Shown here: positions 1-64,000 of the stretch, piece after piece
Layout of the letters: every line of letters starts with the position of its first letter
How positions within the stretch are numbered: position 1 is the stretch's first letter
NCBI RefSeq assembly: GCF_004363235.1
Contig: NZ_SNYW01000006.1
Location: 186,001-250,000 of the forward strand
Reading direction: 5' to 3'
DNA: 64,000 nt
Source: Dongia mobilis
GTDB taxonomy: Bacteria; Pseudomonadota; Alphaproteobacteria; Dongiales; Dongiaceae
Position numbers and translations under genes: made by a program
Notes under the pieces: model-generated
Told to the model about the DNA's origin: nothing
Database searches by the model: none
Seen by the model: the letters and a program-made list of their open reading frames with translations, nothing else

Positions 1-861
1 AAATCGCCCATCGAGCTGGCTGAGGTGGGGGTGCCGCAATATCCGAAGAACTGGAAGCGCATCAACACGATGACCATTGCCTACGGGCACGGCATCTCGG
101 TCACGGCGACGCAGCTGGTTGCCGGCATCGGTGCGCTGGCCAATGGCGGCCTGCTGCGCCATCCCACCCTGCTGAAGCGGGCGGCCGGCGAGGTGGCGGA
201 AGGGACCCGTGTCGTTTCCGAACAGACCTCGGCCCAGATTCGCCAGCTGATGCGACTTGTGGTGCAGGTGGGCAGCGGCAAGAAGGCGAACGCGCCGGGC
301 TACCTGGTAGGTGGCAAGACCGGCACCGCGGAAAAGATCACCACCCAGGGGGGCTACAACAAGAACTCGCGCATGGCGGTGTTCGCGGCGGCCTTCCCGA
401 TGCATGCGCCGCGCTATGCCATCGTCATGATGATCGACGAACCGAAGCCGAACGCGCAAAGCTACGGTTACGCCACGGCCGGCTGGGTGGCGGCGCCGGC
501 GGTGGGTGCGCTGGTGCAGCGCATGGCGCCGTTGCTCGGCATCGCGCCGATCGATGACGACGCGCCGGAAGCGCAGAACCCGCTGGTGGCGATGGTCGAA
601 AACCCGCAGGGCGCACCCGCCAGCGCCGCCCAAATTCAGCCGAAATCGGATGCTAGCAAGGAAAAGCAGGCGAAAGCGCAGGCGCCTTCGCCGGTCGCCA
701 CCGCCCCAGCGCCGGTCCAGCCGGCGACAACCGGAGAAATCATCTTCCAGGCCAAACCCTTCGTCGCCACGCCGGTCTCGACCGGCGCTGCGCTGCAACC
801 GGCGCCAGTCGCCGCCAAACCATTTGTTCCCAACGAGGATCCGGCCCTTGCGGTTGAGTGA
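1..861 (+). CDS. ftsI: Penicillin-binding protein 3 (FtsI), 3' part only
   Basis: C-terminal part of the septal DD-transpeptidase that cross-links peptidoglycan with FtsW during division. The frame is open from base 1 and 286 codons are visible, so the gene starts outside the window. The third transpeptidase motif KTGT is at 316-327 (context GGKTGTAEK), followed by family-typical stretches RMAVFAAAFP and RYAIVMMIDEP. The SxxK and SxN motifs would lie upstream. After about visible residue 195 comes a tail of some 90 residues rich in Ala, Pro, Gln and Lys, probably disordered. It is the first visible gene of the dcw operon, and murE starts inside its last 14 bases. Confidence 0.93.
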   Translation, partial: KSPIELAEVGVPQYPKNWKRINTMTIAYGHGISVTATQLVAGIGALANGGLLRHPTLLKRAAGEVAEGTRVVSEQTSAQIRQLMRLVVQVGSGKKANAPGYLVGGKTGTAEKITTQGGYNKNSRMAVFAAAFPMHAPRYAIVMMIDEPKPNAQSYGYATAGWVAAPAVGALVQRMAPLLGIAPIDDDAPEAQNPLVAMVENPQGAPASAAQIQPKSDASKEKQAKAQAPSPVATAPAPVQPATTGEIIFQAKPFVATPVSTGAALQPAPVAAKPFVPNEDPALAVE

Positions 862-2323
862 CATCATCGGCGATTGCGTGCGTGTGGCGCAGGCGGGCAG
901 CGGCATCGACAAGATCGTCGTTGCCGGCCTTACGGCCGACTCGCGCGCGGTCGGGCCGGGTTTCCTTTTTGCGGCGCTGGCCGGCGCCAAAGTCGACGGG
1001 CTCGCCTTTGTTGCCCAGGCAGTCGGCGCCGGTGCCGCAGTAATCCTGGTCGCCGCCGGGCAGAAGCCGGTGGTGCCGCCGCATGTCGCCGTGCTGGAAG
1101 CGGTGCAGCCGCGCCTTGCCCTGGCCAGGATCGCCGCGCGCTTCCATGCGCGCCAGCCCAACATCATCGCCGCCGTCACCGGCACCAGCGGCAAGACCTC
1201 GACCGCCGTCTTCACCCGCCAGATCTGGTCGCAGCTCGGCCACCGCGCCGCCAGTCTGGGCACGATCGGCCTGGTCGGCCCAGGCATCGAATATGGCGAA
1301 TCGCTGACCACGCCGGATCCGGTCAAGCTGCACCAATTGCTGGCCGAACTGGTGGATCACGACATCCATCACCTCGCCATGGAAGCCTCCAGCCACGGCC
1401 TCGACCAGTTCCGACTCGACGGCGTGCAGGTCTCGGCTGCGGCCTTCACCAACTTGTCGCGCGATCACCTCGATTATCACGGCGACATGGCAAGCTATCT
1501 GAAGGCCAAGCTCCGCCTGTTCGAGGAATTGCTGCCGGCGGGCGGTGCCGCCGTGGTCAATGCCGACATGGCGGAAGCCGCACGTGTCATCGAGATCGCC
1601 CGGGCGCGGCATCATCGCCTGATCACTTTCGGGCGCCGGCGCGGCGATATCCGCCTCGTGAAGCAGGTGCCGCTGGCGACCGGGCAGCAATTGCAGCTGG
1701 AGGTTTTCGGCCAGCGCTGCGACGCCACCTTCTCGGTGGCCGGGCTGTTCCAGGCCGAGAACCTGCTGGCCGCCCTCGGCCTCGTCATCGGCGCCGGCGA
1801 AAAGCCGGAAATGGCGGTTGCCATGATCGACCGCCTGACCGGCGTCCATGGCCGCATCGAGCGGGTGGCGACGACGCCATCGGGTGCCGCCGTCTATGTC
1901 GATTACGCGCACAAGCCGGCGGGTCTCGAGGCCGTCCTCGGCACGCTGCGGCCGCACACCACCGGCCGACTCGTCGTCGTTTTCGGCTGCGGCGGCGACC
2001 GCGATCGCGGCAAGCGGCCGGAAATGGGCGCGCTTGCGGTGCGTCTTGCCGACCGCGTCATCGTCACCGACGACAATCCACGCAGCGAGGATCCGGCCGC
2101 AATTCGGGCCGAAATTCTGGCGGCCGCACCGGGCGCCGTCGAGATCGGCGACCGTGCCCAGGCGATCCGGGCTGCCATGCATGAATTGAAGTCCGGCGAC
2201 GTGCTGGTAATCGCCGGCAAGGGCCACGAGACCTATCAGCTGGTCGGCGACCAGAAGTTCGATTTCGACGACAGCGAGGTGGCGCGCAACTGTGCTGCGG
2301 AACTGGCGCGAGGTGCGGCATGA
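848..2323 (+). CDS. murE: UDP-MurNAc-L-Ala-D-Glu:meso-diaminopimelate ligase
   Basis: Cytoplasmic Mur ligase adding the third stem-peptide residue (meso-DAP) to UDP-MurNAc-L-Ala-D-Glu with ATP. 491 residues, normal for MurE. The ATP loop GTSGKTS is at about residues 112-118. The DNPR motif at about 409-412 marks DAP rather than lysine specificity, as expected in a Gram-negative. The start is inferred to be TTG at 848: GAGGA at 835-839 sits 8 bases upstream, and the protein then begins MRLSDIIGDC. The in-frame extension further upstream is only a shadow of ftsI. It overlaps ftsI by 14 bases and murF by 4 (ATGA), so translation is likely coupled. Confidence 0.93.
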   Translation: MRLSDIIGDCVRVAQAGSGIDKIVVAGLTADSRAVGPGFLFAALAGAKVDGLAFVAQAVGAGAAVILVAAGQKPVVPPHVAVLEAVQPRLALARIAARFHARQPNIIAAVTGTSGKTSTAVFTRQIWSQLGHRAASLGTIGLVGPGIEYGESLTTPDPVKLHQLLAELVDHDIHHLAMEASSHGLDQFRLDGVQVSAAAFTNLSRDHLDYHGDMASYLKAKLRLFEELLPAGGAAVVNADMAEAARVIEIARARHHRLITFGRRRGDIRLVKQVPLATGQQLQLEVFGQRCDATFSVAGLFQAENLLAALGLVIGAGEKPEMAVAMIDRLTGVHGRIERVATTPSGAAVYVDYAHKPAGLEAVLGTLRPHTTGRLVVVFGCGGDRDRGKRPEMGALAVRLADRVIVTDDNPRSEDPAAIRAEILAAAPGAVEIGDRAQAIRAAMHELKSGDVLVIAGKGHETYQLVGDQKFDFDDSEVARNCAAELARGAA

Positions 2324-3753
2324 GCCAGAACCTCTGGACCTCCGCCGAGATCGCGGCCGCCACCGGGGGCAGGGCGGGCGCCGGATTTGCCGCGAGCGGT
2401 GTCTCCATCGACAGCCGCAGGATCGCCAGGGGCGATCTGTTCGTGGCGCTGCAGGGTCCCAATTTCGACGGTCACGACTATATTGCCGGCGCGCTTTCGG
2501 CGGGTGCCGCCGGAATCCTGGCGCATCGCCTGCCGGCGGGCATCGCGGCGGATGCGCCGGTAGTGCTGGTCGGCGATACGCTCATCGGCCTGCAGGACCT
2601 CGGCCGTGTCGCGCGCGACCGGTCGCCGGCGAGATTCATCGCGGTCACCGGCAGCGTCGGCAAGACCAGCACCAAGGAGATGCTGAAACAGGTGCTGGGC
2701 GCCCAGGCCGCCACCTTCGCCTCCGAAGGCAATCTCAACAACCATTGGGGCGCGCCGCTTTCGCTGGCGCGCATGCCGCGCGATGCCGCCATCGGCATAT
2801 TCGAGCTCGGCATGAACCATGCCGGCGAAATCCGGCCGCTGGCGAAAATGGTGCGGCCCCATGCCGCGATCATCACCGCGGTGGAGGCCGTGCATATCGA
2901 GTTCTTCAACTCGGTAGACGAGATCGCCGACGCCAAGGCCGAGATCCTGGAAGGGATGGAGCCTGGCGGCACCGCCATCCTGCCGCGCGACAACCCGCAT
3001 TTCGCGCGCCTCAGGGACCGTGCAAAGGCGCTCGGCATTGCGCATATCGTCACCTTCGGCGCGGCTGCGGAAAGCGATTGTCGCCTGCTCGACTGCGTGG
3101 TGGGCGAGGACGGCAACAGGGTCACGGCGTCGATCGGCGGTCGCGAACTTGCCTTCAGCATGGGTCTTGCCGGTCGCCATCAGGCGTTGAATGCGCTGGC
3201 AGTTCTGGCCGGTGTCGCGGCCCTGGACGGCGACGTCGCGCGGGCGGCGCGGGATCTCGGCGCGACGCGGGCACTCAAGGGCCGCGGTCAGCGCGAGACG
3301 ATCGCACTTGCCGGCGGCACCCTGCTGTTGCTCGACGAATCCTACAATGCCAGCCCGGCTGCCATGCGCGCCGCCTTCACGGTCCTCGGCGGCATCCGTC
3401 CGGGTGCGGGCGGACGGCGCATCGCCATCATCGGCGACATGCGGGAATTGGGGGCGCAGGGCCCGGCGCTGCACCGGGATCTGTGCGACGCCATCGTCGC
3501 GGCCGGCATCGAGCGCGTCTTTTGTGTCGGCGCGCTGATGGGTGATCTGTTCCAGATCCTGCCCGCTTCGCTGCGCGGTCATCACAGTGTCGATTCGCTC
3601 GCCATGGTGGCCCCCGCGATCGCAGCACTTCGGGCCGGCGACGTGGTGCTGGTGAAGGGATCACTGGGCACGCGCATGGCGCCGATCGTGGACGCCATCC
3701 GGGCAATGGACAGCAACGCAACGCAGCCGCGACAAGCGGCCAACGGGCACTGA
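2320..3753 (+). CDS. murF: UDP-MurNAc-tripeptide:D-Ala-D-Ala ligase
   Basis: Last cytoplasmic Mur ligase, adding D-Ala-D-Ala (made by Ddl, encoded downstream) to the UDP-MurNAc tripeptide. 477 residues. The N-terminal UDP-binding region contains [16 protein letters not shown]. The ATP loop [12 protein letters not shown] has its Lys at about residue 115. The central-domain motif EGNLNNHWG and the C-terminal [14 protein letters not shown] stretch are MurF hallmarks. It starts on an ATG overlapping the murE stop by 4 bases and ends 23 bases before mraY. A short Asn/Gln/Ala-rich tail follows the catalytic domains. Confidence 0.95.
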
Positions 3754-3776
3754 CGGGGCGGGGGAACAGGGGATCG

Positions 3777-4886
3777 ATGCTCTACAATCTGCTCGCACCG
3801 CTGGCCGAGGATCTCAGCATCTTCAATCTATTCCGCTATCTTACCTTCCGCAGCGGCGGTGCGGTGTTGTTCTCGTTCTGCCTGACGCTGCTGATCGGGC
3901 CGCCGATGATTCGCTGGCTGAAGAAGGTCCAGCGCGAAGGCCAGCCGATCCGCGACGACGGACCGGAGAGCCATCTGCTGACCAAGAAGGGCACGCCTAC
4001 CATGGGCGGTCTCATGTTCCTGCTCTCGGCCAGCATCACGACGCTGCTCTGGGCCGATCTCTCCAACGTCTATGTCTGGGTCGTGCTGCTGGTCACCATC
4101 GGCTTCGGCATCATCGGCTTCGGCGACGATTTCCTGAAACTGACCAAGCGCAACACCAAGGGGCTCAACGGGCGCCTGAAGCTGGCCGGCCAGGCGACGA
4201 TCGGCATCATCGCCACGCTGGTCATCGTCTATCATCAGAGCAGCACGCTCGGCCAGACGACACCCGGGCTTGCCACCGGTGTCGCCATACCGTTCTTCAA
4301 GGATGTTCTCATCCCGCTCGGCGTCGGCTTCGTCGTGTTCGGTGCGCTGGTCATGATGGGCGCCTCCAACGCGGTCAACCTGACCGACGGCCTCGACGGT
4401 CTTGCCACGGTACCGGTGATGATCGCAGCGGCCTGCTTCGCGCTCATCGCCTATCTGGTCGGCAATGCGGTCTTCGCCAACTACCTGCAGCTCCACTTCG
4501 TGCCGGGCTCGGGCGAGCTGGCGGTGTTCTGCGGCGCGCTCTGTGGTGCCGGTCTCGGTTTTCTCTGGTTCAATGCGCCGCCCGCCATGGTCTTCATGGG
4601 CGACACCGGCTCGCTTTCCATGGGCGGGGCGCTGGGTGCCATCAGCGTCATCACCAAGCATGAGCTGGTGCTGGCCATCATCGGCGGCCTGTTCGTTCTC
4701 GAGACCGTCTCGGTGATCGTCCAGGTGATGAGCTTCAAGATGACCGGCAAGCGCGTCTTCCGCATGGCGCCGCTGCATCACCATTACGAAAAGAAGGGCT
4801 GGGCCGAGCCCACCATCGTCATCCGTTTTTGGATCATCGCCGCGGTCCTGGCGCTGATCGGCCTTGCCACCCTGAAGCTGCGATAG
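3777..4886 (+). CDS. mraY: Phospho-MurNAc-pentapeptide transferase
   Basis: Integral membrane enzyme moving phospho-MurNAc-pentapeptide to undecaprenyl phosphate, giving lipid I. 369 residues with about ten hydrophobic segments. Conserved cytoplasmic-loop signatures are present: FGDDFLK near residue 116 (the Asp pair), [10 protein letters not shown] near 200, [11 protein letters not shown] near 274, and the histidine cluster [11 protein letters not shown] near 330. The ATG at 3777 follows a GGGGGAACAGGGG ribosome-binding region. It lies in its usual place between murF and murD and supplies MurG with substrate. Confidence 0.96.
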
Positions 4887-4891
4887 GCGCC

Positions 4892-6292
4892 ATGACCGGT
4901 TCCGGCCTCCATATTCCGAACGTGCAGGGGCGCACCATCGCGGTGCTGGGCCTCGGCCGCACCGGACTGGCCACGGCCGAGCGGCTGCAGGCCTCGGGCG
5001 CCCGCGTGCTCGCCTGGGACGATTCGGAAAAGGCGCGTGCCGCCGCGCCGGCCGAGATCCTGCACGACCTCTATCAGGCCGACTGGTCGCGGATCGACGC
5101 CCTGGTGATGAGCCCGGGCATCCCGCTGACCCATCCAGCCCCGCATCCGGTGGCGGCTGCGGCAAAGGCGGCGGCAAAGCCGATCGGCAGCGACATCGCC
5201 TTGCTGGCGGTCGCCCAGCCGAATGCGCGCTTCGTCGGCATTACCGGCACCAACGGCAAATCGACCACCACGACGCTGATCGCCCATATCCTGAAATCGG
5301 CCGGCAAGGCGGTTGAGGTCGGCGGCAATCTCGGCCAGGCGGCGCTTTCGCTGCAGCCGCTTGGGCCGGACGGCATCTATGTACTGGAGCTCTCTTCCTA
5401 TCAGCTCGACCTGACGCCGTCGCCCATCGCCGACATCGCCATCCTGCTCAACATCTCGCCCGACCATCTCGACCGGCATGGCGGCATGGAAGGCTATGTC
5501 GCCTCGAAGGCGTCGATCCTGCGACCCAAGGGCAGGTTCAGCATCGGCATCGTCGGCATGGACGACGCGCATTGCCGCGGCATCTTTGAGGCCGCGCAGG
5601 ACAAGGGCCGCCGCCTGGTGCCGATCTCCGCCGAGCGCAAGCTCGAGCGGAGCATCTATGTCAACGCCAAGGGCATCCTGGTCGACTCGCTGCAGGGTGT
5701 GCCCCAGGGTGTCGCCGATCTCAACACGATTCCGACGCTGCCCGGCCGCCACAACTGGCAGAATGCCGCCGCCGCCTATATCACGGCGCGTGCACTCGGG
5801 CTCTCGCTCGACCAGATCCTGGCCGGTTTCGCCAGCTATCCTGGCCTGGCCCACCGCCAGCAGCTGGTCGCGACCATCGGCGGCATCCGCTATGTCAACG
5901 ACAGCAAGGCGACCAATGCCGATGCGGCGGCGAAGGCGCTCGACTGCTACGACAACATCTACTGGATCATCGGCGGCCGCGCCAAGGAAGGCGGCCTTGC
6001 CGGGTTGGAGGGCTTCTATCCGAAGATCCGCCACGGCTTCCTGATCGGCGAGGCAGCGTCCGCCTTCGAGAAGCAGATCGGCCGTGCCTTCCCGCTGACG
6101 CAATGCGGCACGCTGGACAAGGCGGTCGCCGCCGCGCATGCCCAGGCACAGCGCGAAAAGCGTCCCGGTGCCGTCGTGCTGCTGGCTCCGGCCTGCGCTT
6201 CCTGGGACCAGTTCACCAGTTTCGAAGTGCGCGGCGACCGATTCCGGGAGCTCGTTGCCGCGCTCGCCGCCAAGGCGGGAGGTGCGGCATGA
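4892..6292 (+). CDS. murD: UDP-MurNAc-L-Ala:D-glutamate ligase
   Basis: Cytoplasmic ligase adding D-Glu as the second stem-peptide residue. 466 residues, typical length. The N-terminal Rossmann motif reads VLGLGRTGLA. The ATP loop GITGTNGKSTTTT has its Lys at about residue 123. The central motif ISPDHLDRHGGM and the later NDSKATNADAA are MurD-typical. The ATG at 4892 is preferred because it sits 5 bases after the mraY stop and starts right before the nucleotide-binding fold. An in-frame extension to 4829 would lie inside mraY. The stop overlaps the ftsW ATG by 4 bases. Confidence 0.94.
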   Translation: MTGSGLHIPNVQGRTIAVLGLGRTGLATAERLQASGARVLAWDDSEKARAAAPAEILHDLYQADWSRIDALVMSPGIPLTHPAPHPVAAAAKAAAKPIGSDIALLAVAQPNARFVGITGTNGKSTTTTLIAHILKSAGKAVEVGGNLGQAALSLQPLGPDGIYVLELSSYQLDLTPSPIADIAILLNISPDHLDRHGGMEGYVASKASILRPKGRFSIGIVGMDDAHCRGIFEAAQDKGRRLVPISAERKLERSIYVNAKGILVDSLQGVPQGVADLNTIPTLPGRHNWQNAAAAYITARALGLSLDQILAGFASYPGLAHRQQLVATIGGIRYVNDSKATNADAAAKALDCYDNIYWIIGGRAKEGGLAGLEGFYPKIRHGFLIGEAASAFEKQIGRAFPLTQCGTLDKAVAAAHAQAQREKRPGAVVLLAPACASWDQFTSFEVRGDRFRELVAALAAKAGGAA

Positions 6293-7410
6293 GCTTCTCG
6301 CGCGCCGATCGCAGCCTGGTCGGGCAGTGGTGGTGGACGGTCGACCGCTGGATGCTGGCGGCCGTCGTGGCGCTTCTGTTCCTGGGTGCCATCCTGGTGC
6401 TGGCGGCGAGCCCGGCCGTCGCCACGCGCATCGGCATGGACAATTTCGCGCTCGCCCAGCGCCACTTCATGATGCTGCCGCTGGCGGCCCTCGCCATCCT
6501 TGGCGGCTCGATGCTGTCGCCCCGGCAGGTGCGGCGGGCGGGGGTGGTGCTGTTCCTGATGTTCCTGACGCTCACCTTCCTGACGCTTTTCATAGGCGCC
6601 GAGATCAAGGGCGCCACGCGCTGGATCGCTTTGGGTCCGTTCTCGCTGCAGCCCTCGGAATTTTTGAAGCCCTGTTTTGCGATATTTGCCGCCTGGATGT
6701 TCGCCCTGCAGAAAACCAATCCGGGCGTGCCCGGCAACCTCATCTCGGTGCTGGTCTTCCTGGTCGTGATCGGCATCCTGCTGAAACAGCCGGATCTCGG
6801 CATGACCGCCGTGGTGACGGCGACCTGGGCGGCGCAGTTTTTCATCGCCGGCCTACCCATCTTCTGGGTGCTGCTGCTGGTCGGCCTCGGCATCGCCGGG
6901 CTGGTGGGTGCCTATTTCATGCTGCCGCACGTGACCGAGCGCGTCGACCAGTTCTTCAATCCGGAGAGCGGCGATACCTACCAGATCGACCGGGCGCTGG
7001 AGGCCTTCCAGAACGGTGGCCTCTACGGCACCGGCCCCGGCGAGGGCAGCGTCAAGCTGGTCCTGCCGGACGCCCATGCCGATTTCGTCTTTGCGGTGGC
7101 GGGCGAGGAGTTCGGTCTTGTCGTCTGCCTGCTGCTGGTTGTCCTCTTCGCCTTCATCGTGCTGCGCGCCCTGGCGCGGCTCCTCGGCGAGCACAACCAC
7201 TTCATCATCCTGGCCGCCACCGGCCTGGTCACCTCGTTCGGCTTGCAGGCGATCATCAACATGGCGTCGTCCCTGCACCTGATGCCGACCAAGGGCATGA
7301 CGCTGCCCTTCATCTCCTATGGCGGGTCCTCGATCGTGGCGATAGGGCTCGGCATCGGCTTCCTGCTGGCGCTGACGCGTCGCCGCTTCCCGGGGAGTGT
7401 CGAGGCATGA
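6289..7410 (+). CDS. ftsW: Septal peptidoglycan glycosyltransferase FtsW (SEDS family)
   Basis: SEDS-family inner-membrane glycosyltransferase that polymerises lipid II at the septum together with FtsI. 373 residues with about ten transmembrane segments. Family signatures include GATRWIALGPFSLQPSEF, KQPDLGMT, DAHADFVFAVAGEEFG and the C-terminal PFISYGGSSI. ATGA overlaps with murD upstream and murG downstream place it inside one translation unit. FtsW rather than RodA is chosen because of its dcw position. Confidence 0.94.
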   Translation: MSFSRADRSLVGQWWWTVDRWMLAAVVALLFLGAILVLAASPAVATRIGMDNFALAQRHFMMLPLAALAILGGSMLSPRQVRRAGVVLFLMFLTLTFLTLFIGAEIKGATRWIALGPFSLQPSEFLKPCFAIFAAWMFALQKTNPGVPGNLISVLVFLVVIGILLKQPDLGMTAVVTATWAAQFFIAGLPIFWVLLLVGLGIAGLVGAYFMLPHVTERVDQFFNPESGDTYQIDRALEAFQNGGLYGTGPGEGSVKLVLPDAHADFVFAVAGEEFGLVVCLLLVVLFAFIVLRALARLLGEHNHFIILAATGLVTSFGLQAIINMASSLHLMPTKGMTLPFISYGGSSIVAIGLGIGFLLALTRRRFPGSVEA

Positions 7411-8551
7411 GCGGCAACGCAACCGGTCAGGTGCAGATCCTACTGGCCGCCGGCGGCACCGGCGGCCACATGTTCCCGGCCGAAGCCCTGGCCGAGGTGC
7501 TGCTGTCGCGCGGCTGCAAGGTCGACCTCGTCACCGACGAGCGCGGTCAGGGATTTGGCGACCGCCTGCCGCAGGTGACGGTGCATCGCGTCGCCGCCGG
7601 AGGCGTGGCCGGCAAGGGTATCGCCGCGAAGCTGAAGAATATCGGCCGTCTCGGCCTCGGCTATCTGCAATGCCGCAAGCTGATCCGGCGCCTCGACCCG
7701 GCGGTTGCCGTCGGTTTCGGCGGCTATCCCTCGGTGCCGCCGCTGCTTGCCGCGCAACAGCACCAGAATCGCACCCTGCTGCACGAGCAGAACGCGGTGG
7801 CCGGGCGCGCCAACCGCTTCCTGATGAAGCATGCCAGCAAGGTGGCACTGAGCTTCGAGCGGGTGAAGTTCTGCGAGAAGCTGCCGGCGGACAAGGTCCT
7901 CGTCACCGGCAATCCGGTGCGGCCCGCCATCGCCGCCCTGGCGGACCGGCCCTATCGCCCGCCCGAACCGGGCGGGCCCTTCCACCTGCTGGTTTTCGGC
8001 GGCAGCCTCGGCGCGCGCTCTTTTTCGCAGCACGTTCCAGCCAGCCTCGCGCTGATGTCCGAGGACTTGCGCCGCCGGTTGCGCATCGTGCAGCAATGCC
8101 GGCCGGAGGATATCGATGCCGTTGCCGCAACCTATCGCGAGGCCGGCATTGAGGTGGAATTGAAACCCTTCTTTGACGACATGGCGGCGCGACTCGACTG
8201 GGCGCATCTGGTGCTGTCGCGCGCCGGCGCCTCGACCGTCGCCGAACTGACCGCGGCGGGCCGGCCGGCAATCATGGTGCCGCTGCCGCATGCCATCGAC
8301 GACCACCAGCTTGCCAATGCGCGCGCGGTCGAGGAGAGGGGCGGGGCCTGGGTGCTGACCGAGGCCGCCTTCTCGCCCTCCTCGGTGGCCGAACGCCTGA
8401 CCAGTTTCAGCGGTGCGCCGGAGCGCCTCGCGGCGGCGGCGGCGGCGGCGCGCAGCCTCGGCAAGCGCGACGCGGCGGCAAGGCTCGCCGATGCGGTGAT
8501 CGACCTGGTGCCGGCCTCGCAGCGCGGCCGACTGAATGCGGAGACGAAGTG

Positions 8552-8552
<1 letters not shown>
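7407..8552 (+). CDS. murG: UDP-GlcNAc:lipid I GlcNAc transferase
   Basis: Membrane-associated GT-B glycosyltransferase converting lipid I to lipid II. 381 residues, slightly longer than the E. coli enzyme. The N-terminal glycine loop [14 protein letters not shown] at about residues 11-24 is diagnostic, with [12 protein letters not shown] near 130 and the UDP-GlcNAc-binding [17 protein letters not shown] region near 272. The start was chosen at the ATG overlapping the ftsW stop, 10 residues before the glycine loop. The C-terminus ends in Ala-rich helices. Its stop shares a base with the murC start (TGATG). Confidence 0.95.
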
Positions 8553-9981
<1,429 letters not shown>

Positions 9982-9985
<4 letters not shown>

Positions 9986-10938
9986 TGTCTGCCGCACCAC
10001 GACATAGCGCGCTCATCGACCGGCTTCCGGCGGTCCGCGGCCGCCTGACCGAGGGGGCGAGCCTTGCCAAGGTGACCTGGTTCCGCGTCGGCGGCCCGGC
10101 CGAGGTGCTGTTCAAGCCGGCCGATGTCGCCGATTTGCAGCATTTCCTGGCGCATTGCCCGGCGGATGTGAAGCTGACCGTGCTCGGCGTCGGCTCCAAC
10201 CTGCTGGTACGCGACGGCGGTATACCCGGGGTCGTCATCCGCCTGGGGCGAGCCTTCGCCGAAATCCGCACCGACGGACTGCACGTCCATGCCGGCGCGG
10301 CGGCGCTCGACCTCAACGTGGCGCTGGCGGCGCGGGCGGCCGGCGTTGCCGGGCTCGAGTTCCTGTCCGGCATTCCCGGCACCATCGGTGGGGCGCTGCG
10401 CATGAATGCCGGCGCCTATGGCAGCGATCTTTCGCAGATCTTCGTCTCGGCCACCGCCCTCGACCGCCAGGGCCGCCTGCATCGCCTCGACCGCGATGCC
10501 ATGGGCTTCACCTATCGCCACAGCGCCGTTGCCGAGGATTGGATCTTCTGCGGCGCTGACCTCGCCGGCAGGGCCGGCGATCCGTCATTGATCCAGCAGC
10601 GCCTCAACGAGATTCAGGCCGCGCGCGAGGACAGCCAGCCGGTGCGCGCGCGCACCGGCGGCAGCACCTTCGTCAACCCGCCGGGCGCCAAGGCCTGGGA
10701 ACTGATCGACCGGGCCGGGTGCCGTGGCCTCAAGCTGGGCGGCGCGCAGGTCTCGGAGAAGCACTGCAATTTCCTGCTCAACACCGGCACCGCAACCGCC
10801 GCCGATCTCGAGGCGCTGGGCGAAACGGTGCGGCGCCGGGTGAAGGAAAGCAGCGGCATTGAACTGGCCTGGGAAATCAAGCGGATCGGCGTGCCGGCGG
10901 ATTCGCCGCTCGCCATCCTGGCCAGGAGCGAAGCGTGA
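9982..10938 (+). CDS. murB: UDP-N-acetylenolpyruvoylglucosamine reductase
   Basis: FAD-dependent cytoplasmic reductase making UDP-MurNAc from the enolpyruvyl intermediate. 318 residues, the length of the shorter type common in alphaproteobacteria. It shows [14 protein letters not shown], the FAD-binding [42 protein letters not shown] (catalytic Ser region) and the C-terminal [10 protein letters not shown]. Two adjacent ATG codons (9982, 9985) could serve; the first overlaps the murC stop. The gene ends in a GTGA overlap with ddl. Confidence 0.95.
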
Positions 10939-11879
10939 GTGCGGAAAGCGGAACGATGAAGCGTGTGACGGTATTGATGGGCGGCTGGTCGGCAGAGCGG
11001 GAGGTTTCGCTTGCTTCCGGTGCCAATTGCGCGGCGGCCCTGACGCAAGCCGGCTATGCCGTGGCCACGCTCGACGCCAGGCTGGATCTGGCGGCGCTGG
11101 TCGAAGAGCTGCGCGGCCAGAAACCCGACGTCGTCTTCAACGCCCTGCACGGGCGTTGCGGCGAGGATGGCAACATCCAGGGCGTCCTCAACCTGCTGAA
11201 GATCCCCTATACCCATTCCGGCCTGATGGCGTCGGCCGTCGCCATGGACAAGCCGGTTGCCAAGAAGCTGTTCCAGCAGGCGGGCCTGCGAGTACCAGAA
11301 GGCAGGCTGCTGAGCCGCACCGAACTCCTCAAGGGCGATCCACTGCCGCGCCCCTATGTGGTGAAGCCCTTCAACGAAGGCTCCAGCGTTGGTGTCTCGA
11401 TTGTTCGCGAGGGCGACAATGCGCGGCCTTTCGAGGGAATCGACTGGCCGTTCGGCGATCTGGTGCTGGTCGAGTGCTTCATTCCGGGGCGCGAACTCAC
11501 CGTCGGCGTCATGGGCGACAAGCCAATGGGGGTGACGGAACTCAGACCGAAATCCGGTTTCTACGACTATGCCAACAAGTATACCGGCGGCCTGACCGAG
11601 CATCTGATTCCGGCACCGGTCCCGCCGGCGATCTATGAAGAATGCCAGCGCATGGCGCTGGTTGCACATCAGGTGCTGGGTTGCCGCGGCGTCTCGCGCT
11701 CGGATTTCCGCTACGACGATACCGCCGGCGACGATCTGGCCGGCATCTACATTCTGGAGACGAATACCCAGCCCGGGATGACCGAGCTCAGCCTGGTGCC
11801 GGAACAGGCGAAGCATCTCGGCATTTCCTACCCGCAGCTCGTGTCCTGGATGGTGGAGCACGCCCGATGCGACGCCTGA
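10935..11879 (+). CDS. ddl: D-alanine-D-alanine ligase
   Basis: ATP-grasp enzyme joining two D-Ala residues for MurF. 314 residues. N-terminal [14 protein letters not shown] and [14 protein letters not shown] match the Ddl ATP/substrate region. [16 protein letters not shown] and the C-terminal [17 protein letters not shown] complete the ATP-grasp core. The start is taken as GTG at 10935 because AGGAG lies about 6 bases upstream and the GTGA overlap matches neighbouring junctions. An internal ATG at 10956 ([10 protein letters not shown]) is a shorter alternative. ftsQ starts inside its last codons. Confidence 0.94.
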
Positions 11880-12832
11880 AGACAGCGCATGCCATGGGCC
11901 ATGCCGGCGCAGCGACGGGAGCACTGTCGATGGCGGGACCGCCGCGCCGCCGGGCCATGCCGGCGCAGCGCGTGCCGGTTCGCCGTCGTCCGCGCTCGGC
12001 GCTGGAACGCCATGCCATCCGGGCGGCCGCAATCGGCGCCGGGATCCTTGCGCTGGTCGGCCTGCTCTATTGGTTCGTGGCCTCGGGCTGGAGTAGCTAT
12101 CTGTCGGCAGTGGCGGAGCGCAGCCTGCTGAAGGCCACCGCCGATGTCGGCTATCGCATCGAAACCCTCGACGTCGAGGGTCGCGGCGAGACCGGCAAGC
12201 AGGCGATCCTCATCGCCCTCGGGGCGCTCAAGGGCGATCCCATCTTCGCGCTCGATCTCAACGCGGCGCGGCAGCGTCTGCTGGAACTGCCCTGGGTTAC
12301 CGATGCGGTGGTCGAGCGGCGCCTGCCGGATAAGGTCCACGTTGTTCTGACCGAGGCCGAGCCGCTGGCATTGTGGCAGCGCCGGGGCGTGTTCCACCTC
12401 GTCAGCCGTCACGGGCAGGTAGTGGCGGTCTCGGATGTCGGGCGCTTTGCCCATCTTCCGGTCATCGTCGGCGAGGGCGCGCCGCTGGCGGCAGGCGAGT
12501 TGTTCGCCCTGCTGGCGACCGAACCCGATCTCAAGGACCGGGTCACCGCGGCCGTGCTGGTGGGCGAGCGGCGCTGGAACCTGCGCCTCGACAACGGCGT
12601 CGACGTCAAGCTGCCGGAACTGGATGCCGTCGCCGCCTGGTCGCGCTTCGCCGCACTGGAACGGCAGCATCATCTGCTGGCCAAGGACGTGACCGTGATC
12701 GACCTCAGGCAGCCCGACAAGCTGATCCTGCGCCAGCCGCCGCCGGCGGAATCGGCAACCCAGGATGAACCCGCCGCACAGCCCGCGGCCGCACCCGGCG
12801 CGGCCAGGCCAGGCGGCAGCAACGAGACCTGA
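11867..12832 (+). CDS. ftsQ: Cell division protein FtsQ
   Basis: Bitopic inner-membrane divisome protein that links early and late division proteins in the periplasm. 321 residues: a long basic cytoplasmic N-terminus (Arg/Pro-rich, about 50 residues), one transmembrane helix near residues 50-72 (GAGILALVGLLYWFVA), a POTRA domain beginning around YRIETLDVEGRGETGK, then the beta-domain with VVERRLPDKVHVVLTE. A Pro/Ala-rich tail of about 30 residues closes the protein. The ATG at 11867 overlaps the end of ddl by 13 bases and is the first in-frame start that leaves the full basic region. ftsA follows after 2 bases. Confidence 0.9.
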   Translation: MRRLKTAHAMGHAGAATGALSMAGPPRRRAMPAQRVPVRRRPRSALERHAIRAAAIGAGILALVGLLYWFVASGWSSYLSAVAERSLLKATADVGYRIETLDVEGRGETGKQAILIALGALKGDPIFALDLNAARQRLLELPWVTDAVVERRLPDKVHVVLTEAEPLALWQRRGVFHLVSRHGQVVAVSDVGRFAHLPVIVGEGAPLAAGELFALLATEPDLKDRVTAAVLVGERRWNLRLDNGVDVKLPELDAVAAWSRFAALERQHHLLAKDVTVIDLRQPDKLILRQPPPAESATQDEPAAQPAAAPGAARPGGSNET

Positions 12833-12834
12833 CG

Positions 12835-14091
12835 ATGAAGAAGCCACGCATCGCGCCGAAGAACGGATTGATCGCCGCCATCGATGTGGGCAGCAGCAAG
12901 ATCTGCTGCTTCATCGCGCGCGTCGCCGATGACGGCCGCCCGAACGTGATCGGCATCGGCCATCAGGTCTCGCGCGGCCTGCGCGCCGGCACGGTGGTCG
13001 ACATGGAGCAGGCCGAAATGGCAGTGCTTTCCACCGTCCATGCGGCCGAGCAGATGGCCGGCGAGACGATCCAGGAGGTTGTGCTCAACCTTTCCGGCGG
13101 CTACCCGGCCTCGCAGACTGTCGGTGTCGAGGTGCCGCTGTCGGGCCGCGAGGTCGGCGACCACGATCTCGAGCGGGTCCTCCTGCATGGCAGCCAGATC
13201 AACGGCAATGCCGAGCGCCGCCTCATCCATTCGATTCCGGTCGGCTATTCGATCGACGGTTCCAAGGGCATCCGCGATCCCCGCGGCATGTTCGGCGAGC
13301 GCCTCGGCGTCGACATGCATGTCATCACCGCGGCGGCCGGGGCGGTGCGCAATCTCACCAATTGCGTGGCGCGATGCCATCTCGACATCAATGCACTGGT
13401 CGTTTCGCCCTTTGCCTCGGGCCTTTCCAGCCTGGTCGATGACGAGATGGATCTCGGCGTCACCGTCATCGACATGGGTGCCGGTACCACCTCGCTGGCG
13501 GTCTTCTTCGACGGCCATGTCGTCTATACCGATTCCGTGCCGATCGGCGGCGCCCATGTCACCAACGACATCGCCCGCGGCCTCTCGACCCCGCTGACCC
13601 ATGCCGAGCGCATGAAGACGCTCTATGGCAACTGCCTAGCGACCCCCGCCGACGAGCGCGAGATTATCCAGGTGCCGCAGGTGGGCGAGGAGGAGAGCGG
13701 CCTGATGAACGCGATCCCGCGCTCGATCCTGATCGGCATCATCCAGCCGCGCCTCGAGGAGACATTCGAACTGGTGCGCTCGCGCCTCGAGAGTTCTGGC
13801 TTCGACAAGGTGGCCGGCCGCCGCGTCGTGCTGACCGGCGGCGCCAGCCAGCTGTCCGGCGTGCGCGAGTTGTCCGCCCTGGTACTCGACAAGCAGGTGC
13901 GCATGGGACGGCCCCTGCGCATTCACGGCCTTGCCGACGCCACCAACGGTCCCGCTTTCACCACCGCCGCCGGGTTGCTTGCCTATGCCCTGGAGACGGA
14001 ATCCGACCAGCACCTTCCTGCCAAAGCGCGGGACCAGGCGCCGAACGGCCTGATCGGCCGCTTCGGTACCTGGTTGCGCGACAATTTCTGA
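12835..14091 (+). CDS. ftsA: Cell division protein FtsA
   Basis: Actin-like ATPase that anchors FtsZ filaments to the membrane and recruits later divisome proteins. 418 residues. The phosphate-1 motif IAAIDVGSSKICCFIA is at about residues 11-26, phosphate-2 VIDMGAGTTSLAVF near 211-224, and VVLTGGASQLSGV is the adenosine motif. The last residues GLIGRFGTWLRDNF form the amphipathic membrane-targeting helix. It lies 42 bases before ftsZ, as in most dcw clusters. Confidence 0.96.
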   Translation: MKKPRIAPKNGLIAAIDVGSSKICCFIARVADDGRPNVIGIGHQVSRGLRAGTVVDMEQAEMAVLSTVHAAEQMAGETIQEVVLNLSGGYPASQTVGVEVPLSGREVGDHDLERVLLHGSQINGNAERRLIHSIPVGYSIDGSKGIRDPRGMFGERLGVDMHVITAAAGAVRNLTNCVARCHLDINALVVSPFASGLSSLVDDEMDLGVTVIDMGAGTTSLAVFFDGHVVYTDSVPIGGAHVTNDIARGLSTPLTHAERMKTLYGNCLATPADEREIIQVPQVGEEESGLMNAIPRSILIGIIQPRLEETFELVRSRLESSGFDKVAGRRVVLTGGASQLSGVRELSALVLDKQVRMGRPLRIHGLADATNGPAFTTAAGLLAYALETESDQHLPAKARDQAPNGLIGRFGTWLRDNF

Positions 14092-14133
14092 CCATGCGTA
14101 CCGAATAACATCCTGAAAACTGGAGGCACCACA

Positions 14134-15936
14134 ATGACGCTCAATCTGTCACTTCCCCAAGATCCCTTCGATATCCGCCCGAAGATCACCGTGATCGGCG
14201 TGGGTGGCGCCGGCGGCAACGCCGTCAACAACATGATCCGCTCGAAGCTGGAAGGCGTCGAGTTCATGGTCGCCAATACCGACGCCCAGGCCCTGCAGCA
14301 ATCCTTGTGCGAACGCCGCATCCAGCTGGGTTCGACGGTCACCAAGGGCCTCGGCGCCGGCGCGCGTCCGGATATCGGCCGCGCCTCGGCCGAGGAGGCC
14401 GTGCGCGAGATCGCCGAACAGCTGGCCGGTTCCAACATGGCCTTTATCACCGCCGGCATGGGTGGTGGCACCGGCACGGGGGCGGCACCCGTGGTGGCGC
14501 AGATCGCGCGCGAACAGGGCATCCTGACTGTCGGTGTGGTGACCAAGCCCTTCCATTTCGAGGGTGCCCACCGCATGCGGCTTGCCGATTCCGGCATCCA
14601 GGAGTTGCAGCAGTATGTCGACACGCTGATCATCATCCCGAACCAGAATCTGTTCCGCATCGCCAACGAGAAGACCACCTTCGCCGACGCCTTCAAGATG
14701 GCCGACGAGGTGCTCTATTCAGGTGTCCGCGGTGTCACCGATCTGATGGTCATGCCCGGCCTCATCAACCTCGATTTCGCGGATATCCGCGCCGTCATGA
14801 GCGAGATGGGCAAGGCGATGATGGGCACCGGCGAGGCGACCGGCGACAACCGCGCCATCGCCGCGGCCGAGGCGGCGATCTCGAACCCGCTGCTCGACGA
14901 GGTCAGCATGAAGGGTGCGCGCGGCGTCCTCATCAACATCACCGGCGGCATGGACATGACCCTGTTCGAGGTCGACGAGGCGGCCAATCGCATTCGCGAC
15001 GAGGTCGACCCCGACGCCAACATCATCTTCGGCTCGACCTTCGACCAGTCGCTCGATGGCAAGATCCGCATCTCGGTGGTGGCGACCGGGATCGAATCGG
15101 TGGCGCAGATGCAGCCGCGCGGCAATGCGGCCGGCGGCCTTTCCATCGTCGCCCGCAACCCGCACCCGCAGGCTGCTGTTACGGCCGGTGCGGAGGAACG
15201 CAGTGCCGGAATCTCGGTACAACCCGTCGCCATGCCCGCCGGTGCGGTGACGGCCCATGCCGCGCCGCGCGCGGCGATGGGCCAGGTCCAGATGCCCCAG
15301 CCGCATATGAGCCAGCCGCAAATGGGCCACATGCAGATGGCAACGCCGACCATGGGCGCCAACGCCCTGCAGGCCCAGCCGGCCAGGCCGATCCTGAAGG
15401 ACGAGATGTCGGCGCTGGAGGCAATCGCCGGTCGCTCGGTGGTTCAGGCGCAGGAACGCGGCGAACCCACCGGCGGCGCCTTCATCGCGCCCCCGGCAAT
15501 GGAAGCCCGGTCGAGCCAGCCGGCCGTTTCCCAGCCGGTCGTGTCCCCGCCGGTTGTTACGCAGCCCCAGGTCGCACAGCCCGTCGCCCAGCCGCAAGTT
15601 ACGGCCTCGGGCCGCGCGACTGGCGCTTTGCCGGCGGGTTATGACGGCGTGCCGCCCCAGGCCTTGCAGGCGGGAGCCGATGCCGGCCAGGCGGAAGTCC
15701 GCCGTCGGCCGCCGAGCCTGTTCGAGAAGATGACCAGCCGCTTCGCCGGCCAGGGCAAGAATGCCGGCCCGGCTGCGCAGCCGGCCCAGCCCCGCACCGA
15801 GCCGCGGGTGCGCAACGAAGCCCAGGCCGGATACCAGCCGTCCTTCAACCTCGACCCCGCCGAGCGGATCGGTACGTCGCGGAGCGAGGAGGAGACGCTG
15901 GACATTCCGGCCTTCCTGCGGCGCCAGGCGAATTGA
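14134..15936 (+). CDS. ftsZ: Cell division GTPase FtsZ
   Basis: Tubulin-like GTPase forming the Z ring. 600 residues. [13 protein letters not shown] lies near residue 21, the tubulin signature [10 protein letters not shown] near 110-120 and the synergy loop NLDFADI near 212-218. The GTPase core ends near residue 320. A linker of roughly 265 residues follows, rich in Pro, Gln, Ala and Met, with a Met/Gln/His patch around residues 389-410. The protein ends in the conserved FtsA-binding peptide [12 protein letters not shown]. The ribosome-binding site is GGAGG at 14122-14126. The long linker is usual for alphaproteobacterial FtsZ. A strong terminator follows 61 bases downstream. Confidence 0.97.
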
Positions 15937-15997
15937 TCGCCGGGCGATGAACGACCGGGCCTTCCGGGGCCCGGATTGTGGTGCGTTTCCAACTTGC

Positions 15998-16034
15998 AGG
16001 GCCCGGCAGCCAAGGCTGCCCGGGCCCTATTTTT
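15998..16034 (+). terminator. Intrinsic terminator of the dcw operon
   Basis: A 14-pair stem with one bulged G: left arm 15998-16011 (AGGGCCCGGCAGCC), 2-base loop, right arm 16014-16028, followed by ATTTTT. It lies just after ftsZ and is oriented to end + strand transcription. It separates the dcw cluster from bamD. Confidence 0.8.
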
Positions 16035-16131
16035 CTGGTCCGTCCGGAATCCCCAGCCAAAACCGCGCCGGTTGCCTTTTCCCATTGTGCGCAAAAGAGT
16101 TAGCGTCGGTCGAAGTGCCTCGGGCCGGGGC

Positions 16132-16160
16132 TTGAGCGCAACGCCCCGCCCGCCTATAGT
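16132..16160 (+). promoter_or_regulatory. Sigma-70-type promoter upstream of bamD
   Basis: TTGAGC at 16132-16137 and TATAGT at 16155-16160 are separated by exactly 17 bases. The predicted transcription start is near 16167, giving a leader of about 24 bases to the bamD ATG at 16191. It follows the terminator after ftsZ, which makes it a sensible start for a bamD-recN-ligA transcript. Confidence 0.55.
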
Positions 16161-16190
16161 CGACCCGCTTTGGCCCGGGAAAACAGGCGT

Positions 16191-17327
16191 ATGTCGATTC
16201 GAAATCACCACAATTCAACGCCTTGGCGGCGTACGCGCGGCCAACTGGCTGCTCTTGCCCTGGCTGGTGCCCTGCTCGCCGCCTGTTCGTCGGACCCCGA
16301 GCCGCAGATTCCCGATACGCCGGTCGAGGTGCTCTACAATAACGCCAAGGACGCCCTCGAAGGGGGCGAGCCGCGTCGCGCTGCCACCTTGTTCGACGAG
16401 GTCGAGCGCCAGCACCCCTATTCCAAATGGGCAACCCAGGCGCAGCTGATGGCGGCCTATTCCTACTATCTGGTCGACGCCTATGACGACGCCATTCCGG
16501 CGCTGGAGCGATTTATCGAACTGCATCCGGGCAACCGCAATGCCGCCTATGCCTTCTACCTGCGCGCCCTTTGCTACTACGAGCAGATCGAGGACGTGAC
16601 GCGCGACCAGGGCAACACCGAACTGGCACAGCGGGCTCTCTCCGACGTGATCGCCCGCTTCCCCAACACACCCTATTCGCGCGATGCCACAGTGAAGCTG
16701 GACCTGGTCATGGACCATCTCGCCGGCAAGGAAATGGATGTCGGCCGCTATTATCTGAAGCGCCATCAGTATCTGGGCGGCATCAACCGTTTCAAGAACG
16801 TGGTAGACCGCTTCCAGACCACCAGCCATGTGCCGGAGGCGCTGTTGCGCCTTACCGAATCCTATGTCGCCCTCGGTGTCTTTGCCGAGGCGCAGAAGTC
16901 CACCGCCGTGCTGGGCTACAACTATCCGGGCTCCAGCTGGTACCAGGATGCCTACAACCTGCTGGTCAATGCCGGCATCTCGCCCGATGGCGGCGAGGCG
17001 CCGCCACCGGTGGCCCTGGTGAACCCGGCGGATCTCGGCACCAGCACCGAGCCTGTTGTCGAGCCGGTTGCCGCGCCGGATGTGCAGCCGGCGCCGCCGG
17101 CCATGCCGGTCGACCCAGTCGAGGGCAGTCCCACCGGCATGCCGCTGGAAGCCCCGGTGCCGATGGCGCCGGATCCGGCGGCACCCGACGGGCTGATCGG
17201 CCAGGATGGTACCCAATTGCAGACCAATACGCCGGACGACATGTTTGGAACGGAAGACGGAAACAACGTGGATCCCTCGGGCGAGCCTTTGCTGATTCCC
17301 GGCGAAGAGCCGCAATGGCCGCAATAG
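16191..17327 (+). CDS. bamD: Outer-membrane assembly lipoprotein BamD
   Basis: Lipoprotein of the Bam complex, which inserts beta-barrel proteins into the outer membrane. 378 residues. A basic N-terminus and hydrophobic stretch lead to the lipobox LLAAC, with the lipidated Cys at residue 32. Tetratricopeptide repeats follow (ALEGGEPRRAATLFDEVERQ, YDDAIPALERFIELHPGN), as in the ComL family. The last 110 residues are Pro/Ala/Asp-rich and not part of the TPR fold, making this longer than E. coli BamD. ATG 16191 is preferred over an upstream in-frame TTG at 16170, which would be almost leaderless from the predicted promoter. recN follows after 16 bases. Confidence 0.9.
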   Translation: MSIRNHHNSTPWRRTRGQLAALALAGALLAACSSDPEPQIPDTPVEVLYNNAKDALEGGEPRRAATLFDEVERQHPYSKWATQAQLMAAYSYYLVDAYDDAIPALERFIELHPGNRNAAYAFYLRALCYYEQIEDVTRDQGNTELAQRALSDVIARFPNTPYSRDATVKLDLVMDHLAGKEMDVGRYYLKRHQYLGGINRFKNVVDRFQTTSHVPEALLRLTESYVALGVFAEAQKSTAVLGYNYPGSSWYQDAYNLLVNAGISPDGGEAPPPVALVNPADLGTSTEPVVEPVAAPDVQPAPPAMPVDPVEGSPTGMPLEAPVPMAPDPAAPDGLIGQDGTQLQTNTPDDMFGTEDGNNVDPSGEPLLIPGEEPQWPQ

Positions 17328-17343
17328 GCTGATCGGGCGGACC

Positions 17344-21173
<3,830 letters not shown>

Positions 21174-21210
21174 TCGAACAGGCGGCCGGACCAGCATTCT
21201 GGTCGGGGGC

Positions 21211-21705
21211 ATGATCGAGCCGGATGATCTCAAATCCCAGGTGGTCCGCGCCGGCTACCAATACTGGCTGGCGTGCAGCGCGGCATCGCCCGGGAACCTG
21301 CCGGCGCGCGGCGATCTCGATCCGCTGACCGAGGTACCCCGGCTCGTTCCCCATATGATGCTGAAGGATGTCCGGCGAGACCCCCTCGATTTCCGCTACC
21401 GGTTGCTCGGCACGGCTCTGCGCATTCATATGAGCCAGGACTGGACCGGACAATGGCTGTCGCGAATTCCGTTCCAGAGCGCCGGTTCGACAATCTGGGC
21501 CAACAATGTCTGGGTGGTCGAAAATGCGCGGCCGCTGCTGGCCAGACCACCCTATGTCGGCCCGCACAAGGACTTCCTTCATGTCGAAAGCATCATCCTG
21601 CCGCTGGCAAGCGACCACGCGCGGGTCGACATGTTGATGTTCTTCGTCGATTTCATCCGGCGCGACGCACCGGTTCGGCCAACGCCCGACCCCCGGCGCG
21701 ATTGA
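21211..21705 (+). CDS. PAS_5-type sensory domain protein
   Basis: Small cytoplasmic protein of 164 residues resembling the PAS_5 (PF07310) family common in Rhodospirillales. Seen in the sequence: a region with PLTEVPRLVPHMMLKDVRRD, then DFRYRLLGTALRIHMSQDWTGQWLS and a conserved late stretch VESIILPLA. Members have one PAS-like fold and no effector domain, and their ligands are unknown. It starts 37 bases after ligA with a G-rich ribosome-binding site, and ends 27 bases from the convergent histidine kinase. A functional pairing with that kinase is inference only. A second, related protein lies at 43950-44483. Confidence 0.7.
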   Translation: MIEPDDLKSQVVRAGYQYWLACSAASPGNLPARGDLDPLTEVPRLVPHMMLKDVRRDPLDFRYRLLGTALRIHMSQDWTGQWLSRIPFQSAGSTIWANNVWVVENARPLLARPPYVGPHKDFLHVESIILPLASDHARVDMLMFFVDFIRRDAPVRPTPDPRRD

Positions 21706-21732
21706 AGCGTTTCACCTTTTCGCGAAAGCGAT

Positions 21733-23478
21733 CTAGCGCCGGTCGACCCAGCGCCGCAGATAGACATGCACACGGGTGCCCTTGCCGACCTCGCTCTCGA
21801 TCTTCAGTCGACCGCCCATCGCCTCGGCCAGCGAGCTGCAGATCGACAGGCCGAGGCCGACGCCGCCGGTATCGCGTGCATGCGCATCGGACACCTGTAC
21901 GAAAGGCTTCAATACGTCGACCAGCCGGTCGGGCGGTATGCCGCGGCCGGTATCCTCGACCACGAGCTCGATCTCGCGGTCGGATGCCGCGGCTGCGCTG
22001 ATGGAAACCGTGCCGCCTTCCGGCGTGAATTTGATCGCGTTCGAAACGAGGTTCGAGAGGATCTGCATGGTGGCGCGGGTGTCGCCGGCAAAGACGAGCC
22101 CCTCGTCCTGGTCGCCGTCCCTCAGGGAAAGGTGAATTCCCTTTGCGGTTGCCGCTACGCCCATCTCGTTGCCGATATGCCGCCAGACCTCGGGTAGCGT
22201 GGTGCCCTCGATGCGCATTTCGTGCTTGCCCGCCTCGATGCGCGAGAGATCCAGGATCTGGTTGATGAGGATCAGCAGGTTGCGGCCGCTCTGATTGATG
22301 TCCCTGACGTAATCCAGATAGCGCTCGTTGGCCAGCGGGCCGAAGGCCTGGCTGGAAATGACCTCGGAGAAACCGATGATGGCGTTGAGCGGCGTGCGCA
22401 ATTCATGGCTCATGACGCCAAGGAAACTGGATTTGGCGCGGCTTGCCGCATTGGCCGCTTCCAGCGCCTGGCGCGTGCGGCGCTCGCGCTGCGCCAGCTG
22501 GTGTCCGCCATAATGGGCGAGCCACAGCAGGAACAGGATCGTTGCTGCCGTTCCCAGGCCGACGACCAGCGATTGTATGTACCAGTTTCCCATGGTCGTG
22601 CTGCTTGGCACCGACAGGACGACGACCAGCGGCGCGTTCGGCAGCCGGCGCGCGGAGACGACGCGTTCGACGCCATCGACCGGGCTCCGGTGCCAGGTCA
22701 GGCCGAAATCGCGCCCCACCAGAATGCGGTTGAAGACCGGCGTGTCCGACAGGTCCATGCCCTCGACTTCCGGGTCGGGTGGCGAGCGCATCAACAGTAT
22801 GCCGTCGTCGCGGATCAGCGTCACCGCCGTCTGCGGCCCCAGATCGATGGCGGCGAAGAAATCCTGCAGGTAATCCATGTCGAGACCGACGCGAACGATC
22901 CCGCCGAAGCTGCCGTCCGGGCGGATGATGGCCCGGCTGAAAGCGATGCCGGGCTCGCCGGTCGTGGCGCTGCGCAAAGGCCCGCTGATATAGGTGCCCG
23001 TGACCGCGCCGTCGCGCAGCAGGCGGAAATACTCGCGGTCGGCGATGTCGTGCTCCGGTGCAGGATGCTCGCGCGAGATTGCCTGCGCCCGACCGTCGGC
23101 GTCGAAAACCGCCAGCGTCCGGACGAAGGCAAGGCTGTCGGCAATGTCGCGAAAGGCAAGATGCAGGCGCAGGCGGTCCGCCGGATCGGCCAGATCTTGG
23201 GTCTTGATACGGTCGAGAGACTGGGACAGCACCAGGTCGATCGTCTGCATGGTCCGGTTGACATGTTCGGACAGCGCTACCGACAGATTGGTGAGTTCGC
23301 GCTCGATATTGGCCCGGTTGAGTGCATGCAGCCACCAGATGCTGGCAACTGCCACCGCCAGGGTCAGGGCGATGATCGCCAGCGTCACCAGCCGCAGCGG
23401 ATTGTCGCCGCGCAGCCAAGCGAGCATCCGGCGCACCGAGGCGCGGCCGCTTCCAGGCGCAAACTTGGCTATCGGCAT
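21733..23478 (-). CDS. Membrane sensor histidine kinase (orphan)
   Basis: 581 residues. Transmembrane helix near 29-50, periplasmic double-Cache/PDC-like sensor (about 51-290, containing DREYFRLLRDGAVTGTYISGP, a Cache signature), second helix near 297-320, then HisKA with phospho-acceptor His358 (SHELRTPLNAIIGFSE) and HATPase with N box SNAIKFTPEGG and G boxes DTGRGIPPDR and GVGLGLS. No HAMP linker or receiver domain is visible. Cache kinases usually sense small metabolites. The ATG at 23478 has a GGGGA site just upstream, so it is preferred over the GTG at 23493. No response-regulator gene is adjacent. Confidence 0.85.
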   Translation of the reverse strand: MPIAKFAPGSGRASVRRMLAWLRGDNPLRLVTLAIIALTLAVAVASIWWLHALNRANIERELTNLSVALSEHVNRTMQTIDLVLSQSLDRIKTQDLADPADRLRLHLAFRDIADSLAFVRTLAVFDADGRAQAISREHPAPEHDIADREYFRLLRDGAVTGTYISGPLRSATTGEPGIAFSRAIIRPDGSFGGIVRVGLDMDYLQDFFAAIDLGPQTAVTLIRDDGILLMRSPPDPEVEGMDLSDTPVFNRILVGRDFGLTWHRSPVDGVERVVSARRLPNAPLVVVLSVPSSTTMGNWYIQSLVVGLGTAATILFLLWLAHYGGHQLAQRERRTRQALEAANAASRAKSSFLGVMSHELRTPLNAIIGFSEVISSQAFGPLANERYLDYVRDINQSGRNLLILINQILDLSRIEAGKHEMRIEGTTLPEVWRHIGNEMGVAATAKGIHLSLRDGDQDEGLVFAGDTRATMQILSNLVSNAIKFTPEGGTVSISAAAASDREIELVVEDTGRGIPPDRLVDVLKPFVQVSDAHARDTGGVGLGLSICSSLAEAMGGRLKIESEVGKGTRVHVYLRRWVDRR

Positions 23479-23681
23479 GACTTCCCCGAACACGTCATTG
23501 AGAAGCGATTTTAGTTGTTTTGTTGTAAAAACGATATGCGTGACTTGAGCGCCGGTTGCGCCTAATAATAGGACTGGTTCCCCTGATCATCGCGTCTCGC
23601 GCCGCCACCTGTACGACGCGATCGCCCAGCGGCGGGAAATACGCCGTTGCAACGCCAGGGCGCCGAACATGGGATGTCGCC

Positions 23682-23924
23682 ATGAACCAGAAACCGATCG
23701 CGCCTGTCGCAAGGCCAGTTTCGAGGAAGCAGCATCCGTCATCGCCGGTTTCGGCCCGCGGGCGGTACGGCTGGCAATCCGGGGCCACGGCCATCGAATA
23801 CGGCCTGATCGCCGCCCTGGTGGCGCTCTCGATCTATGTGGGAGTGCTGGTCGCCGGCAACGGCCTGAGCGAGGTATTCCTGGTGGTGGGCAACCAGCTG
23901 CAGGCGGTTCTCGACGCCATCTGA
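23682..23924 (+). CDS. Flp/Fap-type class IVb pilin
   Basis: 80-residue prepilin. A hydrophilic leader of about 31 residues ends in a Gly-Ala cleavage site (QSG/ATAIEYG), and the mature protein starts with the Flp signature ATAIEYGLIAALVALSI, the hydrophobic assembly helix. A prepilin peptidase (TadV/CpaA) would process it and a Tad system would export it, but no tad/cpa gene is in the window. ATG 23682 has GGGA 7 bases upstream. It stands alone between a kinase on the opposite strand and tRNA-Thr. Confidence 0.85.
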   Translation: MNQKPIAPVARPVSRKQHPSSPVSARGRYGWQSGATAIEYGLIAALVALSIYVGVLVAGNGLSEVFLVVGNQLQAVLDAI

Positions 23925-23946
23925 CCGCGCCTCCGGAGGAGAAGGC

Positions 23947-24021
<75 letters not shown>

Positions 24022-24064
24022 GCCCTAGGGGTGGAAACCCGGCCGGATCGGCGCGGGCCGGAAG

Positions 24065-25669
24065 CTAGTTTATCAGCCGCGCGGCGTCAACAGATGCCGC
24101 TTGTGGCGCCTCCGGCGGCCTTGGCCCGGCCTTTGAAGCGTCCGTGAGCGGCCCGGCCGGCCGATTCTGGCCGGATTCCGGCAGGTCCCTGCTGCCCTGG
24201 GCCGCTGCGGCAAAGGGGGGCTCCGGGCTCAGAATTTCGACCATGTTCGCCCGCGCCGACGGCCCGGCGCCGCTTGCCGCCGCCGCAGGCAGGGCGGCAT
24301 GAACCGATCTGGCCCGGGCCGGAACCCGCCATTCCAGGCTGTCTACCGCCTGGCAGGCGCGGCAGGTGAACTGCCACTGGCCGCATTCCGGGCCGGCATC
24401 GCCCGGCTGGCCGCATTGGCGGCAGATCCAGGCGGCATCGGCCGGGGCGGCGGCGGCGGCATCGAGCCAGGCACGGGCTGCCGTCATGTCGGCCCGTTCG
24501 CGCTCCTCAAGCCGCGCAAAGCCGCGGCAGGTGGCCTGGGTCGGGGCGCCGAATGCCGTGCGCTCCAGCGCGGCCAGGCGATCCAGATGGCGCCGCGCCT
24601 CGCCCCAGAGATCGGCGGCGAGATCGGCCTCGGCCAGCAGGCGGTGCGTCTCCGGATGATCGGGATTCTGCCGCAGCAGCCGTTCCAGGCGCTGGGTCCG
24701 TTCCAGCGACCGCTCGTTTTCGCCAGCCAGCAGATAGGCTTCGCCCAGGATCTCGTGCGGATGGCTGTCCCACACCTGTTCGACCAGGCGCATCGCCTCC
24801 TTGCGCTTGCCCTGCCGCGTCAGCAGCCGCGCCAGCATGAAGCGCGCCGGAGCGAAATCGCCGGCCAGCTTTACCGCCTCGCGCGCGGCAGCGACGGCAC
24901 CGTCTGCCGAAATGTCGTGGCCGTCGGCGATCAGAGCCTGGCGCGCCTTTTCGGTCAGCAGCGCGGCGCGCCGCCGCTGGCCCTCCTTGGTGCCGAGGGC
25001 GCCGGCGCGCACCAATGCCTTCAGGCTGTTCTCCGCGGCGTCATAGCGGCCGGCCTTGACCTGCAGGCGCAGTGCCGTGTCGGCCGCCCATTGTGCGTTG
25101 GGATTGGCCGCGAGCGCCCGCTCGGCCAGTTGCCGCGCGCCTTCCTCGTCGCCCGATTTCAATGCGTTCATGGCGAGGCCGCGCAGGCCCAGGATTGCGG
25201 TTTCCGGCGTTTCCGCCAGCACCTTGAAATGTGCCGTGGCGCCGCGTTCGTCGCCTTCCAACTGGGCCGCCTGGGCTGCCAGCAGGCGCGTGATCGGCGG
25301 TGCCTCGCTGCCCTTCGTCAGCAGCTTCTGCGCGGCCTGGGCGAGGCGTCGCGCCTCGCGCGCATCGCCCGCCGCGGCGGCGGCAAAGCCGCGGGTCAGC
25401 ATCTGGTAGCCCTTGGTCTCGCGGGCATGGCCGCGGATCGCACCGATTTCGCCCGGCACCGAAAGGATGCGGTGGACAACACGACCGACCAGCCACAGCA
25501 GGATGATGCCAAGGACGACGCCCAGCATGGCGAGGCCCAAAGGCGGCACGTCGATGCGATAGCCGAACCAGACAAGCGACAGATTGCCCGGACGGTTGGC
25601 GAGCCAGACGGCCGCACCCACCAGCACGGCCAGCTTGATGATGAACCACAAGGCGCGGGCAAAGGTCAT
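24065..25669 (-). CDS. HemY N-terminal domain / TPR membrane protein
   Basis: 534-residue membrane protein of the HemY_N type (not protoporphyrinogen oxidase). Two N-terminal transmembrane helices (LWFIIKLAVLVGAAVWLANRP near 7-27 and LGLAMLGVVLGIILLWLVG near 42-60) are followed by VVHRILSVPGEI and a long array of TPR-like helices (YQMLTRGFAAAAAGDAREA). A C-terminal segment with paired cysteines (CRQCGQ, CRACQ) looks like a rubredoxin-like zinc ribbon, as in other alphaproteobacterial members. The exact role in heme synthesis is unsettled. It lies 14 bases downstream of the HemD fusion gene in one operon. Confidence 0.85.
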   Translation of the reverse strand: MTFARALWFIIKLAVLVGAAVWLANRPGNLSLVWFGYRIDVPPLGLAMLGVVLGIILLWLVGRVVHRILSVPGEIGAIRGHARETKGYQMLTRGFAAAAAGDAREARRLAQAAQKLLTKGSEAPPITRLLAAQAAQLEGDERGATAHFKVLAETPETAILGLRGLAMNALKSGDEEGARQLAERALAANPNAQWAADTALRLQVKAGRYDAAENSLKALVRAGALGTKEGQRRRAALLTEKARQALIADGHDISADGAVAAAREAVKLAGDFAPARFMLARLLTRQGKRKEAMRLVEQVWDSHPHEILGEAYLLAGENERSLERTQRLERLLRQNPDHPETHRLLAEADLAADLWGEARRHLDRLAALERTAFGAPTQATCRGFARLEERERADMTAARAWLDAAAAAPADAAWICRQCGQPGDAGPECGQWQFTCRACQAVDSLEWRVPARARSVHAALPAAAASGAGPSARANMVEILSPEPPFAAAAQGSRDLPESGQNRPAGPLTDASKAGPRPPEAPQAASVDAARLIN

Positions 25670-25683
25670 GACCGGCGCTCCCG

Positions 25684-27807
25684 TCAGTTCGATTGCTCTG
25701 GTGCGCCAGCGGCCTGCGGCGCCAGCGCCTCGGCCGAGAGGACGGCGAGCTGTGCCGCGGCGGTGTCGCCGGCGAGGCGAGCCTTTGCGTCCTGCAGCCA
25801 GGTCGCGGCCATGGTTGCCGCCTGGCCGCCCAGATTGTCGAGTTCGGCCACGGCACCGGCCAGATCCCCCTCGGCAAGGCGGCTTTCGCCGCGCGCCAGG
25901 ATGGCAAGCTCTCCGTCGCCGGCGACATCGCCGACCGGGCGGATGGTGACAAGTTCGGCAAGTCGGTTGAGGGTCTGCTGCAGCCAACCCGGTTCGGCGC
26001 CGATCGCGGCCCCGGCTGCATCGGCGGTTGCTGCCTGGGCGATCGATGTGGCCGGGAATTGCGCCTGTAATTGCGCGAGGGTGGGGGTGCCTAGGGCGGC
26101 GCGCTCCTGCAGCGGCGACAGGATGGGGCCAAGCCGCGCCGCGATCTCCGCATCCGGCTGTGCCAGATCGGCAAGGGCGGCGAGTTCGGCGGCAAACGGC
26201 TTGTTGCCGGCCAGGGCCGCACGCAACTGGCCGATCGAAAGGACTAGCGCCGCCGCGCGCTGCTGCTTCAGCAGCGAATCGCTCTGCTCGCCGGCCACCC
26301 GGGCGAGATCGTCGCCAAGGGTGTTGGCGGTTGCTTCCAATTGGTCGAGGCGCGATCCCAGCCCGTCGAGCGCTGCCAACCGAGCCGTCGCAGCCTCGAT
26401 CCCCGCCCTCTGTTCCGCATTTTCCGATTGCAGCCGGTCGATCTCCCCCAGCCGGCCTTCGAGGCTCGCCAGGCGCGCGGTGAGGTCGTCCATGGCAGCA
26501 TCGGCCCCGGCGCCAGCGCCAGATTCAGGCAGCGGCATTTCGCTGCCGGAACCGGCTGCGTTCGCGGCCAGTATATCCAGCCGCTCGCCGAGCGAGGCGA
26601 GGCGGCCCTCCATTGCTTCCAGCCGGCCTTCCAGCGGGGCGAGGTCCATGGCGGCGCTTGCAGCGCCCTGCACCTGGCCGGTAGCCGCTTCCAGTTCGGA
26701 TTTCCAATTGGCGATCTCGGATTGCAGCGCGTCGATGCGGCTGCGCGCCTCGCTGTCGATATCCTGGCGGGTGCCGAGTGCCGCCAGCTGCTCCTTCAGG
26801 GCGGCGATATCGGCGGCCAGGACGTCAATTTCACTGCCAGTTGCAGCATCGCCCTGTTCCACGGCCGGCGCCAGGTAGGGGCGCCAATAGGGTTCCGCCA
26901 GTACGACGCCACCGCCGGAAAGGGCGCCGGCGAGGAGGCCGAGGAGTGCCGCCCCGGCGCGACCGGGCCTGGCCGGCACCGGCGCCGCCGCAATGATCGA
27001 GGCACCCCGTGCCGGATCGGCGGCGGCATCGGTGGCGTCGGTTTCGCCCGGTTCCGTCCTTCTGTCTTCGCTCATGACGGGCTCTCCCCCTGTCCGTTCC
27101 CGTTCGATCAGCGCCAGCATGCCGGTCCGGTCAGGCTGATCTGCCGTTGCCACCCGTCGCCAGCCCAGATCCCGGATTTCCGCCGCCACCGCCTCGCTGA
27201 GGCAGAGCGCAGTTACCCCGCCAAGGCCATCGCCACCCGGCGCCTGCGCCTTCCGCCACAGGGTGGCAAAGGTGCGGGCGGTGCGCGGCGAGAACAGCGC
27301 CACCGCGTCGATGCCGCCGAGGCGGAGATTCATCACCGTTGCGGGTGACAATTCCGTGACCGGCTCGGCATCGTAAAGCACGATCCGCTCGACCACAAAA
27401 CCGGCTGCCTGCAGCTGCCCCTTGAGATCGCCGGCAAGGCTTGCCCCCGCGGCATGCAATAACGCGCCGTCCCTGGGGTGCAGGCGGTCGGTCACCAGTT
27501 CGGCCAGGGATGATACATCGCCCGACGCCGAACTGACATCGGCGAAGCCGAGGGACCGCGCCACGGCAGCCGAATTGTCGCCGACAGTAAAGACCTTGAG
27601 GTCGCGGCGCGGACTGGCAGCGGCAAAGCAGCGCACGCCGTTGGCGCTGGTGAAGATGACGGCCTGGATGCCATCGAGCGGCATGTCGCCTTGTGCTGCC
27701 GGCTTGACTGCCAGCAAGGGCTCGATGGTGCTTTCGATGCCGCGTGCGGCCAGCTCCGCCGCCAGTTCCGCAGCATCGTCCCGGGGGCGGGTGATGAGGA
27801 TATGCAT
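25684..27807 (-). CDS. hemD: Uroporphyrinogen-III synthase fused to a mitofilin-like membrane protein
   Basis: One continuous 707-codon frame. Residues 1-243 are HemD, which closes hydroxymethylbilane to uroporphyrinogen III (ILITRPRDDAAELA, AVIFTSANGVRCFA, DAVALFSPRTARTF, TALCLSEAVAAEI). From Met245 the protein resembles the alphaproteobacterial mitofilin/Mic60-like COG4223 proteins: acidic start MSEDRRTEPGE, one transmembrane helix near 275-295, long coiled coil (about 325-500), and a helical C-terminal domain. In related genomes these are normally two genes. The junction carries a ribosome-binding site and ATG, and a C5 run at 27086-27090 where one base fewer would restore a stop. A HemD product ending at the junction, a fusion, or both are possible. 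ATG 27807 follows hemC by 10 bases. Confidence 0.8.
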   Translation of the reverse strand: MHILITRPRDDAAELAAELAARGIESTIEPLLAVKPAAQGDMPLDGIQAVIFTSANGVRCFAAASPRRDLKVFTVGDNSAAVARSLGFADVSSASGDVSSLAELVTDRLHPRDGALLHAAGASLAGDLKGQLQAAGFVVERIVLYDAEPVTELSPATVMNLRLGGIDAVALFSPRTARTFATLWRKAQAPGGDGLGGVTALCLSEAVAAEIRDLGWRRVATADQPDRTGMLALIERERTGGEPVMSEDRRTEPGETDATDAAADPARGASIIAAAPVPARPGRAGAALLGLLAGALSGGGVVLAEPYWRPYLAPAVEQGDAATGSEIDVLAADIAALKEQLAALGTRQDIDSEARSRIDALQSEIANWKSELEAATGQVQGAASAAMDLAPLEGRLEAMEGRLASLGERLDILAANAAGSGSEMPLPESGAGAGADAAMDDLTARLASLEGRLGEIDRLQSENAEQRAGIEAATARLAALDGLGSRLDQLEATANTLGDDLARVAGEQSDSLLKQQRAAALVLSIGQLRAALAGNKPFAAELAALADLAQPDAEIAARLGPILSPLQERAALGTPTLAQLQAQFPATSIAQAATADAAGAAIGAEPGWLQQTLNRLAELVTIRPVGDVAGDGELAILARGESRLAEGDLAGAVAELDNLGGQAATMAATWLQDAKARLAGDTAAAQLAVLSAEALAPQAAGAPEQSN
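27073..27090 (-). promoter_or_regulatory. Internal ribosome-binding site and ATG at the HemD/mitofilin junction
   Basis: On the - strand GGGGGAG lies about 8 bases before an in-frame ATG (27073-27075) that would begin a separate mitofilin-like protein MSEDRR. The G5 run is at 27086-27090. If it held four G, the HemD frame would end at a TGA overlapping this ATG (ATGA), the same junction type as at many other gene pairs here. Independent initiation at this ATG is therefore plausible. Confidence 0.55.
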
Positions 27808-27817
27808 GGGCGCCAAC

Positions 27818-28777
27818 CTAAGCCAGGAAGTCGGGCCCCGCCAGTGACTTCAGCCGGTCGGCCGCGGCGCGGCCCAATGCCGCGGCCTCGGCCGGTAGGC
27901 CGGATCGTTCGTCGCGATGCAGGGCGCTGCCATCGGGCTTGGCGATCAAGGCGACAAGACGCAGCCGTCCATCGGCACCGATCGTCGCATGGGCAGCGAT
28001 GGGTGTGCGGCATGATCCTTCCAGCCCGGCGAGGCAGGCGCGTTCCGCCGTCACCGCGATCGCGGTCGCGTCGTCATGCAGCGGCTTCAGAAGATCGTTC
28101 AGGCGTGTATCGGCGGCACGGATCTCGAGGCCGATGGCGCCCTGCGCCACGGCCGGCAGCATCTCGCCGGTCTCGAGAATGCAGGTCGCGACATCCGCCT
28201 TGCCGAGGCGTTTGAGCCCGGCCAGCGCCAGCAGGGTGGCGTCGACTTCGCCCGCCGCCAGCTTGCCGAGGCGCGTCCCGACATTGCCGCGGAAATTGAT
28301 GACCCTGAGATCGGGGCGGCGGTGGAGGAGCTGCGCCTGGCGCCGCAGCGAGGCCGAGCCAATTACGGCACCCGGCGGCAGGTCGGCCAGGCTGCGTCCG
28401 GCGCGCAGGATCAGCGCGTCGCGCGGATCCTCGCGCGGCAGTAGGCAGGTGATGGCAAGCCCATCCGGCAATTGCGTCGGCACATCCTTCATGGAATGGA
28501 CCGCGACATCGATGGACCCAGCCAGCAGGGCGTCCTCGATCTCCTTGGTAAAAAGGCCCTTGCCGCCGATCTCGGCCAGGGCCCGGTCCTGGATGCGGTC
28601 CCCGGTGGTCTTGATGACCACGATCTCCGCCGGCGGCAGAGCCGGGTGCGCGGCAGCGATGGCCGCCTGCACCATCTCGGCCTGGGCCAGCGCCAGGGGC
28701 GAGCCGCGTGTGCCGATCCGGACGATCCTCAAATCCCTGTCTTGCCCTTGGTTGATCCCAGCCTGCGAACCCGCCAT
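27818..28777 (-). CDS. hemC: Porphobilinogen deaminase (hydroxymethylbilane synthase)
   Basis: Polymerises four porphobilinogen units into hydroxymethylbilane, the substrate of HemD encoded next. 319 residues. IGTRGSPLALAQ, HSMKDVPTQLPDGL (catalytic Asp98), SASLRRQAQLLHRRPDL and the dipyrromethane-cofactor Cys256 in GLEGSCRTPIAAHA are all visible. The ATG at 28777 has a GAGGT site a few bases upstream and leaves an N-terminal extension of about 18 residues. It is first gene of the hemC-hemD-hemY-like operon and divergent from tsaD, a common alphaproteobacterial arrangement. Confidence 0.95.
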   Translation of the reverse strand: MAGSQAGINQGQDRDLRIVRIGTRGSPLALAQAEMVQAAIAAAHPALPPAEIVVIKTTGDRIQDRALAEIGGKGLFTKEIEDALLAGSIDVAVHSMKDVPTQLPDGLAITCLLPREDPRDALILRAGRSLADLPPGAVIGSASLRRQAQLLHRRPDLRVINFRGNVGTRLGKLAAGEVDATLLALAGLKRLGKADVATCILETGEMLPAVAQGAIGLEIRAADTRLNDLLKPLHDDATAIAVTAERACLAGLEGSCRTPIAAHATIGADGRLRLVALIAKPDGSALHRDERSGLPAEAAALGRAAADRLKSLAGPDFLA

Positions 28778-28934
28778 AACTACCTCGCCTTGCCACCAAG
28801 CCCTTCCTAAAGGTCGCGGGCGGCGAATGCAATTGCCGGAAAGGACGCGCCATCGACGCCCGATTCCGGCACCCGCTTTGTGGCCCGCCGGGCGGCCGCG
28901 ACTCGGTCCACCATGCCCGGCCGCGACGGATCCG

Positions 28935-29996
28935 ATGGTTGTTCTGGGTATCGAATCTTCCTGCGACGAGACCGCCGCCGCGCTGGTGACGGCAGAGCGG
29001 CGGATACTTGCCGACACCATTTTCGCCCAGGTGGCCGAACACACGCCCTATGGCGGCGTGGTCCCGGAAATCGCCGCCCGCGCCCATCTCGACCATCTCG
29101 ATGCGACCATCGCCGCCGCCATGCATCAGGCCGGCCTCGGTTTCGCCGAGCTTGACGCCGTCGCGGTGACCGGCGGCCCCGGCCTCATCGGCGGGGTCAT
29201 CGTCGGCGTGATGATGGGCAAGGCGATCGCCCTGGCCCATGTCAAGCCGCTCATCGCCGTCAATCACCTGGAAGGACATGCTCTGACGGCGCGCCTCACC
29301 GACGATGTTGCCTTCCCCTATCTGCTGCTGCTGGTCTCCGGCGGGCATTGCCAATTGCTGGTGGTCGAGGGGGTCGGGCGCTATCGCCGCCTCGGCGCCA
29401 CCATCGACGATGCGGCTGGCGAGGCCTTCGACAAGGCGGCAAAGCTGATGGGCCTCGGCTTTCCCGGCGGCCCCGCCATTGCCGCGGCGGCGGAACGGGC
29501 GACCGAGCCCTGGCCCGATCTGCCCCGCCCGATGAAAGGTCGGCCGGACTGCAATTTTTCGTTCAGCGGCCTGAAGACCGCCTTGCGCCAGCGGGTCGAG
29601 GCGCTGCGCGCGGCCGATGCCTTCGACGACGCGGTACGGGCCAATCTCGCCGCCGGCTTCCAGCAGGCGGTGGTGGAATGCCTGATCGACCGCACGTCAC
29701 GCGCCCTCGATCGGGCCAGGGCGGATCACCCGACCCTGAATGCCTTGGTGATTGCTGGCGGAGTCGCCGCCAACCGCCATCTGCGCGCCGCCTTGCAACG
29801 GCTCGCCGACGGTGCCGGCATCGCTTTGATTGCGCCACCGGCGCGGCTCTGCACCGACAATGCCGCGATGATCGCCTGGGCCGGGATCGAACGTCTGGCG
29901 CTCGGCGAGAGCAGCGGCTTCGACTTTGCGCCGCGGCCGCGCTGGCCGCTTGACGAACAAGCCCCGCGCCTTCCCGGCGCGGGGGTGAAAGCATGA
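28935..29996 (+). CDS. tsaD: tRNA threonylcarbamoyladenosine transferase subunit TsaD
   Basis: ASKHA-fold metalloenzyme transferring the threonylcarbamoyl group to A37 of ANN-decoding tRNAs with TsaB and TsaE. 353 residues. LGIESSCDETAAA at the N-terminus, metal-binding His111 and His115 (NHLEGHALT), SGGHCQLL, FSFSGLKTAL, and Asp308 in CTDNAAMIAW are present. ATG 28935 is the natural start directly before the first beta-strand. gpsA, which often follows tsaD in relatives, is not found here; the YciI-like gene follows after 28 bases. Confidence 0.95.
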   Translation: MVVLGIESSCDETAAALVTAERRILADTIFAQVAEHTPYGGVVPEIAARAHLDHLDATIAAAMHQAGLGFAELDAVAVTGGPGLIGGVIVGVMMGKAIALAHVKPLIAVNHLEGHALTARLTDDVAFPYLLLLVSGGHCQLLVVEGVGRYRRLGATIDDAAGEAFDKAAKLMGLGFPGGPAIAAAAERATEPWPDLPRPMKGRPDCNFSFSGLKTALRQRVEALRAADAFDDAVRANLAAGFQQAVVECLIDRTSRALDRARADHPTLNALVIAGGVAANRHLRAALQRLADGAGIALIAPPARLCTDNAAMIAWAGIERLALGESSGFDFAPRPRWPLDEQAPRLPGAGVKA

Positions 29997-30024
29997 CTAT
30001 TCCAACCACGGGAAAGAACCGGAA

Positions 30025-30306
30025 ATGGCCTTCATGATCTACTGCCTCGACAAGCCCGACCATCTGGAAGTCCGGCTGGCCAACCGCCCGGCCCATGTCG
30101 AACACCTCATCGCCCATGAAAGCCACCTCATTACCGGCGGCCCGCTGCTCGATGGCGAGAAGATGATCGGCTCCCTGCTGGTGGTGGATTTCGCGACCCG
30201 CGAAGAAGTGGATGCTTTCCTGGCCGCCGATCCCTATGCCAAGGCCGACCTCTTCCAGTCGGTGACCGTAAGGCCCTACAAGAACGTCTTCCCGCGCGCA
30301 CAATAG
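30025..30306 (+). CDS. YciI-like protein
   Basis: 93-residue dimeric alpha-beta barrel protein of the YciI/YCII family. Seen: FMIYCLDKPDHLEVRLANRP, a central HESHLITGGPLLDG with the family's conserved His/Gly region, and DPYAKADLFQSVTVRPYKNV at the end. Most family members have no assigned reaction. The gene lies between tsaD and an EVE-domain gene with short gaps (28 and 10 bases), so it is probably co-transcribed with them. Confidence 0.88.
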   Translation: MAFMIYCLDKPDHLEVRLANRPAHVEHLIAHESHLITGGPLLDGEKMIGSLLVVDFATREEVDAFLAADPYAKADLFQSVTVRPYKNVFPRAQ

Positions 30307-30316
30307 GGGATCCGAG

Positions 30317-30730
30317 ATGAACTACTGGCTGGTGAAGTCCGAGCCCTTCAAATATTCCTGGGACCAGTTGTTGAAGGACGGCAGGACCTTCTGGAACGGC
30401 GTCCGCAATTACCAGGCCGCCAACAATCTGAAGGCGATGAAGAAGGGCGACCCGGTCTTTTTCTATCATTCCAATGAGGGCCTCGAGATCGTCGGCATTG
30501 CCGAGGTGGTGAAGGAATACTACCCCGACCACACCGATGAGAGCGGCCGCTTCGGCATGGTCGATCTGAAACCCGCGCGGCCGTTGAAGACGCCGGTCAC
30601 CCTGGCAACAATCAAGGCCGATCCGGCCTTGGGCGACATCGCGCTCATCCGCCAGTCGCGCCTCTCGGTGATGCCGATCACCCCGGCGCAGTGGAAGCAC
30701 ATCTGCAAGCTGGGTGGGGTCAAGGCCTGA
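30317..30730 (+). CDS. EVE domain protein
   Basis: 137-residue single-domain protein. The EVE fold belongs to the PUA superfamily and binds modified bases in RNA or DNA. Diagnostic stretches are MNYWLVKSEPFKYSWDQL, the aromatic motif WNGVRNYQAANNLKAMKKGD, VFFYHSNEGLEIVGIAEV and the C-terminal LSVMPITPAQWKHICKLGG. The tsaD-yciI-EVE order suggests a nucleic-acid-modification context. That is inference, since EVE proteins are often housekeeping genes of unknown ligand. Confidence 0.9.
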   Translation: MNYWLVKSEPFKYSWDQLLKDGRTFWNGVRNYQAANNLKAMKKGDPVFFYHSNEGLEIVGIAEVVKEYYPDHTDESGRFGMVDLKPARPLKTPVTLATIKADPALGDIALIRQSRLSVMPITPAQWKHICKLGGVKA

Positions 30731-30955
30731 CGGGCCGGACCTCTCCCGGCCTGCTTCCCCCTCCAATGGTAGGGGTTTCCCTCTTTAGCGGCCCGCGCTG
30801 ATATGGCAAGCCAGATCGAGTGGGGCCATGGGCAGCATGTTCGGCAGGGTTGTCACCCCCCGTGCTTCCGTCGATAATCGGCCGCGAGCTGCCGCGCCCG
30901 TTGGGTTGCGCGCCAAAAAATTCTGACTTTACCGGGTGTTGGGAGGCCCGAATCC

Positions 30956-32893
<1,938 letters not shown>

Positions 32894-32911
32894 GCGTGCG
32901 GGAAACTTTTT

Positions 32912-32943
32912 CTTTCATCCCCCGCGAAGGCGGGGGATGAAAG
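32912..32943. terminator. Perfect hairpin between convergent acs and rppH
   Basis: A 14-base perfect inverted repeat: left arm CTTTCATCCCCCGC at 32912-32925, loop GAAG, right arm 32930-32943. It sits between two convergent genes, which suits a bidirectional terminator. There is no clear T tract on either side (+ strand continues TCGAATT). The CCCCGCGAAGGCGGGG core resembles dispersed palindromes of alphaproteobacterial genomes. Confidence 0.6.
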
Positions 32944-32959
32944 TCGAATTGGGCCCGGG

Positions 32960-33442
32960 TCACGCCGCCAGATGCCGGAACGCCGCCACGACCTGATCAT
33001 AGAGCGGCCGCTTGAAGGCGACGATCAATGACGGCGTCTCGCTGAGCTTCATCCAGGCCCAGGCGCTGAATTCCGGATGTTCGCCATCAATGCGGATCTC
33101 GCTGTCATCGCCGGTGAAGCGGAAGGCGAACCATTTCTGCTCCTGCCCGCGATAGCGGCCCTTCCACACCTTCGGCACCAGTTCGCGCGGCAGGTCATAG
33201 CGCAGCCAATCCGGCGTCTCGGCGATGAGTTCGGCAGAAGTGACGCCGGTTTCCTCCCGAAGTTCGCGCCGCGCCGCCACCAGCGGGTCCTCGTCCTTGT
33301 CGATGCCGCCCTGGGGGAATTGCCAGGCCGGCTCGGTGGTATCGAGCCGCTGCGCGACGAAGACCCGGCCTTGTGCATTGAACAGCACCACGCCGACACC
33401 GCGGCGATAGGGCAGCTTCTCGATCTCGCTCTTCCTGCTCAT
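32960..33442 (-). CDS. rppH: RNA pyrophosphohydrolase RppH (Nudix)
   Basis: Removes pyrophosphate from triphosphorylated mRNA 5' ends, starting RNase E-dependent decay. 160 residues. The Nudix box runs from Gly45 to Val67 and contains RELREETGV with the metal-binding glutamates. The N-terminal [21 protein letters not shown] and WQFPQGGID are typical of RppH rather than other Nudix enzymes. It follows the polysaccharide deacetylase gene by 15 bases on the - strand. Confidence 0.93.
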
Positions 33443-33457
33443 GCGGGGGTTAGCACC

Positions 33458-34561
33458 TTATTTGGTCAGAAGGGCGCTGGCCGGCACCAGCACGAGGTCG
33501 CGATCCCTGGCGATCGCGGCGATATCCGTCAAGGCGGCGATGGAAAGGGGATAGGGCTGCACCGCGATAAGTGAAGCGCGGCTGCTGCGGCTGCGCGCCA
33601 ATGCCTCCGTCATCCGCTCCTGGATCGCCTGGCGCGACAGATCATGGCCGATCTCGACATCGGCGATGGCATGGCGGGGCGCCTTGTCGATGCCCTGTGC
33701 TGCTTCGCCAAGGGATTCACCGAACGTGGCGGCGACAATTAGACCGAGGCCGCGGGCACCCAGATGCCCGAGCACCGGCCGCAGGGCCGCCGCATCGGTG
33801 AGGAAGCGGTCGCCGCCCTGGGTGGCGACACCCAGCACGCCATCGGCCCCGGCCAGGAGCCGGTCGAGGCGAGCGGTGTTTTCCTGCTCGTTGAGGGCGG
33901 TGAGCAGGCCAAGCGGACCGGGGTCGACTGCCGGATAGGCGCGGCTCTCCAGCGGCATATCGACCAGCACTTCATGGCCGAAGGCCTGGGCCGCCGCGAT
34001 CCAGGCGGCAAGGTCCGGGGCATAGGGGCTGAAGCTCAGACTCACCTCGGGCGGCGTATCGGCGATGGCGGCTGCGGTCACCGCACTGTTATGGCCGAGA
34101 TTGACGATGGTGACGGCGAGGCGCGGGCGCTGGCCCATGAACAGGGCCGCCCGCGCATAACGGTCGACCGGTGGCTGGTCGAATCCGCCGGCAGGCAGAT
34201 GCAGGCTGCGTGGCGGCTGACGGGTGGCCAGCAACTCGGCCGGTGTCATCGGCGTCAGCACCAGCGCCCTTTCGCCGCCCTGTCCAGCAACGCCCGGCGC
34301 CGGCACGCCGGAACTGGCGGGTGCCATCGCCGGCGCCAGGCCGGAACCGGGTTCGAACAGTCGCGCCACCTCGCCGTGCCGCGCGGCGTCGACCCAGCGG
34401 CCTAGATTGCCGGTGGCTGCGCCATAGATTCCGATGCCGGCCACGATCAGCAGGATCAGGAAAAGGAAGATGATGCCCGGCCCGCCAACAAAACTCCCCC
34501 GCTTTTCGGGCGGGGGAGCGATGATGGCATCTTCGAGGCGCTGCGGTTCCTTGTCGGCCAT
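33458..34561 (-). CDS. Divergent polysaccharide deacetylase family protein
   Basis: 367 residues with an N-terminal transmembrane anchor (PGIIFLFLILLIVAGIGIYG, about 28-47) and a periplasmic NodB-like domain of the DUF610/PF04748 type from about residue 140 (SLSFSPYAPDLAAWIAAAQAFGHEVLVDMPLE, GVLGVATQGGDRFLTDAA). The first catalytic motif, usually an Asp pair in a VIDDLG context, reads TIVNLGHN here, so metal-dependent activity is doubtful. The gene lies between ctpA and rppH in an operon with envC-like and gpmI, the usual neighbourhood. A role in cell-wall turnover is inferred from context only. Confidence 0.85.
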   Translation of the reverse strand: MADKEPQRLEDAIIAPPPEKRGSFVGGPGIIFLFLILLIVAGIGIYGAATGNLGRWVDAARHGEVARLFEPGSGLAPAMAPASSGVPAPGVAGQGGERALVLTPMTPAELLATRQPPRSLHLPAGGFDQPPVDRYARAALFMGQRPRLAVTIVNLGHNSAVTAAAIADTPPEVSLSFSPYAPDLAAWIAAAQAFGHEVLVDMPLESRAYPAVDPGPLGLLTALNEQENTARLDRLLAGADGVLGVATQGGDRFLTDAAALRPVLGHLGARGLGLIVAATFGESLGEAAQGIDKAPRHAIADVEIGHDLSRQAIQERMTEALARSRSSRASLIAVQPYPLSIAALTDIAAIARDRDLVLVPASALLTK

Positions 34562-34585
34562 GGCCGCCGGGCGCTCCGGCGCGCC

Positions 34586-36016
34586 CTAATTGCTGGCCTT
34601 GCTCTGCAGCAGGTTGAGGCCGCGCAGCAGGTCGAGGGCCCGCGCCAGCTGGAAATCCTCGTCCGGACGCGCAATCTGCTGGCGTTCCGAGCCGACGAAG
34701 GGCTCGTCCGGCTTCTCGGCGGCGCCAGCCTCGCCATTGGCCGCTTCGCCATTCGTTGCGTTGTCGTCCTGGTTCTCCGTCTGCTCGACCGCGTTCTCGT
34801 CCGTGCTGCCATCGGGATTGGCGAGCGCACCCTTGAGGTCGGCTTCGTGCGGGCGGTTGTCGCCGCCCAGCTTCTCGATCTTGGCCTGTTCGACCACGAT
34901 ATCGGGCTCGATGCCCTTGGCCTGGATCGAGCGGCCGGAGGGGGTGTAGTAGCGCGCCGTGGTGAGGCGGATGGCGCCATGGCCAGGGATGCCCATGATC
35001 GACTGCACCGAGCCCTTGCCGAAGGATTGCGTGCCGAGGATCACCGCGCGACCGTGATCCTGCAGGGCGCCGGCGACGATCTCCGAGGCCGAGGCCGAGC
35101 CGCCATTCACCAGCACCACGATCGGCTTGCCCTCGATCAGGTCGCCGCCTTCCGCGTTCCAGCGCTGCGCGTCGTCCGGATTGCGGCCGCGGGTCGAGAC
35201 GATCTCGCCCTTCTCCATGAAGTCGTCCGATACGGCGATCGCCTGGTCGAGCAGCCCGCCGGGATTGTTGCGCAGATCCAGCACCAGACCGGCCAGTTCG
35301 CCCTTGGTCGCCTTTTTCAACTCGTCGATGGCGCCGCGCAGGCCGGAATCGGTCTTCTCCGAGAACGAGGTGATGCGGATATAGCCGATATTGCCGTCTT
35401 CCAGCTCCCAGCGGGCCGATTTCAGTTCGATGACGGCGCGCTTCAGCGTGACCTCGAACGCGTCCTGGTCGCCGCGCAGGATGGTCAGGGTGATGCTGGT
35501 GCCGACCTCGCCACGCATCTTGTCGACTGCCTCGTTGAGGGTCAGCCCCATCACCGGCTCGCCATTGAGCTGGGCAATCAGATCGCCGGGCTGGATGCCG
35601 GCGCGGGCGGCCGGCGTATCGTCCATGGGTGAGACCACCTTGATGAGGCCGTTTTCCATGGTGACCTCGATGCCGAGGCCGCCGAACTCGCCGCGGGTCT
35701 GCACCTGCATGTCCTGGTAGGAATCCGCGTTCATGTAGCTGGAATGCGGATCGAGCGATGTCAGCATGCCGTTGATCGCAGCCTCGATCAGCTTGTCGTC
35801 TTCCGTTTCCTCGACATAGCCGGCGCGCACCCGTTCGAACACCTCGCCGAACAGATTGAGCTGCTGGTAGGTATTGACCGGCTTCTTCGTCGCGGCGTCC
35901 CCGTTCGCCGCGTCGTTCTCGGACTGGGCGGCGACGAAGCCGGGATGGAAGGCGACGGCGCCGATGAACATGCCGGCTGCGAGCGCGGTGGCGGCGAGGA
36001 GCGTTTTGCGGATCAT
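34586..36016 (-). CDS. S41 family C-terminal processing protease (CtpA type)
   Basis: Periplasmic serine protease, 476 residues. Signal peptide about 1-30 (LLAATALAAGMFIGAVAF), S41 N-terminal helices with LTSLDPHSSYMN, PDZ domain about 107-185 (GGLGIEVTMENGLIKVVSP, AGIQPGDLI), and a protease core with the catalytic Ser in SASASE (307-312) and Lys334 in SFGKGSVQS. A long acidic Asn/Glu-rich tail (about 385-440) is unstructured. CtpA proteases in related bacteria act with envelope partners on peptidoglycan hydrolases. It is 122 bases downstream of the envC-like gene. Confidence 0.93.
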   Translation of the reverse strand: MIRKTLLAATALAAGMFIGAVAFHPGFVAAQSENDAANGDAATKKPVNTYQQLNLFGEVFERVRAGYVEETEDDKLIEAAINGMLTSLDPHSSYMNADSYQDMQVQTRGEFGGLGIEVTMENGLIKVVSPMDDTPAARAGIQPGDLIAQLNGEPVMGLTLNEAVDKMRGEVGTSITLTILRGDQDAFEVTLKRAVIELKSARWELEDGNIGYIRITSFSEKTDSGLRGAIDELKKATKGELAGLVLDLRNNPGGLLDQAIAVSDDFMEKGEIVSTRGRNPDDAQRWNAEGGDLIEGKPIVVLVNGGSASASEIVAGALQDHGRAVILGTQSFGKGSVQSIMGIPGHGAIRLTTARYYTPSGRSIQAKGIEPDIVVEQAKIEKLGGDNRPHEADLKGALANPDGSTDENAVEQTENQDDNATNGEAANGEAGAAEKPDEPFVGSERQQIARPDEDFQLARALDLLRGLNLLQSKASN

Positions 36017-36111
36017 CTTACTTACTGACCTTTGTTGTTGTGGCCCTTGCTGCCCTGGCTGCCCGTCCGGTACTGGCGGCGCTCGACCCTGGCGGCGTCA
36101 TAATTCATGCA

Positions 36112-36150
36112 ATCAATTGTACCGATCAATTGTACCGATCAATTGTTCTG
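36112..36150. repeat. Triple 13-base direct repeat
   Basis: ATCAATTGTACCG occurs at 36112-36124 and again at 36125-36137, followed by a degenerate third copy (ATCAATTGTTCTG) at 36138-36150. The third copy contains the stop and last codons of the envC-like gene. It is AT-rich against a GC-rich background. Confidence 0.85.
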
Positions 36151-37461
36151 GGCGGCCATCATCGGCGCCGGGTCGACGGGTTCGCCGTCGCGCCGCAATT
36201 CGACATACAATTTCGGCCGGCCGCTTTCGGTTCCATCCTCGTTCCTGCCGGAAGCCCCCATTCTGCCAAGGGGTTCTCCAGCCTTAAGCCATTGTCCGAC
36301 CTGGACAACGACGCGGTCGAGCCCAGCCAGGACGGTATGATACCCACCCGCATGCTCGATGATCAATATTTGCCCATAGCCGCGGAACGGCCCTTCGAAC
36401 ACAATCTGGCCGTCAAATGTGGCAACAATCTGGGCGCCGGGGCGGGTTTCGATCTCGATTCCCTTCAGCGTACCGGCGGGTTCCGTTCGGGCACCGAACC
36501 GGCGGACCACCTTGCCGCTGGCCGGACTGGTCAACTGGGACAGATTCTTGGGGAATTTCCGAAGATCGGCCGGTTTCTCGGTACGCGGCTGCGGCAGGGC
36601 GGCGATTTGGGCCGCCTCTGCATTCTCCTGTCCTTGCCCCTTGGCCTCCACCGGGGCGGGTGGCGCGGGTGCCGCTGGCGCGGCCAGTTCCGTCTTCTCC
36701 AGGCGGGCAATCAGGTCCTGCAGGTTCTTGGCCTGATCGGCGAGGCGCGCCAGGCGCTGCCGGGTGGCCTCGGTCTCGGCTTGGGTCGATTTCTGCTGCC
36801 CCGCCTTCTTGGCCACCAGCTTGGACAGACGCTGGTTCTCGTCGGCGAGATCCGCCAGGGCCGCAGTCAGCTGGTCGCGCCGCATCGCCATTTCCTGGCG
36901 CAGGCCCTTGATGTCGGTAAGCTCGCTGCGCAACGTCCGGGCGCGGCTGTCGAGGGCCGGAGTCACGATGCCGAGCAGTCGCGCCGAGCGTGCCATGTCG
37001 ATGGGGGATTCGTCGGCGAACAGCAGTGCCTGGCGCGGCCGGGTGGCGAGCCGCTGCAGGGCGACCAGGGTCGCAGACAATTCGGCGCGCCCCTGTTTGA
37101 GGCTGCCCGCCTTCTCGGCCTCGGCCTCCGTCAGCGAGGCCAGCGTATTCTCGATCTCGGATACCTCGCGTTCACGCTTCTGCACGTCTGCCGCCGCCTT
37201 GATGAGGGCGGCCTGCAGATCGGCCACCTCCTTTTCCAGGCTGGCCGCCTTCTTGGCCAGCGCTTCGGCGGCCTTGCGGCTCGTCTCGATCTCCTGCTGG
37301 ACGTTTTCGAGATCGTCCGTGTCCTGCGCGGCGGCAAGCGGCGTCACCACCAGCAGTACGGCCAGCAACGTGGCGAGGCCGGCGCTAGGCCGGTGCCAGG
37401 CGGGACCGATCCTGTCGGCACCGCGTTCTACCTGGCGGGGATCAGGCGCGCGCCGAGGCAT
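36139..37461 (-). CDS. EnvC-like murein hydrolase activator (LytM/M23 domain)
   Basis: 440 residues. A hydrophobic signal/anchor (ATLLAVLLVVTPLAAA, about 30-45) is followed by a long coiled coil (about 50-270, Glu/Ala/Lys-rich heptads), then a C-terminal LytM domain (about 310-425: SPASGKVVRRFGART, GQILIIEHAGGYHTVLAGLD, QWLKAGEPLGRMG, LYVELRRDGEPVDP). The zinc ligands of active M23 peptidases are not kept (GIEIETRPG and YVELRR instead of HxxxD and HxH motifs). That matches EnvC proteins, which activate amidases rather than cut peptidoglycan. The start overlaps the gpmI end by 20 bases. Confidence 0.88.
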   Translation of the reverse strand: MPRRAPDPRQVERGADRIGPAWHRPSAGLATLLAVLLVVTPLAAAQDTDDLENVQQEIETSRKAAEALAKKAASLEKEVADLQAALIKAAADVQKREREVSEIENTLASLTEAEAEKAGSLKQGRAELSATLVALQRLATRPRQALLFADESPIDMARSARLLGIVTPALDSRARTLRSELTDIKGLRQEMAMRRDQLTAALADLADENQRLSKLVAKKAGQQKSTQAETEATRQRLARLADQAKNLQDLIARLEKTELAAPAAPAPPAPVEAKGQGQENAEAAQIAALPQPRTEKPADLRKFPKNLSQLTSPASGKVVRRFGARTEPAGTLKGIEIETRPGAQIVATFDGQIVFEGPFRGYGQILIIEHAGGYHTVLAGLDRVVVQVGQWLKAGEPLGRMGASGRNEDGTESGRPKLYVELRRDGEPVDPAPMMAAQNN

Positions 37462-39016
37462 CTTCCCGCTGCTGCGCGCTGCCGCCCATGATCAGTGATT
37501 CACCGGTCATCTCGCGCGGCTGCGTGATGCCGAGCAGGGCAAGAATGGTCGGCGCCACGTCGGCCAGGCGCCCGTCCTTCAGTTTTGCCGCCCATGCCGG
37601 CGCATTGACCAGGATGAAGGGCACACGGTTGAGCGTATGGGCGGTGTGCGGTTCGCCGGTCACCGGGTCCTTCATCATCTCGCAATTGCCGTGGTCGGCG
37701 GTAATCAGCAGCGCGCCGCCCTTGGCGACGACCGCATCGCGCACGCGGCCAAGGCAGGCGTCGACCACCTCGACCGCCTTTACCGCGGCGGCCAGATTGC
37801 CGCTGTGACCCACCATGTCACCATTGGCATAGTTGACGACGATGAGGTCGAACTTCTCCGACTGGATTGCGTCGACCAGCTTGTCGGTCAGCTCATAGGC
37901 CGACATTTCCGGCATCAGGTCATAGGTCGCGACCTTGGGACTCGGCACCAGAATGCGCTCCTCCCCCGGAAACAGCCCTTCCTCGCCGCCATTGAAGAAG
38001 AAGGTGACGTGGGCGTATTTCTCGGTCTCGGCCATGCGCAGCTGCTTCATCCCATGATCGGCCACGATCTCGCCCAGTGTCCGGGTCAGTTCGACCGGTG
38101 GGAACAGGCAGGGCATCAGTTTCGCCAGTTCGGCCGAATATTCGACCATGCCCAGTACGGCGGCGAAACTGGTCACCTTCTTGCGCGGGAACTCCTTGAA
38201 ACCGGGATCGATCAGCGTGGTAAGCAATTGCCGGGCGCGGTCGGCGCGGAAATTCGCCATCAGCAATCCGTCGCCCTGTCTGAAGCCGGGGAAATTGCCG
38301 ATCAGCGTGGGCTTGACGAATTCGTCGGTCTCGCCGCGCAGATAGGCCTCGGCGATGGCGGCCTGTGCCGTTGCCACACGCGGCGCCTCGCCATGGAAGG
38401 CGTCATAGGCCAGCGTCACGCGCTCCCAGCGCTTGTCGCGGTCCATGGCGTAGTAGCGCCCGCCCAATGTGCCGATTCGGACATTGGGCAGGTTCGCGAT
38501 CTTGGCCTCGAAATCTGCGACGAAGCCCCTGGCGCTTTGCGGCGGCGTGTCGCGGCCGTCGAGGAAGCCGTGAATGACGACGCCGAGCCCCGCCGCCGAC
38601 AGGACCCGGGCCAGCGCCACCATGTGATCCTGATGCGAATGCACACCACCCGGCGACAGCAGGCCCATCAACTGCACGTCGCCCTTGCTGGCCCGCATCT
38701 TCGCGACAAACTTTTCCAGTTCCGGCAATTTGGCGATGCTGCCATCGGCGATGGCGCGGTCGATGCGTGGCAGATCTTGCATGACGACGCGCCCGGCGCC
38801 GAGATTCATGTGGCCGACCTCGGAATTTCCCATCTGCCCCTCGGGCAGGCCGACATAGAGCTCGGAGGCGTCGACCAGGCTCCAGGGATAGGCAGCGGTC
38901 ATCTGGTCCCAGTTCGGCGTCTCGGCCAGAAGAACGGCATTGTCCTCCTGCTCATGGCGATGGCCCCAGCCATCGAGGATGCACAGAACCACGGGTTTGA
39001 TCTGAGTCGATTTCAT
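37442..39016 (-). CDS. gpmI: 2,3-bisphosphoglycerate-independent phosphoglycerate mutase
   Basis: Mn-dependent glycolytic mutase interconverting 3- and 2-phosphoglycerate. 524 residues. VVLCILDGWGHRHEQEDNA at the N-terminus, phosphorylated Ser65 in GQMGNSEVGHMNLGAGR, GLLSPGGVHSHQDHM, NYANGDMVGHSG and LLITADHGNCE, with Asp/His metal ligands, are all present. It is followed directly by the envC-like gene (20-base overlap) and preceded on the same strand by rlmH, a widely conserved order. Confidence 0.96.
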   Translation of the reverse strand: MKSTQIKPVVLCILDGWGHRHEQEDNAVLLAETPNWDQMTAAYPWSLVDASELYVGLPEGQMGNSEVGHMNLGAGRVVMQDLPRIDRAIADGSIAKLPELEKFVAKMRASKGDVQLMGLLSPGGVHSHQDHMVALARVLSAAGLGVVIHGFLDGRDTPPQSARGFVADFEAKIANLPNVRIGTLGGRYYAMDRDKRWERVTLAYDAFHGEAPRVATAQAAIAEAYLRGETDEFVKPTLIGNFPGFRQGDGLLMANFRADRARQLLTTLIDPGFKEFPRKKVTSFAAVLGMVEYSAELAKLMPCLFPPVELTRTLGEIVADHGMKQLRMAETEKYAHVTFFFNGGEEGLFPGEERILVPSPKVATYDLMPEMSAYELTDKLVDAIQSEKFDLIVVNYANGDMVGHSGNLAAAVKAVEVVDACLGRVRDAVVAKGGALLITADHGNCEMMKDPVTGEPHTAHTLNRVPFILVNAPAWAAKLKDGRLADVAPTILALLGITQPREMTGESLIMGGSAQQREDASARA

Positions 39017-39150
39017 CGGCTTTCCGGACTGTTTGGGCCGGGTCCAGAATTAACCCGATCCGGCTGAATGCGCCAGCAGGATAAAGCGCCCGGGTACTTG
39101 CCTCGCCCGCGACCAACCACCCGATTATTACGGCCGATCGGCGTGGCGGA

Positions 39151-39621
39151 TCAGTCGCGGTGATATGGATGGCCGGCCAGAATGGTCTGGGCGCGATAGA
39201 TCTGCTCCATCAGCAGGACCCGCACCAGCATGTGCGGCCAGGTCATGGCGCCGAATGCCAGCAGCAGGTCGGCGCGATCGCGGATCGCCGGGGCAAGGCC
39301 GTCGGCGCCGCCGATGACGAAGACGATCTCGGCATAGCCCTGGTTGGCCAAGGCGCCGAGGCGGCGGGCGAACTCGCGGCTGCCAAAGACCTGGCCCCGC
39401 TCGTCCAGGGCGATCACCGCTCGCTGCCCGCCCGTACCCTTCTGCAAAGCCTTGTCGATGAGGGCAGCTTCGGCGGAAACCAGCGCTGCACCTTCGAGGC
39501 CCTTTTTCGCCTCGAGCTCGACGATCTCGCAAGGCCAGGTCAGACGCCCGGCATAGGTCTCGACGAGGGACTTCTCCGGGCCGGCCCTGGCCCGGCCAAG
39601 AGCGATGATTCGTATTCTCAT
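39151..39621 (-). CDS. rlmH: 23S rRNA pseudouridine1915 N3-methyltransferase RlmH
   Basis: SPOUT-class methyltransferase acting on helix 69 of the assembled 70S ribosome. 156 residues, the family length. MRIRIIALGRARAGPEKSLVETYAGRL at the start, RAVIALDERGQVFGSREFA, SAM-binding VFVIGGADGL and the C-terminal MTWPHMLVRVLLMEQIYRA with HPYHRD. ATG 39621 gives the canonical N-terminus; a longer frame exists but has no family match. rsfS, often next to rlmH, is not here: the next gene upstream is divergent. Confidence 0.94.
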   Translation of the reverse strand: MRIRIIALGRARAGPEKSLVETYAGRLTWPCEIVELEAKKGLEGAALVSAEAALIDKALQKGTGGQRAVIALDERGQVFGSREFARRLGALANQGYAEIVFVIGGADGLAPAIRDRADLLLAFGAMTWPHMLVRVLLMEQIYRAQTILAGHPYHRD

Positions 39622-39681
39622 GGTCCCCGTTCCGGTCGGCGAAGGTTTCATTCTGGACGCGGGTCGCGCTAAGCTCAAGTC

Positions 39682-40389
39682 ATGAGCCACGCGCGACCCC
39701 TCCGGAAACTGCCGCTGCTGCTGCTGCTTGTCATGTTGTCAGGCTGTGCTGCCGCCATGCCGCCGCGGCCGCTCGCGCCGCCGGAAACCGTCCGCGCCAG
39801 CATCATCCGCCTGGCCGAACAGGAATGGGCCGCCTTCAACGGCCAGACCATCCGCTTCGACGCGCTCGGCCGCGAGATCATCGCGCCCGTCGGCTTCTGG
39901 GAGGACGAGCGGCGCGGCGACGCGCTGGTCGCCAAATACTGGCGGGCGGTCGGCTCGGATTGGCGCGGCTTTGATGTCGACAAGCCCTGGTCGGCCGCCT
40001 TCATCTCATGGGTGATGGCCGAGGCAGGCGTTCCGGCGGAGGAGATGCCGCCCAGTGCCACCCATGCCGGCTACCTCCGCGCCGCGATCGCCGCCGGGGG
40101 CGGGAAATGGCGCGCCCATCCGCCGGAAGATTATGCGCCAAGGCCGGGCGATCTCATCTGTGCCACCCGCGCCGGACAGAAGATCGAGCGCTTCGACGTT
40201 ATCCCGGTCGGCGCCACGCTTCATTGCGATATCGTCGTCCTCACCGGGGTGGGCAGGCTGTGGTCGATCGGCGGCAATGTGCGCAATTCCGTCAGCCGCA
40301 CCGAGCGCCAGATCGACGCGGCAGGACGCCTCGCCAGGGATGATGTGCGACCCTGGTTTCTGGTGCTGGAGAACCGCTATCCCCGGTGA
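39682..40389 (+). CDS. DUF2272 lipoprotein
   Basis: 235 residues. Hydrophobic signal with lipobox LSGC (lipidated Cys22), then a DUF2272 domain, distantly like NlpC/P60 or CHAP folds. Seen: PWSAAFISWVMAEAGVP, PSATHAGYLRAAI, RPGDLICATRAG and HCDIVVLTGVGRLWSIGGN. The Cys of classical NlpC/P60 enzymes is replaced by Ala in WSAAF, as is usual in this family. It is divergent from rlmH with 60 bases between the starts. Substrate unknown; an envelope location is inferred from the lipobox. Confidence 0.85.
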   Translation: MSHARPLRKLPLLLLLVMLSGCAAAMPPRPLAPPETVRASIIRLAEQEWAAFNGQTIRFDALGREIIAPVGFWEDERRGDALVAKYWRAVGSDWRGFDVDKPWSAAFISWVMAEAGVPAEEMPPSATHAGYLRAAIAAGGGKWRAHPPEDYAPRPGDLICATRAGQKIERFDVIPVGATLHCDIVVLTGVGRLWSIGGNVRNSVSRTERQIDAAGRLARDDVRPWFLVLENRYPR

Positions 40390-40417
40390 GCCACTTGCTG
40401 GCGGGAACAGCATTTTT

Positions 40418-41959
40418 TCAGTGATCGGCCGCGACGGCACCGCGTGGGCGGCGCAGCAGCGGCACCAGGAAGATGCCCGACACGAATAGCAGCCCCATCA
40501 GGAATTGCACGTCGGCCATGGTCATCACCTGGGCCTCGCGATGGACCAGATCGCCCAGCATCCTCACCGCGCCAGCGGCGCTCTGGCCACCCATCGCCCC
40601 CTGCATGCCATGCTGCGCCTGGTCGAGGAAGGCCTCGACATTGGGATTGCCCGCCGGCAAGCTCTCCACCAGACGTTTCCAGTGCAGAGCGAACCGGTCG
40701 TTGAGGACCGAATTGATGGCGGCGAGGCCGACGGCACCGCCCAGATTGCGCATCAGGTTGTAGAGGCCGCTTGCATTCTTGACCCGCTCGGCCGGCAGGG
40801 TGCCGAGGGCCGCCGCGTTGATCGGGATGAACAGGAACATGAGGGCGAAGCCGCGGCAGGCCTGGGGCAGGAAAAACTCCCAAAAGCCCCATTCCGCCGT
40901 CAGCAGCGATTGCAGATAGGCGCCAAGGCCGAACAGGCCGAGGCCGAAGGCCAGCATTGCCCGCGGGTCGAGGTGATTGGCAAGCCTGCCGGCGACCGGC
41001 GCCGACATGAACTGGAACGCGCCGGTCACGATCATGACGACGCCGATATCGAGCGCCGAGTAGTTGCGGATATGCGACAGGTAGAGCGGCAGCAGATAGG
41101 TCGAACCGTAGAGGCCGATGCCGATCACGAAGCTGAAACTGCAGCCGATCAGGAAATTGCGGTTGGCAAAGGCGCGGATGTCGACGATCGGCTGCCGATA
41201 GGTCAGCACCCGCCAGACGAAAAGGAGTCCACCGATGGCCGAAACCACGGCGAAGATCTGGATGAGGTGGTCCTCGAACCAGTCGTCACGCGGTCCCTCT
41301 TCGAGCACGAATTCCAGGCTGCCCAGGAAGACCGCCATGAAAAGCAGGCCGAGATAGTCGAGGCCGGGCAGCAGCGACCAGTCGGGCCGGTCGACATCGA
41401 CCAGCAGCCAGACCGCGCCGGCGACCAGGATGCCGGGGGCGAGATTGGCCAGGAACAGCCAGTGCCAGCTCGATATCTCGGTGATATAGCCGCCGATGGT
41501 CGGGCCCAGGGTCGGCGCCATGGTGGCGATGAGGCCCATCAGGACCGAGAGCATGTTGCGCTTTGACGGGGGAAAGAAGCTATAGGCGGTCGCGAACACG
41601 GTCGGGATCATGGCGCCGCCGATGAAACCCTGGAGGGCGCGGAACACGATCATCGAGTTGATATCCCAGGCCATGGCACAGAGAGCGCTGGCGAGCGTGA
41701 AGCCCGCGGCCGACAGGCTGAACAGCACGCGTGTCGAAAGCAGGCGCGCCAGCAGGCCCGAAAGCGGTATCGAGATCACCTCGGCGATGAGATAGGAGGT
41801 CTGGATCCAGGTCGCTTCGTCGGAACTGGCGGCAAGGCCCGCCTGTATCTCGCTCAGGGAAGACGAGACGATCTGGATGTCGAGGATCGCCATGAACATG
41901 CCGACCACCATGACCATGAAGCCGATCCAGTCGCGCATCGTCGGGGCCCGGTCGGGCAT
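40418..41959 (-). CDS. EmrB/QacA-type MFS drug efflux permease (DHA2)
   Basis: 513 residues with 14 predicted transmembrane helices, the DHA2 count. Motif DIQIVSSSLSEIQAGL in helix 1, SYLIAEVISIPLSGLLARLL, FRALQGFIGGAMIPTVF (motif B-like) and the antiporter motif C-like LMGLIATMAPTLGPTIGGYI are visible. It works with the adjacent periplasmic adaptor (52 bases upstream) and an outer-membrane channel encoded elsewhere to expel hydrophobic toxic compounds. Control by the divergent TetR regulator is inferred from two palindromes upstream of the adaptor. Confidence 0.92.
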   Translation of the reverse strand: MPDRAPTMRDWIGFMVMVVGMFMAILDIQIVSSSLSEIQAGLAASSDEATWIQTSYLIAEVISIPLSGLLARLLSTRVLFSLSAAGFTLASALCAMAWDINSMIVFRALQGFIGGAMIPTVFATAYSFFPPSKRNMLSVLMGLIATMAPTLGPTIGGYITEISSWHWLFLANLAPGILVAGAVWLLVDVDRPDWSLLPGLDYLGLLFMAVFLGSLEFVLEEGPRDDWFEDHLIQIFAVVSAIGGLLFVWRVLTYRQPIVDIRAFANRNFLIGCSFSFVIGIGLYGSTYLLPLYLSHIRNYSALDIGVVMIVTGAFQFMSAPVAGRLANHLDPRAMLAFGLGLFGLGAYLQSLLTAEWGFWEFFLPQACRGFALMFLFIPINAAALGTLPAERVKNASGLYNLMRNLGGAVGLAAINSVLNDRFALHWKRLVESLPAGNPNVEAFLDQAQHGMQGAMGGQSAAGAVRMLGDLVHREAQVMTMADVQFLMGLLFVSGIFLVPLLRRPRGAVAADH

Positions 41960-42011
41960 GGCCGCAGTCTTTCTGTCGGGATTGATCTGTCTGGGGCGGG
42001 CGGCAGGGCGG

Positions 42012-43097
42012 CTATTCGCCGGCGGCCTGTGCCGCGCCGAACAGCCAGCCGCTGTTGCCGGCGAGCTTTGCCTCGCCCGCCGATTGCGTGTCGACGCTGA
42101 CCACGACCGACAGGCCGGGGCGCAGCAGGCCGTTCATTGTGTTCTGCGGGTCCAGGGTGATGCGCACCGGCACGCGCTGCACGATCTTGGTGAAATTGCC
42201 GGTGGCATTTTCGGCCGGCAGCAGGCTGAACTCGGTGCCGGAGGCGGGCGAGAAGCTTTCTACGACGCCGGTGACCGGGCGGCTCGGGAAGGCATCGACC
42301 GAGATGCTCACCTTTTGCCCCGGTTGCATGTGTTCAAGCTGGGTCTCCTTGAAGTTGGCGACGACATGGACCGCGCTCGGCACCAGCGCCAGCAATTGCG
42401 AGCCGGGCTGCACGAACTGCCCGACGCGGACGGTGCGATTGCCGATGACGCCGTCGATTGGCGCGCGGATCACGGTCTTCTCGAAATCGTTCCGGGCGAG
42501 GCGCAGATTGGCCGCAGCTTCGTCGACCCGTGCCATCGCCTCGATGCGGTTGGCTTCCAGTACGCCCTTCTGCGCGCGCTCGGCCACCAGACCGGCAGCG
42601 ATGCGCGAGGCCTCGGCTTCCGCTTTGAGCCGGGTCGCGGTGATGGTGTCCATCTCCTGCGTGCCGATGATCTTGCTGGCGACCAGTTTCTGGTTGCGCT
42701 CGAAAGCCTGGCGCGCCCGGGTCAGTTCGGCGCCGGCGGATTTTTCCGCCGCCACCATTTCGGCGATGCGCGCATCCTGATAGGTGATCTGACTGCCGAT
42801 GGTGGCGAGGTTGGCCTCCGCCCCGGCCAGCGCGGCCTCGGCCTGGGCGACGCGGGCGCGGAAATCGGAATCCTCGATCGTCACCAGCACGTCGCCGGCC
42901 CGAACCGCCTGGTTGTCGCCGATGGCGACGGACGCGACATACCCTTCGATGCGGGGGCTGATGATCGCGATATCGCCCTCGACATAGGCATTGTCGGTCG
43001 ATTCCACGAAGCGGACCTGCTGCCACCAGTGATAGCCGCCGGCGGCAGCGGCGAGGAGGATGAGGGTTATGCCGGAACGCAGGATGAGTTTGCGCAT
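42012..43097 (-). CDS. EmrA/HlyD-type membrane fusion protein
   Basis: Periplasmic adaptor of a tripartite efflux pump, 361 residues. One N-terminal transmembrane helix (SGITLILLAAAAGGYHWW, about 8-25), first lipoyl half (DNAYVEGDIAIISPRIEGYVASVAIGDNQAV), coiled-coil hairpin about 70-190, second lipoyl half (VIRAPIDGVIGNRTVRVGQFVQPG), and a beta-barrel region with VVANFKETQLEHMQPGQ and SFSPASGTEFSLLPAENATGNFTKIVQRVPVRI, the EmrA signature. GGAG lies upstream of the ATG. It is first gene of the pump operon, divergent from tetR. Confidence 0.93.
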   Translation of the reverse strand: MRKLILRSGITLILLAAAAGGYHWWQQVRFVESTDNAYVEGDIAIISPRIEGYVASVAIGDNQAVRAGDVLVTIEDSDFRARVAQAEAALAGAEANLATIGSQITYQDARIAEMVAAEKSAGAELTRARQAFERNQKLVASKIIGTQEMDTITATRLKAEAEASRIAAGLVAERAQKGVLEANRIEAMARVDEAAANLRLARNDFEKTVIRAPIDGVIGNRTVRVGQFVQPGSQLLALVPSAVHVVANFKETQLEHMQPGQKVSISVDAFPSRPVTGVVESFSPASGTEFSLLPAENATGNFTKIVQRVPVRITLDPQNTMNGLLRPGLSVVVSVDTQSAGEAKLAGNSGWLFGAAQAAGE

Positions 43098-43119
43098 GGC
43101 GGGACTCCGGAAATTTGGG

Positions 43120-43140
43120 TGAACTGAACTGTTCAGTTCA
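43120..43140. promoter_or_regulatory. Palindromic operator 1 (TetR site) before the efflux operon
   Basis: A perfect palindrome: TGAACTGAAC at 43120-43129, one central T, GTTCAGTTCA at 43131-43140. It lies 23-43 bases upstream of the adaptor ATG, just downstream of the predicted - strand promoter. It shares the CTGAACTG / CAGTTCA core with the second palindrome near tetR. Confidence 0.75.
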
Positions 43141-43150
43141 ATGTTGCTTG

Positions 43151-43179
43151 AAAATGGCTTGCCGAATTCCCAGAGTCAA
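43151..43179 (-). promoter_or_regulatory. Possible promoter of the efflux operon
   Basis: On the - strand TTGACT (43174-43179) and CATTTT (43151-43156) are 17 bases apart. The -10 match is weak. The predicted transcript start falls just before operator 1, so a bound repressor would block it. Confidence 0.4.
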
Positions 43180-43185
43180 GGCTAA

Positions 43186-43205
43186 ACTAAACTGATCAGT
43201 TCAGT
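43186..43205. promoter_or_regulatory. Palindromic operator 2 (TetR site) before tetR
   Basis: A 20-base palindrome with one mismatched pair; the inner 12 bases AACTGATCAGTT (43190-43201) are perfect. Half-site ACTRAACTGA matches operator 1. It ends 9 bases before the tetR ATG, consistent with autorepression. Confidence 0.7.
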
Positions 43206-43214
43206 CATGCCGAA

Positions 43215-43931
43215 ATGACAGAGCAACCGCGAAGGCAGCCGATCCGAATGGCCAATGCATTGAATAAGAAGACGATATTGTCAGAGGAGGCGACCCGACC
43301 CCTGACCCATCCGGAAACCGGCGCCGATTTGTCGCCGAAGGCGTTGCAGGTGGTGGAGGCGGCGCGGGCACTCTTTTCCGAGCATGGTTTCGCCGCCGTC
43401 AGCATGGATCAGGTGGCAAGAGCGGCCGGCGTTTCCAAGGCCACCGTCTATGCCCATTTCGCCAGCAAGGAACAGTTGTTCGTTGCTATCGTCGGGCAGG
43501 CCTGCCGCACCTATGCCGAGACTGTCATGCCGGAGGTGCGCGATGCGCCCGATGCCAGGACCGCCCTGACACGGATCGGCCGAGCCGTGGCCGGTTTCCT
43601 GCTGGCGCCGCGCACCATGGCGATCTACCGCACCATCGTGGCCGAGGGGCCGCGCTTTCCGGAGCTTGCCCGCGGCTATTACGATAACGGGCCGCGTTCG
43701 TTCAAGCGGCTGCTCGGCAGCTACCTCGCCGAGATGACGGAACGTGGCCAACTCAGGGTCGACAATCCCCGCCTCGCCGCAGATCTCTTCTGCGGCATGG
43801 TGCGCGGGCCGCTCTATCTGCAGATCCTGCTGGATTGTCCCGACCCAGAGGCACCGGATGCCGACACCGTGGTGACCGGTGCCGTCGACATGTTCCTGCG
43901 CCGCTATGGTGGTGATGCCGGCGCCGCGTAA
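43215..43931 (+). CDS. TetR/AcrR family repressor
   Basis: 238 residues. The N-terminal helix-turn-helix domain (about 41-90) contains ALQVVEAARALFSEHGFAAVSMDQVA and recognition helix SKATVYAHFASKEQLF. The C-terminal ligand domain (about 95-235) resembles TetR_C AcrR/AefR-like regulators. It has an N-terminal extension of about 40 residues; ATG at 43248 is an alternative start. It is divergent from the EmrAB-like operon with two matching palindromes in the 117-base gap, so it very likely controls the pump and itself. Confidence 0.9.
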   Translation: MTEQPRRQPIRMANALNKKTILSEEATRPLTHPETGADLSPKALQVVEAARALFSEHGFAAVSMDQVARAAGVSKATVYAHFASKEQLFVAIVGQACRTYAETVMPEVRDAPDARTALTRIGRAVAGFLLAPRTMAIYRTIVAEGPRFPELARGYYDNGPRSFKRLLGSYLAEMTERGQLRVDNPRLAADLFCGMVRGPLYLQILLDCPDPEAPDADTVVTGAVDMFLRRYGGDAGAA

Positions 43932-43949
43932 CCGGCGCCGAAAGATTGG

Positions 43950-44483
43950 TCACGCCGCCGCCGGGGTCACCTCGTGCTGGCGCAAGGTGGCGGGGTCCAG
44001 CACCTTGAAAAAGCTGTCCACCCGCTTGCCGTCGCGCGACAGCGGCGCGATCAGGCGCACATATGACCAGATTCCACCCTCGAGAGTGACATATTGCCGC
44101 TCGGCCAGGCTCGGCAGGCCGAACTGCGCAACCTGGAGGGCCGCTTCGACCACATGGCGCGCGTCGGTGGGGGCGAAGAAATCGTCGGTGGTCCGGCCTC
44201 GCATCTCGCTGCCATATTTGTCGCAGATATAGGTGCCGGCCAGGCGCACCCGCAGGCAATAGGGAAGGTCCGAGGCGGCCGGGTTCTCTTCCAGGTCCAG
44301 CAACATGACATAGGGTAACAACTGGCGCGGCAGTGCCAGGGGATCGACGCTGGCCGGCAGGCGATCGCCACCGGAGCCCTGCCAGGCCGCCAGGGCCGTC
44401 GCGAGGTCCGGGTACTGCCCGATATCTTCGAGTGCGATGTCCCGGTGCATCCGGACGGATTGGGCAAAACTGATCATGTTCAC
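43950..44483 (-). CDS. PAS_5-type sensory domain protein
   Basis: 177 residues, PAS_5-like (PF07310). Seen: PLALPRQLLPYVMLLDLEENP, LPYCLRVRLAGTYICDKYGSEMRGRTTDDFF, and the late IWSYVRLIAPLSRDGKRVDSFFKV. It shares layout with the protein at 21211-21705 but has a longer N-terminus. The start is taken as GTG 44483 with GAAGG 8 bases upstream; ATG 44477 is the alternative. Upstream is an AT-rich stretch (about 44565-44590) that may hold its promoter. It is convergent with tetR and divergent from the chemoreceptor. Confidence 0.72.
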   Translation of the reverse strand: MNMISFAQSVRMHRDIALEDIGQYPDLATALAAWQGSGGDRLPASVDPLALPRQLLPYVMLLDLEENPAASDLPYCLRVRLAGTYICDKYGSEMRGRTTDDFFAPTDARHVVEAALQVAQFGLPSLAERQYVTLEGGIWSYVRLIAPLSRDGKRVDSFFKVLDPATLRQHEVTPAAA

Positions 44484-44753
44484 GGTCGCGGCCTTCTGTC
44501 TGGGTCTGGAGCAATTGGTCTTGATCGATACGGCGGGTGCATCCGACCGGACCAGTTCGAAACTTATATAATAGTATGATTTTTAGCGTGTTTCATGAAT
44601 GGTCGGTTGTCGGGTGGCGTGGCTTCGAAGACGCTGTGAGGCGAGTCCGGCGTCGAATTAGGGCCCATTTTTCGGGATTGTACCGACATCGCAATTCCTT
44701 AAGCCTCTGGCGCTAGGCTGGCGCAAATCGCTAAACCACAAGGGAAAATCCGA

Positions 44754-46862
44754 ATGATCGCTGGACTCGCCAATCTGCGCATCAGGACTTTGCTGTTGCT
44801 GGGCTTCGGCGCCGTCGCGGCGATCCTCGTCGTGGTGATCGCGGTCAATTTCTGGCAGGCCCGCAATTCCGCAGCGATCACCCAGGCCATGGTCGAAGAA
44901 CGCCTGCCGATGACAACCGCCGGCAGCGAGCTTGTCGCCAATGTCCAGGGATCGCTCGCCGCCTTGCGCGACTGGATGCTGACCGGGAGCGAAAGCTTCA
45001 AACAGGACCGTGCCGATTCATGGCAGCGCATCGACGGAAATGTCGCCGCGATCGATGGCCTTGCCGCCGGCTGGTCCGACGCCACCGACGTCGCTGACTG
45101 GCAGGCCGTAAAGGCGGCGCTTGGCAGCTTCCGTGCGGCGCAGGACGCAGCCGAGGCCGTTGCCCACAGTCCGGACGAACAACCGGCCCTCAAGCTGCTC
45201 AACCAGGAGGGCGACAAGCAGATCACCACGATCCTCAAGAGCATCGCCGGTATGATGAACGAGGAGCTGGCGCAGCCGGCGACCGAGGAGCGCAAGGAAT
45301 TGCTGATCGCACTTTCCGATCTGCGCACCGCCTTTTCCCTGGCCCAGGCCAGCCTGCGCGCCTTCGTCATCACCGGCAACGAGGTCTTCCAGAAGGAATT
45401 CGACAAGAACTGGAAGGTGACGGCCAGCCGCCTGAAGACGATCGACAAGATGACGGGGCTCTTCACCAGCGGCCAGAAGGGTGCCCACAAGACGCTGCTG
45501 AATGCGCATGAGAAGCTGGCCGTGCTGCCCGAGCAGATCGTTACCATCCGCAAATCCGACGACTGGAACCTGGCGCAGAAGCAGCTGAACGGCGCGGTGG
45601 CGCCGCTGGCCGAGCAGATCCTGGTGCTGCTCGGCGGTGCGCGCGGCGCGGACGGATCGCGTCATGGCGGGCTGGTGGATCGCCAGGCCATGCTGCTGGC
45701 CGCGGACGGCAAGACTGCCATCGTCAGCGCCGGCAACCTGCAGCTGGCGATGATCGGCATGCTGGTCGCCGGCCTGCTGATCGCCCTTGCCATCGCTTTC
45801 GTTGCCATCCGCGCCACCACGCGGCCGATCAGCCGCATGACCGGCGTCATGGGCGAACTGGCCCGCGGCAATCTCGACGTCGTTGTACCGGATACCGAGC
45901 TTGGCAATGAGGTGGGGGCCATGGCGAAGGCCGTCAACGTGTTCAAGGACAGCATGCAGACGGCGCGCGACCTCGCCGCCCGCGAGGCCGCGGACCAGGC
46001 CGCGCGCGCGCGCCGCGCCGAGCGCATTGGCGACCTGACCCAGAATTTCGACCGGGCGGTAAGCGGTGTCCTTGGCGATCTGGCTGAGTCCGCCGGCCGC
46101 CTGCAGGGCACGGCCAATTCGATGACCGGCACCGCCGGCGATACCGCGCATCTGGCCGCTACTGTCGCCAATGCCTCGGCCGAGGCCTCGCAGAACGTGC
46201 AGACAGTCGCTTCGGCGACCGAGGAATTGAACGCCTCGGTGGCCGAGATCTCGCGCCAGATCGACGAATGCGCCAAGATCGCCGGCGAGGCGACCAGCCA
46301 GGCCAATGCGACCAACACCCTGGTCGAGGGTCTCTATGCCGCGGCCGAGAAGATCGGCGCCGTGGTGCAATTGATCAACGACATCGCCGGCCAGACCAAC
46401 CTGCTGGCCCTCAACGCCACGATCGAGGCGGCGCGCGCCGGCGATGCCGGCAAGGGCTTTGCCGTGGTGGCATCGGAAGTGAAGAACCTCGCCACCCAGA
46501 CCGGCAATGCGACGGACGAGATCGCTGGCCAGATCAATGCCGTGCAGAGCGCCACATCGGAGGCGGTCGATGCCATTCGCGGCATTGCCGGCACCATCTC
46601 CCGCATCAACGAGATCGTCGGCTCAATCGCCTCGGCCATGGTGCAGCAGGGAGCCGCCACACAGGAGATCGCGCGTAACGTGCAGGAGGCGGCCGATGGT
46701 ACCAATCAGGTCAGCCGCAACATCGCGGCGGTCAACCAGGCAGCCGACCGCACCGGCGACGCGGCCAAGCAGGTGCTGGGTGCTGCGCATGAGGTGAGCC
46801 AGAAATCGGATGAATTGCGCGACCACGTGCAATCCTTCCTGGCCGGCGTCAAATCGGCCTGA
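44754..46862 (+). CDS. Methyl-accepting chemotaxis protein
   Basis: Chemoreceptor signalling to CheA/CheW, 702 residues. First transmembrane helix about 13-32 ([21 protein letters not shown]), a large all-helical periplasmic sensor about 33-320 (length suits a two-module helical bundle), second helix about 327-350, HAMP about 350-405 ([21 protein letters not shown]), and a cytoplasmic signalling hairpin with tip [44 protein letters not shown]. No C-terminal CheR pentapeptide is visible. No che genes are nearby. Ribosome-binding site AAGGGAAAA. Its last 14 bases overlap the convergent MFS gene. Confidence 0.95.
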
Positions 46863-48060
46863 CGGCCCGTCGCTTGCGATACCAGGTGATGAGGGCGAGG
46901 ACCAGCAGATAGCCGACGAAGACGACGATCAGGCTGGCCGGGAATCCGTGCGGACCGAACAGATCCATGGCGACGCCGCACATGGCGGCACCGACCAGGG
47001 CGCCGAAACCCCACATGGTCGAGAAGGCCGCAGTGCCGGCGATGAGGTCGCGGCCCCTGAAGCGGTCGCCCAGCTCGGCCAGCCCCACCGTATAGATGCC
47101 GAAGCCGGCGGCGCCCGAGACCAGGGCCAGCGGCCAGATCCAGATCGTGTCGATCGCGGCCGGAAGCATGGCAAGGCAGATCACGGCGGTGATGAAGCAG
47201 CCCACCATCGTACCGCGCTTCGAGGTGCGGTCGGCGACCCAGCCGATCGGGATCTGGAAAAAGACGTTGCCGAGGGATAGTGCCGTGATGGTGAGGGCGG
47301 CAATGCTTTCGCTCATGCCGAAGCGCACGCCATAGACGGCGAGGAAGCCCAGCATGCCGCCGTCGAAGATGGCATGTACGACGATGGCGAGGAGCAGCAT
47401 CGGCGCCTTGGGCAGGAAGGAAAGCATCGAGACATGCGGCTCGTCCGCGGCGCGATCGGCGCTGTCCGATACCAGGCTGATCGGCAGGATGGCGAGGAAC
47501 AGGACCGCGGCACCGACCATGAAGGGCAGATAGCCCTCGATCCCGGTCCAGCTCACCACCGCGGCGCCGACGCCGAAAGTGGCCGAGATGCAGGTGGCAT
47601 AGATGCCGACCACGCGCCCGCGGATCTCGCCCTTGGCATTGGCGAGGACCCAGGCCTCGCTGAGGGCGAACAATGTCGCCACCGTGACGCCCTGCAGCAG
47701 GCGCAGCGGGAACCACGCCCAGAGGTCGGGAAAGGTCGGGTAAAGCAGGAAGATGGTACCCGTCGCCCCGGCCATGAACATGGCGACGCGGCGGCCGCCG
47801 AACATGTGGGAGAGGCGCGGGATGATGAGTCCGGCCAGCAGGATGCCGATGGGCGCCATCGCCGTGTTGATGCCGATGACGGCCTCGCTCACCCCCCAGC
47901 TTTCCATGTTGAGGGCGAGGAGCGGAAACATCTCGCCGAGCGAAAATGAGAAGACGCAGACCGCGGCGCAGGCGGCAATCAGGGTGCGCCAGTTGATCTG
48001 TTCGGCCTTCATGCCGGGGGAAGTGACGCCTGGGGAAGTCAAGCCTGGGCTCCGCAGCAT
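46849..48060 (-). CDS. MFS transporter (YcaD-like)
   Basis: 403 residues with 12 predicted transmembrane helices. Stretches such as [63 protein letters not shown] and [16 protein letters not shown] match the YcaD/sugar-efflux-like group. The substrate cannot be read. The start is uncertain. From ATG 48060 the first residues contain a repeated SPG(L/V)TSPG stretch with no ribosome-binding site; ATG 48012 ([11 protein letters not shown]) would start directly before helix 1 and may be the true start. Confidence 0.85.
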
Positions 48061-48191
48061 TGGAAATGACGAAAGGCGAAGCCGTTCTGTCGATGGGCGT
48101 CACCCTGCCTGAACGGCGGTTCAATTTCCAGTGCGATGGATCGCGCTATGCAGTGGCGGCGCAGCGCGCATGCGCGCCCTGCGTGGCAGCA

Positions 48192-48986
48192 CTAATCGCC
48201 GGCCGTCTGCACACGATCGGCCGGCGGCGCATCGGGCTCCAGGCCGGCGATCTCAAGGATCATCTTCTGCCGGAGCGCGCGGGCGAAATCGGCGCGGTCG
48301 GTGGCGGTCATGACGAAGGCGGCGAAGCCGCCAATCACGTTGGCCTGGTAGTTCTCCACCAGCCAGGGCTGGCCGCCGGTACCCAGCCCGCCATCATTGA
48401 GGATGGCCAGCGCGTTGATCGTGATGCGTGCCGCCACGGCGGCGTCGCGCGCCAGCGGTGCCGGCATTTGGCTGCGGTTGTCCGGATTGTCGCCGGAGAC
48501 ATCAATGACGCGACGGGTCGGGCGGCAGGGGCACTGGGCAATGAGGGCGGTCGACAGCGCGATCGCATCGCCAAGCGCGTTATAGCTCTGCGACGACCTT
48601 TCCGCGCCCAGCACGGTGACCGCAAAATCCTCGGCCGTGGCGGTATCGCCCACCAGCATCCAGTCGACCACGATCTGGGCGTTGGCCGGTCCGCCCCATT
48701 CGACATAGGCGATGGCGATGCGGCCGTGCCGACCCTCGGTGATCGCGGCCAGCACTTCGTCATTGGTGATGGCGGCGGCGATGCCTTCCTTCTGCAACTG
48801 GAACTCGGCAGGCGAAATGCTGCCGGACGCATCCACCGCCAGGACCAGGGCGACATCGACGGCGGTGGCCTCTTGGGCCCGCAGCGGGCTGCCGTGCCCT
48901 GACATGACGGCCAGCGCCGCGGCGACAGCGAGCATCAGCATGGGCAATGCATACCGGATCTTCTGGTCGGCGCGGTACCACCCCAT
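48192..48986 (-). CDS. DUF1194 exported von Willebrand factor A-like protein
   Basis: 264 residues. N-terminal hydrophobic segment about 11-29 (signal peptide or anchor), then a vWA fold with the MIDAS motif DASGS at 52-56 and SGDNPDNR as the later metal-site strand. YVEWGGPANAQIVVDWMLV and WLVENYQANVIGGFAAFVM are DUF1194 signatures. vWA folds bind proteins in a metal-dependent way; partners here are unknown. It lies just downstream of the hairpin-rich intergenic region on the same strand, but a terminator separates the two. Confidence 0.9.
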   Translation of the reverse strand: MGWYRADQKIRYALPMLMLAVAAALAVMSGHGSPLRAQEATAVDVALVLAVDASGSISPAEFQLQKEGIAAAITNDEVLAAITEGRHGRIAIAYVEWGGPANAQIVVDWMLVGDTATAEDFAVTVLGAERSSQSYNALGDAIALSTALIAQCPCRPTRRVIDVSGDNPDNRSQMPAPLARDAAVAARITINALAILNDGGLGTGGQPWLVENYQANVIGGFAAFVMTATDRADFARALRQKMILEIAGLEPDAPPADRVQTAGD

Positions 48987-49144
48987 GGACCTACCTCCGC
49001 ATCATTCGATCGCGAGCGGGGTATTGTGGGGCACCTTGCCGGGACTGGCCAGACATAGCTGACCGGGGCTGACCGGGCATCGCCAAACGGTCAGGCGGAG
49101 GTCCTGGCGGGAGGGTTCTAGTGGGCGGGGGACGCGTCGCGGCC

Positions 49145-49174
49145 AAAAAAATTGCCGGGCACGAGGCCCGGCAA
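49145..49174 (-). terminator. Intrinsic terminator of the hairpin array
   Basis: On the - strand a perfect 9-pair stem (TTGCCGGGC, loop CTCGT, GCCCGGCAA; 49152-49174) is followed by seven T (49145-49151). The T tract fixes the direction of transcription as leftward. Confidence 0.85.
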
Positions 49175-49250
49175 GTTAAACAGGGAGGCTTTACGTCTGG
49201 GAGACGTAGGGTCCGAAGACCCCATCCGGGCATCGCGCCCGAATTCGATG

Positions 49251-49322
49251 TGAAGCTTGCGCTTCGAAACTCGCTGGAGCATCTGCTCCGAAACTCGGTG
49301 AAGCTTGCGCTTCGAAATCCTT
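49251..49322. repeat. Three tandem 24-base units, each a stem-loop
   Basis: Units begin at 49251, 49275 and 49299. Units 1 and 3 have stem GAAGC/GCTTC with loop TTGC; unit 2 has GGAGC/GCTCC with loop ATCT. An A-T pair is replaced by G-C on both arms, so pairing is kept while sequence changes. The spacer after each stem reads GAAACTCG in units 1 and 2 and GAAATCCT in unit 3. Confidence 0.9.
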
Positions 49323-49914
49323 ACCCGCGATCACCGCGCCATCATCTCTTTGCCAGGATCACTCTGGCTGGAAATTGTGGCTGCATCGTGACTCGTCAAC
49401 CGTGCGAACCATTAAAGATTCAAACTGTAACTTCCGTGCAACAGTGTGGCTGTCGGGCACGGCGGCAGGATAGAGCATTCGCGCCCCCTAACCAGAGTCA
49501 AATTCACAGACGCGGCATGCGCCACTTGCATATCGTTGATAGTTAAATTTTTCAATTAGTTACATCTATGTGGCGGGACATTGTGCAGTGCGGGCGATTC
49601 TGTCGCAGGCCGGCGCGATTGCCAATTTCACCGACCTCTGACAGCCGCGGGACTGTTGCAGCCATGAATTCCCTATCGACTCGGCAGAGTTTTCGAATCA
49701 CGACTTTTCTGTCGTTCCCGGGCCAGATGAGCCCAATTCATCACATGTTTGGCCGCCGCGGCCGACTTCCCGGATTTGGCTGACATCCCGGAACCGGCTT
49801 GCCGGAAAACGGATCGACCCCATCTAACTAGACACCCGCGCGGGAACCCGCCTTCTCGGCTGACCCGCCATGGCGGCCGTCTTCAACCCAGGCATGCGAG
49901 GAGCAGCCCGCTAC

Positions 49915-50160
49915 ATGATCTACCTGATCGCGCTCATTTTCCCGCCACTGGCTTTGCTGCTCTACGGCAAGATCTTCCAGGCGATCTTCAACCTGCTGAT
50001 CTATGTGCTGGCCTGGGTCGTCTTCATCTTCAGCCTCTTCCTCGGCGGCTCGCCCGGCTTCGTCATCTGGCTGATCGCAGCGGCCCACGCCATCCTCGTC
50101 ATCAACAACGAGAAGAAGCAGAGGCAGATGGAGGCGCTGCTGGCCGGACGCCGGGGCTGA
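49915..50160 (+). CDS. Small YqaE/Pmp3-like membrane protein
   Basis: 81 residues from ATG 49915, almost entirely hydrophobic: IYLIALIFPPLALLLYGKIFQAIFN, then a second and third helix ending in a basic tail NNEKKQRQMEALLAGRRG. The FPPLALLLYGK stretch resembles the UPF0057/PMP3 family of small stress-associated membrane proteins. ATG 49915 places the first helix at the N-terminus, with AGGAG about 11 bases upstream; in-frame ATGs at 49870 and 49891 would add a hydrophilic extension without a clear ribosome-binding site. Function uncertain. Confidence 0.65.
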   Translation: MIYLIALIFPPLALLLYGKIFQAIFNLLIYVLAWVVFIFSLFLGGSPGFVIWLIAAAHAILVINNEKKQRQMEALLAGRRG

Positions 50161-50317
50161 CCGAGGCCACCGGCGCCACGCACCGCGGGGCGATTGGCGC
50201 CGGATATTCACGCGAGGTTCGCGCGGGCGTCAGCCTGCTATCACCTGCAATATGCTCATTGGTCGCCCATAAAGGGCGGCGCGCTATGGCTGCCGCCGGA
50301 ACAGTCGGAGCCAATTC

Positions 50318-51016
50318 GTGCCATTTCCCGCCGCAACCCCAGCCGGAGATCAAACCGGTACCGCTAGAAGTGTTTGGGAGCAGGCGCGGCAGTCCGTGTT
50401 GCCGGCCTGCCGCCGCACCGTCCTTCGTGTCCTCATTGGCTGCCTGGCGGTCGGCGCACTGACCTGCGCCGCCGCGGCAATCGGCAACGAGTTGGACGAG
50501 GCCCACGCCATTGCCAGCCTGCGGCAGGGCGGTTACGTCGTCTATCTGCGCCATGCCGACCGCCATAAGGGACCAAAGGAAAAACTCGATCGATTCTCCT
50601 CGCCGGCGGAATTCGCCGATTGCAGCCAGCAGCGCAACCTGAACAACAGGGGCCGGGCGCAGGCCTGGGATATCGGCGTCTATATGCGCCGACTTGGCAT
50701 CGTGTTCGACCGCGTCATCGCCAATGCGCAATGCCGTACGCGCGACACCGCGTTGCTCGCCTTCGGCCGCGCTGATCTCGAGCCACGCGTCTACGACCCG
50801 GCATTCGTCGCGCAGGTCCTGTCGAGCAAGCCGCCTGCAGGCAGCAATACGATCGTCATCGGCAACGACTTCCAGTTCCTGGAATTGACCGGCATCCAGC
50901 TGGGACGGGCGGATGCGGCGGTGATCCGTCCCGATGGCGCGGGTGGATTTGCGGTATTGGCCAAGCTCGAACTCGAGGATTGGCGCGAGGCAGCCGATCG
51001 ACCCTTCCTGTGGTAA
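50318..51016 (+). CDS. Exported histidine-phosphatase-superfamily protein
   Basis: 232 residues. Hydrophobic segment about 35-54 suggests export. The core has YVVYLRHADRHKG (catalytic Arg78-His79 of the RHG motif), NNRGRAQAWDIGVYMRRLGI and CRTRDTALLAFG, as in phosphoglycerate-mutase-like phosphatases. The second catalytic His of the superfamily is not evident: the equivalent strand reads NTIVIGNDFQF, so activity may be altered or absent. GTG 50318 is chosen because GGAG lies 7 bases upstream, giving a long N-terminus before the hydrophobic segment. Confidence 0.7.
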   Translation: MPFPAATPAGDQTGTARSVWEQARQSVLPACRRTVLRVLIGCLAVGALTCAAAAIGNELDEAHAIASLRQGGYVVYLRHADRHKGPKEKLDRFSSPAEFADCSQQRNLNNRGRAQAWDIGVYMRRLGIVFDRVIANAQCRTRDTALLAFGRADLEPRVYDPAFVAQVLSSKPPAGSNTIVIGNDFQFLELTGIQLGRADAAVIRPDGAGGFAVLAKLELEDWREAADRPFLW

Positions 51017-51045
51017 CCGGCCGCCGGGGGCGTTGCGGCAGGGCT

Positions 51046-51948
51046 TCAGCCCTGCATGCGCCCTTCGGCGACCTTGCGCAGCAGGAAATCGCGGAAGACC
51101 TGGATGCGCTTGGAATTGCGCAGCTCTTCCGGATAGACGAAATAGGCGTCGATGCGCGGCCCCTGCAGTTCCGGGAGGACGCGCACCAGGCTGGTCCCTT
51201 CGCTCACCATGAATTCCGGCAGGCTGGCAAGACCCAATCCGCTCTGTACCGCCCGCAGGATGGCATAGACCGAATTCACCTTGAGGATCGGCCGGCGCGG
51301 CTTGTCCTTGCGCGTGCCGGCGACCAGCAGCCAGTCCATATCCTCGACCGGCGGGCGCGTGTCATTGCCGTAGACAATGATGCGATGCTGGTCGAGATCC
51401 TCCGGCACCTTCGGAATGCCGTGGCGCTTTAGATAGGCGGGCGCCGCATAGATATTGAGATGCACCGTCATCAGGTGGCGCTGGATGAGTTCCGGCTGGC
51501 GCGGCGGCGCCATGCGGATGGCGACATCGGCCTCGCGCATGGAGAGATCAAGCTCGCGGTCCTCGAGGACCAGATCGACCTCGACATCCGGATATAGGTC
51601 GATGAATTCCAGCAGGCAGGGGGTGAGCCAGGACGAGCCGAACGCCTGGGTCGCCGTCACCTTCAACTGGCCCTTGGGCCGATCCTTGGACTCGGCCAGT
51701 TGCGCCTCGGCCATGGCCAGCTTCGAGAACACTTCATGCGCCGTGCGATAGAGCAGTTCGCCCTGTTCGGTGAGGATGAGGCCGCGCGCATGGCGATGGA
51801 AGAGGGCCACATTGAGGCTCTCCTCCAGCGAGGAAATCTGGCGCGACACCGCTGACTGGCTGAGATTCAGCACCTCGCCGGCATGGGTGAAGGACCCAGC
51901 CTCGGCAACTGCGTGAAAGATCCGGAGTTTGTCCCAGTCCATCTTCAT
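51046..51948 (-). CDS. LysR family transcriptional regulator
   Basis: 300 residues. Winged helix-turn-helix at the N-terminus (LRIFHAVAEAGSFTHAGEVLNLSQSAVSRQISSLEE) and a periplasmic-binding-protein-like effector domain from about residue 93 (GQLKVTATQAFGSSWLTPCLLEF). Two nearby ATG codons (51948 and 51942) could start it. It lies 91 bases downstream of trxB on the same strand, a pairing seen in other alphaproteobacteria. Its target and ligand are not known from the sequence. Confidence 0.92.
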   Translation of the reverse strand: MKMDWDKLRIFHAVAEAGSFTHAGEVLNLSQSAVSRQISSLEESLNVALFHRHARGLILTEQGELLYRTAHEVFSKLAMAEAQLAESKDRPKGQLKVTATQAFGSSWLTPCLLEFIDLYPDVEVDLVLEDRELDLSMREADVAIRMAPPRQPELIQRHLMTVHLNIYAAPAYLKRHGIPKVPEDLDQHRIIVYGNDTRPPVEDMDWLLVAGTRKDKPRRPILKVNSVYAILRAVQSGLGLASLPEFMVSEGTSLVRVLPELQGPRIDAYFVYPEELRNSKRIQVFRDFLLRKVAEGRMQG

Positions 51949-52039
51949 TTCTTCCGGGCATCCGTTGCCGGATGCGCTCCCCTGCCGGCACTGGCCTCAT
52001 TTCCCCCGGGGCCGGGCCGGCTCTTGTTGCGCGGGCGGG

Positions 52040-53008
52040 CTATTCCGCCGCCTGGGCCGTTTCGTGTTCATGGGCGGCCAGGAAGCGCTCGGCCTCCAAT
52101 GCTGCCATGCAACCCATGCCGGCGGCAGTGACTGCCTGGCGATAGACCTTGTCCTTGACATCGCCGGCGGCGAAGACCCCGGGCACGTCCGTCGCGGTGC
52201 TGTCCGGCTTGGTCAACAGATAGCCCTCGGCATCAAGCGGCAACTTGCCCTTGAACAACTCGGTCGCCGGCGAATGACCGATCGCCACGAAGAGGCCATC
52301 GGCGGGAATGCTGGTGACCTCGCCGTTCTTGACGTTCTTCACCTTGACGGCGCTAACGCCGATCGGGTCGTCGGTGCCGACGACTTCCTCGACTACCGAA
52401 TCCCAGACCACCTTGATCTTCGGGTTGCGGAACAGGCGCTCCTGCATGATCTTCTCGGCACGGAAGCTGTCGCGGCGATGGACCACTGTTACCTTGCTGG
52501 CGTGGTTGGTGAGGTAGATCGCCTCCTCGACCGCCGTGTTGCCGCCACCCACCAGCACCACTTCCTTCTCGCGGAAGAAAAAGCCGTCGCAGGTGGCGCA
52601 AGCGGACACGCCGAAGCCGCGGAATTTCTGTTCCGAGGGCAGACCCAGCCATTTCGCCTGGGCGCCGGTCGCGATGATCAGCGTCTCGGCCACATAGACA
52701 TCGCCGGAATCGCCGGTGGCGCGGAACGGGCGGCGGCTGAGATCGACATCGACGATGGTGTCGAACATCATCCGCGTTCCCACATGCTCGGCCTGTTTCT
52801 GCATCTGCTCCATCAGCCAGGGGCCCTGGATGACATCGGCAAAGCCGGGATAATTCTCCACATCGGTGGTGATGGTCATCTGCCCGCCAGGCTGCAGGCC
52901 CTGTACCAGCACCGGTTTGAGGTTGGCGCGCGCGGTATAGATCGCCGCCGTATAGCCGGCCGGTCCGGAACCGATGATGAGGGCCTTGGTGTGGATTTCC
53001 TGGGTCAT
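52040..53008 (-). CDS. trxB: Thioredoxin-disulfide reductase
   Basis: FAD/NADPH flavoenzyme keeping thioredoxin reduced. 322 residues. FAD-binding IIGSGPAGYTAAIYTARA at 11-28, redox-active Cys137 and Cys140 in SACATCDGFFF, NADPH-binding VVLVGGGNTAVEEA, and C-terminal PGVFAAGDVKDKVYRQAVTAAGMGC. ATG 53008 is preferred because AGGA lies 8 bases upstream; an ATG at 53020 is too close to any such site. A promoter is visible about 90 bases upstream. Confidence 0.96.
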   Translation of the reverse strand: MTQEIHTKALIIGSGPAGYTAAIYTARANLKPVLVQGLQPGGQMTITTDVENYPGFADVIQGPWLMEQMQKQAEHVGTRMMFDTIVDVDLSRRPFRATGDSGDVYVAETLIIATGAQAKWLGLPSEQKFRGFGVSACATCDGFFFREKEVVLVGGGNTAVEEAIYLTNHASKVTVVHRRDSFRAEKIMQERLFRNPKIKVVWDSVVEEVVGTDDPIGVSAVKVKNVKNGEVTSIPADGLFVAIGHSPATELFKGKLPLDAEGYLLTKPDSTATDVPGVFAAGDVKDKVYRQAVTAAGMGCMAALEAERFLAAHEHETAQAAE

Positions 53009-53100
53009 GGCGGCGCGCATCCTGGGGCGTTCGGGCTTGGCAATGGGCTGGCTCCGGCGATTCCTGGCGGGGACTCGGGATACTTCCAGCGCGTCTATAG

Positions 53101-53129
53101 AGAATAGAGATCGCCAAGCCTGATTCCAA
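53101..53129 (-). promoter_or_regulatory. Sigma-70-type promoter of trxB
   Basis: On the - strand TTGGAA (53124-53129) and TATTCT (53101-53106) are separated by 17 bases. The predicted start near 53094 gives a leader of about 86 bases to trxB. Confidence 0.5.
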
Positions 53130-53255
53130 GCCATGCGGATCGGGAATAGCTGGAAAAATCTACCCGAAAATCCAAGAAGTTCCGATGGTTTGAGCTATGC
53201 ATCGGGGACGAAAGGACAATTTCGCCCGCACTGGTGCAGGGGGCAGCGGCCGCTG

Positions 53256-54740
53256 CTATCCGGAAGCAAAAAGGACCGGCGCCAGGAACAGGACCGTCGC
53301 CGTCACCAGCAGGATTGAGAGCACATTCATCGCCAGCCCGGCCCGCAACATCGCCGCGATAGTGACATGGCCGGTCGCGAAGACCAGGGCGTTTGGTGGT
53401 GTTGCCACGGGCAGCATGAAGGCGCAGCTGGCTGCCATGGCAACGGCGGCCGAAAGCGCCGCGGCATCTAGCCCGGTCCCGGCGGCGATGGTCGCCACCA
53501 CCGGCAGGAGTGCTGCCACCGTCGCCGTATTGCTGACCAATTCGGTCAGCACCACCACGCTGGCGGTGAGGATCAGCAGGAAGACCCAGCCGGGCAGCGC
53601 ACCCAGCCCGGCGAGGCCGTCGCCGATCCAGAATGCAAGGCCGCTCGACTCCATTGCCGTGGCCAGCGACAGGCCGCCGCCGAACAGGATCAGCACCTGC
53701 CAGGGGATGTTCTGCGCCTCGGCCCAGGTCAGCAGCCGGCGCGGCGCGGCAGCCTCGCCACTCGGAATGAGGAAAAGCGCGGCGGCGCAAATGAGCGCGA
53801 TGCCGGGATCGCTCAACCCCTCCAGTCCAGGAATGTTGTTCAACAGCGGTCGAGTCGACCACAGCAACGCGGCGGCGCAGAAGATCGCCGCCACGCGCCG
53901 CTCCGAAACCGGCATCGGACCGAGGGCCGCGAGGTCGCGGGTCAGATGCGATTGCCGGATGGCCTGCTCCAGCCGCGGCGACACCGGAAACAGCAGGCGG
54001 GTGAGCAGTAGCCAGGCGAGGGGCAGGAAGGCGATCACCAGCGGCATCGCCAGCGCCGACCAGGCGGCAAAGGAAAGGTCGATGCCGTGGGTTTCCCAGA
54101 GATAGCCGGCGAGGAGCGCATTTGGCGGCGTACCGATGAGCGTGCCGGTCCCGCCGATCGAGGCGCTGTAGGCGAGACCCAGCAGCAGCGCCAGCGCAAA
54201 GCGGCGCATTTCCGCCGGATCGTCATGGCAGGACTCGACCGCGTCGATCACCGAGGTGGCGACCGGCAACAGCAGGAGGACCGCCGCGGTATTGCTGATC
54301 CACAGCGAGAGGAAGGCGCAAGCCAGCATGAAGCCCAGCACCAGGCGCCGGGGTTCGCTCCCCATCAGCCGCAGCACGCCGTGCGCAAGACGCCGGTGCA
54401 GCTGCCAGCACCTGATGCCGGCCGCCATCAGGAAGCCGCCCAGGAACAGGAAGACCAGAGGGTTGGCATAGGGGGCGGCGACGCTGGCGAAACCGGCAAC
54501 GCCCAGCAGCGGCAGGACAATCAGCGGCAAGAGCGCGGTGATGCCGATCGGCACGGGCTCTGTAGTCCACCATATTGCCATCATCAGGGCCAAGCCCAGC
54601 GTCCACCAGCCCTCGGGCGACAGGCCCGATGGCGCCGGTAGCAACAGCGTCGCCAGCAGCACCGCGAGACCCGCGACGAGGCCGAGCCGCGCGACGACCG
54701 GGTTGCGAAGGGTCTCGGGCGCCACCGGGGATGGGCTCAT
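53256..54740 (-). CDS. DASS/SLC13 family anion symporter
   Basis: 494 residues, about 11-12 transmembrane helices. The two family signature repeats are present: SNTAAVLLLLPVATS in the first half and SNTATVAALLPVVATI in the second, each with the Ser-Asn-Thr cation/substrate motif, plus GGTGTLIGTPPNALLAGYL. IWWTTEPVPIGITALLPLIVLPLLG near the start is typical of dicarboxylate or sulfate transporters of this group. Substrate cannot be assigned. The ATG overlaps the stop of the Na/Pi-type gene (ATGA), so the two are co-translated. Confidence 0.9.
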   Translation of the reverse strand: MSPSPVAPETLRNPVVARLGLVAGLAVLLATLLLPAPSGLSPEGWWTLGLALMMAIWWTTEPVPIGITALLPLIVLPLLGVAGFASVAAPYANPLVFLFLGGFLMAAGIRCWQLHRRLAHGVLRLMGSEPRRLVLGFMLACAFLSLWISNTAAVLLLLPVATSVIDAVESCHDDPAEMRRFALALLLGLAYSASIGGTGTLIGTPPNALLAGYLWETHGIDLSFAAWSALAMPLVIAFLPLAWLLLTRLLFPVSPRLEQAIRQSHLTRDLAALGPMPVSERRVAAIFCAAALLWSTRPLLNNIPGLEGLSDPGIALICAAALFLIPSGEAAAPRRLLTWAEAQNIPWQVLILFGGGLSLATAMESSGLAFWIGDGLAGLGALPGWVFLLILTASVVVLTELVSNTATVAALLPVVATIAAGTGLDAAALSAAVAMAASCAFMLPVATPPNALVFATGHVTIAAMLRAGLAMNVLSILLVTATVLFLAPVLFASG

Positions 54741-56458
54741 TCCGCGCGACCCGCTGCCGCTGCCTCGTCCTGACCGCCGGCGTTGGCAGACGCTGCCGGC
54801 GATTCCGGCGGGGTGGTTTGTGCCGGCCCATTGCCCTGCGGGGCCGGATCCGCTGCGCGCTCCAGCCAGGGCAGAAGGCGCCGCTGCGCCTTGCTCGCCG
54901 CATCGGCACAGCGGCGCAGCAACTGGGCTTGGCGCTGGGCGGCCTCCATCGCATCCAGCGACAGGCTGCCGGTCGCCGCCCCGCGCAACAGCTCCGTTTT
55001 TGCCTTCTGGTAATGATCCTCGACCGCAGCTGCGAATACGGCGAGTTCGCCACTGGCATCCAGTGCTGGCCCGGTTTCACGCTCGGTCTCAGCGCGACCG
55101 GCTGGCCCTGCAAGACTGGCAAGCACGGCCTTGCGCAGGTTGCCCATCTCATGGCTGGGAGAAGGGCCGCTTGGCGCGAGCCCCGCGGCCCGCCGGGTCA
55201 CTTCCTCGAGATGCTGGGTCGCGCGCAGCAGGTCCGGCAGGGCGGCAACGACATCGTCCGGCAACGGCCCGGCGCTGAGGCCGGCGATGAAGGCGCGGAC
55301 CGCCTGGCCGAGGGCGGCGACGCCCTCTTCCTGGGCAAGGACATCCGCACTGGCGGCGCTGGCATCGACCACCCGGCGGGTTGCCGCGGCGAAGGCCATG
55401 TCGCGCATGCGCAGCAATTCCAGGACCAGGCTGCGCAGGGCCAGCGCCGGCACGGCCGTGATGGTCTGGTCGAGATGCCGGGGGCGGCCGAGGCTCTCGG
55501 CAGGCGTCACGAAGCGGCGTGACAGAAAGCGCACCAGCGGCGCCGCCAAGGGCCAGATCAGCAGCACCCCGAGGATATTGAAGATGGTGTGGAAGATGGC
55601 GAGCCGCATCGGCATGTCATTGGCCATGCCGAGGGCCGTGGTCAGGAAATCGGTGACATGGGTGAGCGGCGGCAACACCAGCAGTGCCACGATTCCGGTC
55701 AGCAGATTGAAGGCAATATGGGCGGATGCCACGCGCTTGGCGGAGGCGGTGGCGCCGAGGGCCGCCAGGAACGCCGTTGTGGTGGTGCCGATATTGGTGC
55801 CGATGACGGCCGCGGCGCCAAGGTCGAAGGGCACCGAGCCGCCGGCGCTGGCGGTGAGGATAATGGCGATCGAGGCGCTGGAGGATTGCGTCAACTGGGT
55901 AAGGACGAAGCCGAGGCCGAGGAACAGCAGGCGGCCGGTCCAGCCGGGCGGTGCGATGGCCTCGGCGGCCACCAGCGGGGCCAAATCGGCGAAGCCCGCC
56001 TGCAGGACATTGATGCCGAGGAAGAAGACCCCGAAACCGGCCAGGGCCTGGCCGAGCCCGGCGCGGCGCAGATTGCGCCCGAAGACGAGGCGCCCCAGCA
56101 TGCCGATCCCGATCAGGGGCAGGGCGAGAGCGCCGATATCGACCTTCACCCCGATCACCGCCACCAGCCAGCCGGTCATGGTGGTGCCGATATTGGTGCC
56201 GAAGATCACCCAGATGGCCTGGCCCAGCGACATCAGCCCAGCATTGACGAAACCGAGGGTCGCCACGGTGACGATGGTGGATGATTGCACAATGGCGGTG
56301 ATCAGGATGCCGGCGAGGACACCCTGCAGGCCGCTCTTGATCCAGTTCTGCAGGATGACGCGCAGGGCATCGCCCGCCGCCACGCGCAGGCCCTCGGTCA
56401 TCAGCCACATGCCGAGCAGGAAAAGGCCGATGCCGCCAATCAGGGTCGCCGCGATCAT
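54737..56458 (-). CDS. Na+/phosphate cotransporter family protein with PhoU-like tail
   Basis: 573 residues. Two inverted membrane repeats each carry the QSS motif (AIVQSSTIVTVATLGFVNAG near residue 55 and TQLTQSSSASIAIILTASAG near 200) with GTNIGTTMTG and GTNIGTTTTA. The C-terminal half (about 330-545) is a soluble helical PhoU-like domain, followed by a Pro/Ala-rich end. ATG 56458 begins right at the first helix; an upstream in-frame extension looks non-coding. First gene of a two-gene transporter operon. Phosphate is the family substrate; other anions are possible. Confidence 0.9.
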   Translation of the reverse strand: MIAATLIGGIGLFLLGMWLMTEGLRVAAGDALRVILQNWIKSGLQGVLAGILITAIVQSSTIVTVATLGFVNAGLMSLGQAIWVIFGTNIGTTMTGWLVAVIGVKVDIGALALPLIGIGMLGRLVFGRNLRRAGLGQALAGFGVFFLGINVLQAGFADLAPLVAAEAIAPPGWTGRLLFLGLGFVLTQLTQSSSASIAIILTASAGGSVPFDLGAAAVIGTNIGTTTTAFLAALGATASAKRVASAHIAFNLLTGIVALLVLPPLTHVTDFLTTALGMANDMPMRLAIFHTIFNILGVLLIWPLAAPLVRFLSRRFVTPAESLGRPRHLDQTITAVPALALRSLVLELLRMRDMAFAAATRRVVDASAASADVLAQEEGVAALGQAVRAFIAGLSAGPLPDDVVAALPDLLRATQHLEEVTRRAAGLAPSGPSPSHEMGNLRKAVLASLAGPAGRAETERETGPALDASGELAVFAAAVEDHYQKAKTELLRGAATGSLSLDAMEAAQRQAQLLRRCADAASKAQRRLLPWLERAADPAPQGNGPAQTTPPESPAASANAGGQDEAAAAGRAE

Positions 56459-56592
56459 GGTCTGGTGATGGCCGAGCCGGGCTGGCTTGGCAAGGCGCCA
56501 AATGTCTCGCCTGGCACCCTTTTCGCCGCTGGCGAAATAAAATGTCCTGTAATATAGTTGCGCCAACGCCGCCGAATCGAAGGAAAGATTGC

Positions 56593-57096
56593 ATGCGCCG
56601 CGCGCGACTGGACAAGATCGACCTCAAGATCCTGGCCGATTTGCAGGCTGATGGCCGGATGACCAATGTGGACCTGGCCAAGCGCGCCGGCATCTCGGCG
56701 CCGCCTTGCCTCAGGCGCGTACGCGCGCTGGAAAAGGCCGGCTATCTCAAGGGCTATCACGCCGTGGTCAACGCCGAGGCGCTCGGCTTCGGTGTCACTG
56801 TCTTCGCCCAGGTCGGCCTCAACAGCCAGGCCGAGGCCGACCTCAAGGCCTTCGAGGCCAGGGTGGCATCCTGGCCGCAGGTGCGCGAATGCCACATGTT
56901 GGCGGGCGAGACCGACTTCCTGCTGAAGATCGTCGCCCATGACTGGGACAGCTATCAGCGTTTCCTCACCACCAATCTCACCGCCGCCCCCAATGTCAGC
57001 CATGTGAAATCGGCGCTGGCCATCCGAACCGCCAAGCAGGAGCCCGGCGTTCCCATCGATGTCGAGGGCGGCGCCGAGCCGGCGGCCGAGGAATAG
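56593..57096 (+). CDS. Lrp/AsnC family transcriptional regulator
   Basis: 167 residues. N-terminal helix-turn-helix (LDKIDLKILADLQADGRMTNVDLAKRAGISAPPCLRRVRALEKAGYL) and a C-terminal RAM effector domain (VTVFAQVGLNSQAEADLKAFEA, VRECHMLAGETDFLLKIVAHD). ATG 56593 is chosen because GGAAAG lies just upstream and the family begins this close to the helix-turn-helix. Such regulators often respond to amino acids. It is divergent from the transporter operon and 18 bases before the cupin gene, so either could be a target. Confidence 0.93.
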   Translation: MRRARLDKIDLKILADLQADGRMTNVDLAKRAGISAPPCLRRVRALEKAGYLKGYHAVVNAEALGFGVTVFAQVGLNSQAEADLKAFEARVASWPQVRECHMLAGETDFLLKIVAHDWDSYQRFLTTNLTAAPNVSHVKSALAIRTAKQEPGVPIDVEGGAEPAAEE

Positions 57097-57114
57097 GCAG
57101 GGCAGGAGGTTCCA

Positions 57115-57714
57115 GTGACCGAGGAACTGGCCGATCATTGGCGCGCTCTGCTCGACGGCATTGCCGCGCGCATCACGGGCCATGATGCCTTTGCCGCCGA
57201 CCTCATGCGCTGCCGCGATTTGCCCGGACTGGCGGCAACGGAACCGGCCGGTTCGGCCGGCGTCGCGCGGCACTGGCCGGAGGCCATTCGCCAAAGTCCA
57301 CTCGGGCGTCCCGCGGTCAAGGTGACATTGGGCCTGCAGAGCCTCGGCCATGGCTGGCGGCAGAATCCGAATTACCGGGAAAAGCCGCCGCATCCCGATT
57401 TCCTCGCCAATTACGGTTATCGCGAATGGGCTGGTCCCGATGCCGGCTTCCGCATCGCCGATTTCCGCCTTGGCATCTTGGTGCTGGGGCCGCACACCAC
57501 CTATCCGGCGCACCAGCATCCGGCCGAGGAGATCTATCTGCCGCTGGGCCCTGCGCGTTGGTGGCGCGAGGGCGGGGACTGGGCCGAGCACGGGGATGGC
57601 GATGTCATCCATCACCCGCCGCATCTGCCCCATGCCACTGAGACCGGCAATACACCGCTGGCTGCCATCTATCTCTGGCGCGGTGAGATTGCAAAGGCGG
57701 CGGCAATCGCGTGA
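57115..57714 (+). CDS. Cupin of the dimethylsulfoniopropionate lyase family (DddQ-like)
   Basis: 199 residues with a C-terminal cupin. GPHTTYPAHQHPAEEIYLPL supplies metal ligands like those of DddQ/DddL enzymes (His133, His135, Glu139, Tyr141), and His173 in HHPPHLPHAT is the expected last ligand. These enzymes cleave DMSP to dimethyl sulfide and acrylate, but many relatives in non-marine bacteria have no proven DMSP activity, so the reaction is only a family-based guess. GTG start with AGGAGGT upstream. It follows an AsnC regulator and overlaps the next small gene by 4 bases. Confidence 0.8.
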   Translation: MTEELADHWRALLDGIAARITGHDAFAADLMRCRDLPGLAATEPAGSAGVARHWPEAIRQSPLGRPAVKVTLGLQSLGHGWRQNPNYREKPPHPDFLANYGYREWAGPDAGFRIADFRLGILVLGPHTTYPAHQHPAEEIYLPLGPARWWREGGDWAEHGDGDVIHHPPHLPHATETGNTPLAAIYLWRGEIAKAAAIA

Positions 57715-58061
57715 CGCCCTGGCCCGCGCGCGTGATCCAGGTTCTCCTCGTCGTTGCAATCCTTCTCGTCCTATGGGACGCCGTGGATGCGCTTAATGCC
57801 CCTGCCTGCAGCGACGGGGCCGCGTTCGATGCGGGCGGCTGCTATCCTTGGGAATTCGAGGGCCCCTTTGCCGAGTTCTGGCACTGGCGCTCGCGCGAAA
57901 ACTACCTGCTATCGCGCCTGCTCGTTCTGATGCCGATTCTTGCCGCCTTCGCTGTGCCGTTTTTCATTCGCCGCAGCTTGATCGCACTGTCGAGCATGAT
58001 CGGGATCGCTATCGGTGGCTCGCTCGTCCTCGTTTGGGTGCCGCAGGCGATCGGCTGGTAG
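57711..58061 (+). CDS. Small membrane protein of unknown function
   Basis: 116 residues with three hydrophobic segments: IQVLLVVAILLVLWDAV near 9-25, LVLMPILAAFAVPFFI near 71-86 and IALSSMIGIAIGGSLVLVWV near 91-110. A hydrophilic loop between the first two has two Cys (ACSDGAAFDAGGCYPW). No family recognised. The GTG start overlaps the cupin stop (GTGA), which supports its being a real co-translated gene. Confidence 0.6.
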   Translation: MTPWPARVIQVLLVVAILLVLWDAVDALNAPACSDGAAFDAGGCYPWEFEGPFAEFWHWRSRENYLLSRLLVLMPILAAFAVPFFIRRSLIALSSMIGIAIGGSLVLVWVPQAIGW

Positions 58062-58071
58062 ACGGACCATT

Positions 58072-60156
58072 TCACCGTCCCTCGCGGCGCCAGGCGGCGA
58101 GGAGCAGGCCGGTGGCAAGGATGAGGGCGATCCAGGGGGGCAGAAGGGGCGCGCGATCGATGCCGGTGACCACGAAATCCTCGTTGCGCACGAAGCCGAA
58201 CCAACGGTTGCCGGCGCGGTCGTCATCCTTGCCGACGCGGCGCAGATCGGGGCTGCCGAATTCGGGAAAGACGGCATAACCGCCGCCGCTGGCTGCCAGC
58301 AGTGGCTGCATCGGCAGGGCGCTGGCGCGCGGGTCCTCGAATTCCTTCGAATTGATCTCGCCCAGCGCAGCGAAGGCATCGCGGGCGGCGTCACTGACCT
58401 TGTAGAGGCCCTGATCGGCGGCGGGCAGGCTGCCGGTAAAGCGGCCGCGGCCCGAATCGCTCAGCGCCACTTCCTCGCTGCTGCCGTCGGGACGGATCAC
58501 GGTGACGCTGCTGGCGGCTGCATCCAGGCTGCGTCGCTCGATCTCGAGCCGGCCGTCGATGGCGGTGGCGCGCAAATCCTCCTCCTCCAGGTCCGGCTCC
58601 TGCATCAGCCAATGGGCGGTGCGGCGGATCAGCTCGGCCTGCGGCCCGCCGCCTTCGAAACCCTTGGACCACAGCCAGAGGTGATCGGAAAAGATCTGCG
58701 CGACGCGGCCCTTGCCGACCCGCTCCAGGATGAGCAGCGGCAGGCCGCCGGCGCCGTCCATCAGCACATCACCGTCGCGCGTCGTTGCCGCCATCTGGCG
58801 GAACCAGCGCCCCCAATTCGGCTCGGCATCGGGATCGGCCAGCAGGTCGGCGGTCACCGGATGCCGCTTGCCGAGCGCGGTGATTCCGGGCTTGTAGCCC
58901 TGCTGGATAACCTCGCCGGTCGGCATGGCGGCGAAAATCGCGGCCAATGGCGTGCGATAGAGGCTGAACTGGCTGCCTGAACTCGGACCGGCCGATTCCA
59001 GCACCGCGCCGCCCTCGCGCACATAATCGACAATGTGCAGGAAATACTCCTCGGGCAGGATGCCGAGATGCTGGAAGCGGTCGAAGATGATGAGATCGAA
59101 CTCGCGCAGCTTGATGTCGAACAGTTCGTCGATCGGAAAGGCGATCAGCGCCAGTTCATTGATCGGCGTCGCATCCTGCTTGTTGGGCGGCCGCAGGATG
59201 GTGAAGTGGATGAGATCGACCGATGGGTCGGATTTCAGCAGGTTGCGCCAGGTGCGTTCGCCGGGATAGGGCTCGCCGGAGATGAGCAGCACGCGCAGAC
59301 GGTCGCGCACGCCATTCACCGTGAGGACGGCGCGGTTGTTGGACAGCGTCAGTTCCTGCGCGCCGGCCTCGACCTCGATCTCGAACACCGTCTGCCCGCC
59401 ATGCTCGAGGTCGAGTGGCAGCGTCATCTCCTCGCCCGTCGTCACCGAGACGGGATCCAGCGGCTCGCCGTCGCGGCGGATGCGCAGGATGGTGCGTGCA
59501 CCGGGTGCGAGGCCGAGGTCTTCGACCCGCAGCTTGACCTCGATCGGCCGGCCGACCAGGCCGAAACTCGGCGCCTCGACCAGTTCGATGCGCCGGTCAC
59601 CCTTGCCCGGATCGTCGGTGAGGAGGAGATGGACCGGCGCCGAGATGCCGAGCTCGGAGAATTGCGCCGGAATGTCGTGGATCTGCCCTTCGGAGACGAT
59701 CACGATGCCGGCGATGCGGGCCGGCGGCAAATCGGCGATGCCGCGGCGCAGAGCCTCGATCAGGCGCGTGCCGTGTTCCGCCGTGTCCGGACCGCCGCCA
59801 CCCTCGATTATCTTGACGTCGATATCGGCCAGCCCTCCCATCTGCCGTTCGAGTGCCAGGCGCGCGGCACTGGTGTCCGCCTCGCGCGTGCCGATCGATT
59901 GCGATGGCGAACGGTCGAGAACGATCACCGCGATGTCGCGCTGGTAGTCGCGCCGTTCCTTGACGATGCTGGGGTCGAGCAGGGCGGCGAGGATGGCAAT
60001 GCCAGCCAGCAGGCGCAGCGACTTGCCGCGTGCCCGCCGCCAGAGGGAGAGCGCGAAGATAGCGCCGAAGGCCAGCGCCAGCGCCGCCAGGGCATAGACC
60101 GGGAGCAGGGGGTTTAGGACGACAGAGAGGCCGTCGAGTCCGAGGCTGGTCATCAT
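58072..60156 (-). CDS. Large membrane protein with vWA-like and glutamine-amidotransferase-like regions
   Basis: 694 residues. Two N-terminal transmembrane helices (about 15-60), a region like a von Willebrand fold (DIAVIVLDRSPSQSIGTREAD, AGIVIVSEGQIHDIP), a long beta-rich middle part (CARDB-like), a class I glutamine-amidotransferase-like region with LLISGEPYPGERTWRNLL and DYVREGGAVLESAGPS, and a C-terminal helix (PPWIALILATGLLLAAW). The amidotransferase catalytic Cys is not apparent. Member of the MoxR/DUF58/DUF4159 operon; starts in an ATGA overlap with the DUF4159 gene. Function unknown; its place suggests a complex matured by the MoxR ATPase. Confidence 0.8.
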   Translation of the reverse strand: MMTSLGLDGLSVVLNPLLPVYALAALALAFGAIFALSLWRRARGKSLRLLAGIAILAALLDPSIVKERRDYQRDIAVIVLDRSPSQSIGTREADTSAARLALERQMGGLADIDVKIIEGGGGPDTAEHGTRLIEALRRGIADLPPARIAGIVIVSEGQIHDIPAQFSELGISAPVHLLLTDDPGKGDRRIELVEAPSFGLVGRPIEVKLRVEDLGLAPGARTILRIRRDGEPLDPVSVTTGEEMTLPLDLEHGGQTVFEIEVEAGAQELTLSNNRAVLTVNGVRDRLRVLLISGEPYPGERTWRNLLKSDPSVDLIHFTILRPPNKQDATPINELALIAFPIDELFDIKLREFDLIIFDRFQHLGILPEEYFLHIVDYVREGGAVLESAGPSSGSQFSLYRTPLAAIFAAMPTGEVIQQGYKPGITALGKRHPVTADLLADPDAEPNWGRWFRQMAATTRDGDVLMDGAGGLPLLILERVGKGRVAQIFSDHLWLWSKGFEGGGPQAELIRRTAHWLMQEPDLEEEDLRATAIDGRLEIERRSLDAAASSVTVIRPDGSSEEVALSDSGRGRFTGSLPAADQGLYKVSDAARDAFAALGEINSKEFEDPRASALPMQPLLAASGGGYAVFPEFGSPDLRRVGKDDDRAGNRWFGFVRNEDFVVTGIDRAPLLPPWIALILATGLLLAAWRREGR

Positions 60157-62948
60157 TGCCCCAGCCTTTCGAGAATGGCCGGCACATGCACCTGGTCGGA
60201 TTTGTAGTTGCCGGTGAGCGCATACATGACGAGGTTCACGCCGAAGCGATAGGCGATTTCGCGCTGCCGTTCGCCGCCGGGCGTGACCGGGAACATCGGC
60301 TGGCCATAATCGTCGATCGCCCAGGCGGCGGCGAAATCATTGCTGCCGACGATGACCGAGGCGACGCCGTCATTGACCCGGGTTTGCGGCGTCTCGACCC
60401 AGAGTGTGCCGCCGACCCAGCGGCCGGGAAAATCCTTGAGAAGATAGAAGGCGCGCGTCAGCACATGATCGCCGCCGACTGGTACCAGCGGCGGGATGTC
60501 GAGTCCGCCGGCCAGCTCCTGCAGCCGCATCACGCCGGGGCCCATGCCGCCGCCAATCCCGGTGATATTCTGGTCGGCGGTGTCGAACAGGATCAGGCCG
60601 CCGCCGGCGATATAGCGGTTGATGCCGGCGACGGCGTGCTCGTTCAGCGTCTGACCGGTACCGGCAATCGGCCAGTAGAGCACCGGGTAGAAATCCAGCG
60701 TGTCGACATTGAGGTCGATGCCGACCGGCTCGCCGACATCGGTCGAGGTGCGTTCGATGAGAATGGTGGTAAGGCCGATAAGCCCGGCGCGGCTGGTGGC
60801 GTCCACCGTCGGTACCCCGGTCCGCACATAGGCAAGGCGCGTGGTTTCCGTGGCGGCGATGATTTCTTCATCCGTCATCGGCTGGACGATATTGCGGGTG
60901 CCCGACTGCGCCTCGGCCGCGCGCGGCTGGAAGGCGGTGCCGCCCAGCAGCAGGAGCAGAGCGAGGGCGGCGCCGGTGCCGAGGGCCGCGCCCTGGCGGC
61001 GGCGGCCGACCAGGCCCCGCAGCAGCAGGGAGACGATGCCGTCGACGATAAGCAGCAATCCGGCCAGCAGCAGCAGCCAGGGTTTCCAGTCGATAGCGCC
61101 CGATGCAGACAGCGGTGCGCTGTCGAGGGCGAGCGGCGTAACCGGTGGCAGCCCGGCGCCGAGATTGAGTGCGCGCCGGCCCTTGGCCGGGCCGTAGAGT
61201 CCTGGCGGATGCTGCGGCCCCACCGCCTGGTCGCGCAGGGTCGCGGGTGGCAGCGGGGTGAGGCTCGACGGTGCCGGGCCGAGGCGACCATATCCATCGA
61301 GGATCTGGCTGGGTGGCAGCGGCGTCGTCTCTTCTGCCGCCGCCTGCGGCATGCCCGCGGCCAGTTGCAGCAGCCGCTCCAGCATCTCGACAAACAGGCC
61401 GGAGAGGGCAAGGTCGGACCATTCGGCGTTGGCGCTGACATGGAACAGCACTTTGTAGCCGTCACCGGTCTTGGCGCCGGTGACCAGCGGCGTGCCGTCG
61501 CCGAGCCTGGCCCAGGTGCGGGAGCCGAGTTCGATATCCGGCTCCGCCAGGACCTGGCGGTTCACCTTGACCTCTGGCGGAATGGCAAGGCCGGCGAAGG
61601 GCGAGTTGGCGGGAAAGGGTGCAAGGCTCGTCGGCTCGCTCCAGGACAGGGCGCCGCCCAGCACGCGGTCGCCCTGGCGCAGGTGCACCGGCAGCAGGCT
61701 GTCGCCGTCATTGCCGTTGACTGCCAGGCGTTGGCCGGCGAAGCGGATCAGCATGCCGCCGCCCGCAACCCAGCGCTCGAGCGCCGCGCGATCCGCCTCG
61801 CTGAGGGCGGTGGAATCCGGCAGGATCATGACCGCGAGCGACTGGCCCAGCAGCGTCTCGGCATTGCCGACGCGCAATTCATTCGCCGGCTGCAGCGCGC
61901 GCTCGACGTAATAGAGTTCGCCCAGCAGCGGCTGGCGTGCTGCCGCCGGGTTGTCGGTGATGACGCCGACCGGGCGGCTGCCGACGGAATCGTCGAGCAG
62001 GGTGAGGGCAGCGGCATGGGTGTTGTCGCCCAGCGCGTCGTCGATCGCGATGGCGCCGATGCGGCCGCGCAGTTCGAGCGGCAGGGCGATCTTTGCCTCG
62101 GTCGCGTTGGCCGTCGCGGCGAAGCTGGCGCCGGCGGTGCCGATAACGCGGCCTTCCTGGTCGCGCAGGCGCAGCGCCACTTCCTGAGCGGCCCCCACCA
62201 TGGCGCGTTCCAGCCGCACGCTCATTTCGGCGGCGCCGATTTCCGCCGGCCGCAAGACCATCGGCAGTTCGCGCGGCGCGACGATCTCGAGATGGCCGAT
62301 GGTGCCGAGGGCGGCGGCGAAGTCGGCATCCTGCGCTCCCGGCAGCGCCACGCCGTCGCTGAGCCAGGTGATGTTGAGATCGCGGGCAATCTCGGGATTG
62401 GCGGCACGCCAGGCGATAAGCGCCTGCGTGGCGAGGGCGCGGTCAGCGGGCCAGGCCTGCGGCGCGAGACCCGCCAGGGCCGATTTCGCCTGGGCCGGGG
62501 CAAGGCCGTTCGGCGGCGAAAACGCGTTCTGGCCGAGTACCAGGGCAGTCGGCAGGAGATAGATCGTGCGCCCTTCGCGGTCGGCCCGGTCGACGATGTC
62601 GCCGGCGGCGTTCATCATGGTCGGCCAATGCGGTGCCGCGGCCCAGCCGTTGTCGATGACGATCAGCACCTGGCCGCCGCGCGCGAAGTCGCGACCGGCA
62701 TTCCACACCGGGTGCGCCAGCGCCAGGATGATGAAGCCGGCGACGCAGACGCGCAGCAGGATCAGCCACCAGGGCGTCCGATGCGGCGTCTCCTCGCGCG
62801 GGCGCAGGCCGAACAGCAGGCGAATGGCCGGAAAACGGATGCGTTTCGGACTGGGCGGCGTCAGGCGCAGCAGCCACCACAGCACCGGCAGCGCCGCCAG
62901 CACCGCCAACATCCAGGGCACCAGGAAACTGAGATTGCCAAGCGCCAT
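60153..62948 (-). CDS. BatA N-terminal / DUF4159 membrane protein
   Basis: 931 residues. N-terminal BatA-type (aerotolerance regulator, PF07584-like) region about 5-85 with two helices (FLVPWMLAVLAALPVLWWLLR; WWLILLRVCVAGFIILALAHP), a degenerate vWA-like part (VLIVIDNGWAAAPHW), a middle region with VMILPDSTALSEADRAALERWVAGGG, two central helices near 640-690, and a C-terminal DUF4159 domain (about 710-931: TRLAYVRTGVPTVDATSRAG, YPVLYWPIAG, GGLILFDTADQNITG). Located 31 bases after DUF58 in the operon. The exact role is unknown in all members. Confidence 0.88.
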   Translation of the reverse strand: MALGNLSFLVPWMLAVLAALPVLWWLLRLTPPSPKRIRFPAIRLLFGLRPREETPHRTPWWLILLRVCVAGFIILALAHPVWNAGRDFARGGQVLIVIDNGWAAAPHWPTMMNAAGDIVDRADREGRTIYLLPTALVLGQNAFSPPNGLAPAQAKSALAGLAPQAWPADRALATQALIAWRAANPEIARDLNITWLSDGVALPGAQDADFAAALGTIGHLEIVAPRELPMVLRPAEIGAAEMSVRLERAMVGAAQEVALRLRDQEGRVIGTAGASFAATANATEAKIALPLELRGRIGAIAIDDALGDNTHAAALTLLDDSVGSRPVGVITDNPAAARQPLLGELYYVERALQPANELRVGNAETLLGQSLAVMILPDSTALSEADRAALERWVAGGGMLIRFAGQRLAVNGNDGDSLLPVHLRQGDRVLGGALSWSEPTSLAPFPANSPFAGLAIPPEVKVNRQVLAEPDIELGSRTWARLGDGTPLVTGAKTGDGYKVLFHVSANAEWSDLALSGLFVEMLERLLQLAAGMPQAAAEETTPLPPSQILDGYGRLGPAPSSLTPLPPATLRDQAVGPQHPPGLYGPAKGRRALNLGAGLPPVTPLALDSAPLSASGAIDWKPWLLLLAGLLLIVDGIVSLLLRGLVGRRRQGAALGTGAALALLLLLGGTAFQPRAAEAQSGTRNIVQPMTDEEIIAATETTRLAYVRTGVPTVDATSRAGLIGLTTILIERTSTDVGEPVGIDLNVDTLDFYPVLYWPIAGTGQTLNEHAVAGINRYIAGGGLILFDTADQNITGIGGGMGPGVMRLQELAGGLDIPPLVPVGGDHVLTRAFYLLKDFPGRWVGGTLWVETPQTRVNDGVASVIVGSNDFAAAWAIDDYGQPMFPVTPGGERQREIAYRFGVNLVMYALTGNYKSDQVHVPAILERLGQ

Positions 62949-62979
62949 CAGACCCGCCGCTTCGTCATGCGTCCCGCCT

Positions 62980-63912
62980 TCATCGGCGCAGCCTCCGGTC
63001 CGCCGCCAGCCACTGATAGACCTGCAGCAGGGCGCCGGCGGCGCTGCCATCGGTCACGTGCTCGCTGACGCTCCAGCGCGCGTGGCGCGCGAGGTCGCGA
63101 ATGCCGGCCTGGTGCTGGGCAAGGCGCGTCACATATTGTTCGCGCACATGTTCGGCGCGGCTCATTAGCAACTCGCCTTCGTTCTCGGCACCGAGGAAGC
63201 GGACACGACCCTTGAAAGGCATCGCCATTTCGGCCGGATCGAGCACCTGCAGCAGATGGCCGTGCACGCCGCGATGGGCCAGCCGGCCGATCACCGAGCT
63301 GAGGTCCTCGAGCGGGGTCAGGAAGTCGCTGACCAGCACGGCATGGGCGTGGGCCGGAATATCGCCTTGCGGCGGCAGGCTTTCCTGCCTGGCGGCAGGC
63401 GACATCAGCAGAAGCCGCTCGGCCAGCTGTTCGACGGCATGGCGCCCGGTCCGCGGCCGCTCGGCATGGCCCAGCAAGCCGACGCGCTCCCCGGCCCTGA
63501 CCAGGACCGCGGCCAGGGCCAGCGTCAGGACGAGTGCCCGCTCGCCCTTGGCGGGCAGGTCGCCGCGGCTGGCGTAATCCATCGACGGCGAGAGATCGCA
63601 CCAGAGATAGACGCTCTGCGAAGCTGACCATTCGAGCTGGCGGAGATAGAGCCGGTCGCTTTTCGCCGAAGCGCGCCAGTCGAGGCGCCGCAACTCGTCG
63701 CCGGGCGAATAGGAACGGTATTGCCAGAATACCTCGCCTGGGCCGGTACGCCGGCGGCCATGGACGCCCTGCTCGATGGTGGCGGCGATGCGCTCCGCCG
63801 CGAGCAGCAGCGCCGGCAGCCGGGCGGCGGTATCGGCCGCCGCCGCCTTGATCCCTTCCGGGGCCAGCGGCGCCCGTTCCCGGGTAAGTTCCTTGAGGAT
63901 CGATCGAGCCAC
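62980..63912 (-). CDS. DUF58 domain protein
   Basis: 310 residues. The DUF58 core RTGPGEVFWQYRSYSPGDELRRLDWRASAKSDRLYLRQLE at about 56-95 is diagnostic, followed by a vWA-like strand YLWCDLSPSMDYAS (metal-site DxSxS variant) and AVLVSDFLTPLEDL. DUF58 proteins partner MoxR AAA ATPases. GTG start (63912) 10 bases after the moxR stop on the - strand, so they are co-transcribed. No transmembrane helix in this member. Confidence 0.92.
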   Translation of the reverse strand: MARSILKELTRERAPLAPEGIKAAAADTAARLPALLLAAERIAATIEQGVHGRRRTGPGEVFWQYRSYSPGDELRRLDWRASAKSDRLYLRQLEWSASQSVYLWCDLSPSMDYASRGDLPAKGERALVLTLALAAVLVRAGERVGLLGHAERPRTGRHAVEQLAERLLLMSPAARQESLPPQGDIPAHAHAVLVSDFLTPLEDLSSVIGRLAHRGVHGHLLQVLDPAEMAMPFKGRVRFLGAENEGELLMSRAEHVREQYVTRLAQHQAGIRDLARHARWSVSEHVTDGSAAGALLQVYQWLAADRRLRR

Positions 63913-63922
63913 GCGGCGGCGC

Positions 63923-64000
63923 TCAGCCCAATTGTCCGATCAGCCGGTCGATGATGCCGTCGAGCGTCGCACCTTCGGCGCGCGCGGCGTAGTTGAGGGC
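63923..64000 (-). CDS. MoxR family AAA ATPase, C-terminal end only
   Basis: 25 codons and a stop are visible; the gene runs off the right edge. The residues LNYAARAEGATLDGIIDRLIGQLG fit the C-terminal lid of MoxR ATPases, and the following DUF58 and DUF4159 genes are its usual partners. The call rests mainly on this context. Confidence 0.7.
   Translation of the reverse strand, partial: ALNYAARAEGATLDGIIDRLIGQLG

Follow-up and report, generated by a model that had tools for sequence, protein, structure and literature searches.

The window, the whole stretch of 64,000 nucleotides of Dongia mobilis DNA analysed here, carries on its minus strand the trxB gene for thioredoxin-disulfide reductase (52040-53134; TIGR01292, 409.7 bits, over the cut-off), a LysR-type regulator gene (51046-51948) and, further on, a DUF1194 gene (48192-48986). 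An array of hairpins at 49145-49335 (minus strand) lies between the last two. Two plus-strand ORFs separate it from the LysR gene, one of 232 aa (50318-51016) with NCBIfam matches below the cut-off and one of 96 aa (49870-50160), which is hydrophobic and stands near the RNA in relatives too. The 96-aa ORF matched no Pfam or NCBIfam family, and a YqaE label considered for it was dropped for lack of support in either collection.

The original prediction described this array as seven consecutive stem-loops, one with a TTCG tetraloop and the last followed by seven T on the minus strand, and took it for a candidate small RNA, structured and ending in a terminator. An independent count (stems of at least 5 pairs, loops of 3-8 nt) found exactly seven perfect, non-overlapping stem-loops in 49145-49335, with stem lengths of 5, 5, 5, 5, 5, 7 and 9 and one TTCG loop. 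Dinucleotide shuffles of the same segment (n = 1000) gave a mean of 1.07 and a maximum of 4 stem-loops, and seven were reached in 0 of 335 consecutive 191-nt segments across the 64 kb. Such arrays are customary at this locus: in 140 loci the last 202 nt held 1 to 7 perfect hairpins, most commonly 4. The minus-strand fold has an energy of -97.8 kcal/mol (z -2.78), and the plus strand is almost as structured (z -2.45); because both strands fold better than shuffles, the strand was assigned from the T run and from conservation.

The terminator (49145-49174) consists of a hairpin at 49174-49152 followed by TTTTTTT at 49151-49145. Including this one, 48000-50500 holds two terminator-like sites, compared with an average of 1.8 in shuffles. 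The DUF1194 gene starts at 48986, 159 nt past it and on the same strand, as predicted (about 160 bases). From this position the RNA might be read as an untranslated leader or attenuator of DUF1194, which we regard as very improbable: the terminator stands between the two, and among the matches listed DUF1194 adjoins the RNA at the window's own locus only.

Read 5' to 3' on the minus strand, the array begins with a 24-nt hairpin unit in three tandem copies (49250-49317; hairpins at 49300-49313, 49276-49289 and 49252-49265), compared with a single copy in the five genus relatives aligned. The stem of the middle copy is preserved by a paired change, from GAAGC/GCTTC to GGAGC/GCTCC. The hairpin CGGGCGCGATGCCCG (49227-49241), the UUCG-tetraloop hairpin GGGTCTTCGGACCC (49209-49222), recognized by the stem-loop count and the family alignment, and a 7-pair hairpin displaying a first seed, UCCCA (49192-49208), come next. 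A second seed, GCCUCCCUGU (49180-49189), is unpaired according to the fold and the alignment, and is followed by the terminator.

A search of 61 genomes (relatives and D. mobilis itself) with a 266-nt stretch found the 3' part in the genus, the family and the class; class-wide, only the 3' core is kept, namely the hairpin with the loop UCCCA, the unpaired GCCUCCCUGU and the terminator. In an alignment of 46 sequences this core reads TACGTC-TCCCA-GACGT-RAAGCCTCCCTGT-linker-terminator, 24 of the rows being products of an exact-pattern scan, so that the invariance of their core is by construction. A covariance model built from 18 sequences, R1, found one strong place in the D. mobilis genome (84.7 bits) and matched at E <=0.01 in all 17 family genomes, strongly in 15; the weak matches were in G007, where the match is the alphaR8 gene, and in G011 (28.0 bits). 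Across the class, R1 matched at E <=0.01 in 156 of 289 genomes and at E <=1e-8 in 118 of 289, matches weaker than E 1e-8 including other RNAs and bare terminators. Among the matches listed, the core also occurs in the named genera Azospirillum, Thalassospira and Reyranella. The named loci (L038-L156, at least 119 listed) come from the exact-pattern scan, their core thus being invariant by construction, and the loci counted are not independent, some records recurring.

The stems of the core show paired changes. When 62 distinct class-wide rows were fitted to R1 (alignment A5, which includes 8 of the 18 sequences that built the model), 97.1% of cells paired and 11 of 13 core pairs were changed on both sides, a number reached by 0 of 500 shuffles; the stems of the terminator and of the UCCCA hairpin both show pair changes. 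A MAFFT alignment of 14 family sequences showed both-side changes in 9 of 32 pairs, including three in the 5' hairpin and four of the nine pairs of the CGGGCGCGATGCCCG helix. The 5' hairpins are thus kept as structures within the family, and the TTCG and UCCCA hairpins barely vary there and therefore give little information at that level. Together with a conserved upstream element, described below, conservation and paired changes give good support to the prediction that the minus strand encodes a structured small RNA ending in a terminator of its own.

Other R1 matches were seen in the same genome. L158 (G000:C1:490990-491065, minus strand), a second RNA-like locus outside the window, scores 28.9 bits with R1 and combines a CUCUCC-loop hairpin, GCCTCCCTGTCTAACTTGCC and a terminator; several genus genomes likewise have a second match of similar score. 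Two further hits, L159 and L160, were judged by eye to be ends of coding genes with terminators and were rejected. Elsewhere, genome G222 has seven R1 matches, and at L030 (genome G044) a sul1 RNA match of 35.3 bits (cut-off 36.2; 1417-1469, minus strand) lies opposite the hairpins upstream of the core.

The RNA gene is commonly found behind the LysR gene. The relation was analyzed in 80 genomes, those with a LysR place (121 of 193 genomes) plus an R1 place among the matches listed. In 59 of them R1 followed the LysR gene on the same strand at a distance of 149-480 nt (median 215). In 7 more, the genus of D. mobilis among them, it did so at 1.7-5.6 kb; the distance in D. mobilis itself, where the two plus-strand ORFs intervene, is 1.84 kb. 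In the remaining 14, R1 was unlinked to the best LysR hit; in three of these (G038, G156 and G236) a match to the SorX model follows the LysR gene instead, at distances of 108, 137 and 318 nt, and these RNAs score up to 62.1 bits with SorY and 52.3 bits with SorX. For the named loci, a LysR gene was present within 1 kb upstream in 86 of the 102 with at least 700 nt of upstream sequence and absent in 16, a further 17 being too short upstream for this count. Twenty regions downstream of LysR genes without a listed R1 match gave R1 at E <=0.001 in five (L222, L223, L225, L229 and L235), and ten further regions gave five positives (L241-L245), of which four were already known. In L244 (genome G165) three tandem R1 copies follow the LysR gene (453-521, 752-819 and 983-1049, plus strand). 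By eye, L225, L236 and L224 carry hairpins with CTCC-type loops behind the LysR gene; L224 and L236 have no strong R1 match, and these arrays possibly represent the same kind of RNA in diverged form.

Upstream of the RNA, a LysR-type palindromic box, TATGCA-N6-GCATG (49516-49532, minus strand), is conserved in the six genus sequences aligned, and in the window it has remained with the RNA. Of 136 upstream regions (360 nt each), 92 contained the palindrome YATGCR-N6-GCATR. A looser form occurred in 92 of 138 upstream regions (330 nt) but in just 6 of 140 downstream ones; when the set was shuffled 200 times (mononucleotide shuffles), the mean was 2.0 and the maximum 7. A probable -10 element, TATCCT (49467-49472, minus strand), is spaced constantly relative to the box in the aligned genus sequences, and a box-anchored profile also places it at a fixed distance (columns +61, +62 and +65). 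In the S. meliloti abcR1 promoter, the LsrB consensus GCAT-N3-TG-N3-T is placed at -61 to -49 (PMC8844928). The columns from the right half of the box onward agree partially with that consensus and, counted from the start proposed below, would lie at about -60 to -48. The exact consensus was present in 26 of 136 upstream versus 3 of 139 downstream regions and coincided with the right half of the palindrome in 17; the window has GC in place of TG.

From the box, the -10 element and the terminator, we infer a transcript of about 315 nt (49146-49460, minus strand) that would start near 49460. The original prediction had proposed another promoter, TTGACG-N17-AATTTC (49399-49371, minus strand), and an RNA of 180-220 nt. 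Both hexamers and their spacing exist; among 14 family loci, however, the string is present in the window's own alone, it was not reported by a promoter scan of the region, and the box and -10 element conserved in the genus sit further upstream. That this is the real promoter is improbable, and so is the length of 180-220 nt that goes with it.

A different question is whether the longer transcript is processed to a short functional RNA of about 65-130 nt from its 3' end, with the 5' array as precursor material of little function. The class-wide retention of the 3' core only and the variable number of upstream hairpins (1 to 7 per 202 nt in 140 loci) fit such processing, for which SorX offers a precedent, being described as a 75-nt RNA that RNase E releases from a 3' UTR (PMC6238624). 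The promoter element is, however, close and conserved, and the paired changes in the 5' hairpins within the family argue that these are kept as structures. We consider a short product possible, if on the whole rather unlikely; it is compatible with the reading of the locus as a LysR-linked small RNA gene and does not exclude it.

The protein encoded by 51046-51948 contains LysR domains (Pfam), and its best PDB match was 9hh1 (338.9 bits; next PDB entry, 134.8 bits), deposited as Agrobacterium LsrB (PMC11975290). This closeness, judged from similarity rather than from a tree, and the neighbouring trxB gene make it LsrB/VtlR-like and, with its linkage to the RNA, the probable activator. C144 and C273 are named as conserved cysteines of LsrB and held to be redox sensors in Agrobacterium (PMC11975290). 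Valine occupies both aligned positions in the protein encoded here, and redox sensing through these cysteines is therefore not expected; its single cysteine is residue 111. The protein had no match in viral contigs.

The original prediction had recognised no known RNA family and had proposed an Rfam search. When the whole window was searched, only a tRNA scored over its cut-off, in agreement with that statement; with lax thresholds, however, three family models matched the 3' part below their cut-offs, namely SorX (RF02784; 44.8 of 46.6 bits, E 1.4e-9, 49147-49213, minus strand), SorY (RF02651; 25.3 bits, cut-off 111) and suhB/mmgR (RF00519; 23.8 bits, cut-off 41).

In organization the RNA resembles AbcR. 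The gene lies behind trxB and an LsrB/VtlR gene, as in the trxB-vtlR-abcR order (PMC7486931), within 480 nt of the LysR gene in 59 of 80 genomes and at 1.84 kb in the window. A LysR-type box lies upstream and two anti-Shine-Dalgarno motifs are present, where AbcR is described with an LsrB box, LsrB control and two such motifs (PMC8844928), and the candidate targets are chiefly ABC-importer genes. In AbcR, one hairpin is described as carrying CUCCCA, and a further motif, GUUCCC, as lying between hairpins (PMC5461406). In the window, CTCCCA is found inside TACGTCTCCCAGACGTA, and GCCTCCCTGT stands where GUUCCC would be expected, the second motif being GCCUCCCUGU. The window RNA further differs in its longer 5' hairpin domain and in its predicted length of about 315 nt, compared with the three hairpins given for AbcR (PMC3712013). 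The AbcR/alpha-r15 model RF02345 had no match up to E 10 in 48980-49700 and scored over its cut-off in 0 of 241 genomes, D. mobilis included; membership by covariance model was thus rejected, and the RNA was not filed as AbcR.

SorX is the nearest family by score, although its cut-off is not reached and its gene context is different. It shares with SorX and SorY the seed CCUCCCUGUU followed by a terminator (44.8 and 25.3 bits), and the RNAs behind the LysR gene in the three genomes mentioned above match their models. Transporter genes are reported as their targets, a spermidine transporter subunit for SorX and a malate transporter for SorY (PMC8307010). Both cut-offs were missed, that of SorX narrowly, and SorX membership was rejected. 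SorX is described as originating in an OmpR-like gene's 3' UTR (PMC6238624), whereas here no minus-strand gene lies directly upstream and the LysR gene is 1.84 kb away.

With the alphaR8 RNAs (MmgR, SisA-D) the window RNA has in common an anti-Shine-Dalgarno seed, CCUCCC, and a terminator, and the suhB/mmgR model gives the 23.8 bits noted above. An identity with alphaR8 is nevertheless the least probable of the readings considered, and we give it hardly any credence: the cut-off of 41 was not reached, and the seed UUUCCUCCCU and FGase neighbour described for alphaR8 (PMC12559287) set the two apart, AAGCCTCCCT occupying the place of that 10-mer in the window RNA. Moreover, each of the 11 family genomes searched has a separate alphaR8 gene that exceeds the cut-off. 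That of D. mobilis (L215, G000:C1:733495-733570, minus strand; 57.1 bits) lies near an FGase gene outside the window. The SmelA075/SmelA099 type likewise consists of hairpin arrays with anti-Shine-Dalgarno motifs (PMC3927594); there every loop is described with CCUCCUCCC, in contrast to the single seed-bearing loop of the window RNA.

Candidate targets were sought through ACAGGGAGG, the complement of the unpaired seed. Placed 3-10 nt before an ATG, it gave 23 rows, representing 22 sites, across five genus genomes, versus 3 for the pattern read backwards. After 3 sites with ORFs <100 aa were dropped, Pfam assigned 13 of 19 ORFs to ABC importers, 12 as solute-binding proteins and one as a permease, including 2 of 3 in the D. 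mobilis genome. The control, GGGAGG with another 5' extension, comprised the first 30 of 445 places, of which 11 were dropped for ORFs <100 aa, and yielded 4 of 19, with an ABC-2 membrane protein left uncounted; one dropped control ORF (L284, 93 aa) looks by eye like part of an ABC ATPase. A one-sided Fisher test of the difference gave P = 0.004, and P = 0.024 with orthologues merged by eye (9 of 15 versus 4 of 19), in a small test whose control sites have a core that also fits the seed. These results are suggestive of ABC-importer genes as the chief candidate targets. In genome G005 (site L273), the seed complement precedes the start of a DUF1194 gene; DUF1194 is also the downstream neighbour of the RNA in the window, a coincidence possibly due to chance.

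Taken as a whole, the sequence evidence makes us fairly confident that the locus encodes a small RNA of the anti-Shine-Dalgarno type known from alphaproteobacteria, with an LsrB/VtlR-like LysR regulator as its linked neighbour and probable activator. We call the RNA an uncatalogued member of these small RNAs, and LsrB-type control is most likely its input. The LysR regulator would bind the box, transcription would start near 49460, and Hfq would hold the RNA through the U tail present at its 3' end. Both seeds, UCCCA on its 7-pair hairpin and the unpaired GCCUCCCUGU, may then pair with ribosome sites of the GGGAGG type, chiefly on ABC-importer mRNAs, and the pairing would block translation or speed decay. 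No seed is present in the hairpins further 5', of which one is tripled here; their role would be to protect or space the RNA.

Duplication of hairpin modules is suggested by the tripled 24-nt unit of the window RNA and by the tandem array of three RNA copies in G165. We tentatively propose, as plausible though short of probable, that AbcR, SorX/SorY and the window RNA stem from one ancestral small RNA gene behind trxB-lsrB and that its hairpin modules evolve by tandem duplication. In the literature consulted, no description of such an RNA in Rhodospirillales was recognised, and a small-RNA survey of Azospirillum brasilense (PMC7685610) could hold it unnamed. LsrB has been called unique to Rhizobiales in a 2025 paper (PMC11975290); the present data do not side with that statement, and they add an RNA to the regulator. 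The regulator-RNA pair known from rhizobia and brucellae would thereby extend across much of the class, and if the proposal of common ancestry is true, the LsrB-driven anti-Shine-Dalgarno RNA would be an ancient circuit of that class.
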